A stretch of DNA of 64,000 nt, from assembly GCA_002319075.1 (NCBI GenBank), contig NVQB01000001.1, positions 1,736,001 to 1,800,000 on the forward strand. The letters are read 5' to 3'. Below, in pieces: positions 1-64,000 of the stretch. The number at the start of each line of letters is the position of its first letter. Position 1 is the stretch's first letter. A program made the position numbers and the translations under genes. Under the pieces are notes generated by a model that saw nothing but the letters and a program-made list of their open reading frames with translations, searched no databases and was not told the DNA's origin. The DNA comes from Sphingobacteriaceae bacterium. GTDB lineage: Bacteria > Bacteroidota > Bacteroidia > B-17B0 > Aurantibacillaceae.

Positions 1-763
1 AAAAAGCAATTTCAGTAATCGTGTTAGTTGCTATTCCACTTACTGGAGAAGCACTATAAGTAATCCCTGCATCCGTAGTGCGGAACATTCTGTCTCCATT
101 AGTTCCAAACCATAAGTTAGATGTTCCTACTTTTGCGTAAAGATTTACAATGGCAAATTCACCAGAAGTTGGATTAGGAATGTTTGCTCCTGGAGTTAAA
201 GACCAGGTAAGACCTGCATCTGTACTTCTCCATAATTCAAACTCACCATTAATCGGGTCACCATTAGCTATAGCTACTGAAGGAGTTAAGAATGTTATAA
301 AATTTGCAAATGAAGTGGTATTTGTAAACATACCTGAAGCAGTCATGTTAGACCAGGTTGCTCCACCGTTAGTAGTTCTGTGAATTGCTCCACCACCTTG
401 ACCAGAGCCCGGACCAACTTTTTTAAAGGCACAAACCCATGCAGTGTTTGCATCGATACCTTCCATGTTACCAATTACATAAGTATTTGTATCACTGTAA
501 ATAGTTCCACCGCTAAAGGTAACACCCGCGTTAATACTACGTGAATACCAGTTATAATTACGACTTGGAGCGTTCAGATCCCAACCTGTAACCCAAACAA
601 CATTCGCATCAACAGCATCCATAATTTTTACAGATGGAAGCAGTGCAGTAGTAGGGTTAGGGAATATGGCGTGTTGATTGGTCGCCCATGATGGAGAAGC
701 AACCTGCGCGAACACAGTGCTTACAGCAACAGAGGCAATAATTGATAGTAGTTGTTTTTTCAT
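1..763 (-). CDS. Secreted BNR/sortilin-like repeat protein (partial, C-terminus off window)
   Basis: The reading frame is open from an ATG at 763 down to the window edge (about 254 residues seen). It begins with a signal peptide (MKKQLLSI..., cleavage near VFAQ). The visible part has repeated Asp-box-like motifs (HRTTNGGATW, RSTDAGLTW, RTTDAGITY), typical of BNR or sortilin-like beta-propellers in Bacteroidota secreted proteins. Such proteins usually end in a T9SS sorting domain, but that part would lie outside the window, so secretion by T9SS is inferred. It is divergent from the reductase gene at 1006. Substrate or ligand cannot be told. Confidence 0.85.
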   Translation of the reverse strand, partial: MKKQLLSIIASVAVSTVFAQVASPSWATNQHAIFPNPTTALLPSVKIMDAVDANVVWVTGWDLNAPSRNYNWYSRSINAGVTFSGGTIYSDTNTYVIGNMEGIDANTAWVCAFKKVGPGSGQGGGAIHRTTNGGATWSNMTASGMFTNTTSFANFITFLTPSVAIANGDPINGEFELWRSTDAGLTWSLTPGANIPNPTSGEFAIVNLYAKVGTSNLWFGTNGDRMFRTTDAGITYSASPVSGIATNTITEIAF

Positions 764-1005
764 TTGTCCTTAATTTATTTTAATTGGCTAAAAATAATGA
801 ATTTTATTCAGACGACTGTAAAAAATGGGCATTTAACACTATTTTATCTTACAAGTGGTCACATATTTTGATTTTATGGCAGGCACAAAAATTGCATATC
901 CAAGCCTCTATTTTTGCCGCCGATTTAAGTGATACGTCGTCGGTTTTTAAATTTTTTTGGATTAAGGCTATTCAAAAATAAGCTACCTTTGCCAAAATTT
1001 TCTAA
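764..1005. promoter_or_regulatory. Divergent intergenic region with a -7 box for the reductase gene
   Basis: The 242 bases separate two divergent genes. TACCTTTG at 984-991 matches the Bacteroidota -7 consensus TAnnTTTG and lies 14 bases before the ATG at 1006. A TTTG at 956-959 could be the -33 element, but the 24-base gap is longer than the usual 17-23. A short reading frame at 784-981 here has no recognisable features and is not called as a gene. Confidence 0.5.
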
Positions 1006-2016
1006 ATGATTCACACAGATTTAGTTATTGTTGGGGCAGGACCAGTGGGTTTATTCGCAATTTTTGAAGCAGGTCTGCTCAAAATGCGCTGTCATCTTAT
1101 CGATTATCTTCCGCAAATTGGCGGTCAGCTTTCTGAAATTTATCCTAAAAAACCTATATACGATATCCCGGGCTATCCATCCGTTTTAGCACAGGAATTA
1201 ATCGACAATTTGTTGAAACAAGCAGAACCTTTCAAGCCTGGTTTTACACTTGGCGAAAGAATTGAGTCAGTTAAAAAAAGAGGTGAACGTGATTTTCTGG
1301 TAACAACCAATATGGGTACACAGGTAGAAGCAAAAGCCGTAGTTATAGCTGGCGGCCTGGGTTGTTTCGAACCTCGTAAACCTGAAATTGCAGGGCTCGA
1401 AAATTTTGAAAATGGCAAAGGAGTTAACTACATGATTCTTGATCCTGAAAAATACCGCGATCAAAAAATGGTAATCGCAGGTGGCGGGGATAGCGCATTA
1501 GACTGGACTATTTTTCTGAGTGATGTTTGCAGCGAACTTACACTGATCCATAGAAGTGAGAGTTTTCGTGGAGCTCCAGATAGCGTTAATAAGGTTATGG
1601 ACCTGGCTGCTAAGGGTAAAATTAAATTACTTCTTAATTCTACCATTGGTTCTGTAAGCGGCAACGGAACATTGGAAAGTATCGAAACCCTAAACATTAA
1701 AACGCAGGAAAAAAACAGTATTGCTACACAACATTTAATTCCATTGTTTGGTCTAAGTCCCAAACTTGGTCCGATTGAAGCCTGGGGACTTAATCTTGAT
1801 AAAAATGCTATTGAAGTAAATGTTGATGACTACAGCACTAACATCGAAGGCATTTATGCTATTGGCGATATAAATACTTATAAAAATAAATTAAAATTAA
1901 TTCTTTGTGGTTTCCACGAAGCTGCATTAATGAGCCACAGTGCTTATAAATACATTAATCCGGGAGTTAAGTATACCATGAAGTATACAACCGTTCAGGG
2001 GGTTAATGAGTTTTAA
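1006..2016 (+). CDS. Thioredoxin-reductase-like ferredoxin/flavodoxin--NADP+ reductase
   Basis: A 336-residue cytoplasmic FAD enzyme of the thioredoxin-reductase fold. The FAD-binding GAGPVG is at residues 10-15, the LPQIGGQL segment near 35-42, a second dinucleotide motif (VIAGGGDSALDW) near 158, and the C-terminal FAD contact YAIGDIN near 285. The redox CxxC of true thioredoxin reductases is absent, which with the length points to the TrxR-like FNR family (YumC type). It would pass electrons between NADPH and ferredoxin or flavodoxin. It appears monocistronic, with a -7 box just upstream and a terminator at 2037. Confidence 0.9.
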   Translation: MIHTDLVIVGAGPVGLFAIFEAGLLKMRCHLIDYLPQIGGQLSEIYPKKPIYDIPGYPSVLAQELIDNLLKQAEPFKPGFTLGERIESVKKRGERDFLVTTNMGTQVEAKAVVIAGGLGCFEPRKPEIAGLENFENGKGVNYMILDPEKYRDQKMVIAGGGDSALDWTIFLSDVCSELTLIHRSESFRGAPDSVNKVMDLAAKGKIKLLLNSTIGSVSGNGTLESIETLNIKTQEKNSIATQHLIPLFGLSPKLGPIEAWGLNLDKNAIEVNVDDYSTNIEGIYAIGDINTYKNKLKLILCGFHEAALMSHSAYKYINPGVKYTMKYTTVQGVNEF

Positions 2017-2036
2017 TTTTCAAATTGATTTAAAAG

Positions 2037-2065
2037 AAAGCGTTCTGAATGAGAACGCTTTTTTT
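2037..2065 (+). terminator. Rho-independent terminator after the reductase gene
   Basis: A perfect 10-bp inverted repeat, AAAGCGTTCT (2037-2046) and AGAACGCTTT (2052-2061), has a 5-nt loop and is followed by a T run. It sits 21 bases after the reductase stop codon. Confidence 0.9.
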
Positions 2066-2129
2066 ATGCCCGAATCTTTCACCATTTAAATTCTAAATGG
2101 TCTATGCTCCTGATTGTTTTTTGCCCTCA

Positions 2130-3110
2130 TTAGAATTTCAGACTTCTTAGTTTTTCCTGTGCGCATTTTCTGGCTCCAAATGTCTTCTCCCAGTAGTCGG
2201 CAAGATATTCCTGTTCAGTTTGACCAGGTGTAGGAATCAGTATTAATTTTTTTTTGTCCAGTAGATGAAGATCCATTAATGTGCTATAACCACTTCTGCA
2301 AATCACAGTAGCGCTCTCATTAATTAAATCTGAAAGGATGTTTTTTTCCTTTGAAAAAAACACCTGTATATGACTGGGAATATTCTGCCCTGCTGCAAGC
2401 TCCACAGGCATTGCGAAAGCGAAAAGTAATTCAGGCTGTTGCTCTGCCTTTTGCAACAGTAAATTTTTCAAAATTGAATACTGAGGTTCCGGACCGGAAA
2501 GTAAAATCAGGTAATCGTATTTTATTTTCGCCGGATTTTTTTTTTGAAGACGTGATTGCGGTTCTATATATTTTATAGTCGCATGAAAATGTTTTCCATG
2601 TGAAAGTTCTCCGCCAAGACTTTGCGCTTCTCTTTCGTAATCTGGGATCCAGACTTCATTAAAATTGAGGATGTATTTTTTATTTATGCTTTGCGCTATA
2701 CTATTTGCAAAAGGAGTTTTTAAAAAAACCTGATGTGTTATGAAGATACTGTGTGTGGTTTTTGAAAATAATCCAAAGCGATTATCACTTATAACTACAT
2801 CAATCTTGTGCTCCAAAATAAGTCGTTGTATAAGCTCATTCTCTTTTTTTATTACTCTAAAAATACGCGGACCAGAAACTAATAATTTCAACCAAACCGG
2901 AAGTACGGAAGAATACCGGACATTGTACGCTGGCATTGCTATTCTTTGCAAATGCGGAAACTCCAGTTGAAAAATTTTTTCGGTCAGAGCTGTTGTACCG
3001 ATAATAACCTTGTTGTTCTTGATCAATTTACGGATGATTGGAACACAGCGTGTAGCGTGGCCCAAACCCCAATCGAGTGCACAAATAAATATTGTTTTAC
3101 CGGAAATCAA
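2130..3110 (-). CDS. Glycosyltransferase of the GT28/MurG-like (GT-B) type
   Basis: A 326-residue protein starting MISGKTIFICALDWGLGHATR. The N-terminal GLGHATRC loop (about 15-22) matches the glycine-rich H motif of GT-B sugar transferases such as MurG and MGDG synthase. The C-terminal half carries a donor-site-like stretch (VICRSGYSTLMDL, then PTPGQTEQEYLA). No signal peptide or membrane segment is obvious. It follows the lipoprotein gene at 3152 on the same strand with a 41-base gap and is probably the last gene of the gyrB run. The sugar and acceptor are not determined. Confidence 0.75.
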   Translation of the reverse strand: MISGKTIFICALDWGLGHATRCVPIIRKLIKNNKVIIGTTALTEKIFQLEFPHLQRIAMPAYNVRYSSVLPVWLKLLVSGPRIFRVIKKENELIQRLILEHKIDVVISDNRFGLFSKTTHSIFITHQVFLKTPFANSIAQSINKKYILNFNEVWIPDYEREAQSLGGELSHGKHFHATIKYIEPQSRLQKKNPAKIKYDYLILLSGPEPQYSILKNLLLQKAEQQPELLFAFAMPVELAAGQNIPSHIQVFFSKEKNILSDLINESATVICRSGYSTLMDLHLLDKKKLILIPTPGQTEQEYLADYWEKTFGARKCAQEKLRSLKF

Positions 3111-3151
3111 ACTACTTTATCTCTTTGATATGATTTTAGAGCTAAAATGCA

Positions 3152-3865
3152 CTAATTTAAATTTAAGCCGAAAACCAGGCCAATCCAGGGTTTACGCTCA
3201 TAGATCCAGTATTTGCTATTTTTATCTAATAAATTATCCCATGCGATTGACACACCTGAAGTGTATTTTCCAACAGCCATAATAAGTGCAGCACCTTTTA
3301 ACCACACTACACCTTCGTATTCAGAATTGATATTATAATCGGTTACCCAGGGATTCATTGCCGTAGATCCAAAGCCCGTAAAGCCTCCGAGCGAGATGGC
3401 ATAATGGTGGGATTCGCGCTCGTAATAATTAAAAAAATGTTTGCTATACTTTATCCTGTAAAAATCTTTTCTGATTCCAAGATACGCTGCACCATTTAAA
3501 CTTGTTGTAAATTGTTGTGGAAGGCTTTTTGTTTCAGGGCGGTATTTAAAAGGAATAGTAAGAGCGTCCAAATCAAAACTTAGTGAATGATAATACTGTG
3601 TGTTTACTTTTTCATTTGTTTTGCAAACGAAAATTTTTACAAAGGGTTTAATAGTATCTGCTACAAAATCACCGTTCACTTTACTTAATTTGTGAACTAC
3701 AATAGAGTCGCCTCTATTCTCAACATAGACTTTTGCTTTTGCGAAAACTTTTGACCGGTATTCGCCATCCGGCAGATCATGTACGCTGGAATCTTCTTTA
3801 AAAACGCCACAACTAGCACATGCCAGGATAAGAAAAAGCAGGATAAGCTTACTAATCGCTGGCAT
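3152..3865 (-). CDS. Putative lipoprotein of unknown function
   Basis: A 237-residue protein with a lipoprotein signal: a short hydrophobic run ending LILACASC, with Cys16 or Cys19 as possible acylation sites. The rest is rich in beta-strand-like segments and ends WIGLVFGLNLN, an aromatic and hydrophobic terminus as in outer-membrane barrels, so it may be a small barrel or barrel-associated protein. I do not recognise a named family. It starts 18 bases after gyrB stops and is likely co-transcribed with it. Confidence 0.7.
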   Translation of the reverse strand: MPAISKLILLFLILACASCGVFKEDSSVHDLPDGEYRSKVFAKAKVYVENRGDSIVVHKLSKVNGDFVADTIKPFVKIFVCKTNEKVNTQYYHSLSFDLDALTIPFKYRPETKSLPQQFTTSLNGAAYLGIRKDFYRIKYSKHFFNYYERESHHYAISLGGFTGFGSTAMNPWVTDYNINSEYEGVVWLKGAALIMAVGKYTSGVSIAWDNLLDKNSKYWIYERKPWIGLVFGLNLN

Positions 3866-3883
3866 GGGAAGAGGGTTTAAAGG

Positions 3884-5857
<1,974 letters not shown>

Positions 5858-5940
5858 TTATATTATCCTTTAAATATACTGAAAAATTGCGGATTCCGGG
5901 GTGTAAAATGCTGCAAATGTTACTAACAAAATGTTAAAAG

Positions 5941-5968
5941 TTGTGTTAGAAAAATTAGCTTATTTTTG
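5941..5968 (+). promoter_or_regulatory. Bacteroidota-type promoter of the acyltransferase gene
   Basis: TTG at 5941-5943 and TATTTTTG at 5961-5968 are separated by 17 bases, fitting the -33/-7 pattern. The start codon at 5984 follows 15 bases after the -7 box, so the leader should be under about 12 nt. Confidence 0.6.
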
Positions 5969-5983
5969 ACCTCAAATTAAAAA

Positions 5984-7300
5984 ATGATCTGGCATACACT
6001 CCGCTATTTAATAACCTTTCTTTTACCTGTTTTTTATAAAAGAACACAGATAAAAAATCTGGATGCAATTACTGTAAAAGGACCAGTAATTATCGCTATG
6101 AATCATCCTAATGCATTTACCGATCCAATTTATATAGCTTACCTCTCCTATCCGCAACGCGTATTTTATATGGCACGTGGAGACGCTTTTAAACCGGGAT
6201 TAATAGCCTATATCCTTGAAAAGATTGGCATCGTACCCATTTTCAGAATTCAGGATGGGGGTAAAGAGGGTTTAAAGAAAAATGACGAAGCCTACCGCCG
6301 CGTAAATCATCTTTTGAGCAAAAACGGCAAGGTGATAGTTTTTGCTGAGGGATTATGCATTCAGGAAAGAAGGTTGCGCCCTGTTAAAAAAGGTGTCGCC
6401 AGGATGGTTTTTGGGGCTTATGAGGCCTTAAAAACCGAAAACCTGGTTGTTGTACCCATTGGAGTAAATTACACCAAGCCTGACAAATTCAGAAGTGATA
6501 TTTTTTATAACATTGGAGAGCCCATAGTAGTAAAAGACTTTATGGCCGATTATGAGGAGAATCCCGCACGTACTTACAACAAGTTTCTTCAGGTGCTGGA
6601 GCCAAAAATGAAAGAGCTTATTACGCATATCAACGATAAGCAAAATGACGAGTTCGTGTTGCAGGTGGAACTACTTTACAAAAAAGATCTGCTGCGTGAA
6701 CAAGGTCTGGATTTTAGAAATCTGGATCATGATTTTCAGGTTTTAAAACAACTCACTGAAAAAGTAAACCTGGCAAATGAAGCAAATCCCGAACTTGTTA
6801 CCGAAGCAAGGGTTCTATCCAAACACTATTTTAAGGTTTTAGAACAAAATAAATTAAAAGACTGGCTCATCAATCCTAAACAAAACCAGCAGGTAAATAG
6901 TCTGTTTCTTGTTTTAAGGATCCTGGCCTTATTACTTACTTTGCCGCTATACATTGCGGGATTGCTGGGCAACTACCTTCCCCTGATCTCCACCCACCTC
7001 CTTGCTAAAAAGGTCATTAAATTCAAAGAGTTTTACTCGTCTATCGCCATTGGATCGAGCATGTTTATCTTTTGGATCAATTACGTACTTTGGTTTATGC
7101 TTATTTACTGGCTCTCACCAAATGTACTTTGGCCTTTTGGAATGTGTTTTGTTATGATCATGTGTGGCTATTTCAGTCTTTACTATCATCCCTTCTTAAA
7201 GAAAACCCTGGGTATAAAGCGAATATTAAGCAATAAATCTTTGTACAGCTCGTTAACCGAAGAAAGGAAAAAACTCCTATCTTTAATTAACAAATTTTAA
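5984..7300 (+). CDS. PlsC-like lysophospholipid/glycerol-phosphate acyltransferase, membrane-bound
   Basis: A 438-residue protein with an N-terminal acyltransferase domain and a C-terminal membrane region. The catalytic motif is NHPNAFTDP (about 40-48), in the H-x5-D spacing seen in glycerol-3-phosphate O-acyltransferase relatives rather than the classical H-x4-D. FAEG near 124 corresponds to the acceptor-binding EG motif. Two or three hydrophobic segments follow residue about 305 (LFLVLRILALLLTLPLYIAG, then FIFWINYVLWFMLIYWL). It likely acylates a glycerolipid at the inner membrane. The DUF3108 gene follows at 7345 on the same strand. Confidence 0.85.
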   Translation: MIWHTLRYLITFLLPVFYKRTQIKNLDAITVKGPVIIAMNHPNAFTDPIYIAYLSYPQRVFYMARGDAFKPGLIAYILEKIGIVPIFRIQDGGKEGLKKNDEAYRRVNHLLSKNGKVIVFAEGLCIQERRLRPVKKGVARMVFGAYEALKTENLVVVPIGVNYTKPDKFRSDIFYNIGEPIVVKDFMADYEENPARTYNKFLQVLEPKMKELITHINDKQNDEFVLQVELLYKKDLLREQGLDFRNLDHDFQVLKQLTEKVNLANEANPELVTEARVLSKHYFKVLEQNKLKDWLINPKQNQQVNSLFLVLRILALLLTLPLYIAGLLGNYLPLISTHLLAKKVIKFKEFYSSIAIGSSMFIFWINYVLWFMLIYWLSPNVLWPFGMCFVMIMCGYFSLYYHPFLKKTLGIKRILSNKSLYSSLTEERKKLLSLINKF

Positions 7301-7344
7301 TCTGCCGGCACTCAACAACGGCACAGCGTTTGCGTATAAAGGGT

Positions 7345-8187
7345 ATGAAAATAGACAGAGGTATAGTTCTTCTTTGCAGCGTGGTTGCTGTGGTGATTTT
7401 ATCGTCCGCTAAGTTCTCTAAGCCGCATACTCAAAAATTGACGGAATTGTCGCAAACTGTTCCGCCGGATTTTCTTCCCGCTAAAAAAAATATAGCTTTT
7501 AAAGAAGGTGAAATTTTAACCTACCGCATGCACTACGGCCTTTTAAATGCCGGTGGCGCCGTTTTAGAAGTTAAACCTGATATTATGAATATCAGTGGTC
7601 GCCAGGTTTACCATATTGTGGGAACTGGTTTTACAACAGGTTCTGCCGACTGGTTTTTTAAAGTGCGCGACCGTTATGAAACTTATATGGATAAAGACGC
7701 TCTTTTACCCTGGATGTTTGTACGCCGGGTGGATGAAGATGGTTTTAAATTCAGTCAGGATTATATGTTTAACCACTATACTAAAAAGGTAGATGTAGGT
7801 AACAATCAAAAATTCGATATTCCAAGTGGCATCCAGGATATGGTGAGCGCATTTTATTATGCCCGCAACCTTGATCTGAGTAATGCTAAACCGGGCGACA
7901 CTTATACTTTAAATTGTTTCTTAGACAAAGAAATCTGGCCATTAAAAATCAAATTTATTGAGAAAGAAGTGATCTCAACCGATATTGGAAAATTTCGTTG
8001 TCTAAAATTTCGTCCCATCGTTCAACAAGGACGTATTTTTAAAAAAGAGGAAGACCTCAACGTTTGGATAAGCGACGACAATAACCACATCGTAATGCGG
8101 GCCAAAGCAGATATCATTATTGGTAGCGTAAAGATGGATATTACGAGCGCTAAGAATCTGGCGAATGCTATGAGTAAAGTCAATTGA
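7345..8187 (+). CDS. DUF3108 domain-containing exported protein
   Basis: About 280 residues. An N-terminal hydrophobic stretch (GIVLLCSVVAVVILSS) acts as a signal peptide or anchor. The rest matches DUF3108: FKEGEILTYRMHYGLLNAGG, then a KVRDRYETYMD segment and a C-terminal WISDDNNHIVMRAKA stretch. A TTG at 7330 would add five residues, but the ATG at 7345 gives a normal signal-peptide start. The function is unknown; DUF3108 proteins are periplasmic or outer-envelope proteins of a lipocalin-like fold. It is probably transcribed with the acyltransferase gene and ends at the terminator at 8206. Confidence 0.85.
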   Translation: MKIDRGIVLLCSVVAVVILSSAKFSKPHTQKLTELSQTVPPDFLPAKKNIAFKEGEILTYRMHYGLLNAGGAVLEVKPDIMNISGRQVYHIVGTGFTTGSADWFFKVRDRYETYMDKDALLPWMFVRRVDEDGFKFSQDYMFNHYTKKVDVGNNQKFDIPSGIQDMVSAFYYARNLDLSNAKPGDTYTLNCFLDKEIWPLKIKFIEKEVISTDIGKFRCLKFRPIVQQGRIFKKEEDLNVWISDDNNHIVMRAKADIIIGSVKMDITSAKNLANAMSKVN

Positions 8188-8205
8188 TGCAACACCTCAG
8201 GGTGC

Positions 8206-8255
8206 AAGAGTCAGGACGCAAGATTAAATTGTCTTACTTCCTGACTCTTTTTTTT
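8206..8255 (+). terminator. Rho-independent terminator after the DUF3108 gene
   Basis: AAGAGTCAGGA (8206-8216) pairs perfectly with TCCTGACTCTT (8239-8249) across a 22-nt loop, followed by eight more Ts or so. The T run touches the stop codon of the convergent kynureninase gene. Confidence 0.85.
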
Positions 8256-9540
8256 ATAGTAACTCTTTCAAAATCTCACCAAATCTATACATGTCCTCAA
8301 AAGAATTGTAAAGTGGAATTGCGGCACAACGAATGACGTTAGGTTCTCTCCAATCGGGAATAACACCCTTTTCAATTAAAGAAGTATAAAGTTTTTTACC
8401 GTAACCATTTGCTACTATTGAAAGCTGACAGCCCCTGTTTTCGTTAGGAGTAATGATTTCCAGGCAATTGTTTTTTTGTTTGTTGATGTCGTTTACAATA
8501 AACTCCAGGTAAGCCACAAGGTCTTTACTTTTCGCTATCAAAGCATCCATTCCTACTTCATCAAAAATATCCAGGCTCGCTCTGCAGGCAGCCATGCTGA
8601 AAATGGGAGCATTACTTAATTGCCAGCGTTCAGCAGTTTCCATTGGCACAAATGTATTGTCCATAAGAAAACGTGTTTTTTTATCATGTCCCCACCAGCC
8701 AGCAAACAATGGTAACTCCGTATTTTTTAAATGCTTTTCATGAACAAATGCTCCAGCTACACTACCCGGCCCGCTGTTTAAATATTTGTAACTGCACCAG
8801 GCTGCGAAGTCTACATTCCAATCGTGTAAGTGCAATTTGATATTCCCCGCACCATGTGCCAGGTCAAATCCAACGATAGCTCCAGCTTTGTGACCCACTT
8901 CGGCAATTGCTTTCATATCGAAAACCTGCCCGGTAAAATAATTTACTCCGCCAATCATTACCAGAGCCAGAGACTCTTTATTTTTTTCAATCGCAGCAAA
9001 AATATCTTCTTCCCGAATGTGGTACTCGCCTTCTCTTGGCGCTACTTCTACAATAGCATCTTCGATAGTGTACCCGTGAAATTTCACCTGCGATTGTAAG
9101 GCATACTGATCGCTTGGAAAAGCTTTTGCCTCACATAAAATTTTATAGCGTGACTTTGTTGGCTTGTAAAATGAAACCATCAACAAATGCAAATTCACAG
9201 TCAGTTGATTCATCATCACAGTTTCCTGAGGCAATGCCCCTACAATTTTCGCCATTTTATCCGTCAGCAATTCATGATAGGATAGCCAGGGGTTCTTAGC
9301 AAGGAAATGCCCCTCTACACCAAATTTCGCCCAATCATTTAACTCTTGTTGCAAATAGCTTTGAGTTGTTTTAGGTTGGAGCCCTAATGAATTTCCTGTA
9401 AAATAAACAACGTCTTTCCCTTCATGTTGGGGCATTAAAAAACGTTCGCGAAACCCTTTCAGTTTATCGTTTTGATCAGCTTGTTTTGCGAATTCTAAAG
9501 TATTTTGAAAGCTTGTGCTTGTAGTTGTTGCCTGTGACAT
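8254..9540 (-). CDS. kynU: Kynureninase
   Basis: A 428-residue PLP enzyme that cleaves kynurenine (or 3-hydroxykynurenine) to anthranilate (or 3-hydroxyanthranilate) and alanine. Diagnostic stretches are YFTGNSLGLQP (46-56), NQLTVNLHLL (111-120), FDLAHGAGN (225-233, PLP-contacting Asp226 and His229), and SYKYLNSGPG with the Schiff-base Lys252. The length is normal. No other kynurenine-pathway gene lies next to it. A pterin-4a-carbinolamine dehydratase gene at 62.3 kb hints that the cell also has an aromatic amino acid hydroxylase. Confidence 0.97.
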   Translation of the reverse strand: MSQATTTSTSFQNTLEFAKQADQNDKLKGFRERFLMPQHEGKDVVYFTGNSLGLQPKTTQSYLQQELNDWAKFGVEGHFLAKNPWLSYHELLTDKMAKIVGALPQETVMMNQLTVNLHLLMVSFYKPTKSRYKILCEAKAFPSDQYALQSQVKFHGYTIEDAIVEVAPREGEYHIREEDIFAAIEKNKESLALVMIGGVNYFTGQVFDMKAIAEVGHKAGAIVGFDLAHGAGNIKLHLHDWNVDFAAWCSYKYLNSGPGSVAGAFVHEKHLKNTELPLFAGWWGHDKKTRFLMDNTFVPMETAERWQLSNAPIFSMAACRASLDIFDEVGMDALIAKSKDLVAYLEFIVNDINKQKNNCLEIITPNENRGCQLSIVANGYGKKLYTSLIEKGVIPDWREPNVIRCAAIPLYNSFEDMYRFGEILKELL

Positions 9541-9707
9541 ATGTAAATTTTAGGAGGCATAAAAATAAGGATAAGGGACGAATTGCGCTAATTTGGCCGC
9601 TCGTATTCCGAGACTAATTGCACGACTTTCACACATGCAGCATTGCCAATGGCACACCCTTTTTGTATACATTGATTAGTATACTCTATCCAACGCGGGC
9701 AAAGTTC

Positions 9708-10061
9708 CTAGTGCATCTTTTCCCACTTACTTTTAAAAGTAAATGCTAAAACGGTTGCGCGTTGTTTTGCAAGATCAGCTCTTTCCCCATTAAATAGACT
9801 GTCTACAGCTCTAATCCAAACCTCCAGCCATTTATCAAACATGTAAGTTTTAATAGGCAAATTAATATGTTTATCGAAAACATTGGCTTTATAGCCTTCC
9901 TCGTCTAATAAAATCAGGGCCCAAAAAGAAACTATGTGGGGAACGTGTTTCGGAAAATCGATGCCATCAAAAACAGGTTTTATGTCTTCAAGTTTTAAAA
10001 GATTAGCGTAGAAAGTAGTAATGAGGAGTTCTATGTCGCTTCTTGATTGGATGTCGTTCAT
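9708..10061 (-). CDS. Group III truncated haemoglobin
   Basis: A 117-residue protein of the length and pattern of group III truncated globins. The B-helix has TFYANLL with Tyr18 as the likely B10 residue, the segment HVPHIVSFWALILL (39-52) matches the E helix, and KHINLPI (64-70) carries the probable proximal haem-binding His65, followed by the MFDKWLEVW helix. These proteins bind haem and O2 or NO in the cytoplasm; the exact role is unknown. It stands alone between kynU and the sigma-factor pair. Confidence 0.88.
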   Translation of the reverse strand: MNDIQSRSDIELLITTFYANLLKLEDIKPVFDGIDFPKHVPHIVSFWALILLDEEGYKANVFDKHINLPIKTYMFDKWLEVWIRAVDSLFNGERADLAKQRATVLAFTFKSKWEKMH

Positions 10062-10261
10062 GCGACAAAATTACAAGTTCTTACTTCGGGTCTAAGGAAA
10101 TATTCTCTCAGACGGACGCTTATCTCATATATTTCGCTGAAAAAGTGTAAAAAGATGTGATTTCGCCGGCGACGATTATTTACCAAAGGCAAATAGTTCT
10201 AGGTGAATTTTTTATTTAAGCTTCAGCAATTCTGCGAAATCTTTGGCAAACAGGGCTCGAA

Positions 10262-10879
10262 TTAATCAGGACGCACCTCAGAATCACCCTCTTCAGAAAT
10301 TGGAGTTGGGCTGATCTCTTTTAATTTTTGTCTTTCTGCTGCTCTTGCAGCGCGACGTTCTGCTTTTAAGCGGGCTTTTTCTTCGTCCGAAACAACATCG
10401 GTAGTTGTTTCAACTTTTGTAGGGGCAACTATAGTTTGTTCTGTTTTTACCTCTGGCGTGGCTGCTACTTTTTCTTCCACTTTGGTTTCAATTACCGGCG
10501 CAGGCTCTGCTTTTACTTCTGCCACGGGCACTGGTCCCAGTGTTTCAACTTTTGATGTAACTACAGGTTCGGGCGTGGAGGCTACAACAGGTTTTATTTC
10601 AACCTTTTGTTCATTTACCCGGGAAGGATTTTTGATACTTACGAAATTCACTAGAAGAAAAGAGAAAAGAATAATAATAACTCCGAAAACAGAAGGTAAA
10701 ACGACGCTACGGTTCAGGCTGAAATTAAAATTCTTTAAGCGGTTCTCGCGGTTCTGATTCCCAGTGGCTTCCGAGAAACTCTCAAATTTCTGCCAGGCTT
10801 CTTCCTTAACCGGTACCGTGAACTCTTTCATTTTAAGACGAAGATTTCTCTCGTCTATTTCGTAAGTAAAATTGCTCAT
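10262..10879 (-). CDS. Single-pass membrane protein, likely partner of the adjacent sigma factor
   Basis: 205 residues. A cytoplasmic-looking N-terminus of about 60 residues is followed by one membrane segment (VVLPSVFGVIIILFSFLLVN, about 59-78), then a low-complexity region rich in Pro, Val, Glu, Lys and Thr, and a basic Ala/Arg helix (RLKAERRAARAAERQKLKE) before an acidic tail. Its ATG overlaps the stop of the sigma-factor gene in an ATGA, so the two are translationally coupled. That position and topology suggest an anti-sigma-like role, but the usual HxxxCxxC zinc motif is missing, so this is inference. Confidence 0.7.
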   Translation of the reverse strand: MSNFTYEIDERNLRLKMKEFTVPVKEEAWQKFESFSEATGNQNRENRLKNFNFSLNRSVVLPSVFGVIIILFSFLLVNFVSIKNPSRVNEQKVEIKPVVASTPEPVVTSKVETLGPVPVAEVKAEPAPVIETKVEEKVAATPEVKTEQTIVAPTKVETTTDVVSDEEKARLKAERRAARAAERQKLKEISPTPISEEGDSEVRPD

Positions 10880-11493
10880 GCCTTTATCTGTTTTAAATTT
10901 TTCTCAATATTTTTCTGAAAATTAAATCTTGCTTTTTCGAGATTGCTTTTAGCTGTAGCTTCGCTGGACTCTAATAAGGCTGCCGCATCAAGCAGGCTAT
11001 ATCCATCAATTACATGCAGGTTAAAAACCAAACGCTGCGAAGGAACCATTTGTTGAAGACTCTTAACCAAAACATCAGTATCGAGGTGGTTAAAATCAAT
11101 CAGCTCATTATTTTCAAAAAGATTGTAGTTTTTAGAAGTGGTGGCATCAGTGGCATGAACCGTGCTCGAAACGTAGTATTCTGAGCGCACATTCTTTACA
11201 AACTCAATACAGGCTTGAATAAATTCTTTCTCAAAAAAAGCATCCAGGTCGGCAACTTGTGAAGTTCGCAAATTCTGTAACTTTTGAAGACAAGTCGCAA
11301 ATCCGCTGTTGGTCATTTCTTCAGCCTGATCTGCATTTTTAGAATAGCGGTTGGCTATTGCGGCTAATTGACCATAATACGTATCAAACGCCGTTCTTTT
11401 AGCGGCTTTGTCGTTCTTTTGGATCGCAATGATCAGTTCTGGAGAAGACATGGACTTAAATTTGGTGTGAGTACTTGAACGAAAATAATTCAT
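10876..11493 (-). CDS. ECF-like sigma-70 family RNA polymerase sigma factor (divergent)
   Basis: 205 residues. The C-terminal part shows a region-4-like helix-turn-helix: LVKSLQQMVPSQRLVFNLHV, IDGYSLLDAAALL, then SSEATAKSNLEKARFNFQK. The N-terminal half (SPELIIAIQKNDKAAKRTAF...) resembles region 2. The ATG at 11493 gives 14 residues ahead of a second candidate Met at 11451 (MSSPELI), which fits ECF N-termini better; I keep the longer form with low certainty. The overlap with the membrane protein suggests a signal-responsive regulatory pair. Confidence 0.8.
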   Translation of the reverse strand: MNYFRSSTHTKFKSMSSPELIIAIQKNDKAAKRTAFDTYYGQLAAIANRYSKNADQAEEMTNSGFATCLQKLQNLRTSQVADLDAFFEKEFIQACIEFVKNVRSEYYVSSTVHATDATTSKNYNLFENNELIDFNHLDTDVLVKSLQQMVPSQRLVFNLHVIDGYSLLDAAALLESSEATAKSNLEKARFNFQKNIEKNLKQIKA

Positions 11494-12116
11494 AAAAGTT
11501 TCATTGTCAAGGGGAAATGTTCATTTTGTTAAAGTTGGATTGTTAAAATCGACGCTTCCTCTTTTTTAGGCGGCGAACACCCAAATTTTCATGTTCTAAA
11601 CTGCGCTTGCACCGACTAGTCCGGGCTACAATCGTCCCCCGAAAGGGTGAATTATAACTGTCCAATCCGCGCTAACATTGTATAAATTCTATTAAGCTCA
11701 CTCACTACCAGAGTTAGACTTTGAAATTTTTGTAATCACTTATTCCCATTTTCTCTCTTCCCTGCAAAAACAAAACTATACTTCGTCGAAAAAACAGCGC
11801 GAAGAAATTTTTAGTCACACTTGCTGAAAACAGGCGCTATTTTCGGCTTCTATAGCTGATCTCCCGTTTGTAGTTTAATGTTCTTAAAAATACTTTTCAT
11901 ACTTCCTATACCTATTTTTGGTTTTTTTTCTACTTTTTATTAGTTGGCTGTAAATCAGTCGAATTGCGGGTTATCACATGTTTTGCACAATGAACCAATG
12001 TTTACAACTTCGGCAAGCTGTTAATTTAATTCTCTATCTATCGGGACAGATTTTCTATTTATTTGTAACAGAGATTAAGGAATAAATAATAACCCGATTT
12101 AATTAAGAATTTAACT
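11494..12116. other. 623-bp intergenic region without an evident gene
   Basis: This lies between the divergent sigma-factor and nrdB genes. I see no reading frame of substance, tRNA, known riboswitch or convincing NrdR box. A stretch at about 11605-11660 is more GC-rich than its surroundings and contains a CCCCCGAAAGGG hairpin (about 11635-11646), so a small RNA cannot be excluded. The part next to nrdB is AT-rich and presumably holds the nrdB promoter. Confidence 0.4.
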
Positions 12117-13088
12117 ATGACTGAACCAATACTCGTCGAAAACAAAGACAGATTTGTACTTTTCCCTATAAAATATAAAGACATCTGGGAATTCTATAAA
12201 AAAGCTGAAGCTAGTTTTTGGACGGCAGAAGAAATTGATCTTGCTTCTGACATTTCTGATTGGAACAACAAGTTAAACGACAACGAACGTCACTTTATTA
12301 AACACGTATTGGCATTTTTTGCCGCCAGTGATGGGATTGTTAATGAAAACCTCGCAATTAACTTCCTTAATGAAGTTCAGTACCCTGAAGCCCGTTGTTT
12401 TTATGGTTTCCAGATCATGATGGAGAATATCCACTCTGAAACTTACTCTCTGTTAATAGATACTTATATTAAAGATCCGGTTGAAAAAGACCATTTATTG
12501 CATGCTGTTGACACTGTACCTTGTGTAGGTGAAAAAGCAGACTGGGCATTACGCTGGATCAATAATGGCTCTTTTGCCGAAAGGCTTATTGCTTTTGCAG
12601 CAGTAGAAGGAATTTTCTTCTCCGGATCCTTCTGCTCTATCTTCTGGCTGAAAAAACGTGGTTTAATGCCAGGTTTAACATTCAGTAATGAATTAATCAG
12701 CCGCGACGAAGGTCTGCATTGTGATTTCGCATGTTTATTATATGCATCGCATGTAAAAAACCAATTGCCAAAAGAACAAGTAACTCAGATTATTATTGAC
12801 GCTGTTTCTATCGAGAAGAAATTCGTGGTAGACGCTATTCCTGTTAAATTAATAGGAATGAACTCTGACCTTATGTGTCAGTATATTGAGTTCTGTGCCG
12901 ACAGGCTTTTACAGTCTCTTGGCTGCAATAAACACTACAATGCAGTGAATCCATTTGATTTTATGGAAATGATCTCATTGCAGGGTAAAACCAATTTCTT
13001 TGAAAAACGCGTAGCGGAGTATCAAAAGGCTGGTGTAATGAATAATAACTCAGAAAACAACGTTTTTAATCTGGACGAAGACTTCTAG
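12117..13088 (+). CDS. nrdB: Class Ia ribonucleoside-diphosphate reductase, small (R2) subunit, eukaryote-like
   Basis: 323 residues. The di-iron and radical site is intact: Asp72 in SDGIVNEN, Glu103 and His106 in MENIHSETY with radical Tyr110, then EGIFFSGSF and RDEGLHCDF with the second Glu/Glu/His set. The segment EARCFYGFQ and the C-terminal FNLDEDF closely resemble animal and fungal R2, where the tail docks into R1. It makes the tyrosyl radical used by NrdA to reduce ribonucleotides. nrdA follows on the same strand after a 257-base gap with its own promoter-like box. Confidence 0.97.
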
Positions 13089-13122
13089 ATTTTTAACGTC
13101 TGTCGGTAAGATAGCCCCCTCT

Positions 13123-13345
13123 TATTTTTGTAACTTTATGTAGGCATGACGCGGTCTTGCCAGGGAATTTTAGCCCCTAAAACGTAGGAAACAAGAGAGG
13201 TAATTAACCGGCAAAAGTTGAGACTAATGAACTTTTGAAAGTTAGAAACATTAAAAAACTTAAAACAAGAACAGGTATTATTGAAAGTACCTTGTAGTAA
13301 CGAATTAGATTAAAAAAACCTCAAAAACTAAAAAACCAAAGGCGT
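13123..13345 (+). promoter_or_regulatory. Promoter-like box and long leader of nrdA
   Basis: TATTTTTG at 13123-13130 fits the -7 consensus, which would give a leader of about 208 nt before the nrdA ATG at 13346. No clear -33 TTG is seen. The leader has a 6-bp hairpin, TTTTAG (13168-13173) with CTAAAA (13177-13182), in a segment more GC-rich than the rest (13141-13205), and an A-rich stretch before the start codon. It matches no riboswitch class I can recognise. Confidence 0.4.
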
Positions 13346-15763
13346 ATGTTTGTAGCAAAAAGAGATGGCACCAGGGAGTCGGTAAAATTCGATAAAATTA
13401 CCGCTCGTATTCAAAAACTCAGTTATGGCCTAGAGCCATCACACGTAGATCCAATATTAGTTGCCAAAAAGGTAATTGATGGTGTTTACGATGGTGTAAC
13501 AACCAGTGAGCTGGATAACCTAGCAGCAGAAACTGCAGCAGGCTTAACGTCCCGCCACCCCGATTATGCTCAATTAGCATCACGTATTGCAGTTAGTAAT
13601 TTACATAAGAACACGATCAAGTCTTTCTCCAAGACTATCGAAGCCTTATATCATTATATAGATCCGAAGAATGGATTAAACGCCTCGCTTATTGCGGACG
13701 ACGTTTATAAAATAGTAATGGACAATGCTCATACGCTTGACTCGTCTATTATTTACGACAGAGACTTTGGTTACGATTATTTTGGTTTTAAAACATTAGA
13801 ACGTTCTTATTTGCTTAAGATGAACAACCGTGTTGCTGAACGCCCACAACACATGATCATGCGCGTAGCCGTAGGAATTCATAAAAACGACATTGAGGCA
13901 GCATTAAGAACTTATACCTTAATGAGCGAGCGCTGGTTTACGCACGCAACTCCAACTTTATTTAACGCTGGTACTCCTAAGCCGCAAATGAGCTCGTGCT
14001 TCCTGCTACAAATGAAGGACGATAGCATTGATGGTATTTACGATACATTAAAACAATGTGCTAAGATCTCTCAAAGCGCAGGTGGTATCGGTATCAACAT
14101 TCACAATGTACGTGCTACAGGCTCTTACATTAAAGGAACTAACGGTACCAGCAACGGTATTATCCCGATGTTGAAAGTGTACAACGAAACTGCACGTTAC
14201 GTTGATCAAGGTGGCGGAAAACGCAAAGGTTCTATCGCAGTGTATCTTGAGCCTTGGCATGCTGATATCTATGAATTTTTAGATATCCGTAAAAACCATG
14301 GTAAAGAAGAAATGCGCGCGCGTGATTTATTTACTGCGCTTTGGATTCCTGATTTGTTTATGAAACGTGTGGAAGCTGAAGGCATCTGGAGCTTGATGTG
14401 TCCGAACGAATGTCCGGGTTTAAGCGACTGTCACAGTGCTGAATTCGAAGCTTTGTATGAAAGATACGAATCAGAAGGAAAATTCCGTAAACAAATTAAT
14501 GCCCGCGAATTATGGGCGGCGATTATCGAAGCGCAAATTGAAACCGGAAATCCTTACATGTTGTTTAAAGATGCTGCTAACAGCAAATCCAACCAACAAA
14601 ATTTAGGAACTATTAAGTCTTCTAACTTATGTACTGAAATTATCGAGTACACAAGTGCTGACGAGGTAGCTGTTTGTAATTTAGCTTCTTTGGCTTTACC
14701 ACGTTTTGTGGATGAGAAAGCGGGAACTTTTGATCACGATAAATTATTCGAGATCACGTACCAAGCTACTTTAAACTTAAATAAAATCATTGACCGTAAC
14801 TACTACCCCATTCCGGAAGCACGTAATTCAAACATGCGTCACCGTCCGATTGGTTTAGGTGTTCAAGGGTTAGCGGATGCTTTCATTTTGATGCGTTTTC
14901 CTTTTGAAAGTGAAGAAGCTAAAAAATTAAACTCTGAAATTTTTGAAACGATTTATTTTGCTGCGTTAACAGCAAGTAAAGACTTAGCAAAAGTAGAAGG
15001 TGCTTACGAATCGTATCCTGGTTCTCCTGCTTCTAAAGGCATTTTCCAACACGATATGTGGAATGTTACTCCAAGTCCACGTTGGGAATGGGATATTTTA
15101 CGTGAAGAAGTAATGAAATACGGTATCCGTAACAGCTTATTGTTAGCGCCAATGCCAACAGCAAGTACTTCTCAGATTTTAGGTAACAACGAATGTTTCG
15201 AACCTTACACGTCTAACATTTACACACGTCGTGTGTTAAGTGGTGAGTTTGTGGTAGTAAACAAACATTTATTACGTGACTTAGTGAAACTTGGAATCTG
15301 GAACGAGAATTTGAAAAACAAAATCGTTGCAGCAAATGGATCTGTACAAGGTATTCCTGAAATTCCAGCTAACATTAAAGAACTATACAAAACGGTTTGG
15401 GAAATTAAACAACGTACGATTATTGATATGGCCGCTGACCGTGGTGCATTCATTGATCAGTCTCAATCGTTGAATTTATTTATCCAGGATGCTAACTTCG
15501 CGAAAATGAGTTCTGCTCACTTCTACAGCTGGAAAAAAGGATTAAAAACAGGTATGTATTACTTACGTACAAAAGCTGCTGCTGATGCAATTAAATTTAC
15601 AGTTGATCAGGATGCTTTACAACAACCGGCATTTGTTTTAGGAAACGAAGATCAGTTGTTAGTAGATCGCGGACAAGCACACATCTTAACCTTTGACGAA
15701 CAACAGGCACAGTTAAGCTGCTCTTTGGATAATCCAGAGGATTGTGAGGCTTGTGGAAGCTAG
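13346..15763 (+). CDS. nrdA: Class Ia ribonucleoside-diphosphate reductase, large (R1) subunit
   Basis: 805 residues. An ATP-cone allosteric domain is at the N-terminus ([16 protein letters not shown]). The catalytic core has MSSCFLLQM with a redox cysteine, the specificity-site region around [15 protein letters not shown], and SNLCTEI with the N-x-C-x-E active-site motif. [15 protein letters not shown] is the phosphate-binding signature. The C-terminus ends CEACGS, the swinging redox pair CxxC. It is of the eukaryote-like subclass, matching the neighbouring R2. It makes dNDPs together with NrdB. The gene is followed directly by a tandem repeat and then a terminator. Confidence 0.98.
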
Positions 15764-15774
15764 TTAAGCATTTC

Positions 15775-15862
15775 TCGACTACGCTCGAAATGACACTCGA
15801 CTACGCTCGAAAGGACACTCGACTACGCTCGAAATGACACTCGACTACGCTCAGCCTGATTA
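15775..15862. repeat. Tandem repeat, four 22-bp units with core TCGACTACGCTCGA
   Basis: Units start at 15775, 15797, 15819 and 15841. The first three differ by a single base and the fourth decays after TCGACTACGCTC. The array begins 11 bases after the nrdA stop. The same 14-base core recurs in a second array at 63590-63661, also directly after a stop codon. Confidence 0.9.
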
Positions 15863-15884
15863 GTACATAATAAAAATAATTAAG

Positions 15885-15917
15885 AGCCCCTCAGTTTTCG
15901 GATTGAGGGGCTTTTTA
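15885..15917 (+). terminator. Rho-independent terminator after nrdA
   Basis: AGCCCCTCA (15885-15893) pairs with TGAGGGGCT (15904-15912) across a 10-nt loop, followed by a T run. It separates the nrd genes and the tandem repeat from the accessory region. Confidence 0.92.
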
Positions 15918-16013
15918 GTAAAAGAGTATTTTTTTCACACTTATCAAAAAAATATGTTAAAATAAAGGATAATAATCGATCGTATGTATATATTTACGTG
16001 AAATTTTCACATT

Positions 16014-17378
16014 ATGCTACTTCGATTCTCACTTTTTAATATGTTTTCTTTCGGTGAAACGAAAGAAATTAATATGCTCTCAAATAATAGAATTAAAAGA
16101 TTAGAGCATCATAAATACAAGTTGGACGATCTTAACATCGTCAAGATGGCTTCTATCTATGGCGCAAACGGTTCTGGTAAATCTAATCTTATTAAAGCTC
16201 TTTCGTTATTAAAAAAAATTGTCATTTCCGATGAATTGCCTTTTCGTTTTACGGAAAATTCTATTTACAAATTTAATAATAAAGGAGATAAGAGTAATCA
16301 GATTTTAGCGATTGAATTTATCCAAGACAATGTGCCTTATTATTACGCAATAGATGTACTAAGAAATATTATACAAACCGAAGAATTATACAGATCTGGA
16401 CTGGGGAAAAACAAGGATCAACTTATTTTTGAACGGACCACCGATAGCGAAGGCAAAACAAAGTTAAAACTGTCAGAAGACTTTGAAAGCGACAAAGAGA
16501 ATCTTGTTCTTAAGAGCGTAATCGAAAAGAATTTGGCCAAAAATAATTCCTCGGTTTTTAAGCTCTTAAGTTCGTTTGATAGTCTAAGTGAAATTAAAGC
16601 TCCCTTTAATTGGTTCAAAGAAACCTTGCAAATTCTTACACCTAAATCTAAACCACTCGGTCTCGTAAATAGAATTGATAAAGATTCAGAGTTTCATAAA
16701 TATGCCGAAGATATAATGTGTTCTTTTCATATTGGTATAAATAGTTTAAAGTCCGATAAGAAAAACGCTAAGGATTTTTTTGGAGAAGATAATGAAAGCG
16801 ATCTGGAGGATTTAATAAAAAGGCTTGAGATTTCACCTAGCAAAATGCTCCTTAATAAAAAAAGTAATGGTGATGAATTTTTATTGGTAAAAGAAGATGA
16901 TGAATTTTTTGTAAAACAACTCAAATTAGAGCATGTAGGTCGAGCTGGTACTAAAGCGGAATTTCATATAGGGGAAGAGTCAGATGGCACAATTAGAATA
17001 TTAGATTTTGTTCCATTATTTAAAGATGCGATTTCAAAACAAAAAGTATTCATTATTGATGAAATTGAAAGAAGCATCCATCCTTTATTAATTAAAGAAC
17101 TCGTAAAAAAATTCTCAGACGATGAACATACGACTGGGCAAATTATTTTTACCACTCACGAATCAAATTTACTGGATCAAGATATATTCAGACAAGACGA
17201 AATATGGTTTACTGAAAAAGATAAAAACGGATGCACGGATTTATACTCCCTAAGTGATTTTAAAGAACATAACACGATTGATATTCGCAAGGGATACTTA
17301 AATGGGAGATATGGTTCTATACCTTTTTTAGGTAATTTAAAAGATTTAAACTGGCATAATCATGATTCTAAAGAATAG
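16014..17378 (+). CDS. AAA15-type ATPase (RloA/AbiLi-like), predicted defence component
   Basis: 454 residues of the ABC/SMC-like AAA15 group. Walker A is GANGSGKS (50-57) after an N-terminal LLRFSLFNMFSFG strand. An ABC signature-like EESDGT is at 321-326, Walker B FIIDEIE at 346-352, and the H-loop TTHES at about 380-384. The domain between about 120 and 300 is a variable insert. It overlaps the RloB-family gene by 17 bases. This pairing is known as RloA/RloB or AbiLi/AbiLii, where AbiL blocks phage development in lactococci; the defence role here is inferred from that. The pair is not joined to hsd genes, as Rlo genes are in some genomes, although an HsdR-N-like gene follows. Confidence 0.85.
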   Translation: MLLRFSLFNMFSFGETKEINMLSNNRIKRLEHHKYKLDDLNIVKMASIYGANGSGKSNLIKALSLLKKIVISDELPFRFTENSIYKFNNKGDKSNQILAIEFIQDNVPYYYAIDVLRNIIQTEELYRSGLGKNKDQLIFERTTDSEGKTKLKLSEDFESDKENLVLKSVIEKNLAKNNSSVFKLLSSFDSLSEIKAPFNWFKETLQILTPKSKPLGLVNRIDKDSEFHKYAEDIMCSFHIGINSLKSDKKNAKDFFGEDNESDLEDLIKRLEISPSKMLLNKKSNGDEFLLVKEDDEFFVKQLKLEHVGRAGTKAEFHIGEESDGTIRILDFVPLFKDAISKQKVFIIDEIERSIHPLLIKELVKKFSDDEHTTGQIIFTTHESNLLDQDIFRQDEIWFTEKDKNGCTDLYSLSDFKEHNTIDIRKGYLNGRYGSIPFLGNLKDLNWHNHDSKE

Positions 17379-17997
17379 ATCCTTTGAAAGAGTTCCAGCG
17401 AACAGGGATGCCAAAGTCTTTTATATATTTTGTGAAGGAAAACGTACAGAGCCAAAATATTTTAAATACTTCGAAGAAATTGATTCGCGAATCAAATTTG
17501 AAATTATTCGGGCAGAGCAGCATGAAAATAATTCTCCAACTGGACTTTATGATAAAGCTTGCCTATTTATAATCAAATCACAAGCAAACCCAAATCCTAA
17601 ATATGAAATATCAAATATTGACGAGGTATGGTTTGTAATTGACACTGATGAATGGAAAGATAAAATTGAAACTTTAAGGGGGAAATGTTCCTCCCACGAA
17701 AATTGGTTCATTGCTCAAAGTAACCCTTGCTTTGAAGTATGGCTATATTATCACTTAAAGAGTCATGCGCCAAAATTTGAAGGAATAGAAATTTCCAGTA
17801 AATGGAAAGGTTTTGTGAATGAGCAAATTCCTGGTGGTTTTAATCCTTTAAAACACCCTATCTTAATTAAAGATGCAATAGATAACTCAAAAGCTAATTA
17901 TATCGAAGTAGAGGGGAGAATTTATATTGGTAGCACGGAGATTTTCAAACTCGCTGAAAAATTCTATAGTCTAATTGAGCGTAAAATGGGATCGTAA
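17362..17997 (+). CDS. RloB-family (AbiLii-like) protein, putative TOPRIM-like nuclease
   Basis: 211 residues. The start ATG lies inside the end of the ATPase gene, so the two are translationally coupled. FYIFCEGKRTEPKYF (20-34) gives the Glu25/Gly26 and Glu30 pattern, and FVIDTDEW (91-98) the Asp94-x-Asp96 pair, together resembling a TOPRIM metal site. SNPCFEVWLYYHL (120-132) is the family's most conserved block. RloB proteins are thought to be the effector partner of the AAA15 ATPase. Catalytic activity is not shown by sequence alone. Confidence 0.85.
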   Translation: MILKNRSFERVPANRDAKVFYIFCEGKRTEPKYFKYFEEIDSRIKFEIIRAEQHENNSPTGLYDKACLFIIKSQANPNPKYEISNIDEVWFVIDTDEWKDKIETLRGKCSSHENWFIAQSNPCFEVWLYYHLKSHAPKFEGIEISSKWKGFVNEQIPGGFNPLKHPILIKDAIDNSKANYIEVEGRIYIGSTEIFKLAEKFYSLIERKMGS

Positions 17998-18107
17998 AAT
18001 TATATATCTGTATTTGAGACCCTATTATTATGAAAAAATCTAATATTCAAACTTCATTTGCTTAATCCAAATCTATTCCTACCTTTAAAATATCAAAACA
18101 TATTTTC

Positions 18108-18944
18108 ATGGCAGCAATTACCCAAAAAATTCAAAGCCGCATCTCAGAAGGCTTAAAACGTTTCCAACCTATTGTAGAGTCGGCTAAGATCAGAGATGTA
18201 AGCGAATCTGACACTGTTGTAATGTTGACGGGAATCCTTTCAGAAATTTTAGGATATGATAAATATCTTGATATTACAACCGAGTTAGCCATTAGAGGAA
18301 CTTACTGCGATCTGGCACTAAAGATTGATGGAAAGCTCTCTTTATTGATTGAAGCCAAAGCAATAGGCATTGAATTAAAAGAGCCCCATGTTAAACAGGT
18401 TGTTGATTATGCAGCGAACAAAGGAATCGAATGGGTTATCCTGACTAATTCTGTGACATGGCGCATTTATAAAGTTGTGTTTTCAAAACCCATACAAAAT
18501 ATTCTTGTTTGTGAAATTGACTTTCTAAAATTAAGACCAAAAGCAAATCAGGATATCGAGCAACTATTTTTATTAAGTAAAGAGGCCGTTTCCAAATCTT
18601 CCCTAGAGGATTACTTTACACAAAAACAAGCTACCAATCGTTTTATGATCGGTAACCTCTTGTGCGAGGAATCCATTTTAAACACCTTAAAGAAAGAGTT
18701 AAAACAAATCTATCCAGATATCAAGGTTACAAATGACGAAATAAAAACTGTTTTAACTACCGATGTTATTAAGCGAGAAATTTTAACTGGTGAAGAATCC
18801 GAAGAAGCAAAAAAGAAAATCTCTAAAGTAAATAAGAAGAAAGAAAAGCTAAAGACTGAGAAAAAAATTGTAAATATTACAATGGATGCTATAAAAGATG
18901 CAGTTACTAATGAAGAGAATTCTGAAGTAACAACTGAAAACTAA
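18108..18944 (+). CDS. Stand-alone HsdR-N-like PD-(D/E)XK nuclease-fold protein
   Basis: 278 residues. The N-terminal 140 match the type I restriction HsdR N-terminal nuclease fold: Glu59 in TTEL, Asp68 in TYCDLAL, Glu82-x-Lys84 in LIEAKAIG, and Gln97-x3-Tyr101 (QVVDYA), so every expected active-site residue is present. There is no helicase motor domain. After residue about 160 comes a helical segment, then a Lys/Glu-rich tail (KKKISKVNKKKEKLKTEKK). It follows the RloB gene by 110 bases, close enough for one transcript. It may cleave or bind DNA as a further defence component or be a solitary enzyme. Its stop overlaps the end of the convergent XRE gene by 4 bases. Confidence 0.8.
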   Translation: MAAITQKIQSRISEGLKRFQPIVESAKIRDVSESDTVVMLTGILSEILGYDKYLDITTELAIRGTYCDLALKIDGKLSLLIEAKAIGIELKEPHVKQVVDYAANKGIEWVILTNSVTWRIYKVVFSKPIQNILVCEIDFLKLRPKANQDIEQLFLLSKEAVSKSSLEDYFTQKQATNRFMIGNLLCEESILNTLKKELKQIYPDIKVTNDEIKTVLTTDVIKREILTGEESEEAKKKISKVNKKKEKLKTEKKIVNITMDAIKDAVTNEENSEVTTEN

Positions 18945-19150
18945 TTCTTAGTCGAAACTAACAACTCCCTCACATCTACCTTCAAAACTTCTGCAATCTT
19001 AACTAATGTTTCCAAAGAAGGCTGCATTTCATTTGTACACCAGCGTGAAACCGTTGCAGCATTCTTGTTCATTTTTTCAGAAAGCCATTTACTGGTTCTT
19101 CCTTGTTCTACAAGAACAATCTTAATTCTATTTATAACATTCTTAGCCAT
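18941..19150 (-). CDS. Small XRE-family helix-turn-helix regulator
   Basis: 69 residues, a single HTH_3 domain: IKIVLVEQGRTSKWLSEKMN, then KNAATVSRWCTNEMQPSLETL as the recognition helix, and KIAEVLKVDVRELL. It is divergent from the SymE-like gene across a 182-base region with repeated TTTACATCA boxes, so it is a good candidate for autoregulation and control of symE. It is convergent and overlapping with the HsdR-N-like gene. Confidence 0.9.
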   Translation of the reverse strand: MAKNVINRIKIVLVEQGRTSKWLSEKMNKNAATVSRWCTNEMQPSLETLVKIAEVLKVDVRELLVSTKN

Positions 19151-19161
19151 TTTGATTGCGA

Positions 19162-19316
19162 TTTACATCATTGAATTATCAATTCACATCAAAAATATGA
19201 TTTGATTTTCAATTAGTTAAACATCGTAATACGCAATATACATTGCAAATTACATAAATATACTTGCTTAATAAGTACATAGAACATATTTTTACATCAT
19301 AAATAATTGATGTAAA
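19162..19316. promoter_or_regulatory. Repeated TTTACATCA boxes between the XRE and SymE genes (candidate operators)
   Basis: TTTACATCA occurs at 19162-19170 and 19291-19299, TTCACATCA at 19183-19191 and the inverse TGATGTAAA at 19308-19316. The first two are 21 bp apart (two helical turns) and sit next to the XRE start. The last two form a perfect 9-bp inverted repeat with an 8-bp spacer, 16 bases before the symE ATG. A smaller GCAAT-ATAC-ATTGC palindrome is at 19233-19246. The pattern fits a small HTH repressor controlling both directions. Confidence 0.65.
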
Positions 19317-19332
19317 ACGCAAATATATAACT

Positions 19333-19530
19333 ATGCCAACCAAGCCCACCAAAGGAAAACGCCAGTTAAAGATCGCGGAGAAATATTTCCCACGCACCCT
19401 TAATCAATATAAGATCTTTCCCAAAATTAACCTGGCGGGCAAATGGCTGCAGGAAATTGGTTTTGAGTGTGGCAAAACAGTAACGGTAAAGTACGGGAAA
19501 GGAAAGATCGTAATAGAGTGCCGTGAGTAG
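19333..19530 (+). CDS. SymE-family type I addiction-module toxin-like protein
   Basis: 65 residues. The C-terminal half matches the SymE fold: INLAGKWLQEIGFECGKTVTVKYGKGKIVIECRE contains the typical NL.G.WL...GF..G..V.V pattern (about 32-61). E. coli SymE is an SOS-induced RNA- or DNA-interacting toxin controlled by antisense RNA SymR. No antisense promoter can be confirmed here. The stop codon is the first edge of an 11-bp tandem repeat. It is divergent from the XRE gene and close to a restriction-like nuclease gene, as E. coli symE is next to hsd and mcr genes. Confidence 0.85.
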   Translation: MPTKPTKGKRQLKIAEKYFPRTLNQYKIFPKINLAGKWLQEIGFECGKTVTVKYGKGKIVIECRE

Positions 19531-19618
19531 ATAGTGTATGGATAGTGTATGGATAGTGTATGGATGGTGTATGGATAGTGTATGGATGGTGTATGGATAG
19601 TGTATGAGGAGTGTATGA
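19529..19618. repeat. 11-bp tandem repeat (ATAGTGTATGG), eight units
   Basis: Eight units run from 19531 to 19618, six identical or with one A/G change and the last two decayed. A ninth degenerate copy reaches back over the end of the symE stop codon. The 11-bp period matches about one helical turn and is not a multiple of three, so it does not look coding. On the reverse strand it lacks stops, which creates a spurious long frame. Confidence 0.92.
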
Positions 19619-19648
19619 TTACACTGGAATTATTATCTTGTAAATTAA

Positions 19649-20206
19649 ATGCAAAAAGCCCATACCTGTAAAAACTGCGGAAAAGAACATGCTGACTGGC
19701 CTGCCCTAACTTATGATTCACCAACGGCTTATAATGTGCTACCTCAAAACGTGAAAGAGAGAATTGGCGATTTAGAAAGCGATTTTTGTGTGGTGAGTCA
19801 CGAAGAACAAACAGATCGTTTTATTCGCGTGGTTCTGCTTCAAAAAGTAATCGATCATTGTGAAGACCTGCACTATGGTTTATGGGTTTCGCTCAGCGAA
19901 AAAAGCTTTTCAGATTATTCTGACAATTTTCATAACGAAGATCATGAGACAGAATATTTCGGTTGGCTTAGCAATGATTTACCGGATTACGATTTTGAAA
20001 AGAGTATTCCAACTACTGTTTACACAAAAAAAGGAAACCAAAGACCAGAAATTATTCCGCACAAAGATTTTGACCATCCTTTTGTACACGATTATTACGA
20101 CGGTATTACAAAGAAGGAAGCGGAAAAACGTATTAACGATATGCTAAACCTCAAGGCAAGTCGTGAAGAAACATCAAGTACTAAACCTTGGTGGAAGTTT
20201 TGGTAG
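19649..20206 (+). CDS. DUF2199 domain-containing protein
   Basis: 185 residues. The N-terminus has CKNCGKEHADWPALTYDSP with a CxxC, then FCVVSHEEQTDRFIRVVL and LHYGLWVSLSEKSF, the conserved blocks of DUF2199. The C-terminus ends KPWWKFW. The family is cytoplasmic and of unknown function; the two cysteines may bind zinc with another site. It lies between the symE repeat and the broken ORF6N gene, with no clear operon partner. Confidence 0.88.
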   Translation: MQKAHTCKNCGKEHADWPALTYDSPTAYNVLPQNVKERIGDLESDFCVVSHEEQTDRFIRVVLLQKVIDHCEDLHYGLWVSLSEKSFSDYSDNFHNEDHETEYFGWLSNDLPDYDFEKSIPTTVYTKKGNQRPEIIPHKDFDHPFVHDYYDGITKKEAEKRINDMLNLKASREETSSTKPWWKFW

Positions 20207-20353
20207 GTATTTTCAAAATGCTACAATCTGTGGCAATACACTTTCCAATTTTGACCTACTTTTATTCCGGCAATCGCTTTACCGGTTTATACCACACTCA
20301 ACATTTCATCAATCCTCCCAGGGTTGCGCCGCATAATAATCCTAAAATAAATT

Positions 20354-20948
20354 ATGGAAACAAAGAACCTTCTCGACTCTCCCGAAACACGTTCAGGACA
20401 GGCTGCTCTAAGTGACAATTTGCCTGATGAAACGGTGATGAATAAAATTTATTACATAAGGAGTCAAAAAGTTATGTTGGATAAAGACCTTGCTAATCTC
20501 TATGAAGTCTCAACCGGTCGGTTAAATGAACAGGTAAAACGTAATATTAAACGTTTTCCCTCTGATTTTATGTTCCAACTTACTGAGAATGAGTTTGGAA
20601 GTTTGATATCGCAAATTGCGATATCAAAAAGAGGGGGAACACGAAAATTACCCCTTGCATTCACAGAACAAGGCATTGCCATGGCTTTCTGGTCTACTTA
20701 ATAGTGAGAGAGCTATCGCGGTAAACATATCAATAATGCGGGCCTTCATTAAAATGCGCCAAGCGCTTTTAGATAACACAGAATTGAGGTTGGCCCACGA
20801 CCAAATCCGTCAGAAAACAGATAATAATAATACTAAGAATATTGAATTAGTGTTTCAGTATTTGGATGAATTACTCGATAAAAAAGAGAATCCATGAGCA
20901 AGAGAACAGATCGGCTATCCAAAGCCTGATAAAAAAAGCGTTGAATGA
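20354..20948 (+). pseudogene. ORF6N-domain protein, broken by a frameshift and an in-frame stop
   Basis: The first frame (20354-20701) encodes an ORF6N DNA-binding domain: MNKIYYIRSQKVMLDKDLA, LYEVSTGRLNEQVKRNIKRF, and LAFTEQGIAM. The family continues as LSGLLNSERAIAVNI, which is found in the +1 frame from about 20685, so one extra G at 20683-20684 breaks the gene. The second frame ends at a TGA (20895-20897), but family-like sequence REQIGYPKPDKKS continues in frame to a second stop at 20948, which suggests a second lesion. ORF6N proteins are typical of phages and mobile elements. A sequencing error could explain the first lesion. Confidence 0.8.
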
Positions 20949-21069
20949 AATAAATTTGACTCTTGATAATCCAACCAGGAATATGAAGTTGTTTAAGAAA
21001 CCATTTTGGCACCTCCAACTATACCGATAAATTCGCTTAAGTAGGATATCCGAAACGTGAAAGATTTAT

Positions 21070-21726
21070 TTATTTCCCGTGCCTGGAGTGCTTATCGCTC
21101 TTGCCGTAAGTTTTTCTTGTATCGACAATTTTTCCAGTTTCCAGGTCTAAGTAGATGCAGCCGAATACAGGATCGTTGAACACACCCGGAAAATCACTGT
21201 TTTCACTAAGAAGAATAGAATTGTCGATAAGCTCGCGGATTTTGTATTTTTCATCCAGCGTAAATGTTTGTTTAATGAGTTTATCATTCTCTACTGAAAA
21301 TTTCAAAATAAATCCGCGTCGATCGTCATCCGCGCTATTGGTTGTCGAAACAATCCATATTACACCGTCATCTAAAACTCTTAGTTGAGGAGTGTCTTGA
21401 ATTTTTGAAACAGGTGAACTGAAATCTATTTTATGCAATGATTTATTTGAAATGCTATCGTAGACTTCCAAAAAATATCCGAAATGTGTTTTACCGTTAC
21501 CGGCATTCTGATCGTGAACCGACTTGTCACGATTACCTTTAGAACCCGTCTTTTCACTTAAAATAATACATCTCTTTTGACCATTCAAATCAACATGCAT
21601 GTAATCTATAACCGATTCAGTCGCGAAAAAATTCATGAGCAACCAAACGGCAGGAATCATTAAAATAAAAACAGATACCGCGATGATTGTACTTTTTCTA
21701 CTTTTCTTTTTTTCTTCCGCTGACAT
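21070..21726 (-). CDS. Membrane-anchored protein of unknown function
   Basis: 218 residues with a basic N-terminus and one membrane segment (TIIAVSVFILMIPAVWLLMN, about 13-32). The exported part (about 185 residues) is beta-rich and includes LRVLDDGVIWIVSTTNSADD and GCIYLDLETGKIVDT, like a small propeller-type or sensor domain. I do not recognise the family. A separate transcript of its own is likely because the next gene on the strand (21838) is 111 bases upstream. Confidence 0.65.
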   Translation of the reverse strand: MSAEEKKKSRKSTIIAVSVFILMIPAVWLLMNFFATESVIDYMHVDLNGQKRCIILSEKTGSKGNRDKSVHDQNAGNGKTHFGYFLEVYDSISNKSLHKIDFSSPVSKIQDTPQLRVLDDGVIWIVSTTNSADDDRRGFILKFSVENDKLIKQTFTLDEKYKIRELIDNSILLSENSDFPGVFNDPVFGCIYLDLETGKIVDTRKTYGKSDKHSRHGK

Positions 21727-21837
21727 GATCTAACGTTTTAATTTTTTATTTGCATTCTGATCAAATGTAATAAATTCAACTTATTTTGGGGGTTAACAGT
21801 ATAAACTTTCACATCAGAATTCGTCATAAACATGCAT

Positions 21838-22179
21838 TTATTCAGAACCCGACTGTTTACGTGATCGAAACAGAACTCGTATAAATGAAATCACTCCCAC
21901 TACAAAACAAAACAAAGGACCAATAAACTCGATTTCCAAACCCCAACGGGCTATCATATCAAGGCAAGGGTATCCAACCAACAGACATACTATAGCCGTT
22001 GCTATGCGCAGCTCTTTTCGTTTAGGATCCATGATTAAGACTGCTGATCCGAAAACTCCTGCCAGCACACCAGCCATTGCATAAAGATTGTAAATTAGGG
22101 CAAGACCATCTAACGCGTCGGCTGATGCACAAAAAGGAACAAGAATGATTGTAAGAATGAGAATAATTCTTTTGATCAT
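21838..22179 (-). CDS. Small integral membrane protein
   Basis: 113 residues with an N-terminal signal-like segment (IILILTIILVPFCASA) and three further hydrophobic stretches (YNLYAMAGVLAGVFGSAVLI, IATAIVCLLVGYPCL, IGPLFCFVVGVISFIRVLF), ending in a basic tail. It lies 24 bases after the HxlR gene on the same strand, so it may be co-transcribed and redox-responsive. No named family is recognised. Confidence 0.65.
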   Translation of the reverse strand: MIKRIILILTIILVPFCASADALDGLALIYNLYAMAGVLAGVFGSAVLIMDPKRKELRIATAIVCLLVGYPCLDMIARWGLEIEFIGPLFCFVVGVISFIRVLFRSRKQSGSE

Positions 22180-22203
22180 AAACTGCTTCTCAATTTAAAA
22201 AAT

Positions 22204-22545
22204 TTACTTTCCTAAAACTTCTTTTCGAAAATGTGTCCCCCAGGTTAATACCTCATCTAACATCTTTTTCATAGAGCGTCCAAGTGGTGTAAGAGAATAT
22301 TCTACGGTTACAGGCATACTGTCGTAAAGCGTTCGCGTAATAATTTTATTTTCTTCTAAGGCTTTCAGTTCTTGTGAGAGCATCTTGGGCGAAATATCAA
22401 CGATATCCCTCTGAAGTTCCCCAAAACGTTTATTACCGAAAGTAAGCGCCAGAACAATTGGCAGTCGCCATTTACCTTGTATTACTTCTAATGCATCTCT
22501 CGAAATCATTAATTTCTGCTGACACATAGTTTCTTTCTGATTCAT
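22204..22545 (-). CDS. HxlR-family winged-helix transcriptional regulator
   Basis: 113 residues in the HxlR pattern: IQGKWRLPIVLALTFGNKRFGEL, DISPKMLSQELKALEENKII, then VEYSLTPLGRSMKKML. The N-terminal Cys8 (ETMCQQKL) is where several HxlR regulators such as HypR and YodB sense quinones or oxidants. It is divergent from the YceI gene, with a phased array of half-sites between them that is the likely operator. The membrane-protein gene at 21838 follows closely. Confidence 0.92.
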   Translation of the reverse strand: MNQKETMCQQKLMISRDALEVIQGKWRLPIVLALTFGNKRFGELQRDIVDISPKMLSQELKALEENKIITRTLYDSMPVTVEYSLTPLGRSMKKMLDEVLTWGTHFRKEVLGK

Positions 22546-22564
22546 TAGTGGAAGGTTTTTAAAC

Positions 22565-22614
22565 TTACCCCGAGGTAACTACTTACCAATAGGTAACTAC
22601 TATACTTTAGGTAG
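22565..22614. promoter_or_regulatory. Phased TTACC/GGTAA half-site array between hxlR-like and yceI-like genes
   Basis: TTACC at 22565, GGTAA at 22574, TTACC at 22583 and GGTAA at 22592 start exactly 9 bp apart with 4-bp spacers. Weaker copies continue in phase (TATAC at 22601, GGTAG at 22610). It starts 20 bases from the HxlR start codon and ends 11 bases before the yceI -7 box, so it covers both promoters. An ACTAC (22596-22600) / GTAGT (22611-22615) inverted repeat overlaps it. Confidence 0.75.
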
Positions 22615-22624
22615 TAAAGTTAAG

Positions 22625-22632
22625 TAATTTTG
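22625..22632 (+). promoter_or_regulatory. -7 box of the YceI gene
   Basis: TAATTTTG matches TAnnTTTG and lies 24 bases before the ATG at 22657. The region where a -33 element should be is occupied by the half-site array, consistent with repression by the HxlR protein. Confidence 0.5.
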
Positions 22633-22656
22633 TTCCATAAATAAATTAAAAATATC

Positions 22657-23217
22657 ATGGCAACTAAAACAACCTGGGTTATTGACCCAACACATTCTGA
22701 AGTCTTTTTTAAGATCAAACACCTTGTTATATCTACCGTAACCGGCGCGTTCAAAAAATTTGATGGTAAGGCTGTTACGCAAGAAGATGGATTTAACAAC
22801 GCTAAAGTGTATTTTACAATGGACGTTAAAAGCATAGATACCAATCAGGCTCAACGTGATGCTCATCTGCAGGACGGCGACTTTTTTATGGCCGATCAGT
22901 ATCCGCAAATCATTTTTGAGTCGACATCCTTTTCAAAACTAAGCGGCAGCGATTATAAAATGGTTGGAAACTTAACCTTGAGAGGAGTTACCAGATCTGT
23001 TGAATTACATGTAGAATATGGAGGCTCTGAAAAAGACGGCCAGGGCAATTTAAAACATGGCTTTGAAGTTACCGGTACTATTAACCGAAAAGAATTTGGT
23101 ATGACCTGGAATAAAATCACCGACACTGGTGGACTCGGCTTAGGTGAGGATATAAAACTTAGTGCAAATATTCAGGTTGGAAAATTAGTGGAAGAGTCAG
23201 CAGAACTAAAAGCTTAA
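22657..23217 (+). CDS. YceI-family lipid-binding protein
   Basis: 186 residues: WVIDPTHSEVFFKIKHLVIS at the start, then VTGAFKKFDGK, GDFFMADQYPQIIFEST and VGNLTLRGVTRSVEL, all YceI hallmarks. The family forms a lipocalin-like barrel that binds polyisoprenoids or fatty acids. No signal peptide is present, so this copy appears cytoplasmic. It is probably controlled by the divergent HxlR regulator, an arrangement common in Bacteroidota for YceI genes induced by oxidant or quinone stress. Confidence 0.92.
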   Translation: MATKTTWVIDPTHSEVFFKIKHLVISTVTGAFKKFDGKAVTQEDGFNNAKVYFTMDVKSIDTNQAQRDAHLQDGDFFMADQYPQIIFESTSFSKLSGSDYKMVGNLTLRGVTRSVELHVEYGGSEKDGQGNLKHGFEVTGTINRKEFGMTWNKITDTGGLGLGEDIKLSANIQVGKLVEESAELKA

Positions 23218-23290
23218 TGCCCGGTTAAAACTTTAGAGATCATTCTCTAAACACATGTGTTTAATCTATCACAAAGTAGATCCTAAAAAT

Positions 23291-23316
23291 GAGGGGCCAA
23301 ATGGCTCCTCTATTTT
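23291..23316 (+). terminator. Probable terminator after the YceI gene
   Basis: GAGGGGCC (23291-23298) pairs with GGCTCCTC (23303-23310) with one G-T wobble and a 4-nt loop, followed by TATTTTATT. Confidence 0.65.
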
Positions 23317-23453
23317 ATTCTGCTATCCCGTTAGCTCTTTCAGGTCAGATAACAAAAAAGATGGTGTCTAAACTGCACCTTTAAATTGTCTGATTTGCCC
23401 ATCTTAAAACTTGATTTACCAGTGTAAATTCGTTTATCAATTGGATCTGATCT

Positions 23454-23882
23454 ATGAAACGAGAAAATTATACTTACAGTTTTGAAACTTCTAAAACTGC
23501 ACACGAAGTATACGAATTGCTGCTTGACATTAAAAAATGGTGGTCGGGATTATACGAGGAGATTATTGCTGGAAAAAGTAAAAAACCCGGAGATGAATTT
23601 AATTTCAAAGCTGGGGGTGGCATGCACGATACAACTCAAAAACTTGTTGAATTAATTCCCGATAAAAAAATTGTATGGCTGGTTACAAAAAGTCAGCTCA
23701 GTTTTTTAAGTGATCCTTCAGAATGGACAAATACAAAACTCTGTTTTGATATTGAACCGAAAGGAAATAAAACAAGAGTAACATTCACTCACGAAGGTTT
23801 AACCCCGCAAATTGAATGTTACACTAATTGTTCAACCGCCTGGACAGGATACCTCGATAATCTTAACAAAGCGTTAAAATAA
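23454..23882 (+). CDS. SRPBCC (AHSA1-like) ligand-binding family protein
   Basis: 142 residues in the START-like pattern: TYSFETSKTAHEVYELLLDI, KKWWSGLYEE, then PGDEFNFKAGGGMHDT and the C-terminal TRVTFTHEGLTP and WTGYLDNLNKALK. AHSA1-type proteins have a hydrophobic cavity and often act as ligand-binding or stress-related cytoplasmic proteins. Ligand unknown. It has no clear operon partners. Confidence 0.85.
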   Translation: MKRENYTYSFETSKTAHEVYELLLDIKKWWSGLYEEIIAGKSKKPGDEFNFKAGGGMHDTTQKLVELIPDKKIVWLVTKSQLSFLSDPSEWTNTKLCFDIEPKGNKTRVTFTHEGLTPQIECYTNCSTAWTGYLDNLNKALK

Positions 23883-23910
23883 TATTCCAAAAGACTGGCG
23901 AAAGTAAAAC

Positions 23911-24126
23911 TTAAGCGACTTTCTTTCTGCTCACAAAAAAGGCACCCACTCCTGCAACCAGAAGTACAACACCAATAATTGGCGACCAGCTTACTGGGTG
24001 ATTTTCTGTTTTATTGATTTCTAATTTTCCAAGGTCAACCACTTTTTCTTTGGTTGCAAAATTTACCCCTGTAATGATCATCATAATTGCGCCTGCAACG
24101 ATGAGAACAACTGCTAATGCTTTCAT
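23911..24126 (-). CDS. Small DUF3185-like two-TM membrane protein
   Basis: 71 residues with two hydrophobic segments (LAVVLIVAGAIMMIITGV and IIGVVLLVAGVGAFFVS) around a charged middle (KEKVVDLGKLEINKTEN) and a basic C-terminus, the layout of DUF3185-type proteins. Function unknown. It is convergent with the SRPBCC gene. Confidence 0.7.
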   Translation of the reverse strand: MKALAVVLIVAGAIMMIITGVNFATKEKVVDLGKLEINKTENHPVSWSPIIGVVLLVAGVGAFFVSRKKVA

Positions 24127-24195
24127 AATATAGTTTTAGCGGTATGCTTCAAAACCGATGCCAGCGAGGTGTAATTGTAGATTATTAATCCGCAT

Positions 24196-25254
24196 TTACA
24201 GATTTGTGTCGCCCCAATCCTTTCCAGTAATCTCCGTCACGTCTTTCACCAGATTTAAATATTTTTCTGGGGCAGAAGTGCAATCTCCCATAGTAACTAT
24301 AAGCAGATCAAATTCTGGAACCAGGATGAGATGATTATTATTAAACCCACAAGCATTAAAAAACTTTATTTTTTTGCCTGAATTCAGTTTATAGCAATCA
24401 TTTATCCACCACATATAACCATAGCCATTTATATCGAGGTAATCATTTATCCGACTATAATTTTTGAAAGACATATTAATCCAATTACTCTGCAAAATTT
24501 GTTGCCCTTTCCATACTCCGTTTTGCAGATAAAGCATTCCTAATTTCGCAAGATCGTCAAGACAAAGGTAAAGTCCACCTGATGTATTTGTCCTCCCATT
24601 TTTGTAATTACTCCATTTATAATTTGTTATTTCCAAAGGTTTGAATAAAACGTCATCAGCATAGTGCGCAAAAGATTTGCCGGTTGCTCTAAAAATAATT
24701 TCCGACAGCAAAGCTGCATTCGCGCTCGCATAGTTAAACTGCTTCTTGTCACTTATTTTCCTTGAAAAAATATAGTCATACAAATTTTCAGCGGCGTACA
24801 TCTGATAAGTTGGGTTCAAAAATTCAGGGTGTTTATCCTCCGCCCATTCGATCCCCGAACTCATTGTTAAAAGGTCTTCCAAGGTGAGGCATTGCCACCC
24901 CTTTCTCAGTTTATTTTTATATTCCGGAAAAAAATCGAGAATCTTCTGGTTTACATCTTTCAGATCTTTGCGGCTAATTGCTATCCCAATAACCAATGCT
25001 GAAATGCTTTTTGTAATAGATTCTACAGATTGTGGGGAAGAGGATATAGAAGCCATTCTATACAGGACTCGTCCTTTTTTTTGAATGCTGCAAGCCTTCA
25101 TAGAGCCATAATGACCCGACTTAAAGCGGGCAATTATATAGTTTGAAAATTTCTCTTTAGTTACAGACTCCAAATCTTTACCTGGTTTAGAAATCAGAAA
25201 GCCATTTGAAAAACAGAAGATAAAAGCTACACTAAAAAATAGAATTACTTTCAT
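24196..25254 (-). CDS. Class C beta-lactamase-like serine hydrolase
   Basis: 352 residues with a signal peptide (MKVILFFSVAFIFCFSNG). The catalytic SxxK is SITK (79-82). The second motif is Tyr-Ala-Ser in FNYASANAALL rather than the usual YxN. DLAKLGMLYLQNG and the late YGYMWWIND and HLILVPEFDLLIVTMGD blocks match the family of penicillin-binding-protein and esterase relatives. It is probably periplasmic. A true lactamase role is unlikely to be decided by sequence; such proteins include D-Ala peptidases and esterases. Confidence 0.88.
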   Translation of the reverse strand: MKVILFFSVAFIFCFSNGFLISKPGKDLESVTKEKFSNYIIARFKSGHYGSMKACSIQKKGRVLYRMASISSSPQSVESITKSISALVIGIAISRKDLKDVNQKILDFFPEYKNKLRKGWQCLTLEDLLTMSSGIEWAEDKHPEFLNPTYQMYAAENLYDYIFSRKISDKKQFNYASANAALLSEIIFRATGKSFAHYADDVLFKPLEITNYKWSNYKNGRTNTSGGLYLCLDDLAKLGMLYLQNGVWKGQQILQSNWINMSFKNYSRINDYLDINGYGYMWWINDCYKLNSGKKIKFFNACGFNNNHLILVPEFDLLIVTMGDCTSAPEKYLNLVKDVTEITGKDWGDTNL

Positions 25255-25354
25255 GGGTGTTGGGATTTTTATCTAAGATTGTGTCTTAAATAAAAAAAAG
25301 GCCCATGGACTTTTTATCTGGCTTAAGTTTTTAGATAATCGGTCTTCTTAAAAT

Positions 25355-25858
25355 TTAACCCAGTCTCTTCTCGTAGCAATAAAAACGTAGATTAGGACGA
25401 TAACTCAAGTCGATTTCCCCTGCAAACGTATATCCCATTTTGGGAAACAGTTTTTGAGTGGCGGTATTCATGCTATTCGTATCCACTCTTAAAGTTTTAA
25501 TGTTTCTGCGGATCGCTTCGTCTTCTGCTTTTTGTAAAAGCGCTTCGGCAATTCCTTTTCCACGATGATGTATACTCACAGCTAAACGATGCGTTACTAT
25601 TGCTACTTCAGAGAGGTCCCAACCTACTTGTGCATACTCGGGATCCTGGTCTGTAGTAATGGCTGAGACACCAACAATTTTTTCATGCATAACAGCAACC
25701 CAAAGTTTATCATGTACTACATCGTCCGAGAATTTTTCCGGATTAGGATAATGATCGTCCCACTGAAAATTTCCAGAAGCATTCATGAGCGGAACGAGTT
25801 CTCTTACCATTACCATAATCTCGGGAATATCGCTGAGTGTAGCGAGACGTATAAGCAT
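25355..25858 (-). CDS. GNAT-family N-acetyltransferase
   Basis: About 167 residues from the ATG at 25858: MLIRLATLSDIPEIMVMVRE, then AVMHEKIVGVSAI, HRLAVSIHHRGKGIAEALL (acetyl-CoA binding R/Q-x-x-G-x-G/A loop) and TNSMNTATQKLFPKMGY. An open frame extends upstream to 26020, but it adds 54 residues with a membrane-like stretch that does not fit GNAT proteins, and a TAAATTTG box lies just upstream of 25858. Substrate unknown. Confidence 0.85.
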   Translation of the reverse strand: MLIRLATLSDIPEIMVMVRELVPLMNASGNFQWDDHYPNPEKFSDDVVHDKLWVAVMHEKIVGVSAITTDQDPEYAQVGWDLSEVAIVTHRLAVSIHHRGKGIAEALLQKAEDEAIRRNIKTLRVDTNSMNTATQKLFPKMGYTFAGEIDLSYRPNLRFYCYEKRLG

Positions 25859-25875
25859 AACAAAATATTTAAAAG

Positions 25876-25883
25876 CAAATTTA
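25876..25883 (-). promoter_or_regulatory. -7 box of the GNAT gene
   Basis: On the minus strand TAAATTTG (25883 to 25876) matches TAnnTTTG and lies 17 bases before the ATG at 25858. Its position inside the longer frame supports the downstream start. Confidence 0.5.
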
Positions 25884-26022
25884 TAAATAAGTACGACTGC
25901 AAAAAAGAGCCCTGCACCAAATAAAAAATTTGTCGTTGATTTCTCCAATCTTCTCTTTGTTTGATACAATCTTCGCATCTTTAAATAATCTAGCTTTGTT
26001 ATACATATAACCCCAGGCAATA

Positions 26023-26859
26023 ATGAAATCTATACTCCATTCCTTTCCACTCCTAGCCACTTTATTTTTGTGGTGTAGTACGTGTCATAGTCAGTTTTTA
26101 AGTGAGAATTTTAATACCGGTATTCCTGCAAGCTGGACACAAAGTGCCACGGCCACCTGGAGTCTCAGCAATCTGGGCACCTCTGGTAGCGGTTGCATTG
26201 TTACCGAAGAAAACACTACCAATACCGTTATCGTTTCAATTTTTACACCAAGCATGGATCTAAGCGCTGTTACAAATCTTACTATTTCGTTTCAAGGGGC
26301 GGTTGTGAAAAACAATTTTGTCTGTCCCAATATAGTACTGTATTCTGAAACCGGTAGTGGACGGCAATTTTTATCTCGCTGGGGAAGTGGGTTTACCAGC
26401 AATACCACGCATACCATAAGTGAAGGTTTTGATTCGCAACCTCCCCTCGAATCATCGGCAATTTTTTGGGAAACGTGCACGCACACGCTCTCCGCTATCA
26501 ACGGAAATGTGGTACGTTTTATCTTAGAGGCAGAGTTTGTAAATGGAGGGTATGTATTGCTTGACGACATTACAGTTAATGGCGTTGCCGCTACAACAAC
26601 CTCATTATTTTCAGCTGCCCCACACATCCACGTTAATCTGTTTCCAAATCCCACCGCTACGAAAAAAATAACGCTTGACGGAACCGATTATACAGCCATC
26701 TATGTTTTTGACAATGCCGGAAAAATAGTATCCCCTGAGTATCATAAAAGAGAAACTTCTACAGATGTGATGCTAACAGATTTCCCGGCTGGCACGTATT
26801 ATTTGAAAGCTGTTACCACAAAAAAAACCAGCATCACTAAAAAGCTTGTGGTAGAATAA
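26023..26859 (+). CDS. T9SS-secreted protein with type A C-terminal sorting domain
   Basis: 278 residues. It has a signal peptide (ending CSTCHSQ), an extracellular beta-sandwich-like region starting FLSENFNTGIPASWTQ as in choice-of-anchor J-like domains, and a C-terminal domain of about 75 residues: VNLFPNPTATKKITL, IYVFDNAGKIV, and FPAGTYYLKAVT...KKLVVE, the type A T9SS sorting pattern. The enzyme or adhesion role is not visible. It is divergent from the GNAT gene. Confidence 0.85.
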   Translation: MKSILHSFPLLATLFLWCSTCHSQFLSENFNTGIPASWTQSATATWSLSNLGTSGSGCIVTEENTTNTVIVSIFTPSMDLSAVTNLTISFQGAVVKNNFVCPNIVLYSETGSGRQFLSRWGSGFTSNTTHTISEGFDSQPPLESSAIFWETCTHTLSAINGNVVRFILEAEFVNGGYVLLDDITVNGVAATTTSLFSAAPHIHVNLFPNPTATKKITLDGTDYTAIYVFDNAGKIVSPEYHKRETSTDVMLTDFPAGTYYLKAVTTKKTSITKKLVVE

Positions 26860-27021
26860 AAAACTCTTCAGGTAATCATCGTACTGCTATTTTAAGAATA
26901 AATACCATTCGAAAAATCCCGGTATAGCCCTCGATTTTAGGTGCTTCTGCAGTCGCCCTACCCTCAGAACTCTTATGGTACAAAATTTGAATAGTTAATC
27001 ATAACTAGTACATTTAGAGTT

Positions 27022-27435
27022 ATGAAAAGAGTATTTGCCATTATTATAGGAGTTGCAGCGGGTTTTGCCATCGTCTTTATTGGCGATTCTACCACTCATG
27101 CGTTAAGTCCTTTACCCCAGGGAATAGACTATACAAACAGGGATGAAATGCGCGCATACATTGGCGGCATTCCCTTATATGTTCTTGTAATTATGGTGAT
27201 CTTTTGGCTGGCTTCTGCTTTTTTAGGAGCAATGCTGGCTTCCCGCCTCCATCGGATTGAATGGAAACGCACCTCTTTGATTACGGGAGGGATTTTAATG
27301 GCAGCTGCTATTTTAAACCTTGCTATGCTCCCGCATCCTGCCTGGATGTGGATTTGCGCACTTGCAGGCTATATTCCTGCCGCTTTACTGGGTGGCTGGT
27401 TAGTTCGACCTAAAACAGTTAAACTACCCTGGTAG
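27022..27435 (+). CDS. Small integral membrane protein, four predicted TM segments
   Basis: 137 residues with hydrophobic segments VFAIIIGVAAGFAIVFIGD, IPLYVLVIMVIFWLASAFLG, TSLITGGILMAAAILNLAML and WMWICALAGYIPAALLGGW. A short polar loop follows the first segment. No named family is recognised. It may be transcribed with the next small gene at 27475. Confidence 0.7.
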   Translation: MKRVFAIIIGVAAGFAIVFIGDSTTHALSPLPQGIDYTNRDEMRAYIGGIPLYVLVIMVIFWLASAFLGAMLASRLHRIEWKRTSLITGGILMAAAILNLAMLPHPAWMWICALAGYIPAALLGGWLVRPKTVKLPW

Positions 27436-27474
27436 AATCGACCATAAAAATTAATTTGCTTACCTTTCGCCTTC

Positions 27475-27702
27475 ATGAAAACTTACAAAAATCTTTCTGG
27501 TAATTCAGGAGTAGTGGCTTACGAAATAGGCAGAACTTTTATTAAAATAAAATTCGAGGGCGAAACCGGCATCTATACTTACGATTACAAGCGTCCTGGC
27601 AAATACGATGTAGAAATCATGAAAACTCTGGCGCAAAAGGGAGAAGGTTTAAGCACATACATCAGTGAGGAAGTCCGGACCAATTTTTCGTCCAAAAAAT
27701 AA
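27475..27702 (+). CDS. KTSC-domain-like small protein
   Basis: 75 residues. The pattern SGVVAYEIGRTFIKIKFEG, then IYTYDYKRPGKYDVEIMKTL, GLSTYISEEVRTNF resembles the KTSC domain (a small domain C-terminal to lysyl-tRNA synthetase in some bacteria and also found alone). The core Y-x-Y and hydrophobic spacing match but I would treat the family assignment as tentative. A TACCTTTC sequence upstream is a near -7 box. Confidence 0.6.
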   Translation: MKTYKNLSGNSGVVAYEIGRTFIKIKFEGETGIYTYDYKRPGKYDVEIMKTLAQKGEGLSTYISEEVRTNFSSKK

Positions 27703-27705
27703 TCA

Positions 27706-30700
27706 CTAATATTTTACAACAATAAATCCAGTAAGTATTTTACTACGTCTTTCCGAAAATTCGAAAATGTAGTAATAAGTTGAAGGTGGTAATTTATCAT
27801 GTCCCCAGGCATTTACATTTGCTTTTCCATCCCAGATTAATTCACTTCCCTCTTTGGTAAAGACTTTCGTTCCCCAGCGGTTGAAAATAGTGAGTTTAGC
27901 TGTTCGTCCGTTGAGGCCTTTTATTACAAACAAATCATTTCTTCCATCATCATCCGGAGAAAAACCTTCCGGAATAAAAAACTCAATGGGTTCTAATTCT
28001 ATAGGTGTGGGCATGTTATTGTTGGTAGGATCGCCATCGTTATCAGGATCCCATGCAAAACCGTTGTTAGAACTGTCTCTGGTAATTAAATTAATTTTAT
28101 CAGTAGCGAAACCAAGAACTGAACTCCTTAATATCCCTGAAAAGCCATTCGGGCGGACTAAAACTGTAAAACCAATTGTATCTCTTTTGTTTGCTGAAAG
28201 CGTGCTTGCAGAAGGAGAAACTAAATTCGTTTCTGAACTTCCATTAAATAAAGAATTAACCGTTAATAAAGAGTTTTTTGAGAGGAGTGTGGGGGCATCG
28301 ATAACTGTATAGGACACGGGTGAATTAAATGTTGCAGTAAGATCATTAGTTAAGTTAACATTAATAAGATCTGAAGAAGAACTATTCCCTGCAGTTACAA
28401 TAAAGCGAATACGGTAAAACTCTCCGGAAAATTGTTCTGGTGTTTCTGCTGCATTGGTTATACCTAAAGAAAGATTCACGCAAAGATTCACAATAACATT
28501 TACACTGGCATTGCTGCAGGCGGGATTATCACTCACAACAGTATAAGTTACAGAACTTGTAGGACTTACCACTATGCTGGGCGCAAACTCATTTCCAGGC
28601 GTCCAGGTATAATTGGAAGAACCTGAAGCTGTAAGCGTAATTGATTCTCCCGCACAAATTTCAGAACTCGAACTCGTGGCGGTAAGTACAGGGCTCTGTA
28701 TAACGTTTACCTGAACCGTTGCAATGGAAGAACAACCAAAAGAATTTGTTCCGATAGCAGAATAAGTAACACTCGTTAATGGGGATACATTAATGGTGTT
28801 TGAAGGAGCTGGATTGTTAAGTGTAAGCCATGTGAGAACCGGAGCACCAACAACTGCAAGTGTAGAGCTAAACCCTAAGCAAATGGTGGCGGGTGAAGCT
28901 GTAGTGAGCAATTGCGGGGATGGAAAAACAGTTACAGGAACTGTAAAAGAAGAGGTGCAGTTTCCATTCGCTCCTGTTACTGTATAAGCTGTAGTTGCAA
29001 ACGGGCTAACGGTAAGCGAAGGGCCGCTTAAATCTCCTGGAAGCCAAAAGTACTCTGTAGCACCATTCGCAGTTAGAGTCAGGCTTTTTCCGGCACAAAG
29101 TGTTGCACTAGAACTTACTGCAGTGACGGTAGGTGTGATATTCACAGAAATTGTTACCGCCGCTGTTCCAGTGCAGGCTCCAAGTTGTGCAACCGCAATG
29201 TAGGTCGTTGTGATACTTGGGCTAACAGAAACTAAGGGTCCCGAATTTGGCGATACTTCAGCTGCAGGCAACCAGTTATAATTTGCAGATGAACTGACAA
29301 GTAAAGTAACAGGCGGCCCCGGAAAGCAAGTTAGTGTTGAAGAAGGGGTGATGCTGAAGTCCAGGGGACTTAATACGCTTGTTATAGCTATACTCGCTGT
29401 TGCCGTGCAACCCGTATTTGTATTGGTAACAACAACAGAATAAATTCCGGGAAGCGTGACATTTTGAATGGGAGAATTTGAACTGCCGGAAATTCCCGGG
29501 CCAGTCCAGCTGACTGTATTGGCGGGCGACGCAGGCGAATAAGTAAGATCTACGCTGGTATTGTTACAAAGATTTCCTGAAGCACTTAAAGTAATATCAA
29601 ATCCAACTTTTACAGCTACGGTAGCGCTTGAAAGACAGGATCCGCTCTCTCCCAGTACAGTATATGTCGTGGATGCAGCAGGGTTATCAGTAACACTTGC
29701 ACCGGTACTATTAAGCGGCAACCAGGTATAGGTATTAGCACCCGAAGCGCTAAGAGTGCAGGTGGTACCAGGACATAAAATAGTTGGCGTAACGGACGCA
29801 AGTAGAGGTTGTGTTGTACCCAAAAAAATGGTCCACGTTTCTGAAGAAGTACATCCAGATGAATTACTTCCGGTAACCGTATAGATTGTTGTTACAACCG
29901 GGCTCACTGTAATGTTGGGCCCCTGGGTGCCTCCGGGGAGCCATGTATAGCTATTTGCACCATTGGCGCTTATAGTTACCGTACTTCCACCACAGATAGT
30001 TGTATCGGAGCTTGAAATGAATAAAGTTGGCGTGGGTAAAACATTTTGCACCCTTATTAAAGTTGAACTACATGCGCCATTAGAACCGTATACCGTATAA
30101 GTTGTTTGAGCTGTTGGGCTAATAACTACAGATGCCGTAGAACCGAAGCCAACCCAGGTATATGTAATGGCGCCTGTTGCAGTCAATGTAGCTTGACTAC
30201 CTGCACAAATACTTGGCGGATTAATGCTTGCACCCATAGTAGGGGTTGGACTTACTATGAGGGCAACAGTTGCCTGAGAAGCGCAGGGAGAACTTACAGT
30301 ATATATTGTAGTACTTGAAGGGTTAACTACAACAGAAGCCGTTGTTGCTCCGCCAGGATTCCAGGTATAGGGCCCAATACCATTAGCAGTAAGCGTTGCC
30401 GAACTTCCCGAGCAAATTGTACTCATGGAGGAAATAGCCGACAAAGTTCCTGAACTGTTACCGCTGGAAGTATACAATTGCTGAATCTCACAAGGTGTAA
30501 GCGTTCTGTCCCAAATACCAATATCATCCAGTCCGCCGTGAAAAAAACTCGGTGCGGGTGTATAGACAATCTTCCCGAAATGCACATTAAAGTTATTGAC
30601 CGTGCTTAATACAGTTGCAGGCATAAAGGAATGCAACACAGTGGTAAGCAAAACACCATCCTGATATATTTCCACCGAACTTAAAGTTGTGGTGTTACAT

Positions 30701-31185
30701 TGAAAAATGTAATGATGCCATACATCGTCAAATTCGTAATTATGTCCTTCATAGGTCATTGCACAATCTGCACCACCAATCGTTACCCCAGCTACCTGGT
30801 AGTTAAAACCGCAGTCGAAACGTTTACCCGCATTTGGATTGAATTGATTGTCGCCCCAGGCGACTGCTGTCATACCCGCAATAGAATCGGTGGTTCGTGC
30901 CCAAAATGATACTGCGCGTGCGTTTGTGCCCAGAATACCCGCATAATTTGTAGAAATATAATCCGATGACCCGTTAAAATTATAGGCTGTATTAGCACTT
31001 GAAAACCGATCACTTGTCTGCGAAGCTCCATTTACCGTTCCATGGTTTCCATTGCCACTAACATCATTCGCATTGCCGTTAAATACCCAAAAACCGGTCA
31101 AACCAACGGTTGGTACATATGCAGGAAGCTGCGCATTCATTTTAAAAATGCACAGCCAAAGAAGAAGGGCACTTATTTTTTTCAT
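27706..31185 (-). CDS. Giant T9SS-secreted protein: LamG domain, nine Ig-like modules, gliding-associated C-terminal domain
   Basis: 1159 residues. After a signal peptide (ending KMNAQ) comes a concanavalin-like LamG domain (about 25-230, GLTGFWVFNGNANDVSGNGN...). Nine Ig-like modules of 70-80 residues follow (about 250-895), each with the pattern ICxGxxxTLTAxGxxxYTW and SPxxTTTYTV and usually two cysteines that could pair. After a CARDB-like linker region the protein ends with FFIPEGFSPDDDGRNDLF...IFNRWGTKVF...STYYYIFEF, the type B T9SS (gliding motility-associated) sorting domain. It is probably a cell-surface adhesin. The gene is convergent with the KTSC-like gene. Confidence 0.9.
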   Translation of the reverse strand: MKKISALLLWLCIFKMNAQLPAYVPTVGLTGFWVFNGNANDVSGNGNHGTVNGASQTSDRFSSANTAYNFNGSSDYISTNYAGILGTNARAVSFWARTTDSIAGMTAVAWGDNQFNPNAGKRFDCGFNYQVAGVTIGGADCAMTYEGHNYEFDDVWHHYIFQCNTTTLSSVEIYQDGVLLTTVLHSFMPATVLSTVNNFNVHFGKIVYTPAPSFFHGGLDDIGIWDRTLTPCEIQQLYTSSGNSSGTLSAISSMSTICSGSSATLTANGIGPYTWNPGGATTASVVVNPSSTTIYTVSSPCASQATVALIVSPTPTMGASINPPSICAGSQATLTATGAITYTWVGFGSTASVVISPTAQTTYTVYGSNGACSSTLIRVQNVLPTPTLFISSSDTTICGGSTVTISANGANSYTWLPGGTQGPNITVSPVVTTIYTVTGSNSSGCTSSETWTIFLGTTQPLLASVTPTILCPGTTCTLSASGANTYTWLPLNSTGASVTDNPAASTTYTVLGESGSCLSSATVAVKVGFDITLSASGNLCNNTSVDLTYSPASPANTVSWTGPGISGSSNSPIQNVTLPGIYSVVVTNTNTGCTATASIAITSVLSPLDFSITPSSTLTCFPGPPVTLLVSSSANYNWLPAAEVSPNSGPLVSVSPSITTTYIAVAQLGACTGTAAVTISVNITPTVTAVSSSATLCAGKSLTLTANGATEYFWLPGDLSGPSLTVSPFATTAYTVTGANGNCTSSFTVPVTVFPSPQLLTTASPATICLGFSSTLAVVGAPVLTWLTLNNPAPSNTINVSPLTSVTYSAIGTNSFGCSSIATVQVNVIQSPVLTATSSSSEICAGESITLTASGSSNYTWTPGNEFAPSIVVSPTSSVTYTVVSDNPACSNASVNVIVNLCVNLSLGITNAAETPEQFSGEFYRIRFIVTAGNSSSSDLINVNLTNDLTATFNSPVSYTVIDAPTLLSKNSLLTVNSLFNGSSETNLVSPSASTLSANKRDTIGFTVLVRPNGFSGILRSSVLGFATDKINLITRDSSNNGFAWDPDNDGDPTNNNMPTPIELEPIEFFIPEGFSPDDDGRNDLFVIKGLNGRTAKLTIFNRWGTKVFTKEGSELIWDGKANVNAWGHDKLPPSTYYYIFEFSERRSKILTGFIVVKY

Positions 31186-31280
31186 GCCAAAGATTTAATA
31201 TTCATACCAAAAATGAGATTATTTAAAGATAAGAAATAATCACTCACCTCGTTCACGAAAATTGTTGCTTATCTTGGGGC

Positions 31281-31511
31281 ATGAAAAAGTTAACCGGATT
31301 TTTATTAATTGCTGCAGGAAGTATTCTTATCATTTTCTCTATCCTGATTCTTATAAGAGCCTTTGACACTTATACCAGCATGGGATCAAGCACTGAGAGT
31401 ATGGGCTATACAATTGGCAGCGTTATTTTTCCGTTATTACTTACTGTTATCGGAAGATGGATCTATCGAAAAGGCCGCGGATTTTTGAAAAACAACCCGG
31501 TTAAAAATTAA
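31281..31511 (+). CDS. Small two-TM membrane protein
   Basis: 76 residues with hydrophobic stretches LTGFLLIAAGSILIIFSILILI and GYTIGSVIFPLLLTVIG, ending in a basic tail. No family recognised. It is divergent from the large T9SS gene and ends one base before the convergent acyltransferase gene. Confidence 0.6.
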   Translation: MKKLTGFLLIAAGSILIIFSILILIRAFDTYTSMGSSTESMGYTIGSVIFPLLLTVIGRWIYRKGRGFLKNNPVKN

Positions 31512-31512
31512 C

Positions 31513-32556
31513 TTATTCTTTACGAAGCCATTTCAGCATAGGCTTTTCAAAAATGCTATTGATAAGTTTGGCTACACAGAGAAGTACAAAAAAATAAATC
31601 AGGAAAAACCAATTTGATTTTACAAAAGGCTCTCCTGCTATCCTAGCACTGACAACCCACACAGGGTATTGAAAAATAAATAATCCGTAACTCAGATTTC
31701 CAAAATTACTCACGTGCTTGTAGGAAAGTATTTTATGAACGACTGATTTATCGTAATAAAGTGCAACTATCAAAAGCATAAATACCGGACAAAGCAACCC
31801 GTTATGCACATACTTTAAAAAAGGATTCGGAATAAAAATAATGTACGCCATGATCAATATGCCCAGTAACAGCATAAGCAGAGTGTACTTACTTATAAAC
31901 CTTTCATATTTATTAATTGCGACAAATCTCGCTGCCGTCATTCCGAAAAAGAAAGTTGACAAATGCCACAGGGGAAAACTGCTTATAAACTCCTCCGAAA
32001 TTTTTGTTGCATTATAGACATATTTTACAAAAAGAAAATGTTGAAGAGATTGCAAGAACCAGGTAATCAGGGTAACGATCATTAGCTTTTCTAATTTCAC
32101 AGACATCATCCATTTTAAAAGAAATGGAAATACGAGATAAAAAATAAGTTCTACCGAAATAGACCAGGTGGGATAATTTAAATCTAATACATGACCAGGA
32201 TTCAGGCTCTGCAGACCAAAAGCATGAAGGAGTATATTCAATCCTTTTGGAGAGGCATCTTTAATAAAAATCACTACCAGAAGCGTCCACACAAATGCCA
32301 ACCAGTATAAAGGAAAAATTCGGGTGAGGCGGCGTCTGTAAAAAAACTTTGCCGTTAAACCTGCAACCTGCCTGGCATAAACCATGCACATTACAAAACC
32401 TGAAATAAAGAAAAAGAAGGAAACACGAAAACTGCTGTTTACTATAAGTGTTTTTAAAACAGGAAGATTAAATGGATAATAAGCCACGCCGTAGTGGAAG
32501 AGAATTACACTTACGGCCAGTACAAATCTTATAAAATTTAGGGGATAAAAATACAC
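31513..32556 (-). CDS. Acyltransferase-3 (OafA/YrhL-like) integral membrane protein
   Basis: 347 residues with about ten membrane segments. The start YFYPLNFIRFVLAVSVILFH has the R-F-x-A-x-x-V pattern of the family with the essential early His (LFHYGVAYYPF), and FFFISGFVMCMVYARQ and RRLTRIFPLYW follow. These enzymes O-acetylate or otherwise acylate surface sugars. Substrate unknown. It is alone on this strand here. Confidence 0.9.
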   Translation of the reverse strand: MYFYPLNFIRFVLAVSVILFHYGVAYYPFNLPVLKTLIVNSSFRVSFFFFISGFVMCMVYARQVAGLTAKFFYRRRLTRIFPLYWLAFVWTLLVVIFIKDASPKGLNILLHAFGLQSLNPGHVLDLNYPTWSISVELIFYLVFPFLLKWMMSVKLEKLMIVTLITWFLQSLQHFLFVKYVYNATKISEEFISSFPLWHLSTFFFGMTAARFVAINKYERFISKYTLLMLLLGILIMAYIIFIPNPFLKYVHNGLLCPVFMLLIVALYYDKSVVHKILSYKHVSNFGNLSYGLFIFQYPVWVVSARIAGEPFVKSNWFFLIYFFVLLCVAKLINSIFEKPMLKWLRKE

Positions 32557-32662
32557 AGATCTAAAAGTTAAGTGTCAAATCTACTTAAATTTTACTAAGA
32601 GACGTTATCCGGTTCCTTTAAAAAAGACCATGACTTTGGCGTAGAAACACCGAACAAAAGCG

Positions 32663-32670
32663 TATCTTTG
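32663..32670 (+). promoter_or_regulatory. -7 box of the radical SAM gene
   Basis: TATCTTTG matches TAnnTTTG and ends 6 bases before the ATG at 32677. A TTTG at 32635-32638 is 24 bases upstream. The TTG within this box is an alternative start in frame, but would lie inside the promoter, so 32677 is chosen. Confidence 0.55.
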
Positions 32671-32676
32671 CCGGCC

Positions 32677-34341
32677 ATGCGCGTACTACTTACCACACTA
32701 AATGCCAAATACATTCACACGAATTTAGCTATTCGTTTATTGTATGAATTAAACCAGAACAAGGAAGGACTGGAGTGGAAAGAATTTACCATCAAAGAAC
32801 CTAAAGAGGAAGTAGCAGAATGGTGCAGCAAGTTTGATGTAGTTGCATTCAGTTGTTACATATGGAACATCACGCAAACACTTGAAGTAGCGCAAAAAAT
32901 AAAACTGCTGAACCCGGAAACAAAAATTTTATTGGGCGGACCTGAAGTAAGTTATGAATACGATGCGGTTATAGCACTAGATCATGTTGACTTTATAATT
33001 GCTGGCGAAGGCGAAACTGCTTTTGCTTCATTTTTAGAATCTTACCCAAATATTTCGCAGGTTCCTAACCTGATTTATAAAGCTGAAGACAAAGTACTTG
33101 CAAATCCAAGCGCTCCCATGTTTGATCTGAAGAATTTTGCAGAAAGCATGCCTTACCGCTTTGATAACCCTGAAGAGCTTGCAAATAAAGTTCTTTACAT
33201 AGAAACCTCCCGCGGCTGTCCTTACAAATGTGAATTTTGTTTAGCGAGTCTCGACAACAAAGTACGTTATTTGCCCGATGCCAGTATAAAAGCTACACTT
33301 TTGCACATGATGCAAAATGGTAAAGTCATAAAGTTTCTAGATCGCACTTTTAATATTAAACGGGATTTTACCATTGATATCTTCAAATTTATTCTGGAAC
33401 ATTACCGTCATGAAAATGTTTTTCAGTTTGAAATAACCGCTGATATTCTTCATCCAGATATCATCAAATTTATTCATGAAAATGTTCCGAAAGATCTTTT
33501 TCGTTTTGAGATCGGCATACAAACCGTAAATCAAAAAGCCAATCTCGAGGTGAGTCGCAAACAAAGTTTTGAAAAAACAAAAAGTATTATCAAGCAGTTA
33601 GACTATAAGGTTGAAATGCATCTTGACCTGATTGTTGGCCTGCCTCTGGATTATTGGGAAGATATTAAATACAGTATTGAAGAAACTTTTAAACTCTTTG
33701 CGCCTGAAATGCAGTTGGGATTTCTGAAATTTTTAAAAGGCACAACAATGCGTAACAAAGAACAGCATCAGTTTGTCTACGATCCTCTGCCACCTTATCA
33801 AATTATTGAAAGCAAATACTTATCCAAAGAACAATTAGCCGATATTGTAAAACTCGAAAACGCACTCGAAATTTACTGGAATAGCAAAAAGGCTGTTAAT
33901 ACTTTAAAATATGTCTCAGCACATTATAGCATTTTTGATTTTCTGCTGGGTTTAGGAAAATATTTTGGCACACTTCGCGAATACCACAAGTATTCGATGA
34001 ATGATGTTTTTGAAATAGCTACTGCGTTTGTAGAAAAAGAATATCCAAATGATATTGTTTTAAAACAATTACTCGCAATTGACTATTACCTTCATTTTAA
34101 AGTAAAACCACAGATTCTGTTTTTGGAAGAAATTTCTAAATCAGAAAAAAACAGAGTTATTGAAAAATTAGCTCTGAACCATCATAAGTTCAGGTACGCT
34201 ATCATTGAAATTAGTTTTGATTTTAGATTTTTCCTGGAAACAAACACCATTCAAAAAACTCCTTACCATTTTATTGCCCAATACGACGGCATTAAAAAAG
34301 CAACCCTGATTGATCCAGTTTCCCTTGCGTACGCGGTTTAA
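32677..34341 (+). CDS. DUF4080 B12-binding-type radical SAM protein
   Basis: About 554 residues. The N-terminal 140 form a cobalamin-binding-like domain (LGGPEVSYEY, IIAGEGETAF) though the usual DxHxxG motif is not evident. The radical SAM domain carries Cys181, Cys185 and Cys188 in RGCPYKCEFC. The C-terminal half matches DUF4080. These proteins use SAM and a 4Fe-4S cluster for unknown chemistry, and some relatives modify lipids or tetrapyrroles. The mRNA is predicted to be nearly leaderless. Confidence 0.9.
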   Translation: MRVLLTTLNAKYIHTNLAIRLLYELNQNKEGLEWKEFTIKEPKEEVAEWCSKFDVVAFSCYIWNITQTLEVAQKIKLLNPETKILLGGPEVSYEYDAVIALDHVDFIIAGEGETAFASFLESYPNISQVPNLIYKAEDKVLANPSAPMFDLKNFAESMPYRFDNPEELANKVLYIETSRGCPYKCEFCLASLDNKVRYLPDASIKATLLHMMQNGKVIKFLDRTFNIKRDFTIDIFKFILEHYRHENVFQFEITADILHPDIIKFIHENVPKDLFRFEIGIQTVNQKANLEVSRKQSFEKTKSIIKQLDYKVEMHLDLIVGLPLDYWEDIKYSIEETFKLFAPEMQLGFLKFLKGTTMRNKEQHQFVYDPLPPYQIIESKYLSKEQLADIVKLENALEIYWNSKKAVNTLKYVSAHYSIFDFLLGLGKYFGTLREYHKYSMNDVFEIATAFVEKEYPNDIVLKQLLAIDYYLHFKVKPQILFLEEISKSEKNRVIEKLALNHHKFRYAIIEISFDFRFFLETNTIQKTPYHFIAQYDGIKKATLIDPVSLAYAV

Positions 34342-34471
34342 AAGAAAATTAAATTTATGTTTTCTGTTTTTACCTTGTTTTTCATTTATTCACCTCCAGC
34401 TGCTCGTGAAAATACTCTTAAGTGCAACCTCAAAGTTTATCAATACGTTAAAATAGTCATATTTTAGCGTT

Positions 34472-35542
34472 GTGAAATTTTTACGTTTTCTATACTTCAG
34501 TAGCAGTCTGATTTTATTTTTTCCTGTTAAATCTCAAATTGTAAGTCAATTCAATTGGAATTCTAACCCGGTCTTAATGTCAGTCGTTGGGCCTACCGCT
34601 ACTTCTGCCGGAAGTAGCGCCACTTCAAGTACAGGCGGAGTTGGAGCCACAAATGGTTTAAATCCAGGCTCACCCAACACCGATATAAATCTCACCGTTC
34701 CCAACACCGGAAATGTTTTTGACATACCAAGTCTTGATGTGAGCATTGATTACAGAAGAAATGAATCTGTGGCCACGATGTTTAAAAGGACCACTTTTTC
34801 TTCCAACAATGGCGCTGCTAACTTTAGAATGACCTACAGAGTAGTAACAGGAACCGTTGTAACAACAGTTACTTCAAGTAATGTCGCTATACCGCAGGAT
34901 AACACTTTTCGCAATTACCGTTTCACTTACGACAATTGTTCAGGAACAGGACAAATGTATGTGGATAATGTTAGCGTATGGACGAGTCCAACACTTACTC
35001 CTAATCAAAATCTTTATTGGTCAGGTGATGGAAGTATGGTTATTGGTCAGGATATGGATGGCGCCGGTAATAACGTTCCGAACCTTGATAATTTCATTTA
35101 TCAAAACCTTACCTGCGCCGCAGTGCTTCCTGTTGAACTTTTGTCTTTTAGCGGTTATTCGAATGGCCAAAAAAACATTCTAAAGTGGGCTACAGCCACA
35201 GAGAGCAATAACAATTATTTTACTATTGAACACAGCAGCGACGGAGAGAATTGGACCGAAGTAAAAAAAGTTTATGGCGCCGGTACTACAAGTTCACGCA
35301 GAGACTATTCAACTTTTATAAATGAGCCCGAAAAAATAGTGAACTATTATCGACTAAAGCAAACTGATTTTGATGGACAAAATAAAAAGTTTAAATCTAT
35401 TTTTGTCGACAATTCTGCTTCCGGCGAGGCTAAAGTGTTAAAGACACTGGATTTGCTTGGCAGAGAAGTAAATGATACTTACACAGGTGTAAAGCTTATT
35501 TATTTTTCGGATGGAAGCGTTGTAAAAACAATTGCTGAATAA
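34472..35542 (+). CDS. Secreted LamG-like protein with T9SS-type C-terminal region
   Basis: 356 residues from a GTG start. It has a signal peptide (ending FFPVKSQ), a LamG/concanavalin-like region with low-complexity Ser/Thr/Gly stretch (about 35-70), then the linker LPVELLSFSGYSNGQKNILKW typical of T9SS substrates and a C-terminal segment (LDLLGREVNDTYTGVKLIYF) like a shortened sorting domain. Function unknown. The pentapeptide gene at 35547 follows 4 bases after its stop. Confidence 0.8.
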   Translation: MKFLRFLYFSSSLILFFPVKSQIVSQFNWNSNPVLMSVVGPTATSAGSSATSSTGGVGATNGLNPGSPNTDINLTVPNTGNVFDIPSLDVSIDYRRNESVATMFKRTTFSSNNGAANFRMTYRVVTGTVVTTVTSSNVAIPQDNTFRNYRFTYDNCSGTGQMYVDNVSVWTSPTLTPNQNLYWSGDGSMVIGQDMDGAGNNVPNLDNFIYQNLTCAAVLPVELLSFSGYSNGQKNILKWATATESNNNYFTIEHSSDGENWTEVKKVYGAGTTSSRRDYSTFINEPEKIVNYYRLKQTDFDGQNKKFKSIFVDNSASGEAKVLKTLDLLGREVNDTYTGVKLIYFSDGSVVKTIAE

Positions 35543-35546
35543 TACT

Positions 35547-36116
35547 ATGTCCAAAATACCTCAACCACAAGAACTTTTTAAGAACATTGATTTTTCCACT
35601 GAACATAGTTTTCGCAAAGAGTTTGAATATTGTGAATTCATTTCCTGTATTTTTCCTGATCTCTCAAACTTAATTTTTAGAGACTGCATTTTCAGAAATT
35701 GCAATTTTAGTAATTTAAAAACACACCAGAGTATCTTACAAAATTGCCTGTATAAAGACTGCAAACTTCTTGGGGTTAATTTCTCTGGCGCTAAGGATTT
35801 TGCATTTGAAATTCATTTTGACAATTGCAATTTAGATTACAGTTCTTTTGATAAAAAGAAACTCAATAAAAGCAGTTTTAAAAATTCTAAAATTCATGGC
35901 GCTAATTTCACACAGGCCGATCTTTCGAAATGTACTGTTTCCAATTGCGATTTTTACGAGGCCCTTTTTTCAGGAACAAATCTTTCCGGATTAGATCTTA
36001 GCACCTCAGTCAACTTTACTATTGATCCGGAATTGAATAAAATTAAGAAAGCGAAATTCGCTCTGCGCAGTTTACCCGGTCTGTTGCAACGTTACGAAAT
36101 ACAGGTTGAAAATTGA
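35547..36116 (+). CDS. Pentapeptide-repeat protein
   Basis: About 189 residues from the ATG at 35547 (a TTG at 35532 would overlap the previous gene). Pentapeptide-like units (A/C-D/N-F/L-x-x) recur across the protein, e.g. FRDCIFRNCNFSNL, LYKDCKLLGVNFSG, HGANFTQADLSKC and NCDFYEALFSGTNLSG. Such right-handed beta-helices include gyrase-protecting Qnr proteins, but this protein shows no diagnostic Qnr feature. It is probably co-transcribed with the preceding secreted-protein gene. Confidence 0.88.
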   Translation: MSKIPQPQELFKNIDFSTEHSFRKEFEYCEFISCIFPDLSNLIFRDCIFRNCNFSNLKTHQSILQNCLYKDCKLLGVNFSGAKDFAFEIHFDNCNLDYSSFDKKKLNKSSFKNSKIHGANFTQADLSKCTVSNCDFYEALFSGTNLSGLDLSTSVNFTIDPELNKIKKAKFALRSLPGLLQRYEIQVEN

Positions 36117-36179
36117 TCTTTTAGTTACCTAACATTTATTTAAAATTCATACATTTAAATATCTTTTCAGGTAGCACTT

Positions 36180-36656
36180 ATGATGAAGCATCCCATTTTT
36201 AAATACGCGAGCATTGTTATTTTATTTCTCATTCCGATAGCCATCACTTTTTCAGGATGTGCAAAAGATCCGGATGAGCCGGCCGACGAAACACCCGATA
36301 CACCAGCAGCAACCACTCCAAAATTTACCTGGACGCTTAGCGGTAGTACTTTAGTTACAGCTGATGACTCTTATTTTGTTTCTCAGTTCAGTAATATCTA
36401 TGCTTCTAAAACAAACGGCATGAGTGTAGACATTAATCTTTCAGATCTGAATACTGGAAATCACACAATTGCACCTTCCAACGGTGTAACTTTAGAATAC
36501 ACAAGCACTACCACCACCTTGAACGCAACTTCAGGATCAGTTGTTATCTCAGAAAATACAGGCACAAGCGTTTCCGGCAGTTTTACCTGCAACCTCAGTG
36601 GCGGCGGCAGTACAAGCACCATTATAGGTGACTTCATCCATCTGCCCAAAAAATGA
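36180..36656 (+). CDS. Small lipoprotein of unknown function
   Basis: 158 residues with a lipobox TFSGC (Cys27) followed by AKDPDEP, an acidic start as is common in exported Bacteroidota lipoproteins. A Pro/Asp/Thr-rich linker leads to a beta-rich region of about 110 residues. No family recognised. Confidence 0.75.
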   Translation: MMKHPIFKYASIVILFLIPIAITFSGCAKDPDEPADETPDTPAATTPKFTWTLSGSTLVTADDSYFVSQFSNIYASKTNGMSVDINLSDLNTGNHTIAPSNGVTLEYTSTTTTLNATSGSVVISENTGTSVSGSFTCNLSGGGSTSTIIGDFIHLPKK

Positions 36657-36733
36657 GATTCTAATTTGTTTTAATTAACATTAGTTTCCTCCATTTTTAC
36701 TGAACTTTATAACTCCAAAATTGTTTTATAACC

Positions 36734-37828
36734 GTGTCAGGATTCAGATTTAAAAATTTTCTTGCAGATCCCAAATCAAAGTTCGATGAGCTTTTTAAGA
36801 TCTTCAAACAACTTATAACACACACCAGTGGTGACGTGGAAGAGGCGCTCGACTGGTTTAAAGAACTCGATAAAGAATATGAACTCACAAACCCCGAGTA
36901 TACTCTTGAAGACTTTGTAAACGACCTTAAAAAAAGAGGTTATCTCAAAGAAAAAAAAGATGGAACAGGTGGTTTATCCATCACTCCAAAAACTGAACAA
37001 GCCATCCGCAACAATGCACTCGAACATATCTTCGGAAAATTAAAAAAGGGCGCGTCGGGAAATCACAAAACAAAGTTTACCGGAAAAAACGGCGAAGAGA
37101 CCAGTATGGATCTTAGAGCGTACGAGTTTGGAGATTCACCTCAAAGCATCGCTATGATTGAATCGCTTAAGCAAGCACAGATCAATCACGGATTGGATGA
37201 TTTTCGCCTGACAGAAAACGACCTTCTTGTTGGCGAACAGGAATTTAAAACTCAAACTGCTACTGTGCTTATGATCGACATCAGTCACAGTATGATTCTT
37301 TATGGTGAAGACCGCATTACACCAGCAAAAATGGTTGCAATGGCTATGGCTGAAATGGTAAAAAGAAACTATCCCAAAGATAGTCTTGATATTATTGTGT
37401 TTGGTGATGATGCCTGGCCAATACAATTAAAGGACTTACCTTATTTACAAGTAGGCCCTTATCATACCAATACCGTTGCTGGACTAGAGCTTGCCATGTC
37501 TATTCTCCGCAAGAAAAAAGCCACCAACAAACATATTTTTATGATCACTGATGGTAAACCATCCTGCATAAAAGAAAATGGACAGTATTATAAAAACAGT
37601 AACGGACTCGATCGACGCATTGTAAATAAATGCCTGACGTTAGCGGCGGCCTGCAAAAGGAGTAAAATTGAGATAACAACTTTTATGGTGGCGCGCGATA
37701 ATTACCTGAAAAGCTTTATCGATGAATTTACAGAAGCAAATCAGGGAAAGGCCTATTTTACAGGTCTTAAAGGCTTGGGCGAAATGATCTTCAGAGATTA
37801 CACGAATAAAAAGAGTAAAAAAATATAA
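36734..37828 (+). CDS. von Willebrand factor A-domain protein (ATPase partner)
   Basis: 364 residues from a GTG start (VSGFRFKNFL). The N-terminal 170 residues form a helical region of unknown type. A VWA domain follows with a MIDAS motif DISHS (182-186), then a Thr in the NTVAGLELAM stretch and the MITDGKPSC strand. It ends with IFRDYTNKKSKK. The next gene, 64 bases on, is a MoxR/chelatase-like ATPase. Such pairs (as in CoxE, ViaA, Mg-chelatase BchD) act in metal insertion or complex assembly; which is not evident here. VWA proteins of this kind are cytoplasmic. Confidence 0.85.
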   Translation: MSGFRFKNFLADPKSKFDELFKIFKQLITHTSGDVEEALDWFKELDKEYELTNPEYTLEDFVNDLKKRGYLKEKKDGTGGLSITPKTEQAIRNNALEHIFGKLKKGASGNHKTKFTGKNGEETSMDLRAYEFGDSPQSIAMIESLKQAQINHGLDDFRLTENDLLVGEQEFKTQTATVLMIDISHSMILYGEDRITPAKMVAMAMAEMVKRNYPKDSLDIIVFGDDAWPIQLKDLPYLQVGPYHTNTVAGLELAMSILRKKKATNKHIFMITDGKPSCIKENGQYYKNSNGLDRRIVNKCLTLAAACKRSKIEITTFMVARDNYLKSFIDEFTEANQGKAYFTGLKGLGEMIFRDYTNKKSKKI

Positions 37829-37892
37829 TTAATTGAGCTGTAATAAGAGATACTACTCTTAGCAACACGAAATATAAAACGCGAAATAAACC

Positions 37893-39377
37893 ATGAGTCA
37901 ACCTTCCATAAAAACATTAGGAGAATTAAAAAAATCGGGATATAAATTTTTAAGCATTAAAGACGAATTGCGCGAAAACCTGATTAAAAGATTAAAAAAT
38001 AAGGAAGAAATTTTTGAAGGCATTTTCGGTTATGAAGAAACCGTTATACCCGAATTGCAAAGAGCAATTTTAAGTCGCCACAACATATTATTTCTTGGAT
38101 TAAGAGGTCAGGCTAAAACGAAAATGGCCCGGCAGCTGGTAAATTTGCTTGATGAGTATATTCCTGTAATAGCCGGGAGTCCTTTAAACGACGATCCTAT
38201 GCAGCCTATCTCGAATTTTGCCAGAAATTTAATTGCTGAGAAAAAAGACGCAACGCCCATAAACTGGATTCACAGAAGTGATCGTTTTGCTGAAAAATTA
38301 GCGACTCCGGATGTGAGTGTTGCCGATTTGATTGGAGACCTTGACCCTATTAAAGCGGCTAATTTAAAATTATCTTTCTCTGATGAGAATGTTATTCATT
38401 ATGGTTTAATTCCAAGAAGTAACCGTTTTATTTTTGTTATTAATGAATTGCCCGATCTACAAGCGCGTCTGCAAGTGGCACTATTCAACATATTGCAGGA
38501 AGGTGATGTTCAGATTCGTGGATTTAATTTAAGAATTCCATTAGACCTTCAATTTGTTTTTACCGCAAATCCAGAAGATTATACAAATCGTGGCAGTATT
38601 GTTACGCCTTTAAAAGACAGAATTGGTTCCCAAATTTTGACACACTATCCTAAATCGATCGAGCACTCTAAACAAATCACACAAGATCAGGCAAAATTAA
38701 ATTCAGACCAGAAAAAAATTGAGATCCCCGAAATTCTGAAAAATCTTGTTGAACAAATTGCGATAGAAGCAAGAACAAGTGAATTTGTAGATTCAAAAAG
38801 TGGTGTGAGTGCTCGTTTAACAATCAGCGCTTACGAAAGTATGATCAGCGCTGCTGAATTACGCTTCTTAACCAACAATCAGCCTTATAGCTTTGCAAGG
38901 ATCAGCGATCTTTATGGTGCTATTCCGGCTATTAACGGTAAAATTGAATTGGTTTATGAAGGAGAGCAGGAAGGGCCTGCCGTGATAGCGCAGAATCTTA
39001 TCAGTCTGGCCATTCGTAATTTATTTGTGCAGTTGTTCCCAGATCCTGCAAAATTAAAACGCAAAAAAGAAAGTTCTGAATATTCAGAAATCGTGGGCTG
39101 GTTTGCTCAAAATAATATTCTTGACTTGTTAGATAAAGAAACCGACAAGGTATATAACGCTGCGTTAACTATGATTGATGGTCTTGATGAATTGGTAACT
39201 AAACATTATCCAAAATTAAAAGGCCCAGAAAAAACCACTCTTATGGAATTTGCTTTACACGGATTAGCTGAGCATTCTCTCTTAAGCAAAAATAAATTAG
39301 TGGATGGCACCAGCTTTAAAGATTATTTTGGTTCGCTGATGAACCAGGGTTATAACTTTGATAAGGGAGAAAATTAA
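37893..39377 (+). CDS. MoxR/Mg-chelatase-like AAA+ ATPase
   Basis: 494 residues. Walker A is GLRGQAKT (69-76), Walker B FIFVINELPD (about 178-187), with LQARLQVALFNILQEGDVQIRG as the conserved arm and a sensor region around LQFVFTANPEDYTNRG. A sizeable C-terminal helical part follows. Together with the VWA gene upstream it forms an ATPase/VWA pair. RavA-ViaA and chelatase pairs are the nearest functional models, but the substrate is unknown. A bidirectional terminator ends the pair. Confidence 0.88.
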   Translation: MSQPSIKTLGELKKSGYKFLSIKDELRENLIKRLKNKEEIFEGIFGYEETVIPELQRAILSRHNILFLGLRGQAKTKMARQLVNLLDEYIPVIAGSPLNDDPMQPISNFARNLIAEKKDATPINWIHRSDRFAEKLATPDVSVADLIGDLDPIKAANLKLSFSDENVIHYGLIPRSNRFIFVINELPDLQARLQVALFNILQEGDVQIRGFNLRIPLDLQFVFTANPEDYTNRGSIVTPLKDRIGSQILTHYPKSIEHSKQITQDQAKLNSDQKKIEIPEILKNLVEQIAIEARTSEFVDSKSGVSARLTISAYESMISAAELRFLTNNQPYSFARISDLYGAIPAINGKIELVYEGEQEGPAVIAQNLISLAIRNLFVQLFPDPAKLKRKKESSEYSEIVGWFAQNNILDLLDKETDKVYNAALTMIDGLDELVTKHYPKLKGPEKTTLMEFALHGLAEHSLLSKNKLVDGTSFKDYFGSLMNQGYNFDKGEN

Positions 39378-39396
39378 AATACTCTTGTTACAAAAA

Positions 39397-39434
39397 AGAA
39401 AACCCCTTCTCCATTGAAAAGGGGTTTTCTTTTT
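39397..39434. terminator. Bidirectional terminator between the ATPase gene and ribH
   Basis: AGAAAACCCCTT (39397-39408) pairs perfectly with AAGGGGTTTTCT (39419-39430) across a 10-nt loop. T runs follow on the plus strand and A runs precede, so both converging genes can end here. Confidence 0.88.
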
Positions 39435-39504
39435 ATAAAATTACCTCATCAAGAATAAACATCCAGTGGATGCCAGAGCCAGCTGATAATAGTTCGAAAG
39501 ACTA

Positions 39505-40023
39505 CTATCTCGAAAACCCAACCGAAGTACCAGACCTGAAACTCTTCTTTAGCCCGAGCATTTTAATAGCTGTTACCGCTGCTTCATCGCCTTTGTTACC
39601 ATGCTTCCCACCCGCTCTATCTAATGCCTGTTGTTGATTATCTGGAGTTAAGACGCCAAAAATAAATGGCATATTGTATTTAATATTCAAATCCGTTATT
39701 CCTTTTGCAACAGCGTCACAAATAAAATCAAAATGACGCGTTTCGCCTTGTATGACACAACCTAAACAAATCACTGCGTCTACATTTGCAAACTCCGCCA
39801 TGTATTGCGCTCCAAGTGTTAATTCAAAACTCCCGGGCACTTCTTTAACCAAAATATTTTCTTCCAGCGCTCCGTTTTCGAGAAGGGTTTTTAAAGCTCC
39901 TTCTTTTAAAGCGTTTGTAATTTCATAATTCCACTCCGAATACACAATTGCGAATTTAAAGGGACTTGCATCAGGAATTTTGCTGCCTTCTACTGACGAT
40001 AAATTTTTATTTACACTGCTCAT
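39505..40023 (-). CDS. ribH: 6,7-dimethyl-8-ribityllumazine synthase
   Basis: 172 residues. Conserved blocks are VYSEWNYEI (27-35), EVPGSFELTLGA (61-72) and CVIQGETRHFDF (89-100), with catalytic His97. It joins ribityl-aminouracil and dihydroxybutanone phosphate in riboflavin synthesis. The ribH gene lies next to TPR and recF genes, a common order in Bacteroidota. A hairpin lies 13 bases before its start codon on the minus strand. Confidence 0.96.
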   Translation of the reverse strand: MSSVNKNLSSVEGSKIPDASPFKFAIVYSEWNYEITNALKEGALKTLLENGALEENILVKEVPGSFELTLGAQYMAEFANVDAVICLGCVIQGETRHFDFICDAVAKGITDLNIKYNMPFIFGVLTPDNQQQALDRAGGKHGNKGDEAAVTAIKMLGLKKSFRSGTSVGFSR

Positions 40024-40036
40024 TTTATTTTAAACT

Positions 40037-40062
40037 AAAAAAGCTCCGTTAAACGGAGCTTT
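40037..40062 (-). terminator. Hairpin with U tract between the TPR gene and ribH (terminator or attenuator)
   Basis: On the minus strand AAGCTCCG and CGGAGCTT form a stem around 40041-40061 with a 5-nt TTAAA-type loop, followed by a U run. It ends about 13 bases before the ribH ATG and follows the TPR stop by about 20 bases, so it may partly end transcription into ribH. Confidence 0.65.
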
Positions 40063-40081
40063 CATTAAATTATATTTTAAT

Positions 40082-40837
40082 TTATTTACCGTCTTTTGCT
40101 TTAGCTCTGGTAATAAACTTTTCGATATCCTGACCTTCAGTAGATCTTGGAAATTCTTTTTGAATACGTTCGTAAATTTTAGTTGCTTCAGAAAAATTTC
40201 CTTTTTGCTCATTTGCAAAAGCAGCTTTTTTCAAAAAGTAAGGTCTTGTAAAAATGTTTTCACTTTTATCAGCCGCTTTCGAATAATATTTAATAGCGTC
40301 ATCTACATTATTCATTTCCATGTAAGCATCGCCCATAGCGCCAATTGCAATCGGAGCAATAGTTTCATCGTTTCCGCTGTATTTTCCTAAAGACTCAACG
40401 GCTTCTGCAAATTTTCCTGTGCGTAAGTAACAAATACCCGCGTAGTAGTTTGCAAGACTTCCTGTTTTTGTAATGCTATATTCATCAGCGATTTGTAAAA
40501 AACCTTTCATTGGTTTTTGCCCGTCAGCAGACATAACCTGAGGTCCACCTTTAAGCGCTACATTAAAACTATCTTTTGCAAAAAGGCTCTCAGCCCAGAA
40601 GATTTCATTAACCGCTTCTTTTTCCTGTTCAGGGATATAGTATAATTTAAAAAAGCAAATTACGCCTATTACCAATAAAAGGCCGCCACCCACATAGGTA
40701 ACCATCTTTTTATTCTTCTCATAAAACAATTGAATCCCTTGTAAATTCGGGTCAATTGGTCTTTTAGTTTCAACAGTTTCTTCTACCGGATTAGTTTCGT
40801 TATTGTCTACCGTAGTTTCTTCTTTTAAATCAGCCAT
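40082..40837 (-). CDS. YfgM/BamD-like tetratricopeptide-repeat membrane protein
   Basis: 251 residues with an acidic N-terminus, one membrane segment (MVTYVGGGLLLVIGVICFFKL, about 44-64) and periplasmic TPR helices (e.g. LANYYAGICYLRTGKFAEA, AIGAMGDAYMEMNNVDDAIKYY, AAFANEQKGNFSEATKIYERI). It resembles YfgM-like proteins linked to Sec export, an inference from topology only. It is divergent from recF. Confidence 0.85.
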   Translation of the reverse strand: MADLKEETTVDNNETNPVEETVETKRPIDPNLQGIQLFYEKNKKMVTYVGGGLLLVIGVICFFKLYYIPEQEKEAVNEIFWAESLFAKDSFNVALKGGPQVMSADGQKPMKGFLQIADEYSITKTGSLANYYAGICYLRTGKFAEAVESLGKYSGNDETIAPIAIGAMGDAYMEMNNVDDAIKYYSKAADKSENIFTRPYFLKKAAFANEQKGNFSEATKIYERIQKEFPRSTEGQDIEKFITRAKAKDGK

Positions 40838-40920
40838 TTGTACTTAAAAATTAGTCTGCGAAGATAGCACTTTTTCTGTTAAAACAGAATTTAGCTCCCC
40901 CCGGGCGATAAAAATAAGCG

Positions 40921-40928
40921 TATTTTTG
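40921..40928 (+). promoter_or_regulatory. -7 box of recF
   Basis: TATTTTTG matches TAnnTTTG and ends 9 bases before the ATG at 40938. It contains the TTG at 40926 that would give a longer RecF, so that start is unlikely. No convincing -33 TTG is seen upstream. Confidence 0.5.
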
Positions 40929-40937
40929 TACAAAATC

Positions 40938-42041
40938 ATGTTTTTAAAGCAATTATCCCTTATAAATTTCAAAAATTACTCTGAATTTGAGGCTAAATTT
41001 TCTGAAAAGATAAATTGTTTTGTGGGGAATAATGGCATGGGAAAGACCAATCTTTTAGACGCCATCTACTACCTTTCTTTCTGCAAAAGTTTTTTCAACA
41101 CCATAGATAGTCAAAACATAAAACACGCCGAAGGTTTTTTTGTGATTCAGGGGCAGTTTAACAAAACAGGTGAAGAAAGTGAAGTGTATTGCGGTATAAA
41201 AAGGAATCAAAAAAAGATCTTTAAAAAAAACAAAAAAGAATACGATCGTCTAAGTGAACACATTGGCCAGTTTCCTCTGGTAATGATCTCTCCCGGTGAT
41301 GCCGATCTGATTAACGGAAGTAGTGAAGCGCGTCGTAAATTTTTAGATGGTATTATTTCACAGTATGATAAAGTCTACCTCGACAAACTTATTTCTTACA
41401 ACCAGGTTTTAAAACAAAGAAATGCCTTGCTAAAACATTTTGCAGAAAGCAGGAGTTTTGACTCGGAAACCCTTGAAATATGGGATGAACAGCTTATTAT
41501 CTATGGCAAAGGCATCCTTGAAATTCGCGAAGAATTTTTAAAACAGTTTATTCCACTTTTTAATACATACTATAAGTTTATAAGCGAAAGTAAAGAAGAA
41601 GTTGCGCTGCATTATGAAAACAGCCTTGGAGAAAAGGACTTTAAAACCGGCCTTCTTACTTCCTTAGGCAGAGACAGAGCTGTGCACTACACCACTGTGG
41701 GTCCGCACAAAGACGATCTCGAATTTAAGCTGGATACTTTTAGCTTAAAAAAATACGCTTCGCAGGGACAGCAAAAATCTTTTTTATTAGCCTTAAAACT
41801 GGCGCAGTTTGAATTTATAAAAGACCAAAAAAACACCAAGCCCTTGTTGTTGCTTGACGACGTTTATGATAAATTAGATGAGGCGCGCTTTACTAAATTA
41901 CTCGAACTCGTAAGTAGCGATAAATTCGGACAAGTTTTTATTACAGATACACATGCCGACCGCATGAATGTGTTGCTCAATCAAAAACAAATTGATCACC
42001 GGATTTTTCTGGTAGAGAATAGTTTGGTGAAGGAGTTTTAG
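40938..42041 (+). CDS. recF: DNA replication and repair protein RecF
   Basis: About 367 residues beginning MFLKQLSLINFKNYSEFE, the normal RecF start. Walker A is GNNGMGKT (30-37), the signature-like ASQGQQKSFLLALKLAQ follows at about 277-293, and Walker B is PLLLLDDVYDKLDE. RecF binds gapped DNA with RecOR to load RecA. The longer frame from a TTG at 40926 is rejected because it overlaps the promoter box. It is divergent from the TPR/ribH genes. Confidence 0.97.
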   Translation: MFLKQLSLINFKNYSEFEAKFSEKINCFVGNNGMGKTNLLDAIYYLSFCKSFFNTIDSQNIKHAEGFFVIQGQFNKTGEESEVYCGIKRNQKKIFKKNKKEYDRLSEHIGQFPLVMISPGDADLINGSSEARRKFLDGIISQYDKVYLDKLISYNQVLKQRNALLKHFAESRSFDSETLEIWDEQLIIYGKGILEIREEFLKQFIPLFNTYYKFISESKEEVALHYENSLGEKDFKTGLLTSLGRDRAVHYTTVGPHKDDLEFKLDTFSLKKYASQGQQKSFLLALKLAQFEFIKDQKNTKPLLLLDDVYDKLDEARFTKLLELVSSDKFGQVFITDTHADRMNVLLNQKQIDHRIFLVENSLVKEF

Positions 42042-42225
42042 CAAAAAGTTTAGACTTTCAGCTCATTCTTGCCAGTTACCGAAAAAACCGACCACTTATA
42101 TACTTTTTTTCTCCATCCCGAAAATCTCTCCGGTTCTAAACAAGCTAAGTCTTACTTTTACAGAGTCTTAGATACTAACCTATTTCAAGATAACATCTTT
42201 CAGGTGTTTTGTGTGTGTTATAACT

Positions 42226-42260
42226 GAAAAAAGCTGGTTTTAGTAGGGCCAGCTTTTTTC
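42226..42260. terminator. Bidirectional terminator between recF and the next lipoprotein gene
   Basis: GAAAAAAGCTGG (42226-42237) pairs perfectly with CCAGCTTTTTTC (42249-42260) around an 11-nt loop. Both flanks carry A/T runs, so it can serve the converging genes. Confidence 0.88.
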
Positions 42261-42277
42261 CGTTTATATATGTTCTG

Positions 42278-43015
42278 TTATTGATTATACCATCTGGCTA
42301 TATCGATCACCAAACCTAAAGAAGAGAAATTATTGGTATGACGAATTTGATTTGCCGTCATATTAATAGTTAGTCCATATTGAAACTGAAGCTTAATAAA
42401 TTTGTAACCACCTCTAACTGTTAATGCCGGTTCAGCGAACATGAAAAGTGGGCCCGTTAAATTGTTGTTATCAAGATAGTCTTCTGCCAGTTGTTGCTGC
42501 GTATAATTGTTTTGCGAGAAATTATTGTATTTCACAAAAGAAAATCTTGAGCTGGCTACCAAGTCAAAGAAGCGCGACTTGTAGCCAATGTCGGGCTGAA
42601 CAAAAACCTTAGCCGCACGCGCATTAAAACTCGCCATGTAGTTATTATCGTTTTGATCGGTAAACTGTTCTTTTTTGTGAACACGTCCGGCGCCTGCACC
42701 AACAAAGGTTTCGAATACAAAATGGTTATCCAGCAAAGGAGTAAAATATCCAACAGCAGCTTCTCCTAAAACACCATCGTGTTGATAATTATTACTTGCC
42801 TTATAGTTTTGATAATACCCGTTGACCATAATTCCGACATTTTTAGCAACCGCCACAGCCGCCTGCAAATCATTACCGGTTGCGGATAATTGAATTTCGC
42901 CGCGTTCTTTAAGCAAGGGCGCATTAACTGTATTAGACACATACATTTGAGTAGTGCAGGAATTGATAAACAGGATTCCAACAAGACCCGACGTTAGTAA
43001 AACTAGTTTTTTCAT
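42278..43015 (-). CDS. Putative outer-membrane lipoprotein
   Basis: 245 residues with a lipobox FINSC (Cys20) followed by TTQMY. The remaining part has alternating hydrophobic strands with Gly/Asn turns (e.g. GYFTPLLDNHFVFETFVGAGAGRV, FSSLGLVIDIARWYNQ), suggesting a small barrel or barrel-associated protein. No family recognised. Confidence 0.7.
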   Translation of the reverse strand: MKKLVLLTSGLVGILFINSCTTQMYVSNTVNAPLLKERGEIQLSATGNDLQAAVAVAKNVGIMVNGYYQNYKASNNYQHDGVLGEAAVGYFTPLLDNHFVFETFVGAGAGRVHKKEQFTDQNDNNYMASFNARAAKVFVQPDIGYKSRFFDLVASSRFSFVKYNNFSQNNYTQQQLAEDYLDNNNLTGPLFMFAEPALTVRGGYKFIKLQFQYGLTINMTANQIRHTNNFSSLGLVIDIARWYNQ

Positions 43016-43118
43016 GGAGCGGTGTTTAGAACAAGTCCCTTAATATTGTGCCAGAGCAGAAACTGAGGAAACGTATCTGCCGTTAACTATCCTAAAACGA
43101 CTTGAGGAAATAATTGCC

Positions 43119-43619
43119 CTAAGTAAGAACAAGGATTATAATTATAGCCACCAGGATGGCAAGAATAATGGCAAATAAAACTATTTTAAAGAGTGTGTCA
43201 AATAATCCCGCCGCCTTTTGGAGTTTGTGCTTAGAGGTTTTTTGCTGATCTATGCTTACAGAATTAGTAGTTTTGTAATCTGACTGAATCGCAGTAAGAG
43301 CTTTATTTCCAGAGTTTATCAGGGGCTTAATTAACCGTTTGGGAAGAAATACAGGCTTTGCCTGAGCTGGCGACTTTACACTTTGTGAGTAGGCTGAAGC
43401 CTGAATAAGAAGCTGTTCTGATTTTTCCGATTTAACTCCCAGAGCCTCCTCATTTTTTGCATCATCCACGGTACGGTTGTTTTTTGAAGCGCGCAATTCA
43501 TTTTTCGGAGAACTGTGTTTGTGTCCCAACTTAGTGTATCGCTGAGTTGTAAAAGAACTGCTTTTACAGCTACACAAAAAAATAAAGGCTATGAGGGGAA
43601 GAAGTAGTAGTTTTTTCAT
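43119..43619 (-). CDS. Small lipoprotein with a C-terminal membrane segment
   Basis: 166 residues. The signal ends IFLCSC (Cys18) followed by KSSS. The middle is polar and Lys/Ser-rich, and the C-terminus is a strong hydrophobic stretch (FKIVLFAIILAILVAIIIILVL, about 144-165). A lipoprotein with a terminal TM segment is unusual; the N-terminal region may instead be a cleaved signal. It follows the previous gene on the strand by 104 bases. Confidence 0.6.
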   Translation of the reverse strand: MKKLLLLPLIAFIFLCSCKSSSFTTQRYTKLGHKHSSPKNELRASKNNRTVDDAKNEEALGVKSEKSEQLLIQASAYSQSVKSPAQAKPVFLPKRLIKPLINSGNKALTAIQSDYKTTNSVSIDQQKTSKHKLQKAAGLFDTLFKIVLFAIILAILVAIIIILVLT

Positions 43620-43782
43620 TTCGTTTTTTTTGAAATGAAAATCTCAAATCCTATGCCATCCAACATTTACCACAGGCACACTGAGGTCACTTAGAAACAC
43701 TCATATTTTTTTTAAATACTTAAGTCTGAACCTGTAAGGTGGACTTCGTGCACCTTAGAGGTTTAGTGTTTGAACTAAAGAT

Positions 43783-45216
43783 TTAAAACTCACAGTTTTT
43801 TGGCGTTCTTGGAAATGGAATAACATCGCGGATATTGGTCATGCCGCTTACGAAAAGTACCAGACGTTCGAAACCAAGACCGAAACCAGCGTGCTCGCAG
43901 GAACCAAATCTTCTTGTATCTAAATACCAGGATAATTCTTCCGCTGGAATTCCAATTTCGCTCATTCTGGTTTCCAATTTCTCCAGACGTTCTTCACGTT
44001 GACTTCCGCCAACTATTTCCCCGATACCCGGAAATAGAATATCCATCGCCGCAACCGTTTTTCCATCGTCGTTTTGACGCATGTAGAAGGATTTTATTTC
44101 TTTCGGATAATCAATTAATATCACTGGCTTTTTGAAATGCTTCTCTACCAAATAACGCTCGTGTTCGCTTTGAAGATCAACTCCCCACTTATCTACCAAA
44201 TATTGAAATTTCTTTTTCTTATTGTGATTGCTTTCACGAAGAATTTCAATGGCTTGAGTATAGGTAACCCGCTCAAATTTATTATCAAGACAAAACTGCA
44301 GCTTGTTTAATAGAGTCAGCTCGCTTCTTTCATTCTGAGGTTTTTGTTTTTCCTCTTCCTCCAAACGTTGACTTAAAAACTGAATATCCTCCAGATTATT
44401 ATCCAGAGCATATTTAATAACGTACTGCAACATTTCTTCAGCAAGATTCATGTTGTCGTTCAAATCACAGAAAGCCATTTCGGGCTCTATCATCCAGAAC
44501 TCTGCCAAGTGACGCGCTGTATTACTGTTTTCGGCTCTGAAAGTGGGACCGAAAGTGTAAATATCGCTAAAAGCCATTGCTGCCAACTCTCCTTCTAATT
44601 GTCCAGATACGGTAAGGTTTGTTGCTTTACCGAAAAAATCCTGTTTAAAATCCACATTACCATTTTCGTCTTTCGGAGGATTTGCAATATCAAAATTAGT
44701 TACGCGAAACATCTCTCCCGCCCCTTCAGCATCACTTGAAGTAATGATAGGAGTATGCATATAGAGAAATCCTTTTTCGTTAAAAAATTTATGCACTGCG
44801 AATGCTAAAGTGTTTCTTACACGAAATACTGCTCCAAAAGTATTGGTACGAAAACGTAGATGTGCAATCTCGCGCAGGAATTCGAGGCTATGTTTTTTAG
44901 GTTGAAGCGGATATTTTTCAGCATCACTATCTCCAAGGATCTCAACGGAGCTGGCTTTCAATTCAACAGTTTGGCCTTTGCCCTGAGAGGCTATCAATGC
45001 ACCGGTTGCGCTAACTGCAGCACCAGTAGTAATACGTTTTAAGATTTCTTCAGGAGTATTGATGAAATCAACTACTATTTGTAAATTATTATTGGTAGAA
45101 CCATCGTTCAACGCTATGAATGAGTTGTTGCGAAATGTGCGTACCCAGCCTTTAACTGTAATCGTTTGCTCTGTGGGTGTGGTTTGTAGAATGTCTTTAA
45201 TGCGTAAACGTGCCAT
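43783..45216 (-). CDS. asnS: Asparaginyl-tRNA synthetase
   Basis: 477 residues, class IIb. An OB-fold anticodon-binding domain comes first ([20 protein letters not shown]). The catalytic core has [16 protein letters not shown] and [22 protein letters not shown] (motif 1 region), [22 protein letters not shown] (motif 2) and [12 protein letters not shown] (motif 3). The conserved [11 protein letters not shown] stretch fits AsnRS rather than AspRS. It charges tRNA-Asn. Confidence 0.96.
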
Positions 45217-45326
45217 AATAATTTAATAAGCATCAAATTTAATAAGATTTTAGCGAAATTAAGGGCTTTAAGAAATAACTGGTATTTAAATTGCGGGAAT
45301 TATAATTCACAATTAAAACAAAAAAC

Positions 45327-46187
45327 ATGAAATGGTTCGGTGGACGTGAAAGCGGAAATGTGGAAGACCGTCGCGGAATGTCGACGGGAGGCTTTATAGC
45401 AGGTGGGGGTATTGGTGCTACACTCCTTTATCTGTTATTCAACTTTATTTTCGGAAACGATGCCGGAGAGTTGGTACGGCAAGTTCAAACCAATGCTCCT
45501 CAAACAAGCGAACAGGGTGTCACTTCCACTAATAATGCAGAAGAAGACCAAATGGCAACGTTCTCTTCTGTTGTTCTGGGATATACTGAAGATGTATGGA
45601 ACAAAATTTTTTCAGAAAATGGCAGAACTTACCAGGAACCTAAATTGGTGCTTTTCAGTAATTCTACGGAGTCTGCCTGCGGCTCAGCCAACTCTGCAAC
45701 AGGACCATTTTATTGTCCGGGTGATCAAAAAGTGTACATCGATCTGGCTTTTTTTAACGAACTGAAAGAACGTTTTGGTGCGGCGGGTGATTTTGCAAAC
45801 GCCTACGTGATTGCCCATGAGGTGGGACATCACATACAGTATTTAATGGGAACCAGTGAAAAAATTCATGAAGCGCAACAAACCGCTTCGAAAAAACAGG
45901 CGAATAAATTATCGGTTGCTTTAGAATTACAGGCGGATTTTTATGCGGGTGTTTGGGCACATTATAATCAGGAAATGAAAAATGTAATGGAGCCTGGAGA
46001 TCTTGAAGAAGCTCTGAATGCAGCCACTGCTATTGGCGACGACCGTTTACAAAAAATGAGTTCGGGCCGTGTTGTTCCCGATGCTTTCACACATGGCACT
46101 TCCGCTCAAAGGGCCTATTGGTTTAAAAAAGGATTTGAAACCGGCGATCTTTCGCAGGGAAATACTTTTAAGGACATTCAAAACTAG
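45327..46187 (+). CDS. Neutral zinc metallopeptidase (YpfJ-like)
   Basis: 286 residues. The start MKWFGGRESGNVEDRRG with one TM segment (TGGFIAGGGIGATLLYLLFNF) is the family pattern. The zinc motif is HEVGHH (164-169), with ALELQADFYAGVWAHY providing the distal acidic ligand region. CGSANSATGPFYCPGDQKVYIDL and HGTSAQRAYWFKKGF are family signatures. It is a membrane-anchored peptidase of unknown target. Its stop overlaps by 4 bases the end of the convergent small gene at 46184. Confidence 0.92.
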   Translation: MKWFGGRESGNVEDRRGMSTGGFIAGGGIGATLLYLLFNFIFGNDAGELVRQVQTNAPQTSEQGVTSTNNAEEDQMATFSSVVLGYTEDVWNKIFSENGRTYQEPKLVLFSNSTESACGSANSATGPFYCPGDQKVYIDLAFFNELKERFGAAGDFANAYVIAHEVGHHIQYLMGTSEKIHEAQQTASKKQANKLSVALELQADFYAGVWAHYNQEMKNVMEPGDLEEALNAATAIGDDRLQKMSSGRVVPDAFTHGTSAQRAYWFKKGFETGDLSQGNTFKDIQN

Positions 46188-46423
46188 TTTCTGACTTTCA
46201 GATATTCTTCCTCATTAATTTCATCAGCCATGTCTGAATAGCGGAGCAGCATATCCTGGATAAAAAGTACTTCCGGAAACAGTTTTGCTTCTGTTTGTTT
46301 GATTATTTTTTTGCTTCCTATAATCTGAATCTCTTCAAACAAACGGGAGTGTATAATTTTAAAATAACTCTTATTGTTTTTATACTTCCTGTAAACAGGA
46401 AAGTGCATATCTTCAAGGTTCAT
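46184..46423 (-). CDS. Conserved small protein of unknown function
   Basis: 79 residues with the pattern FPVYRKYKNNKSYFKIIHSRLFEEIQIIGSK and FPEVLFIQDML, typical of a small family that I have seen beside AddB-like genes in Bacteroidota. Its start codon shares the AT of a CATG with the start codon of the AddB-like gene on the other strand, so the two are expressed from overlapping divergent signals. No function known. Confidence 0.75.
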   Translation of the reverse strand: MNLEDMHFPVYRKYKNNKSYFKIIHSRLFEEIQIIGSKKIIKQTEAKLFPEVLFIQDMLLRYSDMADEINEEEYLKVRN

Positions 46424-49283
46424 GGCAAAAGAGTTTCTAAAATTAGTCTCCGAGTATATTCACGAAAGGTACAAAGATAATGTAGAAAAACTCTGCATTG
46501 TTTTGCCTAATAAACGGGGGGCCCTTTTCCTGAAAAATCATTTAGCACAGACTTTCGGAAAAACCATCTGGCTGCCAACCATTATAAGTGCTGAAGAATT
46601 GATTACCGAACTCAGCGGCCTCAGAACGCTCGAAGAAATTGATCTGGTTTGTCATCTCTACGAAAGTTATAAAGTGTGTTATGGCACCAACGCCGAAACC
46701 TTTGACAGCTTTGCAAAATGGGGACAATTAATTCTACAGGATTTTAATGAAATAGATCGTTACCTGGCCGACTCGGAACAACTTTACGAAAATTTAAAAG
46801 ATATAAAAGTAATCGAGAACTGGAGCCTGGGCGAAGAAACTCTCAGTGAGTACCAAACTAACTATTTACAATTTATGAATAGTCTGGGTGCCATCTATAA
46901 ACATTTTTCCGCTTATTTATTAAGTAATAACTGGGCCTACCAGGGACTTGCCTACAAACAATCTGTTCTCAACCAGGATAAAAATACATTCGTAAATCAA
47001 TTTGATAAACTGTTATTCTGCGGATTTAATGCTCTTAATGCTGCTGAATTAAAAATTTTTTATAAACTTTTTGAGCAAAAAAAAGCGGATCTGATCTGGG
47101 ATGCAGACATTTATTATTTAAACAATCGCAACCAGGAAGCTGGATTATTTTTAAGAAATAATTTTAACTTGTTTAAAGAACGAGAACCTTTTTTTATACA
47201 GGATAATTTTAAAGAAAAAAAAGATATTAAAATTATTTCTGTACCAAAACAAATCGGACAAGCGCAGGTTGTAAAGCAAACCATTCAACGATTTATTGAT
47301 CAACAAATTCCGTTAGATAAAGTGGCCGTGGTATTAGCCAATGAAAAATTGCTTTGGCCCGTCTTACAGCAGCTGCCCGAAGCTGTAGAGCATGTGAATA
47401 TAACCATGGAGTATCCGCTAAGATACACTTCGACTTATAGTTTTATTGAACTGATGATTCAAATTCAGATCAACTTTGAAAAACAAAAGAAAGTTTACAA
47501 AACTATATATCATAGCGATCTTATTGGCCTTTTGCGACAACCACTTTTTTCCTATTACATAAAAGCAAAAAAAATAAATATTAATGTTCCTTCGCTTACT
47601 AATGAAGTGGTGGCAAGAAATCTTTCTTTTATTTCTCAAAAAAATCTACAGCAACTATTAGGAGAAAACTATTCCAACCTCCAGGCTTTATTGCAACCGG
47701 TACCTACTATCACAGAACTTTGTGCTTTAATCCAGGAAATTCTTAAAACAAGCATTGCTTACTTTTCAGAACAACAAAGAAATAATCAGAACAATTTAGA
47801 GCTTGAATATTTACAGATCATTCTAAAAAACTTTAACCGCCTCAACGATATTCTCGCGCGTTATCCGCATTTTCATGATATCCACTCCTTTAAACAATTG
47901 TACACGCAGGTTGTTGGGAATTCTACAGCGCCCTTTATCGGTGAGCCATTACGTGGTTTACAGATAATGGGGGTTTTGGAAACACGGACCCTTGATTTTG
48001 ATCACATCATTTTAGTGAATGTGAACGAAGGCGTTCTGCCCTCGGGAAAGACAATTAATTCTTTTATTCCGAATGATCTGAAACGTGCTTTTGGATTGCC
48101 TTTATATCTGGAAAAAGATGCGATCTACGCCTACCACTTTTACCGTATCCTTCAAAAAGCAAAAGACGTTACCATTACCTATGATAGTGAAACCGATACT
48201 TTTGGAAAAGGCGAAAAAAGTCGTTTTGTAACGCAGCTGCAATTGGAAATGAAACATTACAATCCGGAAATTTCTATGACGGAAGAAGTGGCCTCTTATA
48301 AGGACTTTCCTGAAGAACTTCCCAATATAATTACCATTCAAAAAAACGAAGAGGTTCTTCGATCCATTCTTAATAAAGCCAGCAACAACGAGCTTTTTGG
48401 AGGACTTTCTCCCTCTGGATTAATATCCTATAAAGAATGTTCTTTGAAATTCTACTACCGTTATGGCGCACATTTAAAAGAAACAAAAGAAGTGGAAGAA
48501 AGCGCCGAAGCAAACACCTTTGGCTCTATTCTGCATTTAAGTCTCGAAAAACTCTACACAGAATTTACCGGGCAGATTATCAAAGCCAGTAATCTGGCTG
48601 AAAAATTAAAAATCGCCGATGAAGCCGTCAACGAAAGTTTTATTTCTTTTTTTGATAACAATGAACCTGTGGGAAAAAGCATTCTGCAGCAGGAGGTAAT
48701 TAAAGTCTATGTAAAAAAACTGATCAACAACGACATTAAATTTATTAATTCGCTCACCAGTCAAAATCATTTTCTCAGTCTTCATAGTCTTGAAAAAGAA
48801 TTTTCAGCTGAGCTGGAAGTCCCGGTAAATGAAAACCTTACAAAACTTTACATTAAAGGAAAAATAGATCGCGTGGACAGTTTTAAGGGACAGGTAAGAA
48901 TTATCGATTACAAAAGCTCTGTAAAGGACACAGATAAATTTATGTTTGATGGTTTTGAAAAATTATTCCAGGATAAAAATTACAACAAACAATTTCAACT
49001 TTTTATCTACGCCTGGCTACTTTATAAAAACCATGCAGCAGCTCCAGAAAAATTGATGCCCTGCATAGTTCCTTTCAAAGTATTTTTAGAAGAACCAAAA
49101 TACATTCTCGGCACCGATAAAAAACCTTTTGTTTTCACTTTACAGTTTTTTACAGACTTTGAGAATGAACTTAAAAATTTCATCGCATCCATTTTTAACC
49201 GTGAGATTCCTTTTTTTCAGACTTACGACGAGAAGGCTCATGAATATTGCCCTTACAACACCATTTGCAATTTAAAAAAATAG
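46422..49283 (+). CDS. AddB-like helicase/nuclease-family protein (RecB-type C-terminal nuclease)
   Basis: 953 residues. The N-terminal KLCIVLPNKRGALFLKNHL and LPTIISAEELI match AddB. The C-terminus has a RecB-family PD-(D/E)XK domain: KGKIDRVD, VRIIDYKS with Asp and Lys of the active site, and QLFIYAWLLY. AddB proteins bind a 4Fe-4S cluster with four cysteines; here I see one in YKECSLKFYY and two in EYCPYNTIC, and a His sits where the remaining Cys is expected. The gene acts in double-strand break repair with AddA, which is not in the window. Confidence 0.88.
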   Translation: MAKEFLKLVSEYIHERYKDNVEKLCIVLPNKRGALFLKNHLAQTFGKTIWLPTIISAEELITELSGLRTLEEIDLVCHLYESYKVCYGTNAETFDSFAKWGQLILQDFNEIDRYLADSEQLYENLKDIKVIENWSLGEETLSEYQTNYLQFMNSLGAIYKHFSAYLLSNNWAYQGLAYKQSVLNQDKNTFVNQFDKLLFCGFNALNAAELKIFYKLFEQKKADLIWDADIYYLNNRNQEAGLFLRNNFNLFKEREPFFIQDNFKEKKDIKIISVPKQIGQAQVVKQTIQRFIDQQIPLDKVAVVLANEKLLWPVLQQLPEAVEHVNITMEYPLRYTSTYSFIELMIQIQINFEKQKKVYKTIYHSDLIGLLRQPLFSYYIKAKKININVPSLTNEVVARNLSFISQKNLQQLLGENYSNLQALLQPVPTITELCALIQEILKTSIAYFSEQQRNNQNNLELEYLQIILKNFNRLNDILARYPHFHDIHSFKQLYTQVVGNSTAPFIGEPLRGLQIMGVLETRTLDFDHIILVNVNEGVLPSGKTINSFIPNDLKRAFGLPLYLEKDAIYAYHFYRILQKAKDVTITYDSETDTFGKGEKSRFVTQLQLEMKHYNPEISMTEEVASYKDFPEELPNIITIQKNEEVLRSILNKASNNELFGGLSPSGLISYKECSLKFYYRYGAHLKETKEVEESAEANTFGSILHLSLEKLYTEFTGQIIKASNLAEKLKIADEAVNESFISFFDNNEPVGKSILQQEVIKVYVKKLINNDIKFINSLTSQNHFLSLHSLEKEFSAELEVPVNENLTKLYIKGKIDRVDSFKGQVRIIDYKSSVKDTDKFMFDGFEKLFQDKNYNKQFQLFIYAWLLYKNHAAAPEKLMPCIVPFKVFLEEPKYILGTDKKPFVFTLQFFTDFENELKNFIASIFNREIPFFQTYDEKAHEYCPYNTICNLKK

Positions 49284-49754
49284 TTATTGTATTTTTGATA
49301 GTTTGACTGCGTAGTAGAGACAAGGAGAAATTAGTAGTCCGAAAAAGACTAAAAAGAGCAAAGGCTGTTCATCAATCCATTTACCCCTAGCAGACTGTAA
49401 CATAAAAATTGTCATCACAATGAAAGCCAGAAGAGTAAAGGGCTTGATGTTTCTGGCCATTTTTGAAGTAAGCCTGTATTGCTCTTTTACATTATTTTTA
49501 GTCATGCGCGATTTATATAATCCCGGGGTAAAGGAAACCACAGTCATCAAAATATAAAAAAGCAAAGCTATTGCAAAGGCGCCCCAAAATCCATTTTTAG
49601 TATGAAAACCGTTTACAGTAGATAATTCATTAAAGTGACCATTGGTATCAGGCAAAGTGGGGAGAATTAAAATTAGCAGTAAAGCATTAACGAAAAGCAA
49701 AAGAGCAGAGATTACTTCAGAAATTTTATCGCTTCGGTCAAGTTCTATTTTCAT
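49284..49754 (-). CDS. Integral membrane protein, four predicted TM segments
   Basis: 156 residues with hydrophobic stretches at about 15-32, 57-77, 103-120 and 132-150 and a charged stretch (PGLYKSRMTKNNVKEQYRL) in the middle. No family recognised. It is convergent with the AddB-like gene with a zero-base gap. Confidence 0.65.
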   Translation of the reverse strand: MKIELDRSDKISEVISALLLFVNALLLILILPTLPDTNGHFNELSTVNGFHTKNGFWGAFAIALLFYILMTVVSFTPGLYKSRMTKNNVKEQYRLTSKMARNIKPFTLLAFIVMTIFMLQSARGKWIDEQPLLFLVFFGLLISPCLYYAVKLSKIQ

Positions 49755-49893
49755 TTTTGGGATTTAAGAATGACTTTTTAATATTACTCAAAGATACTGC
49801 TTCAACTTTAATTTGTTAAGCCTTTTTTGAAAATGCTACAAAACGTTTTTATTCTGCCCAACCTTTTTCGAAAAACCGTTGTAAAGGCTAATT

Positions 49894-52800
49894 ATGAATA
49901 GACCTCCTTTTCTTGTTTTAATTTTTTTTTTATTGTGCAATTTCGCCTTCGCACAATCTAAAAACAACTTTAGCAATACAAAAGATATTTTCGGTACCCG
50001 TGTTTTCATAGAAAATAAGGGCCAGTTTGATTCAAAAGTGAGTAACGGCAAAAAAGTACTGTTCGCTTACGAAAACGGCCCGGAATTTATTTACTTCACC
50101 GCAGAAGGACCAATTTATAAATTCATTAAAAGCTATCCGCTCACTGAAGAGCAGCGTGAAGAAATGGAAAAAGGCAAAAAAGTGAACAGAAAAGCGGATA
50201 AAAATTTTTTTGTCTACGTTAACTGGGTGAATGCGAATAAAAATCTCCAGGTTATTGAAAGTGATAAACAGTCGTGGTATTTCAGTTACGGTCTTTCAGC
50301 ATTAAACTCATACGGGTATAAAAAAATAACCTATAAAAATGTTTATGACCATATCGACATTGAATACCTTATTCCTGAAAACAAAACCCACGGCATTAAA
50401 TATAATGTGATATTACACCCTTATGCTGACCCTGATCAGATAAAGCTACTTTATTCAGGCCATGTAAAAAGAATTACTAAGAAAGGAAAAGATGTTGTTG
50501 TAAAGACTCCACTGGGCAATATTGTCGAGCACGAACCTGAAACCATAGATCAAGAAAACAAGCCCGTTGCTTCAGAATTTTCGCTAAAGGGTGACACGCT
50601 TCAGTTTAAAATAACCGCAGCTTATAACAGGAATGAAACTCTGATCATTGATCCGTGGGTAACCACCATTTCCAACCTTGCAAATACAAACGATGGATAT
50701 GATGTAAACTATGACAACGCCGGTAATCTCTACGTATATGGCGGCGGGTCGCCAACAACAGCAGTTCCGTGCAAGATTTCAAAATACTCGTCTACCGGTA
50801 CCTTGCTTTGGACCTTTCCGTGCATTCTCACTTCCCAAAATTGGAATACCGCGGGACTCGCCGGAATTCCTGGAAATTTTACCGTTAATAAAATCACTCA
50901 AAAATGTTACACGGGAGAAACTTTCGGATCGAAGATAATACGTCTTGACGTTAATGGAAATTACGACAATTTTATAACCGCGGCCTCAAATTTTTGGGAT
51001 GAACTCTGGGAATTTGATTTTGATCCATGCACTCAAAGCGTTTATGCTTTTGGCGGAGGAACAAGTTTTAATCGCCACGCGGCCATAGTCGATGAAGTGA
51101 ATTCTACTTCTATTCCGGTAAACCTTTCTGGCTTTACACAAACTAACCAGGATGTTGTTTGTAGCACGATAGATGACAACGGCGATATCTTTCTTGTATA
51201 TGTAGTTCCAGCGCCAAATTTTTTAACCACACCAAATTACATCTTAAAAGTAAATCCGGCATTTAACGGGAATAGTTGGTCGCAACTGACTACCTACGCT
51301 ACCTTGCTTGAATACAGCAATAAGACGTATTTTTCAAATCTCCCCCAGAGCATTACTAATCCATCTTCTAACGGATTCAATTGCATTGCTGTAAATGCCA
51401 ATCATTTGTATTATTACGACGGATTTAATGTAGCCGTATTTGACAAACTAACCGGCGTTAAAACCGCTTCTACCAATATACCCGGCTATTCTCCCCTACT
51501 TAGAGGAGGGATTGCTGTAGACGATTGCGACAATGTTTATCTTGGAGGTGATAGTTGTATTAAAGTACTACATTATAATGGGACTACCTTTAATGTTCTG
51601 CCTAATATTCCTTTAACAACAAGCGGACCACAACAACGCGTATACGATCTAAAACTTGATCGCACTACAAATATTCTATACGCGAGTGGACGCAAATTTG
51701 TAGGCACTTATAACGCCACACAAATTTGCAATACTGTTACGCAGATTGGCGTAACTGTTAATTGTGGCGTAAACAATGATGCAATGGCCATAGCTTCCAT
51801 GACTCCCTCTATTCCTGGATCTACCCTATCGTACACATTGTTTGGAGCCTCCGGTACTATTTCGCAGGGTTTAAGTTCACCACAGACAACTTATACGCTT
51901 ACAAATCTTCCGAATGGAAGTTATACGCTTTCTGTTCAAACAAACGCTCCTTGCGGGGCGATTAATTCTCAAACGTTTTCTATTGATTGTCCACTTTGTT
52001 CCATTAGTGTTAGCGGATCGTCCCACTGTATTCCTTCGGGTATTAGTTGTACTTTAACAGCATTCAACCCGGTAAACTTCTCTTCTGCGCTAACGTATGC
52101 GTGGAGCGGCCCTGGCGGATACTCATCGAGCCTTTCACAACCTACTTTCACAAACGGAACTTTTGGAAATTATACCCTAACAGTAACAGACGGATCTTGC
52201 ACAGCCCATGCATTGGCAACGCTTGCGCCCCCTCCTTTACCAACCCTCTCAGCTATTGCAAATCCAAGTTCGGGTTGTGTAGGGCAATCCGTTATATTAA
52301 CGGCCATTTCAGCAGGCGGCACCGCGCCCTACACCTACAATTGGAACGGAGGCTCATCAAATTCATTACTCCTTGTTACACCAAATACAGCAGGAAGCTA
52401 TTCTTACACGGTGTCGGTTACAGACGGGGTTAAGTGCAAAGCTTCTACAACTATAACTCTATCGGTTAACGACATCCCCACTGTCTCTGCACATAATTCA
52501 ACAGTATGCGAAGGTGCCACCATAAGGTTGGAGGCTAGCGGAGCAGAAAGCTACCTTTGGTATCCAGGGCCACATGCCGGCAATCCCTATGTAACTTCAA
52601 TTAAATACACTAGCACATTTACAGTTATAGGAAGCGTAAAAGGGTGCACTAATTCCACTACAGCAAATGTTTCAATGATCGCTGCTCCTCTGGTAACATT
52701 AACGGCGCTTCCCCAGAGTGGCTGCGAGCCTATGTGTATAAACCTGTCGGCCGCCAGCGCGGGCCCACTCTTATCATACAACTGGCTAATTAATAATGAA

Positions 52801-53451
52801 TCGATTGGCACAGCAAGTGCGATAAAAAATTATTGTTTTAAAGGGCCCGGAACTTACCTTATTAATTTTGTGGGGACTAGTTTCAGTGGATGCACTAACT
52901 TGTCAGCCCCAAGCAGGATTGACGTGTACAGAAAACCAATTGCGAACTTTACATATAATGGCGAACTTAAATTACCCGAAGCCGAGGTTATCTATCATGA
53001 TGCCAGCACGTCGAATGTTGTAAACTGGTACTGGTACTTCGGTGACGGCGACTCTGCAACCGTTAAAGACCCTATCCATGTGTTTCCTGATGCAAAGATT
53101 TATCCTACTTTTCTCATTGCAAAAACCAGAGAAGGTTGTGCCGATACAATCGGAATTCCTGTAAAGATTGATGAGCTTCCACTGTTATTTCTTCCAAATA
53201 GTTTTACACCTAACGGCGATGGAAAAAACGATACATTTTTCGCCAAAGGCGCGGGCGTTAAAGATTTTAAAATGTCTATTTATGATCGCTGGGGAGAGAA
53301 AATTTTTGAAACAAATGACATAACAAAATCCTGGGACGGCACCTATAAAAGCAAGCCTGTTCAGGAAGACAGTTACACATGGTTAATAATTTATACTTTA
53401 GAAAACCATCGCACAGAAACTATCGCAGGACATGTTACTATTTTAAGATAA
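49894..53451 (+). CDS. T9SS-secreted protein with DUF7948-like N-terminus, PKD domain and gliding-associated C-terminal domain
   Basis: 1185 residues. A signal peptide (ending NFAFAQ) precedes a domain of about 230 residues starting FIENKGQFDSKVSNGKK, the DUF7948-type pattern. A propeller-like region and several Ig-like stretches follow. A PKD-like domain is near residue 1020 (ANFTYNG...WYFGDGDSATVKDP). The end FLPNSFTPNGDGKNDTFF...IYDRWGEKIFET...TIAGHVTILR is the type B T9SS sorting domain. It is probably a surface protein of adhesion or gliding. Confidence 0.9.
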   Translation: MNRPPFLVLIFFLLCNFAFAQSKNNFSNTKDIFGTRVFIENKGQFDSKVSNGKKVLFAYENGPEFIYFTAEGPIYKFIKSYPLTEEQREEMEKGKKVNRKADKNFFVYVNWVNANKNLQVIESDKQSWYFSYGLSALNSYGYKKITYKNVYDHIDIEYLIPENKTHGIKYNVILHPYADPDQIKLLYSGHVKRITKKGKDVVVKTPLGNIVEHEPETIDQENKPVASEFSLKGDTLQFKITAAYNRNETLIIDPWVTTISNLANTNDGYDVNYDNAGNLYVYGGGSPTTAVPCKISKYSSTGTLLWTFPCILTSQNWNTAGLAGIPGNFTVNKITQKCYTGETFGSKIIRLDVNGNYDNFITAASNFWDELWEFDFDPCTQSVYAFGGGTSFNRHAAIVDEVNSTSIPVNLSGFTQTNQDVVCSTIDDNGDIFLVYVVPAPNFLTTPNYILKVNPAFNGNSWSQLTTYATLLEYSNKTYFSNLPQSITNPSSNGFNCIAVNANHLYYYDGFNVAVFDKLTGVKTASTNIPGYSPLLRGGIAVDDCDNVYLGGDSCIKVLHYNGTTFNVLPNIPLTTSGPQQRVYDLKLDRTTNILYASGRKFVGTYNATQICNTVTQIGVTVNCGVNNDAMAIASMTPSIPGSTLSYTLFGASGTISQGLSSPQTTYTLTNLPNGSYTLSVQTNAPCGAINSQTFSIDCPLCSISVSGSSHCIPSGISCTLTAFNPVNFSSALTYAWSGPGGYSSSLSQPTFTNGTFGNYTLTVTDGSCTAHALATLAPPPLPTLSAIANPSSGCVGQSVILTAISAGGTAPYTYNWNGGSSNSLLLVTPNTAGSYSYTVSVTDGVKCKASTTITLSVNDIPTVSAHNSTVCEGATIRLEASGAESYLWYPGPHAGNPYVTSIKYTSTFTVIGSVKGCTNSTTANVSMIAAPLVTLTALPQSGCEPMCINLSAASAGPLLSYNWLINNESIGTASAIKNYCFKGPGTYLINFVGTSFSGCTNLSAPSRIDVYRKPIANFTYNGELKLPEAEVIYHDASTSNVVNWYWYFGDGDSATVKDPIHVFPDAKIYPTFLIAKTREGCADTIGIPVKIDELPLLFLPNSFTPNGDGKNDTFFAKGAGVKDFKMSIYDRWGEKIFETNDITKSWDGTYKSKPVQEDSYTWLIIYTLENHRTETIAGHVTILR

Positions 53452-53498
53452 AAAGTACTTCGTAAAATTACACGCTATTAAAATAAGATAAGCCCCTT

Positions 53499-54143
53499 CT
53501 ATTTTTGCCTGAAACTTTCAGACAGGGTTTTATTAAATTGTTCTGTAAGTTTAGCTTTCTGACCTTCTTGTCTTTCATCAAACCCTACTCCTTTAGAACG
53601 CCCTTTCAGTCTTCCATACAAACGTTTGATAATTTGGGCGCCATCTGACGTATCCGAAAAGGTTCTTTGCACTGTGACAATTTTTTTAGTATGGTCGATG
53701 ATTGTTGAAGTAACAGAAAATCCGTCTTCCAAAGCTTCTGCGCGCATTTGCGACTGATCTTCAGCACCAACAGTAAAGTCAATCTTTTCAAGATCGCATT
53801 TGTAATAAAACGGCGCATCCGAAAAAGAAAGTTCAATTTCATTTAGTACGATTTCTTCCCAATTACCAATATAAACATCCCCTTCTACAAAACCCTTAGC
53901 TTCAGCAAAATTTCCGCTTAGCGAAAAGTTTATATAATTCTGCAAATCGAATTGGCGAAACGTTGTGGCTTCGATAACTTCTTCTTTAGTTTCACTTTCA
54001 CTCAGCAAAGAAATATTTAACGTATCGCAAAAAGCGCCGTCGGACAACCTTATGAGGACATGTTTTTCGTTTTCTGTATTTTTTAATTCTACTTCGAAAG
54101 GTCTTTTATCCTTCGGACCTAATTTGAATCTGTGTTTTTCCAT
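53499..54143 (-). CDS. Conserved hypothetical protein
   Basis: 214 residues from the ATG at 54143 (MEKHRFKLGPKDKRPFEVEL); a GTG at 54146 would add one residue. The protein is acidic and beta-rich, without a signal peptide, and ends with a basic helical tail (RLYGRLKGRSKGVGFDER). No family recognised. A TAGCTTTG box on the minus strand (54181 to 54174) is a possible -7 element. Confidence 0.6.
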   Translation of the reverse strand: MEKHRFKLGPKDKRPFEVELKNTENEKHVLIRLSDGAFCDTLNISLLSESETKEEVIEATTFRQFDLQNYINFSLSGNFAEAKGFVEGDVYIGNWEEIVLNEIELSFSDAPFYYKCDLEKIDFTVGAEDQSQMRAEALEDGFSVTSTIIDHTKKIVTVQRTFSDTSDGAQIIKRLYGRLKGRSKGVGFDERQEGQKAKLTEQFNKTLSESFRQK

Positions 54144-54237
54144 CACTATTTTCTTTCAGCTTATTTAATTTCTCAAAGCTACCTTTTTTCGGTCATCAAT
54201 TTGCGTCAGCCGATGTCAGCTCGAGGGTAGTAGCGAA

Positions 54238-56313
54238 CTAGTCGTCAGCAAGTACGAGGTTTTGCATACCAACCGTCATTTTCATCAGACCGAATTTTAT
54301 GAAAACCTTTTCATCTTTGATCTCTTCTATTACTCCTACTTCATTGCCATTAAGAACCTTCACTTTACTTCCCACTTTTAAAACCGGTTTTAAACGCGCT
54401 ATTTTTTTCTCCGCGAAATTACTCAGTTTATTCTGTTTACGAAGTTCTTCCTGTTTTTTTGTTTCTGCTGTAATACCGTCAATAAATCGCTTAATGATTA
54501 TTTTTTTATCCTGCTTTTTATTCCAATCATCCATTAAACGCAGGTATTTTTGCCCGTAATCTGCAAGACGCGCCAGTTCAATCTTACGTTCTCTTTCTTT
54601 GTTGATCTTTTCTTCCCAGTTACTAAAAAGCGTATGGTATTTTTCTTTTGCAATTTTTTTCAGAAATTCTTCATGCTCTAATCTTTGGAGTTGCTCAGCC
54701 ATTTTTGTTTTTTGATCCTGAACATCTGCTAATAAACGGTTGAGCTTTAATTTCTCCTTGTCAACTTTTTCTTTGGCGCGTTCAATTAAATGTTTTGGGA
54801 ATCCAATACGCTCTGCTACTTCAAACGTGTAGCTGCTTCCGGGCTCTCCCACACTTAAAATATATTTCGGCTCCAGCGTTTCAATGTCAAAAAGCATACT
54901 TGCATTTATAGCGCCTTCAAGTTTGTCAGCTAATAATTTCACATCACCAAAATGTGAAGTGATAATTCCTTTCGTTTTGGACGTTACCAAACTTTCCAGC
55001 ACAGCCTCCGCTATAGCACTACCCAGCTCAGGATCGGTGCCGCTTCCAAATTCATCCATTAAAACCAAAGTGCCTTCGTTAATCTCATTGAGAATGGAGG
55101 TCATAGATTTTAATTTGGCACTGTAAGTACTCAGTTCATTCTCTATACTTTGAGTGTCGCCTATATCAATCAGAATTTTTTCAAAAAAACAGTAAACACT
55201 TGTTTCCTTAACCGGAATCAACAATCCGCTTTGTAACATCAGTTGTAAAAGTCCGATGGTTTTCAGCGAAATCGTTTTCCCACCGGCATTTGGTCCGCTG
55301 ATAACCATAATGCGTTTGCTGTTGTTTAATTCCACAGTTAAAGGAATGGTTGCTTTTCCAAGACGTTTATTTTGAAGATAAAGTAAGGGATGATAAGCTT
55401 CCACGGCATTTAACGAAAAACCCTCTTTAATTTCGGGAAGTGTTGCTTTTAAATCTACGGCGAGTTCGGCTTTGGCTTTGACAAAATCAACATAAATCAA
55501 AAATTTAAAAGCCTCTTTTAAAGATTGGGAAAAAGGGCGGATCTGCGAACACAATTCACGAAGAATCCGGTTGACTTCTCTGTGCTCGTCTATTTCTAAC
55601 TCCGCAATATCATTGTTCATGCCAATAGTGACACCCGGTTCTATAAAAATAGTTTTCCCACTTTCACTTTTACTGTGAACAAATCCCGGAATTTCAGACT
55701 TATGCTCCACCATTACGGCAAGGGTGCGGCGTCCGTTAAAAAAACTTTCCTCGTTTTCCCTTAAAAAACCATGTTTTCGCAACTCATTAATGTAATTGTA
55801 GAAACGTTTATCGCTTTCCCGTCTTTTTTCGCCAATCTGTTTCCGTATGCGACTGAGTTCGGGTGACGCGCTATTTTTAACTTGTGCTTCTGAATCAATA
55901 ATTTTATTTATTTCATCCACTACAAAATCAAACACATCCAAATCCTTCGCCAGATCAAACAAAAAAGGCATAGTGGTTTTTTTGCCCTTCAGGTAACGAA
56001 TTAAAGTATTTGAAACCTCCACGGTTTTTAAAACACTAAGCAACTGTGTCTCCACTAACAGTGAGCCTTCCAGAGAAAGATAGTTTAGTTCACTTGCAAT
56101 ATCATCGTGCTCTGCAGAAGGGAAATAACCTTGTCCGCCTATAATTAATTTAAGCTCGTTCGTTTGATTTAATTCTGTCAGAATGTCTTTTGATTCACTT
56201 TTCGGGAAGATTTCTTCGCAAAGCAGTTTTGCTTGTTTGCTGTGACATCTTTGTTGTACTAAGTTCCTTATTTTATCAAACTGAAGAAGCTCCAGATGTT
56301 TCTTCTCAACCAT
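54238..56313 (-). CDS. MutS2-family ATPase lacking the Smr domain
   Basis: 691 residues. The core has the MutS-type Walker A SGPNAGGKT, Walker B LVLMDEFGSGTDPELGSAIAE and the long helical lever of MutS2. A KOW-like C-terminal segment (LKVGSKVKVLNGNEVGVIEEI) ends the protein. The Smr endonuclease domain that ends most MutS2 proteins is missing, and no Smr-like sequence follows in other frames. MutS2 acts in recombination or ribosome collision rescue, and without Smr this one cannot cut by that domain. Confidence 0.92.
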   Translation of the reverse strand: MVEKKHLELLQFDKIRNLVQQRCHSKQAKLLCEEIFPKSESKDILTELNQTNELKLIIGGQGYFPSAEHDDIASELNYLSLEGSLLVETQLLSVLKTVEVSNTLIRYLKGKKTTMPFLFDLAKDLDVFDFVVDEINKIIDSEAQVKNSASPELSRIRKQIGEKRRESDKRFYNYINELRKHGFLRENEESFFNGRRTLAVMVEHKSEIPGFVHSKSESGKTIFIEPGVTIGMNNDIAELEIDEHREVNRILRELCSQIRPFSQSLKEAFKFLIYVDFVKAKAELAVDLKATLPEIKEGFSLNAVEAYHPLLYLQNKRLGKATIPLTVELNNSKRIMVISGPNAGGKTISLKTIGLLQLMLQSGLLIPVKETSVYCFFEKILIDIGDTQSIENELSTYSAKLKSMTSILNEINEGTLVLMDEFGSGTDPELGSAIAEAVLESLVTSKTKGIITSHFGDVKLLADKLEGAINASMLFDIETLEPKYILSVGEPGSSYTFEVAERIGFPKHLIERAKEKVDKEKLKLNRLLADVQDQKTKMAEQLQRLEHEEFLKKIAKEKYHTLFSNWEEKINKERERKIELARLADYGQKYLRLMDDWNKKQDKKIIIKRFIDGITAETKKQEELRKQNKLSNFAEKKIARLKPVLKVGSKVKVLNGNEVGVIEEIKDEKVFIKFGLMKMTVGMQNLVLADD

Positions 56314-56372
56314 TACACTTTATCAAATTACAATTTACAAAAATCTTTATAAAAAAACAATAAAGTTAAGCA

Positions 56373-56403
56373 TTTGCGGAATGTTTGAATTAGATTATTT
56401 TTG
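56373..56403 (+). promoter_or_regulatory. Promoter of the DUF349 gene
   Basis: TTTG at 56373-56376 and TATTTTTG at 56396-56403 are exactly 19 bases apart, the textbook Bacteroidota -33/-7 arrangement. The start codon at 56429 follows 25 bases after the -7 box. Confidence 0.75.
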
Positions 56404-56428
56404 AGATTATTAATTCAAGAACTAAACA

Positions 56429-58171
56429 ATGAAAACCGATCTGATTACCAAAATGGAAGAACTGTTGTCGAAAGACGCAGGTGAAGTTGCTGCTGATGTG
56501 CGCGCTCTGCAAAAAGAGTACCAAAAGCTTTGGACTTCTGAATTTGAAACCGCCAAACAAACTTTCGTTGACGAAGGTGGCAAAACCAAAGAATTTGAGC
56601 ACCCCAAACAAGCAGAAGACCTGAGGTTTGAAGAGTTGGTTGAAAAGTTCAATAAACTAAAAAAAGAAGCAGACACTAAAATTGCTGCTGAACAATCAAA
56701 GAATTTACTCATTCGCCAGGAAATTATCGCCAAGATAAAAGATCTGAGTCATGTGAGCGAAAATGTGGGTTCTGCGGTGAGAAAACTGCAGGAGCTGCAA
56801 ACACAATGGAAAGAAACCGGTCAGGTCTCGTCTCATAAGTACAAAGAGGTGCAGGCCGATTATAGTCGCGCCGTAGAAGACATCTATTACAACATCAAGA
56901 TTTTCCGCGATTTACAAGAGCATGATCTTAAAAAGAATCTTGAACACAAAACAGAACTCATTGAAAAATTGAAAGGGATTCAGTCTCTTGAAAATATTAA
57001 AGAAGCAGAACGCCTGATTAAAATCTACAGAAATGAGTGGGATGAAATTGGTCCGGTACCAAATGGCAGATGGGAAGCTCTGAAAAATGATTACAAAGCG
57101 GTTTTAGACGAAACTTACAAAAAAATAAAAGGCCATTACAATTCCCTGGAAGAACAAAAAGAAGGGAATTTAAAATCCAAATTAGAAATTATTGAAAAAG
57201 TAAAAGAACTGATCAATTCTGTTTCTGAAGCAAAAGCCACTCGCTGGAATGAAGCTACAGACAAGATCATCACTTTACAAAGCGACTGGAAATCTGTTGG
57301 TCGTACTACAGAAAAAGACAACGAAAAAATCTGGGCAGAATTCAGAACACTTTGTGATAGTTTCTTCGAGAAGAAAAAAGCTTTCTTTGCCGGACTGAAT
57401 GAAAAGTTTTCTGCTAACAGAAAAATAAAATCAGAACTCATTGCAAAAGCCGAAGCGCTGCAAAGCAGTACCGACTGGCAAAAAACAGGACTTGACTTAA
57501 TTAAATTACAAGACACCTGGAAAAAATACCCTAGTAATGGCGACAAAGAAGAGCCGAAATTATTTGCGCGGTTCAGAAAAGCCTGCAATACGTTTTTTGA
57601 TGCTAAAAAAGCTCACTACGAAAACGTAGACGCTTCTTTTGAGCAAAATCTAGTGAAGAAAGAAGAAATTCTTACCCGCTTAAATGAGCTTAAGTTGACT
57701 GATGACAATGCCGGTAACCGCGAGCTTTTAAAAACGATTTCTGCAGAATGGAACGAAGCTGGCCTGGTGCCAATGAAGGATAAAAAACGTGTAAACGATG
57801 CCTTCTACAACAGGTTGGATGAATTGTATGAGCAAATGCACATCGATAAAAACGAAAAAGCAGCTATCCAGTTTAAAACGAAACTAGACCGTTTATCTTC
57901 TTCAGAAAACGGCTTTGATTTATTATTGAAAGAATCGGATCATTTGAAAAAACTAGCCGATGAGATCAACGGACGCGTTCGCACTTATGATAATAATTTA
58001 GGCTTCTTCAAAAGCTCTAAAGGCGGTAACAACAGTTTTATGAAAGAAATTGAAGAAAAGATCGCGGTTGAAAAATCGAAGATCGCCGAGTTAACAGCTA
58101 AACGTAAATTGATTACCGAAGAATTAAATAAGATTCGTGCGGCGGCTGAAAAGCCAAAAGCAGAAGCTTAA
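56429..58171 (+). CDS. DUF349 coiled-coil protein
   Basis: 580 residues, almost wholly helical, rich in Lys and Glu. It carries several DUF349 repeats, recognisable from WNEAT..., WKSVGRTTEKDNEKIWAEFR and EWNEAGLVPMKDKKRVNDAF. DUF349 proteins are frequent in Bacteroidota, with unknown function. No signal peptide or TM segment. It is divergent from mutS2. Confidence 0.88.
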   Translation: MKTDLITKMEELLSKDAGEVAADVRALQKEYQKLWTSEFETAKQTFVDEGGKTKEFEHPKQAEDLRFEELVEKFNKLKKEADTKIAAEQSKNLLIRQEIIAKIKDLSHVSENVGSAVRKLQELQTQWKETGQVSSHKYKEVQADYSRAVEDIYYNIKIFRDLQEHDLKKNLEHKTELIEKLKGIQSLENIKEAERLIKIYRNEWDEIGPVPNGRWEALKNDYKAVLDETYKKIKGHYNSLEEQKEGNLKSKLEIIEKVKELINSVSEAKATRWNEATDKIITLQSDWKSVGRTTEKDNEKIWAEFRTLCDSFFEKKKAFFAGLNEKFSANRKIKSELIAKAEALQSSTDWQKTGLDLIKLQDTWKKYPSNGDKEEPKLFARFRKACNTFFDAKKAHYENVDASFEQNLVKKEEILTRLNELKLTDDNAGNRELLKTISAEWNEAGLVPMKDKKRVNDAFYNRLDELYEQMHIDKNEKAAIQFKTKLDRLSSSENGFDLLLKESDHLKKLADEINGRVRTYDNNLGFFKSSKGGNNSFMKEIEEKIAVEKSKIAELTAKRKLITEELNKIRAAAEKPKAEA

Positions 58172-58187
58172 TACAAGGATATAATTT

Positions 58188-58250
58188 AACCACAGATTTC
58201 GCAGATCACACAGATTTATTTCTGAAATCTACGGAGTTTGTGGTTTTTTA
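58188..58250 (+). terminator. Imperfect terminator after the DUF349 gene, within a dispersed CACAGATT-type repeat
   Basis: AACCACA (58188-58194) pairs with TGTGGTT (58239-58245), and GATTTC with GAAATC inside it, followed by a T run. The sequence around it (CCACAGATTTCGCAGATCAC) resembles the AATCTGTGGC-type motif seen in other intergenic regions of this window. Confidence 0.6.
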
Positions 58251-58348
58251 TTGGATTAAATCCGATTAACAGGATCTGCAAAATCAGTTAAAAATTCTGA
58301 CATTTTTCCCGTTGTGAAATCTGAGCAATCTGTGGCGAGTCTTTCGGA

Positions 58349-58921
58349 CTATATCCCCAAAAACTCCCTCACTAAATCCTCCGCTTTTGTGCAGGCTTCT
58401 GACAAAATCTCATTTAATATAAAAACGTCAAATAACTCTGCTGTTTTTAATTCTTTTTCGGCTTTGGCAATACGGCGCGCTATGCTTTCTTTATTATCAG
58501 TACTTCGGGAATGCAAACGTTCTTCCAAAATTTTTATGCTGGGAGGCATCACAAAAACACCAAGCGCATTTTGTTTAAATTGATTTTTCAGGTTCAGTCC
58601 ACCTTCCACATCTATATCGAAAATCACTGCTTTACCTGTAGACCATATTTCCTGCACAGCAGATCTTAAGGTTCCATAGTGCGTTCCCGCATAAACCTCT
58701 TCCCACTCGAGAAACTCATTATTGGCCACCTTTTGTTTGAATTCCTCTACACTCAAGTAATGGTAATCTTTTCCATTCTCTTCTACACCACGTTTTGGAC
58801 GGCTTGTAGCGGAAATAGAAAACGCTATATGTTCAGGAAAGGTTTTAAGAATATGGCGAACAAGAGTTGTTTTGCCTGAGCCGGACGGTGCCGAAAATAT
58901 GATCATTTTGCCACTATGCAT
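58349..58921 (-). CDS. gmk: Guanylate kinase
   Basis: About 190 residues starting MHSGKMIIFSAPSGSGKTTLV, P-loop at 11-18. It has SISATSRPKRGVEENGKDY (GMP-binding region) and VIFDIDVEGGLNLK. A longer frame begins at a TTG (58927), but that codon is part of a TATATTTG -7 box on the minus strand (58932 to 58925), so the ATG at 58921 or the one at 58906 must be used. The first fits the family best and makes the message almost leaderless. It phosphorylates GMP to GDP. Confidence 0.96.
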   Translation of the reverse strand: MHSGKMIIFSAPSGSGKTTLVRHILKTFPEHIAFSISATSRPKRGVEENGKDYHYLSVEEFKQKVANNEFLEWEEVYAGTHYGTLRSAVQEIWSTGKAVIFDIDVEGGLNLKNQFKQNALGVFVMPPSIKILEERLHSRSTDNKESIARRIAKAEKELKTAELFDVFILNEILSEACTKAEDLVREFLGI

Positions 58922-58924
58922 GCG

Positions 58925-58932
58925 CAAATATA
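58925..58932 (-). promoter_or_regulatory. -7 box of gmk
   Basis: On the minus strand TATATTTG runs from 58932 to 58925 and ends three bases before the ATG at 58921. It decides against the TTG start at 58927. Confidence 0.5.
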
Positions 58933-59154
58933 AGAAACTGTTTAATTATGAGCTTCCAAAAACCTATGAATGAGAAAAGATCCATCCTGCTTTCAGTCCC
59001 CTTTCCCTATCATCACCGGGATTTACCACTGATAAAAAAACTCCTAAATTCTATTTCTTTGCCGTAATTTTGTACCCGCAATAAATTGCCGTTTTATTTA
59101 TCAGACTTCTGGTAAAAGGCCGGCGGCTCTGCGTTAATAAATACAAGCAATACC

Positions 59155-61677
59155 ATGAAAAAACCCCTGCTACTTTTACTTTTATTATTTACTTTTTTAT
59201 CGCATGCCCAAATGCCAGGAGGCGCAAATCCAAAAGACATGGCAAAGGCAATGAAAGATATAAAAGGCAGGGTTTATGGAAAAATCATTGATGCTAATAC
59301 AAAAAAACCTGTAGAATATACCTCTGTGGTGGTGCTTTGGTTTAATAAAGACAGTATCCTCGGCGGAGGCTTAACGGCCGAAAATGGAGAGTTTAATATT
59401 GAAGGTCTCCCTGCTATGGGAGGTTTTCGTTTAAGAGCTACGCAAATAGGGTATAAAACTTATGAGACAAAATTTTACATCCAGATACCAAACAAACTCG
59501 AACAGGATTTGGGTGACATTAAATTTGAAGTAGACCAGAAACTACTAAATGAAGTAGAAGTTACAGCTGAGAAAAACACTGTGGTAATGTCAATAGATAA
59601 AAGAACCTACAACGTGGATAAAGATCTTTCCGTAAAAGGCGGAACGGGCGCTGATGTCATGAAAAACGTTCCAGGTGTTACGGTAGATGCCGATGGCAAT
59701 GCCCAACTAAGAAATCAGGCGCCCACTATTTATGTAGACGGCAGACCGACCAATTTAACTTTGCAACAAATTCCAGCTGATCAAATTGATCGCGTGGAAA
59801 TTATTACCAACCCTTCCGTAAAATATGAAGCCAGCGCCACGGGTGGAATTTTAAATATTATTTTAAAAAAGAATTTGAAACCTGGTTATAATGGAATGGC
59901 TATGGCTTATATAGGCACGGGTGACCGTTACGGCGGAATGGTTAACTTAAATGTGAAGGAAGGGAAATGGAATTTTACAGCTATGTATTCTTACAACCAG
60001 GCCATCAATAATACAAAAGGATATACACGCAGAACACAATTAGACAGCATTCAAAATCCATCTGGTTATTTTAACCAGGATAATAAAACGCGCCAGATGA
60101 ATGTTTTTAATTTCGGAAAATTAGGTGTCGATTACAGTTTGAACAATAGGAACACACTCTCTTTAAACGGTACCATAGTTGGTGGACAATTTAACACAAA
60201 CGACAGACAAACTTACAGCATACTTGACGCAACAAAAACCGAGCGTTTATATGGCGATCGGTTAAACAAACAAAATGCTGCCTTCCAAAATTATAACGGA
60301 CAGATTCTTTACAAAAAAACATATCCAAAAGTTGGAAAAGAACTAAGTGCCGATGCAAATATTAATCACACCAATTCCAATAACAGTTACTTATTTGAGA
60401 CCAGTACTTTGGTAAACCCCGATACCCTTACCATTCCGAACACTTATCAAAAAAATAACGGGAAGAGCTCTTCCGATCAGTTTATTTTTCAGTTGGATTA
60501 TACAAATCCTTTAAGTGAAACAAAAAAACTGGAAATGGGTGTAAGATCTTTCTACAAAAAATCACTTAACGAAAACAATACGGCGAACGCAACAGCCTCG
60601 CAGGATTTATATACACGTGATAGTATTATGAGTAATCGTTATTTGATTGACGATATGGTAAACGCCGCTTACATCAACTATAGTTCTAAAACTCTCTGGG
60701 ATATCTCATTTCAAGGAGGTTTGCGTTTTGAACAATCCTATTATAAAGGAACTATCACTGATAAAGACTTATCTTTTTCTTACAATTATCCTTCATCAGG
60801 CAGTGATCTTATGAAGTCGCTGTTTCCCGGAGTTTATTTCTCAAAGAAAATTAAAAACAATCAGGAATGGCAATTAAATTTTAGCAGAAAAATTCAGCGC
60901 CCGAATTTTTTCCAGTTGATGCCTTTTGTGATGTTTGCTGACAGGCAGAATTACAGGATAGGAAATCCACAATTAAAACCCGAATTCAGAAACATAGCAG
61001 AAGCAAACTATAACAAAACATTTACCAAAGGGAGTTACTTAGGTTCCGGATATTTCCGTTACGAAGAGCAGCCAATCACCGATGTTGCCTATCCTTCAGT
61101 GGAAGATCCGACAGTTTTGGTAAATACCACCATCAACGGAAAAAACAGCATTCGTTACGGTATGGAGCATACTTTTAAATACACGATTTTAAAAAACCTG
61201 GATGCCACACTTAATTTCAATGCGTTTTATATTTATATTAAAGGTTTGGTTGTTGCCACAGAGCCTGAAGTAAAAGCAGAGGGATTTGCCTATAATGCCA
61301 AAGCAACATTGGCCTACAAATTCCCTAAAGCGTGGACACTCCAGGTAAATGGTAATTATGAGTCACCAAGAATTTTATTACTTGGCGCAACAATTCCAGT
61401 ATACTCAATGGACCTTTCTTTAAACAAAATGTTTGGAACAAAATGGATTCTGAATGCTACACTGAGTGACGTTTTTAATACGCGTCGTATGGGTGCGCAC
61501 TATGAAACACCATATTATATACAAGATCTTTCCCGAAGAAGGGAGAGCCGTTATTTTCGTTTATCTGTAACCTATTTATTCGGAAAAATGGATGCCTCGA
61601 TCTTTAAACGTGCAAAACAGTTGCGTGGAAACGACAGCCAGCAAGGCAACCAGGATGGTCTCGATTTTGGCAAGTAA
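59155..61677 (+). CDS. TonB-dependent-receptor-like outer-membrane beta-barrel protein
   Basis: 840 residues with a signal peptide (ending LSHAQ), a CarboxypepD-regulatory-like domain (about 35-125, KGRVYGKIIDANTKKPVEYT), then a plug-like domain (VMKNVPGVTVDADGNAQL, TIYVDGRP, VEIITNPSVKYEASATGGI) and a large barrel with aromatic strands and the C-terminal RYFRLSVTYLF strand. A TAATTTTG box lies at 59065-59072. This is the OMP_b-brl_3-type subgroup, whose substrate is usually unknown. No SusD-like gene lies beside it. Confidence 0.9.
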   Translation: MKKPLLLLLLLFTFLSHAQMPGGANPKDMAKAMKDIKGRVYGKIIDANTKKPVEYTSVVVLWFNKDSILGGGLTAENGEFNIEGLPAMGGFRLRATQIGYKTYETKFYIQIPNKLEQDLGDIKFEVDQKLLNEVEVTAEKNTVVMSIDKRTYNVDKDLSVKGGTGADVMKNVPGVTVDADGNAQLRNQAPTIYVDGRPTNLTLQQIPADQIDRVEIITNPSVKYEASATGGILNIILKKNLKPGYNGMAMAYIGTGDRYGGMVNLNVKEGKWNFTAMYSYNQAINNTKGYTRRTQLDSIQNPSGYFNQDNKTRQMNVFNFGKLGVDYSLNNRNTLSLNGTIVGGQFNTNDRQTYSILDATKTERLYGDRLNKQNAAFQNYNGQILYKKTYPKVGKELSADANINHTNSNNSYLFETSTLVNPDTLTIPNTYQKNNGKSSSDQFIFQLDYTNPLSETKKLEMGVRSFYKKSLNENNTANATASQDLYTRDSIMSNRYLIDDMVNAAYINYSSKTLWDISFQGGLRFEQSYYKGTITDKDLSFSYNYPSSGSDLMKSLFPGVYFSKKIKNNQEWQLNFSRKIQRPNFFQLMPFVMFADRQNYRIGNPQLKPEFRNIAEANYNKTFTKGSYLGSGYFRYEEQPITDVAYPSVEDPTVLVNTTINGKNSIRYGMEHTFKYTILKNLDATLNFNAFYIYIKGLVVATEPEVKAEGFAYNAKATLAYKFPKAWTLQVNGNYESPRILLLGATIPVYSMDLSLNKMFGTKWILNATLSDVFNTRRMGAHYETPYYIQDLSRRRESRYFRLSVTYLFGKMDASIFKRAKQLRGNDSQQGNQDGLDFGK

Positions 61678-61747
61678 TTTGATTCCAAAAAAACATAATC
61701 CTTCCATTACAAAAAATGGATGGCCCGTTTTTTGCGGCAAATAATTG

Positions 61748-61755
61748 TAACTTTG
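61748..61755 (+). promoter_or_regulatory. -7 box of folB
   Basis: TAACTTTG matches TAnnTTTG and ends 11 bases before the ATG at 61767. It lies inside a longer frame from 61716, supporting the downstream start. Confidence 0.5.
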
Positions 61756-61766
61756 AATTTTACCTT

Positions 61767-62120
61767 ATGACTCACGCAATAAATTTAGAAGGAATTAAAT
61801 TATACGGATTTCACGGATGTCTTGAAGAGGAGGCTAAAATTGGTGGAAATTACATTGTAGATGTTTACATGACCACCGATTTTTCACATGCTGCTAAAAC
61901 AGATGATCTTAACGAAACCATAGACTATTGCACCGTTTACGAAATTTGCAAAGCCGAAATGGCAATAAGAAGCAAATTAATTGAACAGGTTTGCGAACGC
62001 ATCTATAAAAAAATAAGCTCCACTTTTCCTCCGCTTCAAACTCTGCACGTGCGGGTTACAAAGCTCGTTCCCCCTATGAATGGGGATGTTGAAAAAGTTA
62101 GCGTAGAAATTAAAGATTAA
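61767..62120 (+). CDS. folB: Dihydroneopterin aldolase
   Basis: 117 residues from the ATG at 61767: LEGIKLYGFHGCLEEEAKIGG with catalytic Glu near 21-22, IDYCTVYEI, LIEQVCERIY and VRVTKLVPPMNGDVE with the catalytic Lys99. An upstream in-frame ATG at 61716 would add 17 residues that precede and contain the -7 box, so I do not use it. It converts dihydroneopterin in folate synthesis. A weak AT-rich hairpin follows at 62145-62169. Confidence 0.93.
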   Translation: MTHAINLEGIKLYGFHGCLEEEAKIGGNYIVDVYMTTDFSHAAKTDDLNETIDYCTVYEICKAEMAIRSKLIEQVCERIYKKISSTFPPLQTLHVRVTKLVPPMNGDVEKVSVEIKD

Positions 62121-62255
62121 CTTCATTAGATCTGTTTAGTTCATGAACTTTATGCGCCATTTAAAGTTCTGACATGTTGTTTGGAGCAGCAGTCATATAC
62201 GGTGGATGTTAGACCCAGTGAGTGCGCCGTTAATAAATTATCTTAACTTTACATC

Positions 62256-62540
62256 ATGAGACCAAGCTTATATAGTGCTTCCGAAATACAAGACAATTTT
62301 CACTGGCTAAAAAACTGGGAATTAGCAGGCAATTCACTTTACAAAGAATTTAAATTCAAGGATTTTATTTCTGCTTTTGGATTTATGAGTCAGGTGGCTT
62401 TATACGCCGAAAAACTGAATCACCACCCCGACTGGAAAAACGTTTACAATACAGTGTCCATCACCTTAAGCACACATGATGCCGGTGGCCTTACTAAACT
62501 TGATTTTGAACTGGCAAAACTTATAGATAAAATTTCATAA
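62256..62540 (+). CDS. Pterin-4a-carbinolamine dehydratase
   Basis: 94 residues. The catalytic block is LNHHPDW (54-60, His56 and His57), with [21 protein letters not shown] the conserved C-terminal part. It recycles tetrahydropterin after aromatic amino acid hydroxylation; its partner hydroxylase is not in the window. The gene is followed after one base by thiL, so the two are co-transcribed. Confidence 0.93.
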
Positions 62541-62541
62541 C

Positions 62542-63585
62542 ATGGATTTTGATAATACAGAACGCACCGAACTTTCAGAACTTGGAGAATTCGGTTTAAT
62601 AAAACATTTAACACAATACATCGAATTAAACCAAAGCTCTACCATTAAAGGGGTTGGTGACGATGCCGCCATAATTGATAATACAGATCTGCAAACCGTT
62701 ATTACAACCGACATGCTTGTAGAAGGTGTGCACTTTGATTTAACCTATGTGCCTTTAAAACATCTGGGTTACAAAAGTGTAGTGGTAAATCTCAGCGATA
62801 TTTACGCTATGAACGCAGAGCCACGACAGCTTGTGGTATCTATAGCTCTGTCTAGTCGTTTTAGTCTGGAAGCCATTGAAGAACTTTATGCAGGCATGTT
62901 AATGGCCTGTAAAAAATACGGTGTGGATTTGGTTGGTGGCGATACCACTTCGAGTTTAAGCGGCCTTGTTATTAATATCACTGCAATTGGTGCGGCTAAA
63001 AAAGAAGATATCGTTTACAGGGATGGTGCTAAGGAAAGCAATCTTTTGTGTGTGAGTGGTGATTTGGGCGGAGCTTACATGGGACTTCAGATCTTGGAAA
63101 GAGAAAAAGCGGTTTACAAAGAAAATCCAAAATTACAACCTGATCTCGAAGGCAAGGATTATATTTTAGAGCGACAGTTAAAACCTGAAGCAAGAAAAGA
63201 TATTATTGAATTATTGAAAAGTCTCAATATAAAACCAACTTCGATGATTGACATCAGTGATGGCTTATCTTCAGAGATTCTTCATCTTTGCTCTCAGTCA
63301 AAAGTTGGCGTGGAGTTATACGAAGAAAAAATTCCTATTGATCCATTAACCTTTGATACAGCCCGCGAATTTAATTTAGATCCAACCGTGTGTGTATTAA
63401 GTGGCGGTGAAGATTACGAATTACTTTTCACAGTAGATATCGCAGACTACGACAAAATAAAAAACTCGATGGACATAACCATTATTGGACATATGACTAG
63501 CGAAGCGAAAGGTTTGTTAATGGTTGCAAAAGCAGGAACTGTGCATGAGTTAAAGGCTCAGGGCTGGAATCCTTTATTGAAATAG
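62542..63585 (+). CDS. thiL: Thiamine-monophosphate kinase
   Basis: 347 residues. The metal-binding motifs are VGDDAAII (38-45), ITTDMLVEGVHF (54-65), GGDTTSS and DISDGLSSEI. It phosphorylates thiamine phosphate to the pyrophosphate with ATP. The start overlaps closely with the end of the dehydratase gene. A tandem repeat begins right after the stop codon. Confidence 0.96.
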   Translation: MDFDNTERTELSELGEFGLIKHLTQYIELNQSSTIKGVGDDAAIIDNTDLQTVITTDMLVEGVHFDLTYVPLKHLGYKSVVVNLSDIYAMNAEPRQLVVSIALSSRFSLEAIEELYAGMLMACKKYGVDLVGGDTTSSLSGLVINITAIGAAKKEDIVYRDGAKESNLLCVSGDLGGAYMGLQILEREKAVYKENPKLQPDLEGKDYILERQLKPEARKDIIELLKSLNIKPTSMIDISDGLSSEILHLCSQSKVGVELYEEKIPIDPLTFDTAREFNLDPTVCVLSGGEDYELLFTVDIADYDKIKNSMDITIIGHMTSEAKGLLMVAKAGTVHELKAQGWNPLLK

Positions 63586-63589
63586 GATC

Positions 63590-63661
63590 TCGACTACGCT
63601 CGATCTGACATTTTCGACTACGCTCGATCTGACATTTTCGACTACGCTCGATCTGACATAC
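63590..63661. repeat. Tandem repeat, three 24-bp units with core TCGACTACGCTCGA
   Basis: Units begin at 63590, 63614 and 63638, and the first two are identical. The core is the same as in the array after nrdA (15775-15862), while the tail differs (TCTGACATTT here, AATGACAC there). It lies between the thiL stop and the convergent gldH end. Confidence 0.9.
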
Positions 63662-63699
63662 AGTAGATCAGTGTAACCTATGCAATCTGTGGCAGAAAA

Positions 63700-64000
63700 C
63701 TACTTACTCTTTTCAATCTCAAACCCGAAATCCATAATCATCGGCAGTGGATCAACACGCATAGCTTGTTCAAAGCTAAACTGGTATTTTCCTGCTAAAG
63801 GAAAACGTACATTCTTTTTCACAGGAACTTTAAAATCGTAAATATCTCCGGCACCACTTCCAAGCCATTCACCTTTTTGATTTGATAAAATAACGTTCAT
63901 GGTATCCGTTAGTACTTTTCCATCAGGATATTTAGTGGTAACGAAAACAATCACGTTGCTGTATTGGTAAACGTCGGTATGACGCACCATCAGGTAAATA
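63700..64000 (-). CDS. gldH: Gliding motility lipoprotein GldH (partial, N-terminus off window)
   Basis: About 100 C-terminal residues are visible. The pattern YLMVRHTDVYQYSN, then GEWLGSGAGDIYDFKVP and FPLAGKYQFSFEQAMRVDPLP followed by IMDFGFEIEKSK matches GldH, a lipoprotein needed for gliding and T9SS function in Flavobacterium. The lipobox would be in the missing part. The frame is open to the window edge, so it continues beyond 64000. Confidence 0.85.
   Translation of the reverse strand, partial: IYLMVRHTDVYQYSNVIVFVTTKYPDGKVLTDTMNVILSNQKGEWLGSGAGDIYDFKVPVKKNVRFPLAGKYQFSFEQAMRVDPLPMIMDFGFEIEKSK

Follow-up and report, generated by a model that had tools for sequence, protein, structure and literature searches.

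Two copies of the palindrome TTACC-N4-GGTAA, with their centres 18 bp apart, lie between a gene encoding an HxlR-family regulator and the divergent gene yceI in the 64,000-nucleotide stretch of DNA that was analysed (the window). This array is conserved among relatives, is attached to hxlR and not to yceI, and follows an 18-bp family rule. Judged by its sequence, the array very probably serves the adjacent HxlR gene as its operator. As an HxlR operator it is ordinary, and what is unusual is the letter-independent 18-bp pitch across the family.

We propose a mechanism, with a probability of about 0.7 for the whole of it, in which two winged-helix dimers of HxlR (MarR/DUF24-type) would occupy both palindromes, and a third dimer would probably be recruited to a weaker stretch beside them, which covers the predicted start of hxlR as well as the opposite -33 region. 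Neighbouring dimers would touch and bind cooperatively. In the resting state hxlR itself, and most likely yceI too, would be repressed, until an electrophile or oxidant reacted with Cys8 and released the dimers.

The array between hxlR and yceI

The half-sites TTACC, GGTAA, TTACC and GGTAA start at 22565, 22574, 22583 and 22592, alternating in 9-bp steps over 22565-22596, with the letters and positions that an earlier note on this DNA had given. They form two 5-4-5 palindromes near the regulator gene, at least 19 bp from the hxlR start codon (Table 1). The earlier note had set this ladder against known HxlR operators of one or two palindromes. A palindrome repeated at 18 bp necessarily puts a second palindrome halfway, giving a ladder of half-sites that alternate every 9 bp; the ladder and the pair of identical palindromes are thus one and the same, and the contrast dissolves.

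Given the base composition, chance would produce an exact ladder of four half-sites, whatever the 5-mer, about 4e-6 times in the gap and 0.003 times in 64 kb. When up to two mismatches were allowed, the whole window contained a single further ladder-like place, at 39398 and with different letters; this stretch (39398-39429, one mismatch, GAAAACCCCTTCTCC...AAGGGGTTTTC) resembles a terminator hairpin. With both strands of the 5.65-Mb genome read, the pattern TTACC-N4-GGTAA-N3..5-TTACC occurs once, here, and site 2 is the genome's best single match to TANTTACCNNNNGGTAANTA. With up to two mismatches, TANTTACCNNNNGGTAANTA was found at 46 places in the whole genome against 45 for the reversed control, which is no enrichment, so that no wider regulon of the window's HxlR is visible elsewhere in the genome. 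Two of the 46 places, C1:3163444 and C1:4547888, precede HxlR paralogs. A 20-bp site-like sequence stands four times within 13 kb in the same or nearly the same form (C1:189203, 192627, 196097 and 202143), and is probably part of a repeated gene or unit.

The HxlR-like winged helix domain is present in the regulator, and the solved relatives YtcD, HxlR, YodB and QsrR are among 15 PDB sequences. Its Cys8 is conserved in 63 of the 65 aligned sequences and would be equivalent to Cys11 of HxlR; the phmmer match begins at residue 11. Cys8 has the position of an N-terminal reactive cysteine, and its reactivity is predicted. YodB and CatR sense through such a cysteine, as described in the available parts of PMC8063818 and PMC6798810. 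The formaldehyde-type Cys-x-Lys pair is absent from the window protein, which reads Cys8-Gln9-Gln10, and Tyr is the most frequent residue at position 10 (24/65). The genome holds 12 HxlR matches, one of which (C1:3402859-3403113) has an internal stop and is likely a pseudogene.

Table 1. Features of the hxlR-yceI region, in window coordinates.
Feature	Position	Strand	Details
hxlR-family regulator gene, 113 aa, with Cys8	22204-22545	-	Pfam PF01638, 94.9 bits (cut-off 20.8)
hxlR-yceI gap			111 bp
Strong dimer site 1 (predicted)	22565-22578	.	TTACC-CCGA-GGTAA; ortholog-alignment columns 18-31 conserved, 59 regions
Strong dimer site 2 (predicted)	22583-22596	.	TTACC-AATA-GGTAA; ortholog-alignment columns 0-13 conserved
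Weak third stretch, probably a third dimer site, across the predicted start of hxlR	22600-22614	.	Minus-strand letters CTACCTAAAGTATAG
Predicted hxlR -7 element	22615-22622	-	TAACTTTA; TAnnTTT[GA] in the same column 43/59, strict TAnnTTTG 25/59
Predicted yceI -7 element	22625-22632	+	TAATTTTG; TAnnTTT[GA] in this column 45/59, within 3 bp 47/59
yceI, divergent neighbour, likely target	22657-23217	+	Pfam PF04264 (YceI domain), 159.8 bits (cut-off 23.7)

Conservation with hxlR and its varying neighbours

An HxlR protein scan of 84,980 species' genomes gave 65 loci, picked by protein and not by DNA. One of them, without upstream DNA, was dropped from all counts, leaving 64 relatives and, with the window, 65 regions. 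Each region was scored for matches at 20 fixed positions of the ladder, with a threshold of at least 16. The array was present at this threshold in 58/64 relatives (59/65 including the window), counts that are non-independent events as the upstream regions share descent. None of 6,500 dinucleotide shuffles reached 16/20, the best of them scoring 15; the comparison with shuffled sequence that the earlier note had proposed therefore bears out the 9-bp phase. Protein identity in the array-bearing loci ranged from 41 to 91%. Mean information was 1.37 bits in the array columns, compared with 0.35 in the adjoining downstream columns 36-55 and 0.59 farther upstream, in columns -60 to -41. Six of the 65 regions (L042, L078, L095, L096, L097 and L103) are without the array, although L042 and L078 retain one palindrome of the TTACC-N4-RGTAA type. 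No true ortholog was found within the window's GTDB family (87 genomes, the order-level set being the same 87), where the best other match had 50% identity.

The likeness of the two 18-bp units in the window would also fit chance, or the recent duplication in tandem of a single 18-bp palindrome, with a spacing that has no function. This explanation is scarcely credible, given that the array is kept in relatives and that paralogs too have the 18-bp repeat, in other letters (below).

The opposite gene varies. In an ORF-based count yceI was the nearest opposite gene in 25/65 loci, whilst tblastn placed it in 27 loci, as the second gene in two. In Flavobacterium pectinovorum (L050, 601-1135) tblastn splits yceI into three pieces and the ORF has 118 aa, so that the gene may be broken. 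The remaining opposite genes took their labels from Pfam, run on 20 representatives, and from blastp transfer, giving isochorismatase (10), DoxX (10), FMN reductase (5), abhydrolase (4), pirin (2), DsbA (2), DUF6069 (1), NmrA (1) and five unassigned among the 65 loci. Opposite the 58 ladder-bearing loci were YceI (24), isochorismatase (9), DoxX (8), FMN reductase (5), abhydrolase (4), pirin (2), DsbA (2), DUF6069 (1), NmrA (1) and two unassigned genes, so every labelled class occurs with the array. We conclude that the array travels with hxlR. A yceI-specific element was ruled out, and the tie to yceI in the original description of the array is not essential to it. The same type of regulator and operator, decoupled from yceI, faces nine or more kinds of gene, many of them for redox or detoxification enzymes.

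The 18-bp repeat and the register of the palindromes

As paralogs we took 60 further HxlR genes of the same family, whose proteins are 38 to 51% identical to that of the window, in groups of 20, 26 and 14. For each upstream region we determined the distances at which a 14-bp segment repeats at 11 or more positions, with expectations taken from shuffles. Among the orthologs, with the divergent L095, L096, L097 and L103 excluded beforehand, a repeat at 18 bp was found in 43/61 regions against 0.9 expected; among the paralogs it was found in 13/20, 12/26 and 2/14 (27/60 in total) against 0.3, 0.4 and 0.2 expected. Other distances reached at most 6/61 in orthologs and 3/20 or 3/26 in paralogs, and none of 181 control regions, upstream of other genes at the same loci, repeated at 18 bp. 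The half-site letters vary between paralogs (TTACC, TTTCC, TATCC, CTTCC and others). A 36-bp mirror dyad above the 99% shuffle level was present in 16/60 paralogs and 9/65 orthologs compared with 3/181 controls; these tests, like those of the 18-bp repeat, were run on related sequences and their counts are non-independent.

The 9/18-bp phase kept in relatives and the 18-bp repeat in diverged upstream regions uphold the earlier suggestion that the array is a likely HxlR operator. The recurrence of the repeat in diverged HxlR genes, with differing half-site letters in several, is new here: no description of 18-bp arrays in HxlR operators was recognised by title or abstract in the literature searched, which included few subscription papers.

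The outside set comprised 20 plasmid-borne HxlR regions of 874 matching records, for four of which the start or the opposite gene was unannotated and the stretch was guessed, together with E. coli ytfH; 19 of the 21 regions are non-Bacteroidota. In this small set no region repeated at 18 bp at 11 or more of 14 positions (0/21; 0/19 non-Bacteroidota), compared with 14/40 distant paralogs (Fisher's exact test p = 0.0024), and a universal 18-bp rule for HxlR is therefore unsupported. The two Bacteroidota plasmids fell below the threshold with 10 and 8 of 14, Spirosoma nonetheless having a mirror dyad. In that Spirosoma oryzicola plasmid (L182) the gap between a pirin-like gene and the HxlR gene holds a perfect 36-bp palindrome (18/18 pairs), with 25/27 pairs over 54 bp.

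Which of the two interleaved palindromes is read bears on the earlier idea that dimers bind in overlapping registers, a reading in which they would use GGTAA-N4-TTACC as well and slide or spread along the array. In the conserved regions the strong half-sites, at columns 0, 9, 18 and 27, match at a mean of 4.93, 4.44, 4.86 and 4.39 of 5, whilst the next half-sites outward fall to 1.81 and 2.29 of 5 in one direction and to 1.07 in the other. Exactly four strong half-sites make two full TTACC-N4-GGTAA sites, and the other register would leave two orphans. With strict, equal patterns, regions that keep a single register favour TTACC-N4-GGTAA by 21 to 2 (10 against 1 among the 60 paralogs, 11 against 1 among the 65 orthologs; binomial p = 6.6e-5, which assumes independence and so is optimistic), and a looser equal pattern gave 18 against 5. 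The dimer site is thus likely to be TTACC-N4-GGTAA, a prediction that agrees in geometry with the published HxlR-DNA crystal oligo.

Overlapping registers would have in their favour that GGTAA-N4-TTACC is palindromic here, and that the 36-bp mirror palindromes of several paralogs and of Spirosoma are centred on it. However, two dimers placed face to face would also yield mirror symmetry, and with the half-site count, the single-register regions and the crystal geometry all pointing to TTACC-N4-GGTAA, we regard such binding as quite improbable. In some paralogs the mirror palindromes leave the GGTAA-N4-TTACC register a role, as the axis about which two dimers are arranged symmetrically.

That the spacing stays at 18 bp despite changing half-site letters suggests dimers that touch and cooperate, and we interpret the repeats as side-by-side packing of dimers, possibly in contact. 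A wider proposal, which we offer tentatively and with more doubt than confidence, is that Bacteroidota HxlR regulators act not as lone dimers but as contact-coupled rows of two to four units, assembled on the DNA at an 18-bp pitch and either head-to-tail or mirror-paired. If this were true, the pitch of the operator would be conserved as a trait of the protein family even as the half-site letters changed, and rows of dimers would serve many different detoxification genes as sharp, cooperative switches. Abundant as they are, most HxlR regulators are uncharacterised; the 18-bp pitch gives a letter-independent rule for locating their operators and targets in Bacteroidota, and its conservation makes it testable whether small HxlR dimers act as cooperative rows.

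Predicted promoters and comparison with known systems

Predicted -7 elements were placed for both genes by their likeness to TAnnTTTG, which we take to be the Bacteroidota -7 consensus. On the yceI side the strict form was found within 3 bp in 40/59 array regions; no -33 element could be placed convincingly for either promoter. If these predictions are right, the strong sites would be part of the hxlR leader and would occupy about -42 to -73 relative to the yceI start, and the third stretch would span the hxlR start as well as -24 to -38 of yceI, its -33 region.

In this third stretch the earlier note had read two weaker copies in phase with the array. The second, GGTAG at 22610, matches 4/5 of GGTAA, but TATAC at 22601 matches only 2/5 of TTACC. 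Across the 59 array regions the stretch is conserved, though in the form CT.TC ... ATAG with its right arm 1 bp out of phase: it starts with CT in 54/59, has ATAG in 40/59 and both CTAT and ATAG in 15/59, and matches the half-site poorly (mean 2.3 and 1.8 of 5). The accompanying suggestion that binding spreads over both promoters is unsupported in that form: relative to the predicted elements, the two strong sites are downstream of the hxlR start and upstream of the yceI promoter core, and overlap with both promoters is confined to the weak third stretch.

Being downstream of the predicted hxlR start, the array could alternatively act as RNA, forming tandem hairpins in the hxlR 5' leader, and TTACC-N4-GGTAA would allow a hairpin of five pairs. 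This is very improbable, and was rejected on its C-A mismatches: the innermost pair is C-A, without wobble, in 18/59 and 21/59 sequences. In paralogs such as L118, moreover, a -7-like box (read by eye and uncounted) lies between array and start codon, which would put the array outside the leader.

The positions of the sites relative to the predicted promoters led us to favour repression of both genes, with activation of yceI as the main rival. In that rival the operator is the same, and HxlR, bound at the two upstream strong sites, would activate yceI while repressing only its own gene. The strong sites precede the predicted -7 element of yceI and follow that of hxlR, and their distance from the predicted yceI start could also accommodate an activator. 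Two known DUF24 regulators activate their targets, among them B. subtilis HxlR, a positive regulator of hxlAB according to the available part of PMC7835342. Against this, the conserved weak third stretch lies across the opposite promoter's -33 region, both YodB and CatR are described as repressors (PMC6212828 and PMC6798810, in the parts available), and the Cys-x-Lys pair behind HxlR activation is replaced by Cys8-Gln-Gln. We consider activation of yceI unlikely, and repression of hxlR and probably yceI remains our preferred reading.

Among known systems, the polymeric operators of Fur likewise consist of alternating half-sites that are bound by several dimers; these dimers overlap on one site, and both the protein family and the spacing differ from those of the array described here. 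The E. coli ytfH-qorB gap resembles the window in having two GTAA exactly 18 bp apart, adjoining TTAC and GTAC half-sites, but its centres are about 17.5 bp apart, its spacers are different, and with 9/14 it fails the 18-bp test. E. coli ytfH (L117, 1575-1609) and the HxlR gene of a Rahnella plasmid (L189) have a common half-site layout, with centres about 17.5 bp apart.

The thiol repressors YodB and CatR of B. subtilis and QsrR of S. aureus (MarR/DUF24) are like the window's regulator in being winged-helix dimers with short palindromes and an N-terminal sensing cysteine. They are unlike it in that a single palindrome is described for azoR1, 18-bp arrays not being seen in the available part of that literature; the YodB palindrome is TACT-N7-AGTA (PMC8063818, available part).

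Closer to the founding member of the family, the hxlA-hxlR gap of a Priestia flexa plasmid (L183) contains two motif copies, as the window does, but 22 bp apart and alike in 14/14 letters. No such repeat was found in the hxlA-hxlR gap of P. megaterium. The founding branch of the HxlR family therefore includes a different pitch, the 22 bp of the Priestia flexa repeat. Tandem sites presumably also precede hxlAB in B. subtilis. HxlR of B. subtilis differs from the window's regulator in activating and in its Cys-x-Lys sensor, where the window has Cys8-Gln-Gln. It belongs to the same Pfam family, and its co-crystal oligo, GTATCC-TCGA-GGATAC in the available part of PMC7835342 (7BZG, CAGTATCCTCGAGGATACTG), has the same 5-4-5 palindrome with CC on the inside as the two strong sites described here.
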